This document shows, one piece after another, positions 1 through 34,450 of a DNA stretch of 34,450 nucleotides (its first letter is position 1; each line of letters opens with the position of its first letter). The stretch is from NCBI RefSeq assembly GCF_006519715.1, contig NZ_VIDT01000007.1:1-34450 (forward strand). The letters are read 5' to 3'. The stretch is from Ideonella azotifigens (GTDB taxonomy: Bacteria > Pseudomonadota > Gammaproteobacteria > Burkholderiales > Burkholderiaceae_C). Under the pieces are notes generated by a model. The model was not told the DNA's origin, searched no databases, and worked only from the letters and a program-made list of their open reading frames with translations. Made by a program: the position numbers and the translations under genes.

Positions 1-102
1 CTGTCGCCCGCGGCGCTGGCCACCCGCATCGTCCTGCGCGACGTGGCGGCGGCGACAATCTCGGCGGGCCTCTGGCCCGGCGCCACCCTTCACGCTTCGT
101 GA
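1..102 (+). CDS. C-terminal end of a probable LysR-type regulator (partial)
   Basis: Frame 1 is open from the first base to a TGA at 100-102 and encodes 33 residues ending in a GLWPGATLHAS tail. An R-x-x-L-x-x-x hydrophobic helix followed by W-x-G-A is a common ending of LysR-family effector domains, and tricarballylate operons usually have a LysR regulator (TcuR) next to tcuA. It would be codirectional with tcuA, 59 bases upstream. Only the tail is visible, so the family call rests mainly on context and could be wrong. Confidence 0.35.
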   Translation: MSPAALATRIVLRDVAAATISAGLWPGATLHAS

Positions 103-161
103 AGACCCATTGCCACCGCTCCCTCTAGCCGTGCCTCGGCGCCCTTCCTAGACTGCCGCTC

Positions 162-1577
162 ATGACTGAAGCCATGTTCGACGTGTTGGTGATCGGGGGC
201 GGCAATGCGGCTCTGTGCGCAGCGCTGATGGCGCGCGAGGCCGGCGCCTCGGTGCTGCTGCTCGAGGCCTCTCCGCGCGAATGGCGCGGCGGCAATTCGC
301 AGCACACCCGCAACCTGCGCTGCATGCACGACGCACCGCAGGACGTGCTGGCCGACGCCTACCCGGAGGAGGAGTACTGGCAGGACCTGCTCAAGGTGAC
401 CGGCGGCGCCACCGACGAGGCACTGGCTCGCCTGGTGATTCGGGCCTCGTCCACCTGCCGGCCCTGGATGCGGCAGCACGGCGTGCGCTTCCAGCCGTCC
501 TTGTCCGGTGCGCTGCACACGGCGCGCACCAACGCCTTTTTCATGGGCGGCGGCAAGGCGCTTGTCAACGCCTACTACCGCAGCGCGGAACGGCTGGGCG
601 TGGAAGTGCGCTACGACACGCCGGTCGATCGCCTCGAGCTGCGTGACGGCAGATTCTCGGCAGCGTACTCGGGCACCCGGCGCTTCAGCGCGCGCAGCTG
701 CGTGCTCGCCGCCGGCGGCTTCGAATCCAACCGCGAATGGCTTCGCGAAGCCTGGGGCATGAACGAGCGCGGCGAACACCCGGCCGACAACTTCCTGATC
801 CGCGGCACCCGCTTCAACACCGGCACCCTGCTGCGCTTCATGATCGATGCCGGTGCCGACACCATCGGTGACGCGACGCAAGCGCACATGGTCGCCATCG
901 ACGCCCGTGCGCCGCTCTACGACGGCGGCATCTGCACCCGCATCGACTGCGTCTCGCTCGGGTTGGTGGTGAACCGCGACGCCGAACGCTTCTACGACGA
1001 GGGCGAGGACTTCTGGCCCAAGCGCTATGCCATCTGGGGCCGGCTGGTCGCGCAGCAGCCGGGCCAGGTCGCGTTCTCGATCATCGATGCCAAGGCACAG
1101 GGTCGATTCATGCCGCCGGTGTTCCCCGGCACCCGGGCCCAGACCCTGCCCGAACTTGCACAGGCGCTCGGGCTCGACGTGGCCGCCTTCATGCAGACGC
1201 TCGACGCCTACAACGCGGCCTGCCAGCCCGGGACCTTCGACCACACCGCGCTGGACGACTGCCACACCGTGGGCCTCGCGCCCCCCAAAACCCACTGGGC
1301 CCGGCGCATCGACACCCCGCCCTACCACGCCTATGCCTTGCGCCCCGGCGTGACCTTCACCTACCTCGGCTTGAAGGTCGACGAAACCGCCGCGGTGCGT
1401 TTCGGCGGCCGCGCCAGTCCCAACCTCTTCGTCGCCGGCGAGATGATGGCCGGCAATGTCCTGGGCAAGGGCTACACCGCCGGCGTCGGCATGAGCATCG
1501 GCACGGCCTTCGGCCGCATCGCCGGCACCCGCGCTGCGCAGTCAGCCCTTCAGGAGAACGTCCGTGCAGCAGCTTGA
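162..1577 (+). CDS. tcuA: FAD-dependent tricarballylate dehydrogenase TcuA
   Basis: A 471-residue flavoprotein of the fumarate reductase/succinate dehydrogenase flavoprotein type. The N-terminal dinucleotide-binding motif (VIGGGNAAL, residues 10-18) is followed by the GGNSQHTRN stretch typical of this family. A C-terminal FAD-contact segment ([19 protein letters not shown]) precedes the end. Known TcuA proteins oxidise tricarballylate to cis-aconitate in the cytoplasm. The ATG at 162 is used; an ATG four codons downstream is also possible, and no strong Shine-Dalgarno is seen. The stop overlaps the start of tcuB by 14 bases, so the two are translated as a pair. A related flavin dehydrogenase with another tricarboxylate substrate cannot be excluded. 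Confidence 0.88.
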
Positions 1578-2736
1578 AACCTTGGTGCGCGAGGCCTCCG
1601 AGCTCGCCAACGGCCACCGCGTCATTCCGCTGCAGGTCCTCACCGACAACGAGACCGAGGTCGCGCGCGTCCTGCAGATCTGCAATGCCTGCCGCTATTG
1701 CGAGGGCTTCTGCGGCGTGTTCCCGGCGATGACGCGGCGGCTGGAATTCGGCAAGAACGACGTCAACTTCCTGGCCAACCTGTGCCACAACTGCGGTGCC
1801 TGCCTGCATGCCTGCCAATACGCGCCGCCACACGAGTTCGGCGTCAACGTTCCGCAGGCCATGACGAAGGTCCGGCTGGACACGTACTCCCAGTACGCCT
1901 GGCCACCCGCCCTGGGAGGGCTCTATCGGCGCAACGGCCTGACGCTGTCGCTGGCGATGACCGCGGGGCTGGCCTTGTTCCTGATGCTCACCGTGGCCTC
2001 GACCGGCAGCCTGTGGGGCGCCGTGGACAGCAACTTCTACGGCATCTTCCCGCACAACACGCTCGTCGGCCTGTTCGCACCGATCTTCCTGTTCGCGGTG
2101 CTGGCCCTCGGCATGGGCGTTCGGAAGTTCTGGCACGAGGAGTCGCCCGGGCCGACATCGGCGCCTGCGATCACGGAGTCGGTCCGCAATGCGCTGACGC
2201 TCAAGTACCTGGACGGCGGCCATGGCGACGGCTGCAACAACGAGGACGACCGCTTCACCCTCCTACGGCGGCGCTTCCATCACCTGACCTTCTACGGCTT
2301 CATGCTCTGCTTCGCCGCCACCAGCGTGGCCACGCTCTACCACTATGCGCTGAACATGCCGGCCCCCTACGGCTACACCAGCCTGCCCAAGCTGCTTGGC
2401 ATCACCGGTGGGCTTGCTCTGGTGGCGGGCACCGCGGGGCTGTTCTACCTGAACCTGCGGCGCCATCCGCTGCAACAGGACGCGGCGCAGAAGCCGATGG
2501 ACCGTGGCTTCATCGCGCTGCTGTTCGTCACCGGCGCGAGCGGCTTGGCGCTGATGCTTGCCAAAGGCACGGGCGCCCTGCCGCTGGCGCTGTGTATTCA
2601 TCTGGGATCGGTGATGGCGCTGTTTGCCACCATGCCCTACGGCAAGTTCGCGCACGGCATTTTCCGTGCTGCCGCATTGCTCAAGTGGTCGATCGAGCGC
2701 CGCCAGCCGAGCAGGCTTCAGTTGGGCGACGACTGA
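1564..2736 (+). CDS. tcuB: Tricarballylate utilisation iron-sulfur membrane protein TcuB
   Basis: 390 residues from a GTG start with AGGAG at about 1552-1556. Two cysteine clusters lie near the N-terminus: C40, C43, C46, C50 and C74, C77, C80, C84, both of [4Fe-4S] type. About six hydrophobic segments follow from residue 120 to 365, some with histidines, as in a cytochrome b-like membrane domain. In the studied family TcuB reoxidises the FADH2 of TcuA and passes the electrons to the membrane. It overlaps tcuA. No tcuC-type citrate/tricarballylate transporter follows; the next gene is a convergent LysR remnant, so uptake must be encoded elsewhere. Confidence 0.88.
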
Positions 2737-2888
2737 CCCCTGCAGCCGATAGCCGGTGTCGACCAATGCAATGTGTGACGCCAACGTCCCACCGGATGGC
2801 AGGACAGTACAGTGACCGGCGAGCAGTACCTGCCGAGCCCCGGCCGTGAAACTCCACGGCAGCTCACGGCAGTCGAAAAGCCGCGGCC

Positions 2889-3528
2889 TCAGAGCGATGT
2901 CAGCGGCTCGCGCAATGCCTCAATGACCACCGTCAGTGCACGCGTCGGGTTTCGCCGCCTCGAATAGCAGGCATGCAGCCCAGGGAACAACGGGCACCAC
3001 TCCTGCATGACGGAGACGAGACGCCCGGCCTCGACGTGGCGCCGCGCCAGGTCGGCCGTGACGAAGACGAGGGCGTGGCCGGACAGGGCGGCCTGGAGCA
3101 TCGGATAGACGCTCGTGAAAACCGTCTGGCCGGTGACTTTCGCCTCGGTCTTGCGGCCCTTGTGCTCGAGCGCCCAGCCGCAGATGCCGCCGCCGCTTGT
3201 CGGGCGCAGTGTGATGCAGTTGTGTCGCAGCAGATCCTGCGACGTGCACGGCACGCCGCGCACTGCGAGGTATCCCGGAGAAGCGACGATGACCATGGGT
3301 TGTTCAGCGGTCATGCGGACGGCGATCATGTCCCTCTCGACCTGGTTACCCCAGCGAACGCCAATGTCATAGCGATCTGCGTCGATGTCGACCATGCGGT
3401 AGTCAGCGCTGATCTCGATCTTGAGTTCGGGATACCTTTGAAGCAGTGGATCCAGGCGTGGCCACATGACGGAATTCAGCACATGGTCAATCGCTGTGAT
3501 GCGGATCGTGCCGCCGACCTTGGAGCGT
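2889..3528 (-). pseudogene. LysR-type regulator, 5'-truncated
   Basis: The frame encodes about 210 residues of a LysR effector-binding domain, from a TIRITAIDHV segment to the C-terminus. The N-terminal helix-turn-helix (about 85-90 residues) is missing. Homology to the intact LysR at 4033-4929 stops at about 3528, and what follows looks like insertion-sequence DNA. By eye the retained part matches that neighbour at roughly 70% of positions, including RYDIG, DMIAVRMTA and DLLRHNCITLR, so the two are paralogues in the same orientation. A GTG at 3482 could start a 197-residue product, but without a DNA-binding domain it would not act as a normal regulator. Confidence 0.85.
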
Positions 3529-3537
3529 CGATCCGTT

Positions 3538-3975
3538 GTAGGAGCGGGCAGTGTATTGGGGCGGTTCTGGGCTTTGATTGATTTCTCAATCCAAGGCCAC
3601 CGCCAGGCCGCCGGAGGCTCCCCCGCCCGCGACGTGTGCGCATCAACCCGTCAGAGCGGGCACTCGCCGGAATAGCGCCTGGCGTGCCTCGTTGAGTTCC
3701 TCGGCGGCCTGCAAGTCGCTCAACGCCGTGGCCTACTCGCGCAGGTGTGCCAGCGTCATGCCCTCACGCAGGCCCTGGGTCGCCTCGGGCAAGCTGGCCA
3801 GCTTGTCCAGCGGCGTCATCGCGTCCTGGGGCCTGTAGACCCGCTTGATGCGCCCCGGCTTTTTCGGGTCGGGTTTACCGGTCGAGAACAGGCATGGCCG
3901 GTGGAAGTTCAGGAACGAGTAGGCGCTGGACGGCAAGGCCGTGATCTGGATGGAGCGGGAGGCGGACGCGCAGTA
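3538..3975 (-). mobile_element. IS481-like element relic (transposase C-terminus)
   Basis: On the minus strand a frame reads AYSFLNFHRPCLFSTGKP, then MTPLDKLASLP and LREGMTL, matching the C-terminal end of IS481/IS3-type integrase-fold transposases (NFHRP followed by a conserved TPxxKL motif). A TAG at 3733-3735 interrupts the frame. Reading through it gives about 29 more residues to a TGA at 3643-3645, so this is a nonsense mutation in the original gene. The catalytic DDE core is gone. The 105 bases beyond the stop run to TGTAGGAGCGGG at about 3538, a plausible element end because IS481 ends commonly start with TGT. This end lies beside the breakpoint of the truncated LysR. Confidence 0.7.
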
Positions 3976-4032
3976 CCAGGTCGGCCCGCCCGCCGCGGCC
4001 GCCGATCCGCTGCCCCCTTGAGCCTCGCGCCC

Positions 4033-4929
4033 TCAGGCAGATTCCGGCTCCCGCAGGCCCTCGATCACCGCGGCCAGCGCGCGTGTCGGGTGGCGGCGGC
4101 TGGTGTAGTACGCATGCAGGCCGGGAAAAGACGGGCACCACTCGGCCATCACCTGCTTCAAACGGCCGGCCTGGAGGTGGGGCTGCACCATGTCGGCCGT
4201 CAGGAAGGCCAGCCCATGCCCCGACAAGGCCGCCTTCAGCATCGGGAACACACTGGTGAAGATGGTCTGCCCCGTCACCTTCGCTTCGGTGGGGCGGCCT
4301 TCGTGCGCCAGCTCCCAGGCATAGAGGCCCCCGCTGCTGGCCAGCCGCAGCGTGATGCAGTTGTGGCGCAGCAGGTCCTGCGGCGTGCGCGGCAGGCCAC
4401 GCTCGGCCAGGTAGCCGGGCGAGCCGACGATGGCCATCGGCTGGTCGGCCGTCATGCGCACGGCGATCATGTCCTTCTCGACCTGGTCTCCCCAGCGGAT
4501 GCCGATGTCGTAGCGCTCGGCCACGATGTCGATCATGCGGTACTCGCTGTCGATCTCGATATTGAGGTCCGGGTAGCGGTGCAACAGCCCTTCGAGCCTC
4601 GGCCACACCACGGAATCGACCACATGGTCGATGGCGGTGATGCGGATGGTGCCCGCCACCTTCTCGCCAAGCTCGCTCACGGAGGCCAGTGCGGCTTCGA
4701 TCTCCGCCAGCCGTGGCGCGATGGAGCGCATGAGCCGCTCGCCGGCCTCGGTCATGCCGACGCTGCGCGTGGTGCGCGTCAGCAATCGCACCCCCAGCCG
4801 GGCTTCCAGAGCCCGCACGGAGTGGCTGAGCGCGGACTGCGACACCCCCCGCTTCGCGGCGGCGCGGGTGAAGCTGCGTTCGCTCGCCACGGCGAGGAAG
4901 TTGGTGATGTCATTAATGTGATCCAGCAT
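4033..4929 (-). CDS. LysR-type transcriptional regulator
   Basis: 298 residues of normal family length. The N-terminal winged helix-turn-helix is intact (residues about 4-63, with SFTRAAAKRGVSQSALS and RLLTRTTRSV). It is followed by an effector-binding domain from about residue 90. The ATG at 4929 is the natural start because the protein opens with the typical LDHINDITNFL helix. The gene is divergent from the alcohol dehydrogenase at 5175 with a 245-bp gap holding repeats and palindromes, the usual LysR layout. It therefore probably controls that dehydrogenase and perhaps the Mo oxidoreductase operon after it, and itself. The inducer is unknown; reactive aldehydes would fit the context. Confidence 0.9.
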   Translation of the reverse strand: MLDHINDITNFLAVASERSFTRAAAKRGVSQSALSHSVRALEARLGVRLLTRTTRSVGMTEAGERLMRSIAPRLAEIEAALASVSELGEKVAGTIRITAIDHVVDSVVWPRLEGLLHRYPDLNIEIDSEYRMIDIVAERYDIGIRWGDQVEKDMIAVRMTADQPMAIVGSPGYLAERGLPRTPQDLLRHNCITLRLASSGGLYAWELAHEGRPTEAKVTGQTIFTSVFPMLKAALSGHGLAFLTADMVQPHLQAGRLKQVMAEWCPSFPGLHAYYTSRRHPTRALAAVIEGLREPESA

Positions 4930-4971
4930 GGTAGGCGAGGTTCTGGCTTGTCATTGGCCTGCCCGAATGGT

Positions 4972-5026
4972 GGCATGCGCATTCATGAATCACAACTCAT
5001 AGGCGCATGCCGTTTGGCATGCGCCT
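4972..5026. promoter_or_regulatory. Operator-like cluster in the LysR/ADH divergent promoter
   Basis: The 9-mer GGCATGCGC occurs at 4972-4980 and 5016-5024, and its reverse complement at 5003-5011. The last two belong to a perfect inverted repeat with 11-base arms (5001-5011 and 5016-5026) and a GTTT loop. Next to the first copy is the perfect 10-base palindrome ATTCATGAAT (4981-4990). LysR proteins bind dyads of the T-N11-A type in such divergent gaps, so these are candidate operators. There is no T-tract, which argues against a terminator. Binding is inferred. Confidence 0.55.
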
Positions 5027-5048
5027 GCGAGCTACCTTATGCCTAGCA

Positions 5049-5067
5049 TTGGGACATGTTGGGACAT
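5049..5067 (+). repeat. Tandem TTGGGACAT direct repeat
   Basis: TTGGGACAT occurs at 5049-5057 and again at 5059-5067, separated by one G, about 110 bases before the alcohol dehydrogenase start. The 10-base spacing is close to one helical turn, so it could be a same-face protein-binding site. It may also be chance. Confidence 0.4.
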
Positions 5068-5174
5068 CCATCGTCCCCGCTCCCTGCCTGTGTCGGTGCC
5101 CCGGATGGCAGGCGACGCAAAAGGGGTAGCTGACAGTCAGACAACATCGCCCGAATCCAGCCCTGGAAGACTTG

Positions 5175-6233
5175 ATGACCACCGCACTCGCCTACGCAGC
5201 CCCATCCGCCTCTGAACCGCTCTCGCCTTTCCGGCTGGAGCGGCGTACGCCTGAGGCACGCGACGTGCAAATCGACATTCTCTACTGTGGCGTCTGCCAC
5301 TCCGACCTGCACACCGCGCGCAACGAGTGGAAGAACACGATGTACCCCTCGGTGCCGGGCCACGAGATCGTCGGCCGCGTCAGCGCGGCCGGCACCGACG
5401 TCACCAAATTCAAGCTCGGTGACTTGGTCGGTGTGGGCTGCATCATCGACAGCTGCCGCCACTGCGAACCTTGTGGCGAAGGCCTGGAGCAACTGTGTGA
5501 CAACGGCTTCACCGGCACCTACAACGGCCCGGTCTTCGGTGGCGAGAACACCTTCGGCGGCTACTCCAGTCGCATCGTGGTGGACGAGCGCTACGTGCTT
5601 CGCATCGCCCATGACGAGAAGCAGCTGGCCAGCGTGGCGCCGCTGCTGTGCGCCGGCATCACCACCTATTCGCCGCTGCGCACCTGGGGCGTCGAGAAAG
5701 GCCAGAAGGTGGGGGTTGTGGGCCTGGGGGGCCTGGGCCACATGGCGGTGAAGATTGCAGCTGCCATGGGCGCCCATGTGGTGCTATTCACCACCTCGGC
5801 TGGTAAGGTCGAGGATGCCAAGCGCATGGGCGCCGCCGAAGTGGTGATCTCCAAGGACGCCGCGGCCATGGCGGCGCATGCCAGTTCGTTTGACTTCATC
5901 GTCAACACCGTGGCCGCCCAGCACGACCTGAACCCTTTCATCACCCTGCTCAAGCGCGACTGCACCATGACCCTGGTCGGCGCGCCCGAGCACCCCCACC
6001 CCGGCCCCGACGTGTTCGGCCTGATCTTCAAGCGCCGTCGCTTGGCAGGTTCCCTGATCGGCGGCATCCGCGAGACCCAGGAGATGCTGGACTTCTGCGC
6101 CCAGCACGGCATCGTCTCCGACATCGAGACCATCGCCATCCAGGACATCAACACCGCCTACGAACGCATGCTCAAGAGCGATGTGAAGTACCGCTTTGTG
6201 GTGGACATGGCCACCTTGTCCGAGCAGGCCTGA
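5175..6233 (+). CDS. Zinc-dependent NAD(P) alcohol dehydrogenase, YahK-like aldehyde reductase
   Basis: 352 residues of the zinc medium-chain dehydrogenase family. Catalytic zinc ligands are C41 (GVCHSD), H63 with E64 (PGHE) and C159 (LLCAG). The structural zinc site is C94, C97, C100, C108. The Rossmann motif GLGGLG lies at residues 183-188. The sequence style is that of YahK/cinnamyl-alcohol-type enzymes, which mostly reduce aldehydes with NADPH. A TTG one codon upstream is open, but ATG at 5175 is preferred with GGAAG shortly before it. It is divergent from a LysR gene and 76 bases before the Mo oxidoreductase genes in the same direction, suggesting one aldehyde-responsive unit. Confidence 0.9.
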   Translation: MTTALAYAAPSASEPLSPFRLERRTPEARDVQIDILYCGVCHSDLHTARNEWKNTMYPSVPGHEIVGRVSAAGTDVTKFKLGDLVGVGCIIDSCRHCEPCGEGLEQLCDNGFTGTYNGPVFGGENTFGGYSSRIVVDERYVLRIAHDEKQLASVAPLLCAGITTYSPLRTWGVEKGQKVGVVGLGGLGHMAVKIAAAMGAHVVLFTTSAGKVEDAKRMGAAEVVISKDAAAMAAHASSFDFIVNTVAAQHDLNPFITLLKRDCTMTLVGAPEHPHPGPDVFGLIFKRRRLAGSLIGGIRETQEMLDFCAQHGIVSDIETIAIQDINTAYERMLKSDVKYRFVVDMATLSEQA

Positions 6234-6309
6234 AGGCCGCTCCGTTCAGTCAGGCCGACTCCGCCCCGCCCAGTGCGCGGGGCTGCCCCAAACCAACAGA
6301 TGAAGCAGC

Positions 6310-6846
6310 ATGCAACTCCAGATCAACGGTAAGACGCATGAGGTCGATGCAGAGGCGGACACGCCTTTGCTGTGGGTGATCCGGGACGACCTCGGTCTGA
6401 CCGGCACGAAGTACGGCTGTGGGCTGGCGCAATGCGGCGCATGTTCGGTGCTGATCGACGGCGTGGTGACGCGCTCCTGCGTGATGCCGGCCTCGGCCGT
6501 CGTCGGCCGGCAGATCACCACCATCGAGGCCATCGAGCAGGATGCGGTGGGCCAGCGGGTGGTGCAGGCCTGGGTGGTGCATCAGGTGCCCCAGTGTGGC
6601 TACTGCCAGTCCGGCCAGGTCATGGCCACCACGTCTCTGTTGAAGCAAAACCCGCGTCCCACGGACGCGGAAATCGACACCGCCATGGTCAACCTCTGCC
6701 GATGTGGCACCTACAACGCCATTCGCGATGCGGTGCATGACCTGGCAGGGCGGGCGGGCGCCGCAGTGGCGGGAGAGTTGCTATCAGGCCATTCGGTGGC
6801 GCGTACGGCCGGGACCGGCGGCGCTGCGGACGAGGTGCAGTCATGA
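6310..6846 (+). CDS. (2Fe-2S) subunit of a molybdenum oxidoreductase (IorA type)
   Basis: 178 residues with a plant-type ferredoxin domain (C37, C42, C45, C57) followed by a helical domain with the second 2Fe-2S cluster (C96, C99, C130, C132). This is the small subunit of xanthine dehydrogenase-family enzymes. Here it would carry electrons from the Mo subunit to cytochrome c. It has no signal peptide, so it is probably exported bound to its Tat-bearing partner. The tail after residue 150 is alanine- and glycine-rich. It overlaps the next gene by four bases (ATGA). The family is named for isoquinoline 1-oxidoreductase, but homologues also oxidise aldehydes and nicotinate, so the substrate is open. 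Confidence 0.9.
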   Translation: MQLQINGKTHEVDAEADTPLLWVIRDDLGLTGTKYGCGLAQCGACSVLIDGVVTRSCVMPASAVVGRQITTIEAIEQDAVGQRVVQAWVVHQVPQCGYCQSGQVMATTSLLKQNPRPTDAEIDTAMVNLCRCGTYNAIRDAVHDLAGRAGAAVAGELLSGHSVARTAGTGGAADEVQS

Positions 6847-9104
6847 GCACGCCATTTTTTCCAAACGCCGCGGCGGAAGATGCCTTCCCGACCGGTGAGC
6901 CGACCAATGTCTCGCGTCGGGGTTTCCTGCTCCGCTCGGCGGGTACGGCGAGTGGTGCGTTCGTGCTGGGCTTCGGTTTGCCAATGGGCAGTGCACGTGC
7001 CCAGGCTGCGGCGACACCCGCGATGCGCGGCACGAAAGTGCCGGCGTTCCTGGAGATCCGGCCGGACAACTCGGTTCGCCTGCAAAGCCCGTTCATCGAA
7101 GGTGGGCAGGGCACCTTCACCGCCATGGCGCAGATCGTCGGCGAGGAACTGGACGCCGATCCCGCTAGCTTCATCGTGGAAAATGCACCACCCGGACAGG
7201 AGTTCGCTGTGCTGGACAACGGCATGCGCATCACCGGCGGCAGCATGTCGGTGCGCCTTGGCTATCCGACCATGCGGCGCCTGGGCGCGCTCGCGCGGGC
7301 CATGCTGCTGCAAGCAGCGTCGCAGCGCCTGCGCGTGCCGGTCGCACAGCTCAGCACCGAGCCGGGCCGGGTGGTGCACGCGGCTTCCGGCCGCTCGCTC
7401 GCCTACGGGCAGCTCGCCACGCAGGCCATGGACCTGCCGGTGCCCGACCCCGCCAGCGTGAAGCTCAAGGAGCGTTCGCAATTCCGCTGGATCGGCCAGC
7501 CCGTCAAGCGGCTGGACGCGCACGAGAAGTCCACCGGCAAGGTGCTCTACACCATCGACATGAAACTGGACGGCATGCTGCATGCCGCCGTTCAGCACGC
7601 GCCCCGGCTGGGCATGACGGTGGGTAGTGTGCGCAACCAGGCGCAGGTCGAGGCCATGAAGGGCGTGCACTCGGTGCACCGCCTGCCGGGCGCGATGGCG
7701 GTCGTCGCTGAACGCTGGTGGCACGCCAAGCGGGCAGCCGAGGCCCTGCAGGTGGACTGGCGCGAAGCCGGGCCCGAGGCCACCCAGCGCGTGATGCCGG
7801 CCGATTTCTCGACCGCGGCCTTCCAGCAGCGGCTCGCGGCCGCGACCGGTGCGGGCGACGAGGCCGAGGTGGCCGGCGACATCGCCTCCGGCTTCAAGGG
7901 CGCGAAGACCGTGGTGACTGCCACCTATGCCAGCCAGTACGTCAAGCACGCGCAGCTGGAACCACCCTCGGCGCTGGCGCGTTTCAACCCCGATGGCACA
8001 CTGGAGGTTTGGCTGCCCAACCAGGCCCCGGACATGTTCCGCGCCGACATGGCCAAGAAAACCGGACTGCCTGCCGACAAGATCACGCTGCATTCGCCGG
8101 TGCTGGGCGGCTTCTTCGGCCGCCATTTCCTCTACGAGGCAGCCAGCCCGTATCCGCAGGCCATCCAGCTGGCGAAGGCTACCGGGCGTCCGATCAAGCT
8201 GATTTGGAGCCGCGAGGAGGAGTTCCTGCGCGACACCGTGCGGCCCATGGCCGTTGTGCGCTTTCGCGCCGGGCTCGATCAGGACGGCCTGCCGGTCGCA
8301 CTGGAGGCCATCAGTGCCACCGAAGGTCCGACCGAAGGTCTCAGTGGCAAGCGCGCCGAGAAACCGGACCCAACCGCCGTGGAAGGCCTGGCAGGCAAGG
8401 CCTACGCCATCGCGAACCGGCGCGTGGCGCGGCTCTACGTGCAGACGCCCATGATGCTAGGCTACTGGCGCTCGGTCGGCAATTCGATGAACGACTTCTT
8501 CTACGAAGCCTTCCTCGATGAGCTGGCAGACAAGGGCGGGCATGACCCGTACGAGCTGCGGCTGCTCCTGCTGAAGGACAACGCACGGTTGACCCGCCTG
8601 CTGAAGGCGGCCGCCGAGCTGTCCGGCGGCTGGAAGCGCGGCCCCTTCACCGCGGCGGACGGTACGCGCCGGGCCCGTGGCGTGGCCATGGCCTCGCCCT
8701 TCGGCAGCCATGCTGCGGCCATTGCGGAAGTCTCGATCAAGCAGGGACGGGTGCGGGTGCACGACATCTGGGAAGCCATCGACCCCGGCAGCATCGTCAA
8801 CCCGGCCATCGTTGAAGCCCAGGTCAAGGGTGCCGTGGCGCTGGGGGTGTCGCAGGTGCTGTTGGAGGAGAGCGTCTACGAGCACGGTATGCCCCGGGCG
8901 AGGAACTACGACCTCTATCCCATCCTGCCGCCCGACCTCATGCCGCGGGTGCACGTCCGGGTTGTCGAGAGCGGCGAAAAGATGGGCGGAATCGGCGAGC
9001 CGCCGTTGCCCGCCGTGCCGCCGGCTGTGGCGAATGCCGTCGCCCGGCTGACGGGCAAACCTGTCCGCAGCATGCCGCTGTCGCGCCACACCTTCGAGGC
9101 CTGA
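6843..9104 (+). CDS. Tat-exported molybdopterin-binding subunit (IorB type)
   Basis: 753 residues. A twin-arginine signal (SRRGFLL, residues 24-30) precedes a hydrophobic stretch and an Ala-x-Ala-like region, so the enzyme acts in the periplasm. The molybdopterin domains follow: a GGFFGRHF loop in the middle and GIGEPPLPAVPPAVANAV near the C-terminus, where the glutamate is the expected catalytic base. It fits the IorB/AldH group, in which this subunit, the 2Fe-2S subunit and a multihaem cytochrome c form a membrane-linked oxidase. The start overlaps the 2Fe-2S gene and the cytochrome gene begins 12 bases after the stop. The substrate is probably an aldehyde or N-heterocycle and is not fixed by sequence. 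Confidence 0.88.
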   Translation: MSTPFFPNAAAEDAFPTGEPTNVSRRGFLLRSAGTASGAFVLGFGLPMGSARAQAAATPAMRGTKVPAFLEIRPDNSVRLQSPFIEGGQGTFTAMAQIVGEELDADPASFIVENAPPGQEFAVLDNGMRITGGSMSVRLGYPTMRRLGALARAMLLQAASQRLRVPVAQLSTEPGRVVHAASGRSLAYGQLATQAMDLPVPDPASVKLKERSQFRWIGQPVKRLDAHEKSTGKVLYTIDMKLDGMLHAAVQHAPRLGMTVGSVRNQAQVEAMKGVHSVHRLPGAMAVVAERWWHAKRAAEALQVDWREAGPEATQRVMPADFSTAAFQQRLAAATGAGDEAEVAGDIASGFKGAKTVVTATYASQYVKHAQLEPPSALARFNPDGTLEVWLPNQAPDMFRADMAKKTGLPADKITLHSPVLGGFFGRHFLYEAASPYPQAIQLAKATGRPIKLIWSREEEFLRDTVRPMAVVRFRAGLDQDGLPVALEAISATEGPTEGLSGKRAEKPDPTAVEGLAGKAYAIANRRVARLYVQTPMMLGYWRSVGNSMNDFFYEAFLDELADKGGHDPYELRLLLLKDNARLTRLLKAAAELSGGWKRGPFTAADGTRRARGVAMASPFGSHAAAIAEVSIKQGRVRVHDIWEAIDPGSIVNPAIVEAQVKGAVALGVSQVLLEESVYEHGMPRARNYDLYPILPPDLMPRVHVRVVESGEKMGGIGEPPLPAVPPAVANAVARLTGKPVRSMPLSRHTFEA

Positions 9105-9116
9105 GCCGTACGATCG

Positions 9117-10496
9117 ATGAGCAAGCTCCGTTTCAAGAAGATGCTGGTCCGGCTGCTGCTGGTCGCACTGGTGCTGGCCGCCGGCATGGCTTGGTTGGCC
9201 CGTCGCACGCCGCCTTCGCCTTTCGACGCCGAGGCCGCAGGGGATCCACGCACTGCGGCTCCTTCGGCAGAGCTGATCCGCCGCGGCGAATACCTGGCCC
9301 GCCTGAGCGATTGCGTGGCCTGCCACAGCACGCCGCAGAGCAAGCCCTTTGCCGGCGGACTGAAGATGGCCACACCCATGGGAGCCATCTTCGCAACCAA
9401 CATCACGCCGGACCAGGCTACCGGCATCGGTCGCTATTCGCTGGCCGACTTCGACCGCGCGGTGCGCCTGGGCGTGGCGGCCGATGGGCACCGGTTGTAT
9501 CCGGCCATGCCCTATCCGTCGTATGCCAAGCTGGGCGATGATGACTTGCGGGCCCTCTACGCCTTCTTCATGCACGGCGTGAGCCCCGTCCCGCAGCCGA
9601 ACCAGGCCAGCGAGATCCCATGGCCGCTGAACATGCGCTGGCCGTTGGCGCTATGGAACACAGTCTTCACCGAATCCGGCAGCTACCAGCCCAAGGCACC
9701 GGCCAAGGCCGGTGTGAACGCCGATCTCTGGAACCGCGGCGCCTACATCGTGCAAGGTCCGGGCCATTGCGGCAGCTGCCACACGCCGCGCGGCCTGGCG
9801 ATGAACGAGCAGGCGCTGAGCGAGAGCAGCCCGCTGTTCCTTTCGGGCGCGTTGCTGGACGGCTGGTATGCGCCCAGCTTGCGCGGCGACGGTGCCACCG
9901 GGCTCGGTCGCTGGCGTGAGGACGAGGTGGTGCAGTTCCTAAAGGTCGGCCGCAACGCGCATGCCGTGGTGTTCGGCTCCATGGCCGATGCCTTCAATAA
10001 CTCCACCCAGTTCATGACCGACGACGACCTGCGGGCCATCGCGTACTACCTGAAGTCCCTGCCGGGCGATGCCGGCACCACTGCCACGGCCCTCAGCGAG
10101 CGCCCGGCATCTTCCGACTCCGCGGCGAATGCCAGCGCTGTGAAGACCTTCGCCGCGAAATGTGCGGCCTGCCATGGTGCCAGCGGCGCTGGCCAGGCAC
10201 CATGGATCCCGCCGCTGGCCGGTGCCACCTCCTCCGTGGTGCCGCTGGCCAGAGCGTCCGCCATCAACGTGACGTTGAATGGTTCGGCTCGCGTCGTGGC
10301 CGCCGGCGTGCCGGACGCGTACCGCATGCCGGCTTTCCGCGACCAGCTCTCGGACCAAGAGATTGCCGACGTGCTGTCCTACGTGCGCGGCGCGTGGGGC
10401 AACCAGGGCGGGGCCGTGAAACAGGAAGACGTGAAGACCTTGCGCGAAGAGACCAACCCGGCCCGCAGCGACGTGATCGTGCTGCAGATGCGCTGA
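9117..10496 (+). CDS. Membrane-anchored three-haem cytochrome c
   Basis: 459 residues with an uncleaved-looking N-terminal membrane helix (residues 8-28) and three haem c sites: CVACH (66-70), CGSCH (218-222) and CAACH (349-353). This matches the cytochrome subunits of periplasmic alcohol, gluconate and aldehyde dehydrogenases. It is expected to take electrons from the 2Fe-2S subunit encoded two genes upstream and pass them to quinone or a terminal oxidase. Methionines near the end of each domain (for example YRMPAF) are candidate sixth ligands. It is the third gene of the 6310-10496 operon, with 12 bases after the Mo subunit. Confidence 0.9.
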   Translation: MSKLRFKKMLVRLLLVALVLAAGMAWLARRTPPSPFDAEAAGDPRTAAPSAELIRRGEYLARLSDCVACHSTPQSKPFAGGLKMATPMGAIFATNITPDQATGIGRYSLADFDRAVRLGVAADGHRLYPAMPYPSYAKLGDDDLRALYAFFMHGVSPVPQPNQASEIPWPLNMRWPLALWNTVFTESGSYQPKAPAKAGVNADLWNRGAYIVQGPGHCGSCHTPRGLAMNEQALSESSPLFLSGALLDGWYAPSLRGDGATGLGRWREDEVVQFLKVGRNAHAVVFGSMADAFNNSTQFMTDDDLRAIAYYLKSLPGDAGTTATALSERPASSDSAANASAVKTFAAKCAACHGASGAGQAPWIPPLAGATSSVVPLARASAINVTLNGSARVVAAGVPDAYRMPAFRDQLSDQEIADVLSYVRGAWGNQGGAVKQEDVKTLREETNPARSDVIVLQMR

Positions 10497-10593
10497 GCGA
10501 GCCGGCCATGCCTGTCCGGTTCGTCCCACCACGCCCTTCCACCCCGTCCCGCACCGCGATCCCGCTCGCAGCCAAGGCCTCACCCGGCGCGGC

Positions 10594-11026
10594 ATGGCGG
10601 TCGCGGCGCTGGGGTGGGTCCCCCTGGCCCTGGTCGCATCGGCCCGGGCCGCAGGACCCCATGAATCCACCATGAAGATCCGCATCCACCGCAGCGAGAT
10701 CCACCTCGACGTCCTCCTGGAGGCCAGCGACGTGGCCACCGAACTCTTGTCGCTGCTGCCATTGGACGCTGCAGCTGGAGGACTACCAGGCCACAGAGAA
10801 GGTCGCCTACCTGCCGGGCAAGCTGGCGGCGGCGGCCGGTAAGCCCGGCTTCACCCCTGCGCCTGGAGACCTGGCCTATTACGCGCCCTGGGGCAACCTG
10901 GCGTTCTTCTACCGGGGGGCGCCCCACGCCAGCGGGCTGGTGCGCCTGGGCCGGCTGCTGGGTGACGTGAAGGCCCTCCAGGTCCTGCCGTCCGGCACCG
11001 TGCGCGTCGAGCGCGTCGCCGATTAA
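10594..11026 (+). pseudogene. Cyclophilin-like fold protein, frameshifted
   Basis: From ATG 10594 the frame reads an export-signal-like segment, in-frame behind LTRRG which resembles a Tat motif, then MKIRIHRSEIHLDVLLEAS. At about 10765 the frame must change: one extra G lies between TTG and ACG. The new frame continues as LQLEDYQATEKVAYLP, GDLAYYAPWGNLAFFYRG and LVRLGRLLG to a TAA at 11024-11026. The joined protein resembles cyclophilin-like fold proteins (cyclophil_like2 group) such as the lipoprotein at 15257. The function of that group is unclear. A sequencing error of one base would give the same picture. The IS5 relic starts immediately after the stop. Confidence 0.75.
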
Positions 11027-11360
11027 GGCAACGCTGAATAAGGTCGAATCTGCCGCGGGGTTTGCATGTACCAAGTCAGCACAGACGGGCAGGTGAAGAT
11101 GAAGCAGCAGACCCTCGCGATGGCGGCCGATCAAGGCCAAGGATTCGAGCAATACCGCAAGCCGACGAGGCGCGACACCTTCCTGGCGACCATGGAAGAA
11201 ATCGTGCCCTGAATTGCGTTGTGCGAGGTGATCGAGCCTCACTATCCCAAGGCTGGCAACGGCCGCCCGCCGGTCGGGCTGGAGCGCATGCTGAGGATGT
11301 ACTTCGTGCAGCACTGGTTCAACCTGGCAGACGAAGCCTGCGAGGAGGCGCTGCTGTCAC
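11027..11360 (+). mobile_element. IS5-type element relic (transposase N-terminus)
   Basis: From ATG 11099 (or 11066 in frame) the sequence reads MKQQTLAMAADQ, FEQYRKPTRRDTFL, then a TGA at 11210-11212 where these transposases usually have tryptophan. It continues in the same frame as [33 protein letters not shown] and EACEEALL. This is the conserved N-terminal domain of IS5-family transposases. Homology ends near 11358, so the DDE domain and the right end are missing. The stretch GGCAACGCTGAATAAG at 11027-11042 is a likely terminal repeat and sits directly on the TAA of the preceding pseudogene. Confidence 0.8.
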
Positions 11361-11456
11361 AGGTCGATCAGCTCAAGATCAAATCCGACGCTTCACCAGC
11401 GAATAGACGCGGCTCCTGACCAGCGTTCACACCAGCTGAACACGTTGATCGAGCGC

Positions 11457-11900
11457 ATGCTGGCCGACCCGCGGCGCATCATCGCCGTGCGCGTGAACAT
11501 GCACCTGGGCCAGACGGTGCGCTTTGTGGACTGGCGCGACGGCAGCCTGCGAGAGGGCAAGGTGCTGGCCATGCGGGACACGCAGGTCACGCTGCAGGAC
11601 CTGACCGAGCGGCGCGAGTGGAAGCTGCCCTATGCGGCCATCGAGCCGCCGGCGCCCAATGCCACCGCAAGAGCGCAGGCGCAAATGCGGGAACAAGAGC
11701 TCGCACCGCCACCGGCTGCACCCAAGCCAACGCGCAACGACTTCCGTTGCGGCGAGAAGGTGGCGTTCGAGGACAAGTACCTGCAAACCGTCATCGGCAC
11801 CATCGTGCGCATCAACGACCGCACGGCCTCCATCGACCCGGGTGACGGCACCAAGTGGCGCGTCGGCTTCGCACTGCTGCGCCACGTGCTCGACGTCTGA
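11457..11900 (+). CDS. Hypothetical protein with two SH3-like repeat modules
   Basis: About 147 residues from ATG 11457; a TTG at 11445 and further open codons upstream leave the start uncertain. Two similar modules of about 45 residues are visible. The first runs from LGQTVRFVDWRDG to REWKLPYAAIEP, the second from CGEKVAFEDKY to KWRVGFALLRHV. Each has a G-x-x-V-x-F strand, a G-(K/T)-(V/I) turn and a final W-(K/R) strand, like small beta-barrel SH3/KOW folds. A proline- and alanine-rich linker with RAQAQMREQE joins them. No catalytic motif is seen. It is the only intact gene between the IS5 and IS66 relics. Its role is unknown; nucleic-acid or protein binding is a guess from the fold. Confidence 0.6.
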   Translation: MLADPRRIIAVRVNMHLGQTVRFVDWRDGSLREGKVLAMRDTQVTLQDLTERREWKLPYAAIEPPAPNATARAQAQMREQELAPPPAAPKPTRNDFRCGEKVAFEDKYLQTVIGTIVRINDRTASIDPGDGTKWRVGFALLRHVLDV

Positions 11901-11959
11901 CTTTGCCGGACCCGGCCGGTCAATAAGGTGCTGGGGCCGCGCTTACCGTGCACTGCAAT

Positions 11960-12283
11960 TCGTGCCCGTGTCGCTGGCACAGACCCCGCTTTCCTCAACA
12001 CCGGCCGACATCGAGCTGCGGCGCAGCGCCACGGCCCTGAAGATCAGTTGGCCGACCGCGCGGCCAGCGCAGACTACGCGGTCTGGATGCGTGAGCTGCT
12101 GCGGTGATTCGTATTGACCCGCTGTGGATGGCGGTCGGGCCGGTAGACATGCGTGCTGGCGCGGATCGGCTGGTAGCCATCGTGGTGCAGGTATTTGGCA
12201 TGCGCAGACGCACCACAGGCTACCTGTTTGCGAATGCGCGGGCCACCCGCGCGGCGCGTTGCACGTTCCGCTGGACGTACTAG
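11960..12283 (+). mobile_element. IS66-family relic (tnpA end and tnpB start)
   Basis: This 435-bp stretch without an intact gene holds IS66 remains. A frame ending ADRAASADYAVWMRELLR at a TGA (12105-12107) matches the usual end of the first IS66 orf, with a frameshift at about 12050. Starting at the overlapping GTG 12104, the frame VIRIDPLWMAVGPVDMRAG, VVQVF, GYLFANARATR is the N-terminal half of IS66 TnpB, running into unrelated sequence and a TAG at 12281-12283. The large tnpC is absent. The bases GCGCTTAC ending near 11946 resemble an IS66 terminus, which is tentative. No other gene is seen between 11901 and 12336. Confidence 0.75.
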
Positions 12284-12336
12284 CCGAACATGCCGGCTGA
12301 TGCAAATGCAAATGCCTCGCGCCTTTGCACACCAGC

Positions 12337-13889
<1,553 letters not shown>

Positions 13890-14804
13890 CTATCGCTTCT
13901 TGGTGATTGACGGCGCAGTCCACCGCAGCGCATCAAGAACCAGCGAGAACGCATGCGAGGGCTGCTTGCGACTCGGGTAGTACAGGTAGTAGCCAGGGAA
14001 TGGGGCACACCAGTCCTCCAGAACGCGCACCAGCCGACCGTTCTCAAGGTGCGGCGCAAACTCTTCTTCGGGCAAAAACGCGATGCCCAGGCTTGCGACT
14101 GCCGCGTCCACCATGCTAGGCGAGGTATTGAAGATGAGTTGCCCATCCACTCGCACGTTCAACTTCTGGCTGCGGCGCTCGAAGTCCCAAACGTAAATAC
14201 CTCCCGCAGTCTGCATGCGCATGTTGATGCAGTTGTGCTTCACCAGGTTGCGAGGGTTCTTGGGCTTGGGATTTTTCGCGAAATACGCCGGCGACGCCGC
14301 AGCGGCCATGCGCAACTGCGGGCCGAGCGCCACCGCGATCATGTCCTTGTCGATGGTGTCGCCAAGACGCACACCGGCATCGAAGCGGTCCGCCACGATG
14401 TCCCTGAAGCCGTAGTTGATGTCGAACTCAACCTTGATTTCAGGGAACTCAAGCAGCAAAGGGGTCAGCTTGGGAAGCAGCGTGGTCCGCAGGACGTGCT
14501 CGCCGCAGGTGATCCGAACCGTGCCGGCCGGCTTGTCCCGCATTTCCGTCAGCTCGTCCAGTTCGGCATGGATCTCGTCGAATCGGTGGCCGATGGCGTT
14601 GAGCAGTCGCTCGCCGGCGGCGGTGGGCGACACGCTGCGCGTGGTGCGCGTGAGCAGACGGATGTCCAGGCGCGTCTCCAGGCCGCTGATGGCCTGGCTG
14701 AGCGCCGATTGAGTGACACCCAGCAGCGAGGCTGCGCGCGTGAAACTGCCTTCGCGCGCTACCGTCACGAAGTACTGGAGATCGTTGAGGTTACGTTTGA
14801 CCAC
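13890..14804 (-). CDS. LysR-type transcriptional regulator
   Basis: 304 residues with an intact N-terminal helix-turn-helix (SFTRAASLLGVTQSALS, RLLTRTTRSV) and a full effector domain (KPAGTVRITCGEHV onward, with LVKHNCINMRM). It belongs to the same broad subgroup as the regulators at 2889 and 4033 but is more distant. The start is ATG 14804, in front of which lies an AT-rich, dyad-containing region. Its usual divergent target seems to have been lost: the plus strand after the gap carries only the 3' end of an MFS gene and then the lipoprotein operon at 15257. It may now control that operon. Confidence 0.9.
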   Translation of the reverse strand: MVKRNLNDLQYFVTVAREGSFTRAASLLGVTQSALSQAISGLETRLDIRLLTRTTRSVSPTAAGERLLNAIGHRFDEIHAELDELTEMRDKPAGTVRITCGEHVLRTTLLPKLTPLLLEFPEIKVEFDINYGFRDIVADRFDAGVRLGDTIDKDMIAVALGPQLRMAAAASPAYFAKNPKPKNPRNLVKHNCINMRMQTAGGIYVWDFERRSQKLNVRVDGQLIFNTSPSMVDAAVASLGIAFLPEEEFAPHLENGRLVRVLEDWCAPFPGYYLYYPSRKQPSHAFSLVLDALRWTAPSITKKR

Positions 14805-14829
14805 GGTGCAAAGTCTCGCACGGCTTTCT

Positions 14830-14882
14830 GATTAGTTAATCTTATATCCTCTTTAAGTATTCATTAGCTAGTCAATTTGACT
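14830..14882. promoter_or_regulatory. AT-rich dyad region upstream of the third LysR gene
   Basis: Between about 14825 and 14885 the sequence is strikingly AT-rich against the GC-rich surroundings. It holds two short dyads, GATTAGTTAATC (14830-14841) and AGTCAATTTGACT (14870-14882, arms of six bases around one T). They lie 26 and 66 bases before the LysR start, a usual place for autoregulatory LysR sites and the shared divergent promoter. No exact -35/-10 pair is claimed. Confidence 0.5.
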
Positions 14883-14989
14883 TTGCTGCGCCAACATCCT
14901 GGCATGAAAAGAGGTATTGCCGATTTGCACGCCATGGTTGCGGCGCCAAGCGCCGGTCGTGCTCGTCGACTACACGTTCGGGCTGGCGG

Positions 14990-15230
14990 CATGCGGTGGC
15001 GGCTCACCCAGGCCCATGCCTCGGATGGCGATTCGTCTGTACCTTCACAGGAGTTCCGCCGGATGGTGGCTGTGATCCAGTTGCCCATCGCGCTGGGCGC
15101 GAGCGTCGGCGGTCAGCTGTTCGACGCAACCGGCTACCGGAGCACCTTCGTGGCGAGTACGGCCGTGCTGCTGCCCGCTGCCTCCCTGGCTTTCACGACC
15201 CCGCGCGCGCAAGCCCGGCAAGCGGCCTGA
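14990..15230 (+). pseudogene. C-terminal remnant of an MFS transporter
   Basis: The frame from about 14990 to the TGA at 15228-15230 reads RRMVAVIQLPIALGASVGG, QLFDATGYRSTF and ASTAVLLPAASLAF. These match the last two membrane helices of AraJ-like MFS exporters. About 300 N-terminal residues are missing, and the sequence before WRLTQAH has no MFS character. It is distinct from the intact transporter at 12337. The remnant sits 26 bases before the lipoprotein gene and shows that the LysR at 13890 probably once faced an efflux gene. Confidence 0.7.
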
Positions 15231-15256
15231 ATCGCCACCTCCAACCAGGAGACCCC

Positions 15257-15802
15257 ATGACCATGAACCTCGATGTCCTTCACAAAGACCGCAGTCGGAC
15301 GGTCAGTGAACACCTGCCTGGGCATGGCTTGTCGGCCATGCGCACCCTGGGCCTCTTGTGCGGTCTGCTCATGCTGACTGGATGCGACGCCGCCCAGCCC
15401 GGCGCATCGGGCACGCATACCGCCGCTGCCACGGCCACTGTCCAACCGGAGGAACCCCGCATGCAGATGACCGTCGGCGAACGCCACTTCACCATCACCC
15501 TGGCCGACACCGAAGCAGCTCGCGAGCTTGCCGCGATGCTGCCACTGTCGATCAACATGGCCGACCTCAACGGCAACGAGAAGCATGGGGAGTTGTTGAA
15601 GTCGCTGCCAACGAATGCAAGCCGACCCGGCACGATCCGCAGCGGCGACCTCATGCTGTACGGATCGAGGACGCTGGTCGTCTTTTACCTGACCTTCAGC
15701 TCCTCCTATTCCTACACGCGCCTCGGCCGCGTGGACGATCCCTCCGGCCTGGCCCAGGCGCTCGGCAGCGGCGGCACACGAATCGAGTTCTCCAAGGAAT
15801 AG
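15257..15802 (+). CDS. Lipoprotein with cyclophilin-like fold domain
   Basis: 181 residues from ATG 15257, preceded by AGGAGA at 15247-15252. A lipobox (MLTGC) places the lipidated cysteine at residue 43, after an unusually long N-region. The in-frame ATG at 15338 would give a conventional 16-residue signal to the cysteine but lacks a clear ribosome site. The mature part (MTVGERHFTITLADTEAA, LPLSINMADLNG, LMLYGSRTLVVFY, YTRLGRVDD) matches cyclophilin-like fold proteins, a small beta-barrel group with no settled activity. It is a homologue of the frameshifted gene at 10594. It is the first gene of the plus-strand run, 11 bases before the reductase gene. Confidence 0.75.
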   Translation: MTMNLDVLHKDRSRTVSEHLPGHGLSAMRTLGLLCGLLMLTGCDAAQPGASGTHTAAATATVQPEEPRMQMTVGERHFTITLADTEAARELAAMLPLSINMADLNGNEKHGELLKSLPTNASRPGTIRSGDLMLYGSRTLVVFYLTFSSSYSYTRLGRVDDPSGLAQALGSGGTRIEFSKE

Positions 15803-15813
15803 AGGACGAACCG

Positions 15814-16557
15814 ATGTTGGCAACCACCTTGAACAAGCCCTACGTCGTGATCCATACGCTGACGACGCTGGACGGACGAATCCACAACATTGCACTGCCC
15901 GAGTTCGATTCGGCAGCGCTCCTGTACGAGCAACTGGCACTGCATGCCGAGCAGCAGGTGCTGAACATTCGGGGCTACCTGAATGGCCGCGTTTCGACCG
16001 ACGACAACTTTACCCGCTACCGCAAGCCCGACCTGAACGAATCTGCGGCCCTGGTTCCCGAAGGCGACTTCGTGGCAGAGGCGAATGCGCCCATGTACTA
16101 CGTGGCGCTGGACCCTGCCGGCCGCTTGGGGTGGGAGGAGAACCACGTCGATTATGGCGGTGTCCGGTCGCACGTGGTTTCGGTACTGACCGAGCGGGCC
16201 GGCAACGCCTACAAGGACTTGCTGAGGCGGCTGGGTATCTCCTACGTCATCGCCGGCAACGACCAGCCGGACAACGCCCTGGCCCTGCATAAGCTGGTGA
16301 CGCTGTTCGGCATGGAGCGCGTGATGATCGGCGGCGGCGGCGTGCTGAACTGGTCATATGTGCAGGACGGCCTGGTCGATGAACTGAGCCTCCTGCTGTG
16401 TCCCGTCTCCGACGCATCGCCCGCTGCTCCGGGTCTGTTCACGGCCCGGGCGCCGTTTTCTCAAGTCAAGCCTCGCTCGTTCACGCTGATCGACGTGAAG
16501 GCGCTAAAAAACAGCACCCTGTGGCTGCGCTACCGGGTGCACAGCCAGCCATCCTGA
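15814..16557 (+). CDS. RibD C-terminal/dihydrofolate reductase-like protein
   Basis: 247 residues from ATG 15814 with AGAGGA seven bases upstream. The fold signals are the N-terminal YVVIHTLTTLDGRI strand-loop and a glycine-rich cofactor segment, MIGGGGVLNWSYVQDGLVDEL, typical of the NADPH site in RibD-C proteins. An ISYVIAG strand precedes it. Such stand-alone proteins reduce unknown small molecules; in riboflavin synthesis the domain reduces a pyrimidine ribose, but no other rib gene is here. The start was chosen by ribosome site and by the family-like opening, since the frame is open well upstream inside the lipoprotein gene. Confidence 0.8.
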   Translation: MLATTLNKPYVVIHTLTTLDGRIHNIALPEFDSAALLYEQLALHAEQQVLNIRGYLNGRVSTDDNFTRYRKPDLNESAALVPEGDFVAEANAPMYYVALDPAGRLGWEENHVDYGGVRSHVVSVLTERAGNAYKDLLRRLGISYVIAGNDQPDNALALHKLVTLFGMERVMIGGGGVLNWSYVQDGLVDELSLLLCPVSDASPAAPGLFTARAPFSQVKPRSFTLIDVKALKNSTLWLRYRVHSQPS

Positions 16558-16644
16558 TCCAAAGAACCCAAGTCCGCGAAGCTCAATTCTCATCCGGGTG
16601 AGCGAGCGAGCGAACGCAACGAATGCAAACAGGCCAACTCAACC

Positions 16645-17286
16645 ATGAAGAACGTGATTCTGATCGGCGCCAACGGAAGCACGTCGCAGGAAATCATCCC
16701 CCGTCTGCTGGAACAGGCGGACGTGAAGCTGACCCTCTTCTTGCGCCGCGCAAGCCGCCTGCAGCACATGCAGAGCGGTCGGGTGAATGTCGTGGAGGGC
16801 GATTCGTCTTCCCTCGCAGACCTGATGCGCGCGATCCGTGGGCAGGAGATTGTCGTCAGCACCATGGGTGGCATGGACCTGGGCGCCAAGACCGCGAACA
16901 TCGTGCAGGCCATGAGAGAAGTTGGCGCGCGCCACATCGTCGTCATCAGTGCCGGTGGCATCTACGGTGAACTGCCTCCAGCCTTCAATGCCTGGGACAA
17001 GAGCATGGTCGGCCAGTACCGCCCGATCAACTTTAAGACGGCAGAGATTGCCGAGCAATCAGGGCTGGCCTACACCGTCCTGCGCCCGGTCTGGCTGACC
17101 AACAAGCCAACGGAAGCGTTCCAGTTGACCCGGAAGGGCGAGACCTACAAGGGCACGGAAACCTCACGCGCGAGCATCGGCCGCTTCGTGGCCGAACTTG
17201 TGAAGAACCCCCAGCAGTACGCCAACCTCAACCTGGGCATCAGCCAGCCCGACACCGACGGCGGCAGACCGGAAGCGTACCGCTGA
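16645..17286 (+). CDS. NAD(P)-binding atypical short-chain dehydrogenase (NmrA-like)
   Basis: 213 residues with an N-terminal dinucleotide motif (VILIGANGSTSQ, residues 4-15), a VVEGD turn and VVSTMGG after the fourth strand, then VVISAGGIYG and YTVLRPVWL. This is the atypical SDR5 pattern: no Tyr-x-x-x-Lys active site is evident, so it may be a redox sensor or a reductase of flavin or quinone type. It follows the reductase gene by 87 bases, a gap that contains a short GAGC-type repeat near 16598. The start is ATG 16645. It is followed by the hydrolase gene after about 70 bases. Confidence 0.8.
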   Translation: MKNVILIGANGSTSQEIIPRLLEQADVKLTLFLRRASRLQHMQSGRVNVVEGDSSSLADLMRAIRGQEIVVSTMGGMDLGAKTANIVQAMREVGARHIVVISAGGIYGELPPAFNAWDKSMVGQYRPINFKTAEIAEQSGLAYTVLRPVWLTNKPTEAFQLTRKGETYKGTETSRASIGRFVAELVKNPQQYANLNLGISQPDTDGGRPEAYR

Positions 17287-17355
17287 CCCTCACTCGTGAG
17301 GGCAAAAGGAACCGACCTGCCGGCCAGATCCATCAATCACGTAATAGAGAACGTC

Positions 17356-18474
17356 ATGAACGAAGCTACCCTGAACATCGAGAACCTCAAACGGAGGACA
17401 GCCCTCAAGGGCGTGGTCCAAGGCTCGATCCTTGCCGGCTTGTCAGTGGCCCTCGGTGGCCAGACGGCGCTGGCGCAAACTTCATCGGCCATGATCGAGT
17501 CGGGCGGCCTGCGGCTGACGCGTGAATGGGACAAGCTCTTCCCAAAGAGCGATAAGGTAGATCACCAAAAGGTCACCTTCAAGAACCGCTACGGCATCAC
17601 CCTCGCGGCTGACCTGTATCTGCCGAAGAACCGCGCGACCCAGCGCTTGGCGGCGATCGTCGTCGGCGGTCCGTTTGGCGCGGTCAAGGAACAGTCCTCG
17701 GGTCTGTACGCGCAGATCATGGCCGAGCGCGGCTTCGTGGCACTGGCCTTCGATGGCTCCTACACCGGGGAAAGCGGCGGCGAGCCGCGCAACGTCGCCT
17801 CGCCGGACATCAACACCGAGGATTTCATGGCGGCGGTGGACTTCATCGGCCTACAGCCCTACGTCGATCGCGAGCGCATCGGCGTTATCGGCATCTGCGG
17901 CTGGGGCGGCATGGCATTGAACGCCGTGGCCGCCGACAAGCGCGTCAGGGCTGTCGTCGCCAGCACCATGTACGACATGACCCGCGTCATGTCCAAGGGC
18001 TACAACGACGTCGTGACCCCTGCGCAGCGCACGCAGACGCTGGAGCAGCTGAGCCGGCAGCGCTGGGAGGACGCCGCGAATGGGAAACCGGCCTACCAGC
18101 CGCCTTACAACAAGGACGTCAAGCCCGGCGACGCACAGTTCATGGTCGATTACCACGACTACTACATGACGCCGCGCGGCTACCACCCGCGCGCGGTCAA
18201 CTCCGGCAACGCCTGGACGGTCACCACGCCGCTGTCGTTCATGAACATGCCGATCCTGACCTACATCAAGGAGATCTCGCCGCGTCCGATCCTGTTCGTG
18301 CACGGCGAGAAGGCCCATTCGCTCTATTTCGCCCAGACCGCCTATGCGGCCGCCGCAGAGCCCAAAGAGCTGGTGATCATCCCGGGCGCCAGCCACATTG
18401 ATCTGTACGACCGCGTGGACAAGATTCCCTTCGACAAGATCACCGACTTCTTCGGCAAGCACCTCAAGGGCTGA
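17356..18474 (+). CDS. Exported alpha/beta hydrolase with a cysteine nucleophile
   Basis: 372 residues from ATG 17356. A twin-arginine-like signal (NLKRRTALKG, residues 10-19) and a hydrophobic stretch ending TALAQ suggest export. The hydrolase core follows: LAAIVVGGPFG (oxyanion region), FDGSYTGESGG and the nucleophile elbow GICGWGG with C181 in place of serine. The expected histidine is in GASHIDLYD (about H347). Cysteine at the elbow is known from dienelactone hydrolases and is a common variant of the COG1073/YcjY-like group. The upstream in-frame extension to 17296 is rejected because the signal peptide would lie too far inside. The substrate is unknown. Confidence 0.82.
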   Translation: MNEATLNIENLKRRTALKGVVQGSILAGLSVALGGQTALAQTSSAMIESGGLRLTREWDKLFPKSDKVDHQKVTFKNRYGITLAADLYLPKNRATQRLAAIVVGGPFGAVKEQSSGLYAQIMAERGFVALAFDGSYTGESGGEPRNVASPDINTEDFMAAVDFIGLQPYVDRERIGVIGICGWGGMALNAVAADKRVRAVVASTMYDMTRVMSKGYNDVVTPAQRTQTLEQLSRQRWEDAANGKPAYQPPYNKDVKPGDAQFMVDYHDYYMTPRGYHPRAVNSGNAWTVTTPLSFMNMPILTYIKEISPRPILFVHGEKAHSLYFAQTAYAAAAEPKELVIIPGASHIDLYDRVDKIPFDKITDFFGKHLKG

Positions 18475-18498
18475 TCCAACCGATCAAGGATCGCTCAC

Positions 18499-18564
18499 AT
18501 GGCCCGTTCGGGCTCGACCTTCGTCAACGGCCAGGCCCTGGCCGTTGACGGCGGATTCACTGTG
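18499..18564 (+). pseudogene. 3'-end remnant of a short-chain dehydrogenase
   Basis: Twenty-two codons read SGSTFVNGQALAVDGGFTV, the standard C-terminal end of classical SDR enzymes (F-V-x-G-Q-x-L-x-V-D-G-G). No SDR sequence precedes it, since the hydrolase stop is 25 bases upstream. The frame then runs past 18564 without a proper stop. It is not the end of the intact SDR after it, which finishes differently (NEFTVGPSNQPW). It is therefore a scar of another SDR gene, left by deletion. Confidence 0.6.
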
Positions 18565-18622
18565 TACTGGTGGTCACGCCGGCATGCGTTGCCGGCACAT
18601 AGAAGGAAAGCGGAAGAACATC

Positions 18623-19366
18623 ATGATCAAAGACAAAGTCGTCATCATCACCGGCGCCTCTTCCGGCATCGGCGAGGCCACGGCCAAACTGCTCGCGAGC
18701 AAAGGCGCCAAGGTCGTACTCGGCGCGCGGCGCGCAGCCAACCTGCAGCGAATCACCGACGAGATCCAGGCGCATGGCGGCCAGGCGATGTACCAGGAAC
18801 TGGACGTCACCCGACAGTCCGAGAACGATGCCATCGTCAAGTTGGCCAAGGACAGGTTCGGCCGCGTGGACGCCATTTTTCTCAATGCCGGCCTGATGCC
18901 CAACTCGCCGCTGTCCGCGCTCAAAACCGACGAGTGGCATCAGATGGTCGATGTCAACGTCAAGGGCGTGCTCAATGGCGTGGCCGCCGTACTGCCCGAA
19001 TTCCTGGCGCAGAAGTCCGGGCACGTGATTGCCACCTCGTCGGTGGCGGGGCTCAAGGCCTATCCGGGTGGTGCCGTCTATGGCGGCACCAAATGGTTCC
19101 TGCGCGACTTCATGGAAGTCCTGCGCATGGAGTCCGCCATGGAGGGCTCCAACATCCGCACCGCGACGATCTACCCGGCTGCAATCAATACCGAGCTGCT
19201 GTCGACCTTCAGCGACAAAGCGTCGCTCGACCAGATGCAAAGCATCTACGACAAGTTCGGCATTTCCCCGGATCGGATCGCCAACGTCGTGGCCTTCGCG
19301 ATCGACCAGCCCGACGACACGACGATCAATGAGTTCACGGTCGGCCCCTCGAACCAACCTTGGTAG
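18623..19366 (+). CDS. Short-chain dehydrogenase/reductase (SDR)
   Basis: 247 residues from ATG 18623 with AGGAAAG and GGAAG upstream. The cofactor motif TGASSGIG is at residues 10-17, NAG at about 88-90, the catalytic serine in the SSVAG segment and the Tyr-Lys pair in VYGGTKW. The R-R after the second strand (GARRAANL) suggests NADPH preference. Classical SDRs of this YdfG-like type reduce or oxidise alcohol/keto groups. It lies within the redox run, 10 bases before the SMP-30-like pseudogene. The open frame extends upstream into the hydrolase gene, but that part shows no SDR sequence. Confidence 0.88.
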   Translation: MIKDKVVIITGASSGIGEATAKLLASKGAKVVLGARRAANLQRITDEIQAHGGQAMYQELDVTRQSENDAIVKLAKDRFGRVDAIFLNAGLMPNSPLSALKTDEWHQMVDVNVKGVLNGVAAVLPEFLAQKSGHVIATSSVAGLKAYPGGAVYGGTKWFLRDFMEVLRMESAMEGSNIRTATIYPAAINTELLSTFSDKASLDQMQSIYDKFGISPDRIANVVAFAIDQPDDTTINEFTVGPSNQPW

Positions 19367-19376
19367 GGCCCGTGCC

Positions 19377-20515
19377 ATGACGACGGCATCTTTCCGCGAA
19401 GCGATGCGCGAGAGCGGCGACCGGCCGGATGCCAAGGTACGCGCGGCCTTTGTCGTCATCGGCTTGGGCCACGTGTCGGCAGCCTCGGCGCAGCGCAGGT
19501 TCGCTGAACCGGCCTTCGACATGCATACGCGCAGTGTGGTGCCGATCCCGGCATCTGAGCGCGCATTGCAGACAGCCGTGGCTGAACCCTGGTTCAAGGT
19601 GTCCAACGAGGGGTTGCTCCTCGAAGGGGCGATCTTCGACCGCAGCTGCAATCTGCTTTTCTGCGACGTGAGCGAGCGACGCGTTCTGCGCCTGACCCCG
19701 GATCAGCAGTTGTCCACCGTCGTCACGCTGGACACGCTGTCGCCGGGCGGGCTGGCTTTCAATCCGAACGGGCGCCCGTTCATCGCGGCTCTGGGCATTC
19801 CGAACCGACGCGGCGCGATTTATTCGGCGAATCCGGGCGGCTCGGGCCTGCAGATCATCGTGCCGCCCGTGGCCGGGTACATGCCCAATGACCTGGTGTT
19901 CGACGCGCGCGGCGACTTCTACTTCACCTATTTCAAGAGCACCGCGACCGAATCCAGGGGCGGTGTGTACTACGCCGCGCAGGACTGGCGACCATCGAAC
20001 CCGTGCTGCCCAACTTGGCAATGGCCAATGGCCTGGCGCTCTGCCCCGACGGCAAGACGCTGTGGGCGACCGAGTTCGGCCGCAACCTGCTGCACCGGAT
20101 CGAACTGGCCGACGCGACCACCATCGCGCCGATCAGCTCGACCATCGCCTACGACTTCGTCGGCCCGGCCCCAGACTCTGATGCGTGCAGATGCCGACGA
20201 CAACGTGTGCGCGGCGATCTACGGGCAGGGCCACTTGCTGGCCCTCAACCGCAACGGCATTCCCATCGGTCAGGTGCTGCTGCCCGGACACGATGGCGGC
20301 CACAACCTGACCCGCACCAGCCTGGCAGAAACGACCTCTACGTCGTCACCAGTGACATGGGCAAAGGGCAAGGGGCAAGGGGCAAGGGGCAAGGGGCAAG
20401 GGGCAAGGGGCAAGGGGCGATGGTGTTCCACGCCAAGGCGTTCAGCAAGGGGCTGCCGCCCGCTTCATCCCGAAAACGGTATGCCGCCGCTGGCCATCCG
20501 GCGCCTAACGGCCTG
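19377..20515 (+). pseudogene. SMP-30/gluconolactonase-like protein, multiple frameshifts
   Basis: From ATG 19377 the frame carries a hydrophobic export-like stretch and LLLEGAIFDRSCNLLFCDV, LSPGGLAFNPNGRPFI and MPNDLVFDARGDFYFT, the blade motifs of gluconolactonase-type beta-propellers. At about 19983 the frame shifts (LATIEPVLPNLAMANGLAL). At about 20179 it returns (MRADADDNVCAAIYGQGHLL). At about 20330 it shifts again (NDLYVVTSDMG, then MVFHAKAFSKGLPP). At least three independent indels make a working protein unlikely unless they are sequencing errors. A heptanucleotide repeat lies inside the last segment. Relatives hydrolyse sugar lactones, which would suit the sugar dehydrogenase downstream. 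The 3' end is diffuse. Confidence 0.8.
20359..20414 (+). repeat. Heptanucleotide tandem repeat (GGGCAAG)x7 plus one variant
   Basis: One GGGCAAA (20359-20365) is followed by seven exact GGGCAAG units (20366-20414) and a partial GGGCGA. The array lies in the last readable frame of the SMP-30-like pseudogene and there encodes GKGQGAR-type heptapeptides. With two units only, the protein would read SDMGKGQGAMVF, so six units (42 bases, 14 codons) look like an expansion that kept the frame. Confidence 0.95.
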
Positions 20516-20526
20516 ATCGGGGGATC

Positions 20527-21450
20527 ATGCCTGTGGAGCGTCAAATATTTTTCACCTCAGGCGCCGGACTTGGTTCGACATTGATTGCTGGCTCACCCCT
20601 TGACCCTGCGACATCCAGGGCACACACACCGGCGGATTCCGGAAAGGAGACTTCCACGCCCAACGCACAACGAGGCAGCAAGTCAGGCGTCAAGGCCCGC
20701 GTGTTCGTTACCGGCTCGGCCGATGGACTGGGCTGGGCCAGGGCCACGCAGTCGTCGTGCACGTGCGCTCGCAGGCGCATGTCGGCCGTAAAGGAACTCG
20801 TGGACCAGGACGCCGTCGCCACGGTCGGTGATTTGTCCGATCTTGCGCAGATTCTTGATCTTGCCCGCCAGGTCAATGCGAGCGGCGCAATGGATGCCGT
20901 CGTCCACAACGTGGGCATCCCCAATGGCGCCCAACTGCTGGTTGTCAACGTCGTCGCACCGTACCTGCTCACGTCCCTCATCCAGCGCCCCAAGCGCCTG
21001 ATCTACCTGAGCAGCAGCATGCACCGGGGCGGACGCGCTAGCCTGGCCGGCATGGACTGGACCGGCCGCACATCCACCGGCTGCTACTCGGACAGCAAGT
21101 TGTTCGTGACCACTCTGGCAGCGGCCGTCGCACGGCTGTGGCCCGAGGTGTACAGCAACGCCGTCGATCCGGGCTGGGTGCCGACCAACATGGGTGGCCC
21201 GAGCACGCCCGACGACCCGAGACTGGGCCACCTGACCCAGGAATGGCTTGCGACCAGCGACGATCCCGAGGTATTGAACAGCGGCAGCTATTGGCACCAC
21301 CAACGGCGCCAGGAGCCGCACCCCGCCGTCAACGACACCCGGTTCCAGGACCTGCTGCTGGCGGAACTGGCGCGCGCCACCGGTACCAGGCTGGCGGGCT
21401 CGTGCCCCCGGCCGATCAGCGATTCCCCAAGAGGCAATGTCAGAACCTGA
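20527..21450 (+). CDS. Short-chain dehydrogenase, N-terminal part rearranged
   Basis: The frame is open for 307 codons. SDR sequence starts at RVFVTGSADGLG (cofactor motif, codons about 59-70), continues with VGDLSDL and VVHNVGIP, then YLSSS and CYSDSKLF with the Tyr-x-x-x-Lys pair, and NAVDPGWVPT. Between GLG and SAVKELV the frame reads RATQSSCTCARR; shifting it gives GHAVVVHVRSQAH, the expected second strand. Two compensating indels and a short deletion therefore seem to have scrambled this part. The true start is uncertain: the first 55 codons show no family sequence, and GTG 20701 would begin at the cofactor strand. It may be inactive. The stop is 12 bases before the sugar dehydrogenase. 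Confidence 0.6.
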   Translation: MPVERQIFFTSGAGLGSTLIAGSPLDPATSRAHTPADSGKETSTPNAQRGSKSGVKARVFVTGSADGLGWARATQSSCTCARRRMSAVKELVDQDAVATVGDLSDLAQILDLARQVNASGAMDAVVHNVGIPNGAQLLVVNVVAPYLLTSLIQRPKRLIYLSSSMHRGGRASLAGMDWTGRTSTGCYSDSKLFVTTLAAAVARLWPEVYSNAVDPGWVPTNMGGPSTPDDPRLGHLTQEWLATSDDPEVLNSGSYWHHQRRQEPHPAVNDTRFQDLLLAELARATGTRLAGSCPRPISDSPRGNVRT

Positions 21451-21462
21451 TGAGAGGTGCCC

Positions 21463-22680
21463 ATGAAGAAGCAAGCTCGACGTTCCGCCCTGACCGGGCA
21501 TCTTGTTGCTGCCATCTCGCTGCTGGCCTTTGCCGCAGGAGCTGCGCAGGCGCAGGACTTCAACGCCCGCGCGCCGAATGCGAAGGACCAGCGCCCCGCC
21601 TTTGAAGGCCAGACCCGTGCGCCGATCCTCGATGCGGACGTCCGGCTGAACTCGCAGGTCGTCGCCGACGGTCTGGTGCATCCCTGGGGCATGGCCCAGT
21701 TAGCCGACGGCCGTTGGCTTGTGACCGAGCGCCCGGGCCGGCTGCGGCTGATCACCGCCGACGGCAAGGTGTCCGAGCCGATCACCGGCCTCCCCGCTGT
21801 GGACGCCCGGGGCCAGGGCGGACTGCTCGACGTGGTGGTCCGTGACGACTTCGCGCGGACACGCCGTCTGTGGTGGAGCTATGCCGAGCCGCGTGACGGC
21901 GGCGCCAACGCGACCGCTGTGGCAACGGGTGTGCTGTCCAGGGACGATCACAGGATCACGGACGTCCGGGTGATCTTCCGGCAGAACCCGGCCAGGAACT
22001 CCACGGCCCACTTCGGTTCGCGGCTGGTCTTCGACCGCGCCGGCATGCTGTTCGTGACGACCGGGGATCGCTATGAGGCGCGCGCGCTGGCGCAGGATCC
22101 CGGCACGCACATCGGTAAGGTGCTGCGCATAGATCCGCAAGGCGGTGCTGCCGCAGGCAATCCGTCGATTCCGGGCGGCCAGCCCGAAGTCTGGTCTTAC
22201 GGGCATCGCAATGTGCAGTCGGCCGCGCTAGCGCCGGACGGCAAGCTCTGGACGGTGGAGCATGGGGCGCTTGGCGGTGACGAATTGAACCAGCCGCAAG
22301 CTAGGCGGAACTACGGCTGGCCAGTCATCACCTACGGCCTCGACTACAGCGGCCGCGCCATCGGCGACAGGCTGACGGCACGCAGGGACATGGAGCAGCC
22401 GATCTACTACTGGGACCCAGTGATCGCGCCCAGCGGCATGGCGTTCTACCAAGGCACGCTGTTTCCCGGATGGCACGGCGATCTGCTGATCGGCGGCCTG
22501 GCCGGCCAAGCGCTGGTGCGGCTGACCCTGAACGGCGGGCGCGTCACGGGCGAGGCCCGCTACCTGCAAGGCCAGGGCCGCATCCGGGATGTCGATGTCG
22601 CCCGGGACGGCGCGGTCATGGTGCTGACCGATGCCCCGAACGGCGCCCTGATTCGCGTGACACCCGCACAAGGTACATAA
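21463..22680 (+). CDS. PQQ-dependent aldose sugar dehydrogenase (YliI/Asd-like)
   Basis: 405 residues from ATG 21463, chosen over GTG 21457 because GAGAGG at 21452-21457 serves as ribosome site. A Sec signal peptide ends near AQAQDF (about residue 30), so the enzyme is periplasmic. The six-bladed propeller motifs are clear: LVHPWGMAQLADGRWLVTER, FGSRLVFDRAGMLFVTTGD, EVWSYGHRNVQSAAL, GGDELNQPQARRNYGWP and APSGMAFYQG. The family oxidises aldose sugars to lactones with pyrroloquinoline quinone. No PQQ synthesis genes are in the window. A gluconolactonase-like gene, now broken, lies upstream and would take the lactone product. Confidence 0.88.
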   Translation: MKKQARRSALTGHLVAAISLLAFAAGAAQAQDFNARAPNAKDQRPAFEGQTRAPILDADVRLNSQVVADGLVHPWGMAQLADGRWLVTERPGRLRLITADGKVSEPITGLPAVDARGQGGLLDVVVRDDFARTRRLWWSYAEPRDGGANATAVATGVLSRDDHRITDVRVIFRQNPARNSTAHFGSRLVFDRAGMLFVTTGDRYEARALAQDPGTHIGKVLRIDPQGGAAAGNPSIPGGQPEVWSYGHRNVQSAALAPDGKLWTVEHGALGGDELNQPQARRNYGWPVITYGLDYSGRAIGDRLTARRDMEQPIYYWDPVIAPSGMAFYQGTLFPGWHGDLLIGGLAGQALVRLTLNGGRVTGEARYLQGQGRIRDVDVARDGAVMVLTDAPNGALIRVTPAQGT

Positions 22681-22682
22681 GC

Positions 22683-23846
22683 ATGAAAGAACTCTGGTCC
22701 CGCGTCATCAAGGCGGGTGTCGGCGTCGCCGTCCTGGGCGTCGTCGGTGTCTTCGCCTATTTTCAGCAACCGGTGTTCGGGGAACTTCCCAGCGGCGAAC
22801 GGTTGACACGCATCGAACACTCGCCCAACCTTGCCGATGGCATGTTCCGAAACCAGATCGACACGCCCATGAAGACGACAGATCAGTCCGAACTGTCGAT
22901 GTGGAAGGAGACTCTCCTTGGGAAGAAGGGCCAGCCCCGTCCGCCGGGCGCCATTCCCGCCATCAAGACCAACCTCAAGGCGCTCAATCCTGCGCAGGAC
23001 CTGGTGGTCTGGCTGGGCCACTCCTCTTATTTTGTGCAACTGGATGGACAGCGCTTCCTGATCGATCCGGTCTTCAGCACCAATGCCGCGCCCCTACCGG
23101 CGGCAAACCGAGCGTTCGAGGGCACCAGCATCTACGCGGCCGACGACATGCCCGAGATCGATGCGCTGCTGATCAGCCACGACCACTATGACCATCTGGA
23201 CTACCCATCCATCCTGGCCCTCAAGTCCAAGGTCAAGAAGGTGATCGTCGGGCTGGGCGTGGGGGCGCATTTCGAGGCTTGGGGCTACGACCTGGCCACC
23301 GTGCGCGAGGCCGACTGGAACGAGGTGATCGCGCTGACCCCGCAGGTGCAGATCCACATCGCGCCGGCCCGGCATTTCTCCGGGCGCACCCTGACCCGCG
23401 ACCAGTCGCTGTGGGTCGGATTCGCTCTGGTGTCTCCCGAGCGCCGCCTCTTTTTCAGCGGTGACTCGGGCTACGGGCCGCATTTCGCTCAAATCGGCCA
23501 GCAGCTCGGCCCTTTCGATTGGGTGGCGCTAGACGCTGGTCAGTACGACCCCCGCTGGGCGAGCGTCCACATGAACCCGGAGCAGGCCGCGCAGGCAGCC
23601 GAGGACCTGCGCACGCGCGTGCTGATGCCGGGGCATGTGGGCCGCTTTTCCATCGCGCCCCACGACTGGGACGATCCCTTCAAACGCATCGCGGCTGCCA
23701 GCAAGGGACGCGGCTATGCGCTGTGGACGCCAGAGATCGGCCAGCCCGTCCATCTGGACGGCGGCGCACAGTCGTTCGCGCCATGGTGGGAGCACAACGC
23801 CGCCGATGCGCAGTCCCACCGTGCCACTGGCGCCAAGGAGAAGTAA
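22683..23846 (+). CDS. Membrane-anchored metallo-beta-lactamase-fold hydrolase
   Basis: 387 residues starting two bases after the sugar dehydrogenase stop, so the two genes are coupled. An N-terminal hydrophobic helix (residues about 9-27) anchors or exports it. The metal motif H-x-H-x-D-H is at about residues 166-171 (SHDHYDHLD). Further ligands are expected in PARHFSGRT, SGDSGYGPHF and MPGHVGRF. The WLGHSSYFVQLDG opening is typical of the UlaG/NAPE-PLD-like branch, whose members cleave phosphodiesters or lactones. The substrate is unknown. It is followed by 111 bases and then the paoABC-like genes. Confidence 0.85.
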   Translation: MKELWSRVIKAGVGVAVLGVVGVFAYFQQPVFGELPSGERLTRIEHSPNLADGMFRNQIDTPMKTTDQSELSMWKETLLGKKGQPRPPGAIPAIKTNLKALNPAQDLVVWLGHSSYFVQLDGQRFLIDPVFSTNAAPLPAANRAFEGTSIYAADDMPEIDALLISHDHYDHLDYPSILALKSKVKKVIVGLGVGAHFEAWGYDLATVREADWNEVIALTPQVQIHIAPARHFSGRTLTRDQSLWVGFALVSPERRLFFSGDSGYGPHFAQIGQQLGPFDWVALDAGQYDPRWASVHMNPEQAAQAAEDLRTRVLMPGHVGRFSIAPHDWDDPFKRIAAASKGRGYALWTPEIGQPVHLDGGAQSFAPWWEHNAADAQSHRATGAKEK

Positions 23847-23957
23847 GGCGCGCACCTGCAATCGACACGACACGCACGCGCCCGCGATCCCATCCCGCGC
23901 AAGTTTTGTCCCGGCCAAACCGCCAACGCCATTTAGCCCGAAGGAAAGGAACCCACG

Positions 23958-24779
23958 ATGAAACATCCCATCGAGACCGACCCACCGGTTGAGCTCAGCG
24001 CCGATGAAGCGGCGCTTCTGAGCGAAATGCCCGATCTGGACGGTGTCGGCCAGTCGCGCCGCACCTTCATGATGAGCTCCGCCGCGGGCGGCGTCGGCCT
24101 GTTCGCGGCAAACCTGCTGGCCCAAGAGGCCGCGTTGGCGCAGATGCCGCTTGCCGAAGGCGCCGCAACGGCGTTGATCAAAGCGCAGAACGTCGTCAAC
24201 GTGACCTTCCAGGTCAACGGCGTGCAGAAGACCCTGGAAATTGATTCTCGCGTGGTGCTGCTCGACGCTTTGCGCGAACGCCTGGCAATGACCGGATCGA
24301 AAAAAGGCTGCGACCAAGGCCAGTGTGGCGCTTGCACGGTGCTGGTGGACGGCGAGCGCGTCCTGTCCTGCCTCACGCTGGCAGCAACGCTCGAAGGGCG
24401 AGAAGTCACCACGATCGAGGGGCTGGCCCAGGGCAATCAATTGCACCCGGTGCAAGCCGCCTTCATCAAGCACGACGGCTTTCAGTGTGGTTACTGTACG
24501 CCGGGCCAGATCTGCTCGGCCGTCGGCATGCTGGGCGAAGCACGCCGCGGAGATGTCAGCCATGTCACGGCCGACGTCAGCAAGACCACGACACGCCTCA
24601 CCGACGAGGAAATCAAGGAGCGCATGAGCGGCAACATCTGTCGCTGCGGCGCCTACCCCGGCATCGTTGCCGCGGTGCAGGAGGTGCACTCGGGACGCCA
24701 GACCGCCCAGACCTGGCAATTCGCCACCGAGACGCAACTGGCGTCCGTTCGCAAGGAGGATGGCCATGAGACCGTTTGA
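23958..24779 (+). CDS. paoA: Periplasmic aldehyde oxidoreductase 2Fe-2S subunit PaoA
   Basis: 273 residues with a Tat signal (SRRTFMM, residues 33-39) followed by a hydrophobic stretch to about residue 62. The first cluster uses C118, C123, C126, C138 and the second C177, C180, C228, C230. Length and the exported small subunit match PaoA (YagT) of the E. coli periplasmic aldehyde oxidoreductase, where this subunit carries the signal for the whole complex. GGAAAGGAA lies about eight bases before the start. The stop overlaps paoB by 14 bases. A long spacer after GEARRGDVSHVTADV is typical of this branch. Confidence 0.88.
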   Translation: MKHPIETDPPVELSADEAALLSEMPDLDGVGQSRRTFMMSSAAGGVGLFAANLLAQEAALAQMPLAEGAATALIKAQNVVNVTFQVNGVQKTLEIDSRVVLLDALRERLAMTGSKKGCDQGQCGACTVLVDGERVLSCLTLAATLEGREVTTIEGLAQGNQLHPVQAAFIKHDGFQCGYCTPGQICSAVGMLGEARRGDVSHVTADVSKTTTRLTDEEIKERMSGNICRCGAYPGIVAAVQEVHSGRQTAQTWQFATETQLASVRKEDGHETV

Positions 24780-25758
24780 GTACGTACGGGCGGCCGATGC
24801 CGCATCGGCCGCAGCCGCAGTCGCGAGCGTGCCTGGCGCGAAGTTCCTCGCGGGCGGCTCCAATCTCGTCGACCTGATGAAGGAAGACGTGGAGCGGCCC
24901 ACCCGTGTGGTGGACATCCGCCAGTTGCCGCTGCGGCAGATCCAGCGTACCCGCGCGGGCCTGTCCTTGGGTGCGCTGGCGACCAACACCGAGACCGCCA
25001 ACCATCCGGTGATCCGCGAGAACTATCCGCTGCTGACCCAGGCCATCGTCGCGGGTGCCTCGGGGCAGTTGCGCAACATGGCCACCAACGGCGGCAACCT
25101 CCTGCAGCGTACTCGGTGCAACTACTTCTACGACACCGCAACGCCGTGCAACAAGCGCGAGCCCGGCACCGGCTGCGGTGCGCGCGAGGGACTGAACAAG
25201 ATCCACGCCGTCCTCGGCTGGAGCGAGGCCTGTGTGGCAACCTATCCGGGCGACATGGCCAACGCGCTGTATGCGCTTGACGCCAACGTGCGTGTGCATA
25301 CGACGGACGGGCGCGAGCGGCTGATCCCGATTGCCGATTTCCATCGCCTGCCGGGCGACACCCCGCAGCGGGACAACAACCTCGAACATGGCGAATTGAT
25401 CCTCGCCATCGAACTGCCGGTCTCGGCAGCAGAGTTCGCACGCAACTCCCACTACCTCAAAGTGCGCGATCGAACCTCCTACGCCTTTGCGATGGTCTCT
25501 GTCGCCGCCGCGCTGCAACTCGACGGCGGCACCATCCGCCAGGCGCGTGTGGTGCTGGGCAGCGTCGCCCACAAACCCTGGCGCAGCGCCGAGGCTGAGG
25601 CCGAGCTGGTCGGTCGCCGAGCCACCGAAGACACGTTCCGCCAGGCTGCCGCAGCCGCGCTGCGCGATGCCCGCCCGCTGGCCCACAACGCCTACAAGGT
25701 GGAACTGGGACAACGATCCGTTGTGCGTGCGCTGATGCGCGCCGCGAAACTGGCTTGA
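24766..25758 (+). CDS. paoB: Aldehyde oxidoreductase FAD-binding subunit PaoB
   Basis: 330 residues from ATG 24766 with AAGGAGGA at 24753-24760. The FAD motif FLAGGSNLVDLMK lies near residues 26-38. GASGQLRNMATNGGNLLQRTRC is followed by a cysteine-bearing loop (CNYFYD, TPCNKREPG, GCGA), which in PaoB holds an extra [4Fe-4S] cluster. The family member transfers electrons from the 2Fe-2S subunit to an acceptor. There is no signal peptide, as expected for co-export with PaoA. The stop is 17 bases before paoC. Confidence 0.88.
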   Translation: MRPFEYVRAADAASAAAAVASVPGAKFLAGGSNLVDLMKEDVERPTRVVDIRQLPLRQIQRTRAGLSLGALATNTETANHPVIRENYPLLTQAIVAGASGQLRNMATNGGNLLQRTRCNYFYDTATPCNKREPGTGCGAREGLNKIHAVLGWSEACVATYPGDMANALYALDANVRVHTTDGRERLIPIADFHRLPGDTPQRDNNLEHGELILAIELPVSAAEFARNSHYLKVRDRTSYAFAMVSVAAALQLDGGTIRQARVVLGSVAHKPWRSAEAEAELVGRRATEDTFRQAAAAALRDARPLAHNAYKVELGQRSVVRALMRAAKLA

Positions 25759-25775
25759 GCACAAGGAGAACTGCC

Positions 25776-27962
25776 ATGGCACGCTATCTTGGGAAAGAAA
25801 TGACCCGCGTGGACGGGATCGCCAAAGTCACGGGCAAGGCCAAATACACGGCCGAGTTCCAGGTCCCGCATGTGGCCTACGGCTTCATCGTGCTGAGCAC
25901 CGTGGCCAAAGGTCGGATCACCGCGATCGATGCCCGCGAGGCCGAGAACGCAGCGGGCGTGGTGCGCGTATTCACCCATCTGAACGCTGGCCGCCTGGGC
26001 AAGGCGCCAGCGGCCAGTGCGCCGCCGCAGTGGTCTTGGCCGCTGCAGTCGGATCGGGTGTTCTTCAACGGCCAGCCGATCGCATTGGTGGTCGCCGAAA
26101 CTTACGAGCAGGCGCGCCATGCCGCACGGCTGGTCAAGGCCACCTATCAAACCGAGCCGCACGTCACCGAGTTGCAGACAGTGCTGGGCCGCGCCATGCC
26201 GATACCGCAGAACACGCTGCCACGCGGCGACCCGGCCGGCGCGCTGAAGTCGGCAGAGGTCAAAGTAGAGGCCGAATATCACATCCCGATCAACCACCAC
26301 AATCCGATGGAGCCGCATGCGGCGATCGCGTTCTGGGAAGGTGAGAACCTCACGATTTTCGACAAGACACAGAACGTCTACGGCGTGCAGAAACACCTGG
26401 CCGAAGGCCTGGCCGTGCCGGCCGAGAACATCCGCGTGGTGTCGCCTTTCGTCGGTGGTGCCTTCGGCTCATCGCTCAAGCCCAACTACTACCCCTCGCT
26501 GACCGCCATGGCCGCGCGCGAACTCCGGCGTCCGGTCAAGGTGGTCTTCACCCGCACGCAGATGTTCACCGGCCACGGCTACCGGCCGCAGACGATCCAG
26601 AAGGTCGCGCTGGGCGCGGACCGCAGCGGCAAGTTGCAGGCCATCGTCCAGGAAGCGTTTCACAACACCTCGTCCTTCGAGGCGTTCTCGGACAACACCA
26701 CCGGCTTTCTCAAACAGGTCTATGCCTGCGCGAACCTGGACATGCCGCTGAAGGTGGCAGCCACCGACTTGCCCACGCCGACCTGGATGCGCGCGCCCGG
26801 GGCGGTCAGCGGCATGTTCGCGCTGGAAAGCGCGATGGATGAGCTGTCCTATGCGCTAAAGATCGATCCGCTGCAACTGCGCCTGATCAACTACGCCGAG
26901 GTCGATCCGGTCAGCGGCAAGCCGTTCTCGAGCAAGGCCCTGCGCGAGTGCTACCGCCTGGGCGCGGAGAAGTTCGGCTGGAAGAACCGCAACCCTGAGC
27001 CGCGCTCGATGCGCGACGGCAAGCTGTTGGTGGGCTGGGGCATGGCGTCGAGCGTGTGGGGCGCGATGCAGATGCCTGCGAGCGCCAAGGTCACCTACCG
27101 CGCCGACGGAACCGCCAGCGTTGCCAGCGCGACCAGCGACATCGGACCCGGCACCTACACCGTGATGACCATGATCGCGGCGGAGTTCCTGGGCCTTCGG
27201 ATGGATCAGGTGAAATTCGAGCTGGGTGATACACGCCAGCCTCAGGCCCCGGCGCAAGGCGGCTCGTGGACGACGTCCAGCGTCGGGTCTGCCGTGCGCG
27301 GCGCGGCGCTGACGATCACCGCCAAGCTGCTGGATTTGGCGAACCGCGAGGCCGCCTCGCCGCTGAGCGGCATCGCTGCCGAAAACGTCGAGATGCTCGA
27401 TGGCCGCCTGCGCTCCAAGAGCGATCCTTCGCGCGCGGTCGACATTGCCGAGGTCATGCGGCGCACCGGTACCAACGAGATCACCGAAGTCTTTAACTCG
27501 ACCCCATCACCCGAACGAGAAAAGTACGCCTCACTCGCCCACGGCGCCCAGTTCGTCGAGGTGAAGGTCGATCCCGACCTGGGCACGATGCGGGTGACCC
27601 GGGTGATCGAGATCACCGCCTGCGGAAAGATCCTCAACCCGCTGGCCTCGCACAGCCAGGAGATCGGCGGCGTGGTCTGGGGCATCGGGATGGCGCTGGA
27701 GGAAGCCACCGAAGTCGATCACCGCACGGGCCGCTTCATGACAGCCAACTTGCAGCATTACCACGTGCCGGTGAACGCCGACATCCACGCCATCGAGACC
27801 ATCTTTGTGGAAGAAGACGACACCATCGTCAATCCACTGGGGGTCAAAGGCATGGGAGAGTTGGGCATGGTCGGCATTCCGGCCGCCATCGCCAATGCTG
27901 TGTATCACGCCACCGGCAAGCGCATCCGCGATCTACCGATCACCCCAGAGAAACTCCTGTGA
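25776..27962 (+). CDS. paoC: Aldehyde oxidoreductase molybdenum-binding subunit PaoC
   Basis: 728 residues from ATG 25776 with AAGGAGA at 25763-25769. The opening RVDGIAKVTGKAKYTAEF is typical of the large subunits. The Mo-site loop VGGAFGSSLKP is near residue 230, PAQGGSWTTSSVGSAVRG contacts the cofactor, and the catalytic glutamate is in GVKGMGELGMVG (about E695). Together with paoAB it forms a periplasmic oxidase of aromatic and other aldehydes. PaoC normally needs the chaperone PaoD (XdhC family) for cofactor insertion; no intact one follows, and the XdhC-like gene at 29137 is truncated. Confidence 0.9.
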   Translation: MARYLGKEMTRVDGIAKVTGKAKYTAEFQVPHVAYGFIVLSTVAKGRITAIDAREAENAAGVVRVFTHLNAGRLGKAPAASAPPQWSWPLQSDRVFFNGQPIALVVAETYEQARHAARLVKATYQTEPHVTELQTVLGRAMPIPQNTLPRGDPAGALKSAEVKVEAEYHIPINHHNPMEPHAAIAFWEGENLTIFDKTQNVYGVQKHLAEGLAVPAENIRVVSPFVGGAFGSSLKPNYYPSLTAMAARELRRPVKVVFTRTQMFTGHGYRPQTIQKVALGADRSGKLQAIVQEAFHNTSSFEAFSDNTTGFLKQVYACANLDMPLKVAATDLPTPTWMRAPGAVSGMFALESAMDELSYALKIDPLQLRLINYAEVDPVSGKPFSSKALRECYRLGAEKFGWKNRNPEPRSMRDGKLLVGWGMASSVWGAMQMPASAKVTYRADGTASVASATSDIGPGTYTVMTMIAAEFLGLRMDQVKFELGDTRQPQAPAQGGSWTTSSVGSAVRGAALTITAKLLDLANREAASPLSGIAAENVEMLDGRLRSKSDPSRAVDIAEVMRRTGTNEITEVFNSTPSPEREKYASLAHGAQFVEVKVDPDLGTMRVTRVIEITACGKILNPLASHSQEIGGVVWGIGMALEEATEVDHRTGRFMTANLQHYHVPVNADIHAIETIFVEEDDTIVNPLGVKGMGELGMVGIPAAIANAVYHATGKRIRDLPITPEKLL

Positions 27963-27973
27963 CTTCACCCAAC

Positions 27974-27987
27974 CCGCAAGCTTGCGG
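27974..27987. other. 14-base perfect palindrome after paoC
   Basis: CCGCAAGCTTGCGG reads the same on both strands and lies 12 bases after the paoC stop. There is no T-tract, so it is at most a weak pause or processing site. The rest of the 197-base gap (27963-28159) has no recognisable gene; a ribosome site GGAGA stands before the aldo/keto reductase. Confidence 0.35.
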
Positions 27988-28159
27988 TGGGTGGTGTGTT
28001 CTGGTCGCTGGATGTCGCCACCGGCAAGGGGCAATCGATTCCGGCGCGGGCTGCTCGCTTCGCTGTCCGCGCCAGTTGCGTTCTTCGTCCTCTGCGCGAC
28101 GCCCGCGTCCCTGACGCCTGATCAGTCGTGCACAGAAAATTAACTACCGGAGAATCAAG

Positions 28160-29035
28160 ATGAAAGTTGATGCCAGCCTTGCCGGTCAGTTCGCCATTGG
28201 CGGCGATCTGACGGTCAACCGCCTGGGCTTCGGCGCGATGCGCATCACCGGACCCAACGTGTGGGGCGAACCGGAGAACCGCGACGAGGCGATCCGCGTT
28301 CTGAAGCGCCTGCCGGAGATCGGTGTCGATCTGATCGACACGGCCGACAGCTACGGACCGTTCGTCAGCGAACAGCTCATCGCCGAGGCACTGCACCCTC
28401 ACGGTAGGATCAAGATCGCAACCAAGGGCAGTCTCGTGCGCTACCCCGGCAACGCCACCAGCCCATCTTGGCCGGTGATCGGCGACCCCGCCTATCTGCG
28501 CCAGTGCGTTTACATGAGCCTGCGACGGCTGAAGCTCGAACAGATCGACCTCTGGCAGCTCCACCGCATCGACCCGAAGGTGCCGCGTGCAGAGCAGTTC
28601 GGCGCCATCCGCGAATTCATCGACGAAGGCCTGATTCGGCATGCCGGCCTGAGCCAGGTGCCGGTCGAGGCCATCGAAGAGGCGTGCAAGTACTTCCCAG
28701 TGGCAACGGTGCAGAACCGCTACAACCTGGCCGACCGGGCGGATGAGGACGTGCTCGACTACTGCGAGGCGAACGGGATCGGTTTCATCCCTTGGTTCCC
28801 GCTGGCGGCGGGCGCTCTCGTCAAACCCGGCGGAGCGGTGGACGCGCTCGCCAAGGCGAAGGGCGCCACGGCCGGCCAGATCGCACTGGCCTGGCTGTTG
28901 AAGCGCAGCTCCGTGATCCTGCCCATTCCCGGCACGAGCACGATGGCTCACCTGGAGGAAAACGTGGCCGCCGCGGCGATCACACTCAGCGACGAGGAAT
29001 TTGCCGAACTTGATGCTGCTGCCCCGCGCGGTTGA
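28160..29035 (+). CDS. Aldo/keto reductase
   Basis: 291 residues forming the standard TIM-barrel reductase. The opening [13 protein letters not shown] is followed by the catalytic tetrad D60, Y65, K89 and H135 ([20 protein letters not shown]). The C-terminal NADPH segment reads [16 protein letters not shown]. Bacterial members of this YdhF/PLR-like group reduce aldehydes and ketones in the cytoplasm. The ATG at 28160 follows GGAGA. It is the last plus-strand gene of the redox run and faces the convergent XdhC remnant. Confidence 0.9.
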
Positions 29036-29136
29036 ACCCATGCACACGGCCTGCCGGCTGCGGCTGCCGCGGCCTGTGCAGGCGTGCGCCTTTCACCTTG
29101 AATAACCCGACCGAGCCCTCGGGCCTGGATCTGCCG

Positions 29137-29940
29137 TCAGATCAAATCTTCACGAACTCTCGCTTCCGACCCGACGTTGAAGTGCTCGCCAAGACGCTGC
29201 CTGCACGCCAGGCTGTTGCGCCGGCTTCCGATGGCACCGATGTACATCGCCTGGGTCGCAAGGGCATCGATCAGCGCGAGGTCGTCGAGCTTCGGGTCGT
29301 GGCTCAGCGCAATGACGGCGGTGCGCCGGTCCGGGCGGAAGGCGACGACGGCGTCGTCCGGCATGTCCGTCACGATCCGCGCGCCCGGCACGCTCCACGA
29401 ACCAAGGTCCTCGCGCCGGGGGTCGCAGACGGTGACTGCAAAACCGTTGAAGAGCGCCATCGTGGCCAGGTACTCCGCCAGCTGCCCCGCGCCGATGAGC
29501 AGCATGCGGTAACCGGGGCCGAAGGTCTGCGATGCGAAGTCCGCATTGAGCTGCAAGGCCTCCGGCGCGCTCCTGTCGGCCAGCGACGCCGAGCCGTCGA
29601 TCAAGCGAACCGTGCGGCGAACGAGTCGCCCCTCGGCGAGTGCGTCGACAAGCACTTGCAGCGGCTCGACAGCAGGGTCGAACTCCGCCAGCAGTTCGAG
29701 CGTGCCGCCACAAGGCAGGCCGAAGCGCCGCGCTTCGTCCGAGTTGACGCCGTAGCGCATGAAGGTGCGGGCGGCTTCATCCGGCTGGCGCCAGGCAGTG
29801 CGGCCAGTCACCAGCCGATGCAGGAGATCGTCCTCGATGCACCCACCGCTGACCGATCCGACCACCGCGCCGTCGGCAGCCAGCGCTGTTGGCGCCGACC
29901 GGAAACTGAGCCGCTCAGTTTCCGGTCGGCGCCAACAATG
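29137..29940 (-). pseudogene. XdhC/PaoD-like Mo-cofactor chaperone, truncated at both ends
   Basis: The minus frame (open 29137-30012) carries XdhC sequence from AADGAVVGSVSGGCIEDDLL through RFGLPCGGTLELLAEFDP to the Rossmann-like domain (RMLLIGAGQLAEYLA, VCDPRRED) and YIGAIGSRRNS, then stops soon after LGEHFNVG. Intact XdhC proteins have about 45-60 more residues before GSVSGGC, including a G-S-S-P-R-P segment, and about 40-50 after the end seen here. The first 35-40 codons of the frame are unrelated and pass through the 51-bp inverted repeat. XdhC-family proteins bind and insert sulfurated Mo cofactor, so this copy probably served paoABC and is no longer complete. Confidence 0.8.
29887..29937. 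repeat. Perfect 51-bp inverted repeat (24-base arms, 3-base loop)
   Basis: Arms at 29887-29910 and 29914-29937 are exact reverse complements around CCG. The match ends sharply on both sides. It spans the place where XdhC homology begins, on the 5' side of that broken gene. No T-tract follows in either direction, so it is not a normal terminator. Confidence 0.95.
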
Positions 29941-30117
29941 TGAATGGGCGGAGTGCAAGCACAGGGCGACGGGATGTCTGTTGGAACTGCGCGACGCAGC
30001 GCTCACTTCCATTTGAAAGTGGTTACCAGCTCTTTAGTCCGTCGCTACCACGCTACAAGTCAAACAATGCTGAAGCGGACTCAGCCTTGTAGGTAGATAT
30101 GTAGGTAGGAAATGAAA

Positions 30118-30136
30118 ACGGGGCGCAAGGCCCCGT
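30118..30136 (-). terminator. Rho-independent terminator of the tRNA-Ser gene
   Basis: On the minus strand, just after the tRNA, a stem of ACGGGGC and GCCCCGT encloses the loop CTTGC and is followed by TTTTC. It starts 15 bases past the CCA end, the right place and shape for an intrinsic terminator. Confidence 0.8.
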
Positions 30137-30150
30137 GTTTCATCGACTTT

Positions 30151-30238
<88 letters not shown>

Positions 30239-30247
30239 TGATAGGTG

Positions 30248-30316
30248 CACCCGTGGTCACCGGGTGAAGCCTTAGATTCTAGCTCAGGTTCTGAGCCTTC
30301 CGCGAAGCTCGCGGAA
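30248..30316 (-). terminator. Run of three small hairpins after the SNF2 gene
   Basis: Between the SNF2 stop and the tRNA are three perfect stem-loops: TTCCGCGA/TCGCGGAA (30298-30316), GCTCAG/CTGAGC (30282-30296) and CACCCG/CGGGTG (30248-30266). None is followed by a clear U-tract. They may slow or end transcription from the helicase gene before the tRNA promoter. This reading is from position only. Confidence 0.4.
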
Positions 30317-30322
30317 AGTATT

Positions 30323-33300
30323 TCATGCCCCCGGTTCTTCCTTGTCTTCGCGCATCAAGGCGATGAGTTCGTTTGCGCTGGGCAGTGCGGTGGTTTCCTG
30401 GCCTTCTAGCAGCAGGTCCGCGAGTTCGCGCTTGTCGCGGTGCAGCGTGAGGATCTTTTCCTCCAGCGTGCCTTCGGCCACCAGGCGGTAGACCGTCACC
30501 GGGCGCTGTTGGCCGATGCGGTGGGCGCGGCCGCTGGCCTGGTCTTCGGCGGCGGGGTTCCACCAGGGGTCGGCGATCACCACGTAGTCGGCCACCGTCA
30601 GGTTCAGGCCGAAGCCGCCGGCTTTCAGGCTGATGAGGAACAGCTCGCCCTGCCCGCCCTGGAAAGCGTCGACGCGCTTCATGCGTTCGGCCGCGGGCGT
30701 GCTGCCGTCCAGGTACTGGTAGGCGATGCCGGCTTCGTCCAGTGGCGCTTTCAGCAGCGTCAGGAAGTCGACGAACTGGCTGAAGACCAGCGCCTTGTGA
30801 CCGTTGGCGACCAGTTCGGCGGCCAGCTCGCCAAAGGCCTTGACCTTCGCACCGACCAGGCTCAGGTGCGGGCTTGCCAGGCGCGGGTCGCAGGCGGCCC
30901 GGCGCAGCTTCGTCAGCCCGGCCAGGATGTTGAACTGGGCCTGGCCGATGGCGTCGCCCGAGAGGCTGCGCTCTGCCGCGACCAATGCGTCTCGCCGCAA
31001 GGCTTCGTAGTGCGCCTGCTCGGCCGCTTCCAGCGGTATTTTCAGGACCAGCTCGGTGCGCGGCGGCAAATCGTCCAGCACCTGGGCCTTGGTGCGGCGC
31101 AGGATGAAGGGCGCGATCAGGCGGCGCAGCTGGCGTTGGGCGGTCTTGTCGCGCTGGCGCTCGATGGGTCCGGCAAAACGCTCGTTGAAGCGTGCCATCG
31201 TGCCGAGCAGACCGGGATTGCAGGCGCGCATCACGGACCACAATTCGCCCAACCTGTTCTCGATTGGGGTACCTGAAAGTGCCAGGCGGAACCGGGCCTG
31301 CAGCGCAAACACGGCCTGGCTGCGCTTGGCCGCGGCGTTCTTGATCGCCTGGGCCTCGTCCATCACCAGCGTGGCCCATTCTCGGGCGGCAAAGCGCTCG
31401 GCGTCCTGCTGCAGCAGCGCATACGAGACCAGCAGCACGCTGCCGGGGGTGTCGGTCGCAATCTGGGCCGTGCGGTCTGCCCCGGCTTCGCCAAACACCT
31501 GCACGCTGAGCGAGGGCGCGAAGCGGCGCGCCTCGGCGCGCCAGTTGCCAACCAGCGAGGTGGGCGCGACAACCAGCGCCGGCCCTTTGGATGCGCGCGA
31601 CAGCAGCACCGCCAGCGCCTGCAGCGTCTTGCCAAGGCCCATGTCGTCTGCCAGGCAGGCCCCAAGCCCGGCCGAGGCCAGGCGCATGGCCCACTCGAAA
31701 CCTTCTTCCTGGTACGGCCGCAGGCTGGCCTGCAGCGTGGCCGGCAGCGCGGGCACAACCCGCCGGGCTTCGTCCAGCTCGGCCAGGCGGCGGGCGAACG
31801 CATCGTCCACCGTCAGCTGGCTGCCTTCGGCCAGTTCCTGCAGCCAGGGTGCCGCCACCTTGGGCAGGCGCAGCGACGTCAGGTCGTCCTTGCCGGACTT
31901 GGCTTCCGCCACTGCGGCCAGGTCGGCCAGGCGCTCGCGCAGCTCCTGTGTGAGCGCCAGGTAGCGGCCATCGCCCAGCGGCACGAAGCGACTCTTGGCG
32001 CCGCTGTGCAGGCCCATCAACTGCTGCAGGCTCAGCACCAGCGCTTCGTCGACTGCCAGGTCGCCGTCCAGCGCCAACCATTCCTGGCGGGTGTGCACCC
32101 GCAGCGCCAATTGGGCCAGGCCTGCGGTGTCCACGCGCAAGGCCTTGCCCTGCGGCCAGTCCAGTGCCTGCAAGGCATTCAGCGGACGCAACCTTTCGAC
32201 CAAGGTCAGTGCCTGTTCGGCATCGTCCAGCAGCCATTCGCAGGGTGCGCCGGCAGGCAGCGGCGGCAGCATCGGGCAGGCGTCCAGCACCGTGTCCAGG
32301 TGCTCGCGCTCCGCGGCGAGGTCGCGCTGCACGCCAATGGTTTCGCCCTTGACCGCGGCCACCACGCGCGCACGACCACCGCCCGGCACCAGGCGCGGGC
32401 CATCGTCGGCATGGTCAGGGCCAAAGGGCGCGGCGACCAGGCGGAGTTGCAGGCCATCGCCCACGGGAGACAGCTCGGCGCGCAGCCGTGAATCCGCGGT
32501 CAGCTCACGTGCGGCCTGCGCGCTCTGCGCTTCGTCGCTGTGGATGCGGAAATGCGTGCCCAGGCCGGTCAGCACCTCCTGCAGCTGGGCCACACCCTGC
32601 TGCGGAATGTCCAGGCCCTCGGGGCCGAGCAACTGGGCCACGCGTTTTTGCGCCGGCGTCAGGCGGATCAGCCGCGCGCGTTGCGGGCTGTCTCGCACCA
32701 CGGTGATCAGGCGCAGCTGGTCCAGCTCCTTCTGCTCGGCGGCGCTGCCGGACCAGCGCGGCGTGGCGTCGTCGCCCACCACCTGCAGCGTGGGCCACAG
32801 GCGCACGCGCAGGCGCTCGCCTTCACGGGTCACGTCCAGCTCGGGGCCGGCTTCGGTCAGCTCGACCTTGGTCTCCAGCGCATCGTCGAACACCAGGCCG
32901 GGGTGGCCAACCAATGCGGCAGCAGCGGCAGCGAGGTCGAAACGCACCTGGCGGCTGTAGGCCTCCTGTTTCAGCGTGCGGGCCACGCGGGCATCGTGCG
33001 GCGGCAGCGACTCCGCGGTGCGCTGCAGCCGTGTCAACGGCACGTCCTTGGGCTTGCCCCAGCCGCGCACGCCGCGCTTCTGCTCCATGGCCTGCAGGTC
33101 CAGCACCTGGCCCTGGCGGCCCAGCTCCAGCACCCACAGCAGCTGGGTTTCATCCGAGGACGTGGCGCCCGCGGCTGGCTCGGGCGCAACCACCGCGCGC
33201 AGTGCGTCCAGCGCCACTTCCCAGCGCTCACGAGCACCGCGGATGAAGAACACCGTCTGCACGCGTTCGCCGGACAACACCTGCAGCGCAGCGCGCAACT

Positions 33301-34450
33301 GGCCGGACAGGAATGCCAGCCCTGCCCCATCAAGCTGTGCCTGCAGGCGCTGTGCGGCGTCCATCTCGTCGATGGACAGTGGCTCGGGCTGCGCGCCTTC
33401 CTTGAGCCATGCGCGCATCAGCCAGCGCCACAGGTCCAGCGGCGAGGTCTGCACCCTGCCGCCCAGCGTGTACGGGCGGAAAGGCCCCAACTCGCGCGGC
33501 ACGTCGCCCAGCCGCATCTGGATGGCAAGTGCGATGAAGCCATACGGCCCGTCCAGTACCGGCTCGCGCTTGCCGCCTTCGGCCAGGCAGAACTTCAGTG
33601 CCTTGCGCAGTTGCTCCGGGCCGCCCTGGGCCAACAGCGCCATGGGATACCAAGGGCCGATGACGGTCGAGACAAAGCGGCTGCGCTTGCCGCTGAGCTT
33701 GCGCAGCGCCGCCAGGCTGGTCTCGAAACAGGTTTCGGCTTCGACCCATTGGCCGGCATGCGCCAGCTCGACGCCACGCAGGCATTCCCGCATGGCCAGT
33801 CGGCCCGGCAGGGTGGCATCGGCCTGGCCTTCGGGCGCGGGGCGCAGCGCGGGCGCCAGCAATTCGTCCAGCTGAGACAGTTCACCGGTGCAGCAGAAGG
33901 CCTCGGCCAGGCACCAGCGCAACAGGTTGGTGGACACCGGCTCGCTGGGCTGGCGGGCAGATTCCTGCAGCAGCGCGCTGACGGTGGCCGGCAGGTCCAT
34001 GCCGGTGGGCAGGCGCCAGTTGTGGGTCCAGCCCATGACCAGGTCCAGCATCGCCAGCGCACGCACTTCGACGTGCAGCCAGTCGACCATGGGCGGCGCC
34101 ATCAGGCCTTCCAGCACGGCCGGCAACAGTTGCTCCACAGCGTCGCAGCCCCAGGGCAGGCGCGATTCGAGCTGGCGCAGCTTCGCCAGCTCACCGCCGC
34201 TCAGTGCCTCCAGGCGCAGGCGGGCGACGGCGGCTTCGACCGACGGGAGACGCCCGTCGTAGCGCGAATGGCCAATGCTGATCGCGGGGTAACCGTCGAC
34301 CATCGCCAGCGTGCTGCGCAAGGTCTCCAGCGACAGGTCCAGCAGGGCAGACCAGGCGGGGGCCAGCGCCCTGGGCGCAGGCGTCCAGAAGCCGGTGCGC
34401 CGCAGGTCCTGCTCGACCCAGCCGGCCTTGGCCAGTGCTTGCAAGGTCAG
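30323..34450 (-). CDS. SNF2-family DEAD/DEAH helicase (5' end outside window)
   Basis: At least 1373 residues; the frame is open to the window edge, and the TTG at 34444 is unlikely to be the true start. The N-terminal 880 residues are leucine/alanine-rich with no clear motif. The ATPase follows: PYQEEGFEW, the Walker A region CLADDMGLGKTLQ (about residue 933), APTSLVGNW, the Walker B box MDEAQAIKN (about 1031), LALSGTPIENRLGELW, FILRRTK and in the C-terminal lobe FSQFVDFL, LDGSTPAAERM and GRAHRIGQQRPVTVYRL. Bacterial proteins of this RapA/HepA-related group are thought to remodel nucleoprotein or RNA polymerase complexes. It lies beyond the tRNA and looks like stable chromosomal backbone. 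Confidence 0.92.
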   Translation of the reverse strand: MTLQALAKAGWVEQDLRRTGFWTPAPRALAPAWSALLDLSLETLRSTLAMVDGYPAISIGHSRYDGRLPSVEAAVARLRLEALSGGELAKLRQLESRLPWGCDAVEQLLPAVLEGLMAPPMVDWLHVEVRALAMLDLVMGWTHNWRLPTGMDLPATVSALLQESARQPSEPVSTNLLRWCLAEAFCCTGELSQLDELLAPALRPAPEGQADATLPGRLAMRECLRGVELAHAGQWVEAETCFETSLAALRKLSGKRSRFVSTVIGPWYPMALLAQGGPEQLRKALKFCLAEGGKREPVLDGPYGFIALAIQMRLGDVPRELGPFRPYTLGGRVQTSPLDLWRWLMRAWLKEGAQPEPLSIDEMDAAQRLQAQLDGAGLAFLSGQLRAALQVLSGERVQTVFFIRGARERWEVALDALRAVVAPEPAAGATSSDETQLLWVLELGRQGQVLDLQAMEQKRGVRGWGKPKDVPLTRLQRTAESLPPHDARVARTLKQEAYSRQVRFDLAAAAAALVGHPGLVFDDALETKVELTEAGPELDVTREGERLRVRLWPTLQVVGDDATPRWSGSAAEQKELDQLRLITVVRDSPQRARLIRLTPAQKRVAQLLGPEGLDIPQQGVAQLQEVLTGLGTHFRIHSDEAQSAQAARELTADSRLRAELSPVGDGLQLRLVAAPFGPDHADDGPRLVPGGGRARVVAAVKGETIGVQRDLAAEREHLDTVLDACPMLPPLPAGAPCEWLLDDAEQALTLVERLRPLNALQALDWPQGKALRVDTAGLAQLALRVHTRQEWLALDGDLAVDEALVLSLQQLMGLHSGAKSRFVPLGDGRYLALTQELRERLADLAAVAEAKSGKDDLTSLRLPKVAAPWLQELAEGSQLTVDDAFARRLAELDEARRVVPALPATLQASLRPYQEEGFEWAMRLASAGLGACLADDMGLGKTLQALAVLLSRASKGPALVVAPTSLVGNWRAEARRFAPSLSVQVFGEAGADRTAQIATDTPGSVLLVSYALLQQDAERFAAREWATLVMDEAQAIKNAAAKRSQAVFALQARFRLALSGTPIENRLGELWSVMRACNPGLLGTMARFNERFAGPIERQRDKTAQRQLRRLIAPFILRRTKAQVLDDLPPRTELVLKIPLEAAEQAHYEALRRDALVAAERSLSGDAIGQAQFNILAGLTKLRRAACDPRLASPHLSLVGAKVKAFGELAAELVANGHKALVFSQFVDFLTLLKAPLDEAGIAYQYLDGSTPAAERMKRVDAFQGGQGELFLISLKAGGFGLNLTVADYVVIADPWWNPAAEDQASGRAHRIGQQRPVTVYRLVAEGTLEEKILTLHRDKRELADLLLEGQETTALPSANELIALMREDKEEPGA

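Follow-up and report, generated by a model that had tools for sequence, protein, structure and literature searches.

Nearly precise excision of Tn10, which Foster and colleagues are said to have reported in 1981, leaves a remnant of about 50 bp. The process involves internally located inverted repeats and a copy-choice mechanism and is stimulated by rolling-circle replication, as set out in passages of two publications (PMC5991714, PMC12524634). Imprecise excision accompanied by deletions is possible for Tn5, Tn7, Tn10 and Mu (excerpt of PMC4766695), and copies of insertion sequences (IS) are found at deletions that lack target duplications (excerpt of PMC11708052). In the IS21 family, each end carries two repeats, and a partial right end that consists of R1 alone has a similar affinity for IstA but a low cooperativity (section of PMC10122671).

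Here, we describe a perfect palindrome in DNA of Ideonella azotifigens. It is part of a stretch of 34,450 nucleotides that was analyzed as a whole and is termed the window in the following. Judged by its architecture, the best and closest analogue of the palindrome appears to be nearly precise excision of Tn10. In both cases, the interior between inverted repeats would have been lost and the outer ends left behind as a short palindrome, and in the window two outer ends do indeed abut by their inner sides over a total of 51 bp. Unlike in Tn10, however, the ends belong to the IS21 family, a direct repeat is not readily apparent at the junction, and a target duplication retained on both sides is missing from the window, while two of the eight loci of this build have one. 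Because the target duplication is missing, we class the window as an excision-like scar plus a rearrangement rather than as a plain scar.

Other described systems share some of these traits. With the IS21 family, the palindrome has both termini, the TG...CA tips and the outer terminal-repeat sequence in common, but istA, istB, the inner terminal repeats and a target duplication are absent from the window. Bacterial MITEs resemble it as short inverted-repeat units that stem from an IS through internal deletion, whereas the unit in the window is single-copy, does not belong to an amplified lineage and is far shorter than the examples of 100 and 228 nt given in an excerpt of PMC3189936. IS-associated deletions are similar in that IS ends join unrelated flanks without a target duplication, but in the cases covered by the same excerpt of PMC11708052 a full IS stays at the joint, while two ends alone are present in the window. 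Among the open-access literature matches listed, we recognized no description, in the sections concerned, of IS21 scars that run from one terminal inverted repeat directly into the other.

The palindrome and its genomic site

The site is composed of the following features:

29137–29886, minus strand: xdhC lacking about its first 42 codons; Pfam XdhC_C, partial XdhC_CoxI just below the cut-off; compared with 14 loci from relatives
29887–29937: perfect palindrome of 51 bp, arms of 25 nt plus 1 centre base
29887–29911, plus strand: left arm, 25-nt IS21-family terminal inverted repeat with its tip at 29887; 26 nt when base 29912 is included
29912: centre, one base; istA, istB and the inner terminal repeats are all missing
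29913–29937, minus strand: right arm, inverted copy of the IS21 end in the left arm, tip at 29937
29938–30150: right flank, from the palindrome to tRNA-Ser, with two TGTAGGTAG repeats at 30088–30108
30151–30238, minus strand: tRNA-Ser(CGA), adjoining an SNF2-type gene; integration site in one relative

The original prediction described two 24-base arms around a 3-base loop, which is correct for the hairpin form, while plain symmetry gives arms of 25 nt on either side of a single base. With gaps of up to 10 bases allowed, the runner-up among the perfect palindromes of the window has arms of 14 nt, and the longest arms in eight order-1 Markov controls of the same length measured 9–12 nt each. 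The length of the palindrome far exceeds what is expected by chance. The second-longest perfect palindrome lies at 18522–18550 and has a 1-base centre. When folded as single-stranded DNA, the 51-bp palindrome reached −33.3 kcal/mol (z −10.6), a value that none of 200 shuffles equalled; the shuffled sequences averaged −10.4 kcal/mol. Rfam reported the tRNA as its sole match in the region 28000–32000 and none for the palindrome, and a reading as functional RNA was dropped for this reason. When further copies were sought in the genome, as had been suggested, the exact palindrome proved to be single-copy, which rules out a dispersed exact repeat; the one additional match within the E-value limit of 0.001 covers 28 bases of contig C1. 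A search of 15 further genomes from the genus gave no match to the palindrome.

The homology to XdhC ends exactly at the outward-facing tip of the left arm. In 13 of 14 compared loci from other genomes (L058–L069, L072) it extends further upstream, through an N-terminal stretch that has been lost in the window and comprises 42 residues in L060. The original prediction that the palindrome lies at the broken 5′ end of an XdhC-like gene was thereby borne out. The fourteenth compared locus, L070, matches the C-terminal part alone, and two of 16 genomes gave no match in the XdhC comparison. Within the own genome, the only clear match to the missing stretch is a paralogue on contig C158; another one, at E 1.7, is noise. 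The open frame of xdhC extends beyond the palindrome and reaches an ATG at 30012; this extension is without similarity to XdhC. A target duplication of 4–12 bp around the palindrome was not detected in the window, and we found no related strain in which the site is empty or occupied. The window also contains two genes for proteins with xanthine dehydrogenase-type molybdopterin cofactor-binding domains (6741–9101 and 25755–27962), the latter of which is close to the truncated xdhC.

On the opposite side, 213 bases separate the right arm from tRNA-Ser(CGA), in agreement with the originally given distance of 214 bases to the 3′ end of the tRNA. As judged by match placement, 9 of 15 further genomes from the genus have tRNA-Ser and the SNF2-type gene side by side. 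Except for the last few bases at the tRNA, the sequence between palindrome and tRNA does not occur at this tRNA in any match from these 15 genomes, and the right flank has no match among plasmids. Close to the tRNA-Ser, TGTAGGTAG is present twice in direct orientation, the copies lying 12 bases apart. In one relative (G003), an integrase gene (Arm-DNA-bind_3) follows the equivalent tRNA-Ser. On the basis of this neighbourhood, the right flank may represent the border of an integrated element, and the two TGTAGGTAG copies possibly served as arm-type sites of a lost integrase.

Comparison of the arms with IS21 ends

The arm sequence, TGTTGGCGCCGACCGGAAACTGAGC, has an exact match in the Variovorax plasmid CP063168, where it is present as a single end. 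A comparison with the istA/istB element of the Cupriavidus plasmid NZ_CP038640 yielded one mismatch in 25 positions for the left end and five for the right end. This element is 2,635 bp long, its opposite end is a repeat of the same kind, and the two proteins that it encloses score as Mu-transposase C-terminal domain and IstB_IS21. The palindrome exhibits both features of IS21-family terminal repeats, i.e., the match to the outer repeat and TG...CA tips (TGTTGG...CCAACA) that point outward on both arms. It differs from an intact IS21 in having one base in place of istA/istB and the outer repeat alone at each end. As the arms match ends that bracket istA and istB, the palindrome is, by sequence comparison, best described as two IS21 ends with their inner sides touching and their tips pointing outward.

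Left and right ends differ at 4–5 of 25 positions in three full IS21 elements, and the arms of six imperfect scars differ at 4–7 of 25 positions. The window and one further locus, L041, have identical arms, in each case closest to one end type (one mismatch versus five). Given the perfect arms on the one hand and the 4–5 differences in full IS21 elements on the other, simple loss from one ordinary IS21 would not account for the window. In the own genome, a search for IstB gave one strong match on contig C843. There, a full-length IS21-type copy (L012, L007; about 8505–11148) is flanked on both sides by the 9-bp duplication GTGTTCGTA, and its diverged left end shows 4 differences in 25 positions to the window arm. 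An intact parent with exactly the end present in the window was not found in the own genome.

IS21 ends that are cut at 25–30 nt and occur singly were encountered in the own genome (C1:53024), in genome G308 (C4:635519), in CP063168 and in the Comamonas plasmid pBHB, in searches that would leave ends of less than 25 nt undetected. The first one (C1:53024–53048; L003 1501–1525) is a one-ended 25-nt remnant with one mismatch to the window arm that is fused to what we take to be the C-terminal part of a LysR-type gene. The remnant in G308 (L081, L080) is 29 nt long, equals the left 29 nt of the two-ended scar found in the same genome and is presumably followed by sequence resembling the end of an IS3-type element; being one-ended, it was rejected as the full parent of that scar. 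These cases demonstrate that two-ended scars are not the only form of IS21 debris with a cut close to the inner repeat edge.

Loci of the same build in other genomes and plasmids

The architecture of the window was found at seven further loci of 52–57 bp with inner gaps of 2–7 nt, amounting to eight loci altogether. With arms of 25 nt, the gap measures 1 nt in the window, 2 in pMSMB2035, 4 in pPNAP01, pPNAP02 and pDTG1, 5 in G308 and 7 in L041 and G218. Four of the seven further loci are located in complete plasmid records (pPNAP01 and pPNAP02, both from one strain, pMSMB2035 and pDTG1), and the pDTG1 locus is present in two more records. A scan of 84,980 GTDB species genomes, from which the nearest records to the window genome are perhaps omitted, for inward-facing ends 0–30 bases apart yielded one locus, L041 from a Comamonadaceae MAG. 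The plasmid loci were retrieved by BLAST with the L041 palindrome and then with newly found ones as queries: one place covering at least 80% of the query was present in 0 of 97 and 4 of 165 records, and for further queries in 3 of 30 and 3 of 757 records, the query being counted. In 399 genomes of the family, a narrow pattern matched the own genome alone, and a broader pattern matched three times (own genome, G218 and G308) as opposed to no match for a reversed control pattern. The broad pattern did not match any viral contig. Several plasmid matches to the first query, among them those in Variovorax (H1), Leisingera (H31) and Burkholderia glumae (H33), were set aside because they are single ends or due to chance rather than scars.

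Target duplications exist at two of the eight loci (8 bp in pPNAP01; 9 bp, perfect, in G308), and none of at least 4 bp was detected at the other six. The scar in G308 is identical, letter for letter, to the first 29 plus the last 27 bases of the 2,635-bp element from NZ_CP038640, with one base shared between the two ends of the element at the junction. It resides on a contig of 2,251,152 bases, within an open frame that presumably encodes an IS66-type transposase. In pDTG1, similarity of the left flank to the integrase block of pCAR1 and NAH7 breaks off 19 bases short of the scar; on the right side, similarity to the pPVG21 traN region sets in with the first base past the tip. These flank matches show that scars of the kind seen in the window can occupy joints between unrelated segments. 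An intact IS21 at the pDTG1 site was absent among the plasmids compared. A same-site search for pPNAP01 returned itself alone, and the best other record for pMSMB2035 covers 28% of the query. In the L041 genome, both matches obtained in a search for IstB were weak (31.8 and 20.3 bits, cut-off 24.1) and lay in open frames of 518 and 348 aa, such that there seems to be no clear parent IS21. ARAGORN detected no tRNA in 8,000 bases of L041, and the idea that scars adjoin tRNAs as a rule was dropped on this account. As the junctions differ, the eight loci look like separate events rather than copies of one mobile miniature element.

Origin of the palindrome and alternative explanations

We consider it likely that the palindrome was left behind by excision of IS21-family DNA at a rearrangement joint, with the interior of the element lost. 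If so, it is an unusually clean case of an already known type of event. This explanation is favoured by the arms matching IS21, the position of the left tip at the XdhC boundary and the same build at seven further loci, four of them in complete plasmid records and two with target duplications; the lack of a target duplication, the unusual perfection of the arms, the lack of an intact parent in the own genome and the state of the genome, which consists of 1,219 contigs, count against it. The course of events may have been as follows. First, xdhC would have received an IS21-type element near codon 43. Through an IS-linked deletion or rearrangement, the beginning of the gene would then have been lost and the second IS end placed next to DNA from the tRNA-Ser side, which would account for the unrelated flanks as well as for the absent target duplication. 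Finally, the interior between the terminal repeats would have been deleted such that 26 plus 25 bases remained, a step for which the other loci offer parallels. In its likely route, the repeats would pair in single-stranded DNA and form a stem of about 25 bp, leaving the remainder of the element as the loop. Replication or hairpin processing would then skip the loop with little or no need for sequence homology, as has likewise been suggested for the nearly precise excision of Tn10. Identical arms may have arisen because the parent element had identical ends, because older, imperfect ends were corrected with the hairpin as template, or because a single end type was contributed by two oppositely oriented copies.

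A more general version of this explanation would be that the IS21 family undergoes recurrent structure-guided loss, in which pairing of the repeats determines where the element is cut. The loop would be excised at the foot of the stem and a palindrome of 51–57 bp would remain, in some cases coupled to a rearrangement that brings together unrelated flanks and in some cases followed by correction to perfect arms. We regard this extension as tentative and rather doubtful. At the three loci besides the window that stem from gap-tolerant scans, the inner gap measures 5, 7 and 7 nt, with 0–30 having been permitted. If gaps were uniform over this range, the chance of all three being 7 or less would be 0.017, or 0.0044 including the window, a figure that is biased as the window was the seed. 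The four plasmid loci are omitted from this calculation because they were found by BLAST, which favours short gaps. The argument from short gaps is thus a weak one.

An assembly artefact, in which contig ends made up of IS21 ends were misjoined and neither the palindrome nor the adjacency of xdhC and tRNA-Ser is real, appears unlikely. It would fit with the draft status of the 1,219-contig genome, the main source of uncertainty here, with unrelated flanks devoid of a target duplication and with the fact that L041, the other case with perfect arms, is titled a MAG. However, scars of equal build are present in complete plasmid records and, together with a target duplication, on the 2.25-Mb contig of G308, and a join with a one-base gap requires reads that contain the centre. 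Furthermore, the end present in the window occurs elsewhere among the contigs of the own genome, at up to one mismatch, solely as the C1 remnant; since no further contig carries it, a collapsed multi-copy IS at contig ends is disfavoured.

Considerably less probable is a MITE, i.e., a 51-bp unit of two terminal inverted repeats that was moved in trans by an IS21 transposase. The intact tips and the target duplications at two loci elsewhere would suit such a unit, and MITEs are thought to derive from ISs through internal deletion (excerpt of PMC3189936). Nevertheless, MITEs are multi-copy while the own genome holds one copy, the window has no target duplication, and arms and junction vary at every locus, which speaks against an amplified lineage. 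In addition, IS21 ends carry two repeats each and R1 alone binds IstA with about equal affinity but without cooperativity (section of PMC10122671); mobility of a 51-bp unit is therefore disfavoured, albeit conceivable.

Fold-back or template switching at a deletion junction had been put forward in the original prediction, in which the arms were not identified as insertion-sequence ends; in terms of IS21, one end would have been copied back into a second arm. The part concerning a deletion or rearrangement joint at the 5′ end of xdhC stands, while fold-back as the source of the second arm is very unlikely. Identical arms that are nearest to one end type and the one-ended remnant at C1:53024 would be in line with it, but the second arm stops exactly at the IS tip, both in the window and in L041, and the bases beyond the tips are not complementary. 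Neither a symmetry boundary independent of the IS tip nor complementary flanks are seen at the palindrome, and with both arms ending at TG/CA tips fold-back is unlikely as the sole origin. A functional palindrome kept by selection, be it a regulator site, a terminator or a recombination site, is hardly credible despite the perfect arms and the strong hairpin, given the lack of matches in Rfam and in the 15 further genomes from the genus and given that an IS21 end already accounts for the arm sequence; the suggested recombination or protein-binding site holds insofar as IS21 ends are such sites by origin.

Interpreted as the remains of an excised IS21 at a rearrangement joint, the striking perfect palindrome would be explained without a new mechanism. 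IS21 ends joined by their inner sides would be a recognizable signature of a former, now lost IS21, and such scars would flag old insertions and rearrangement joints that are invisible to searches for transposase genes. Should a full survey confirm that the inner gap is short, the stem-loop model of transposon excision would become testable from genome data.
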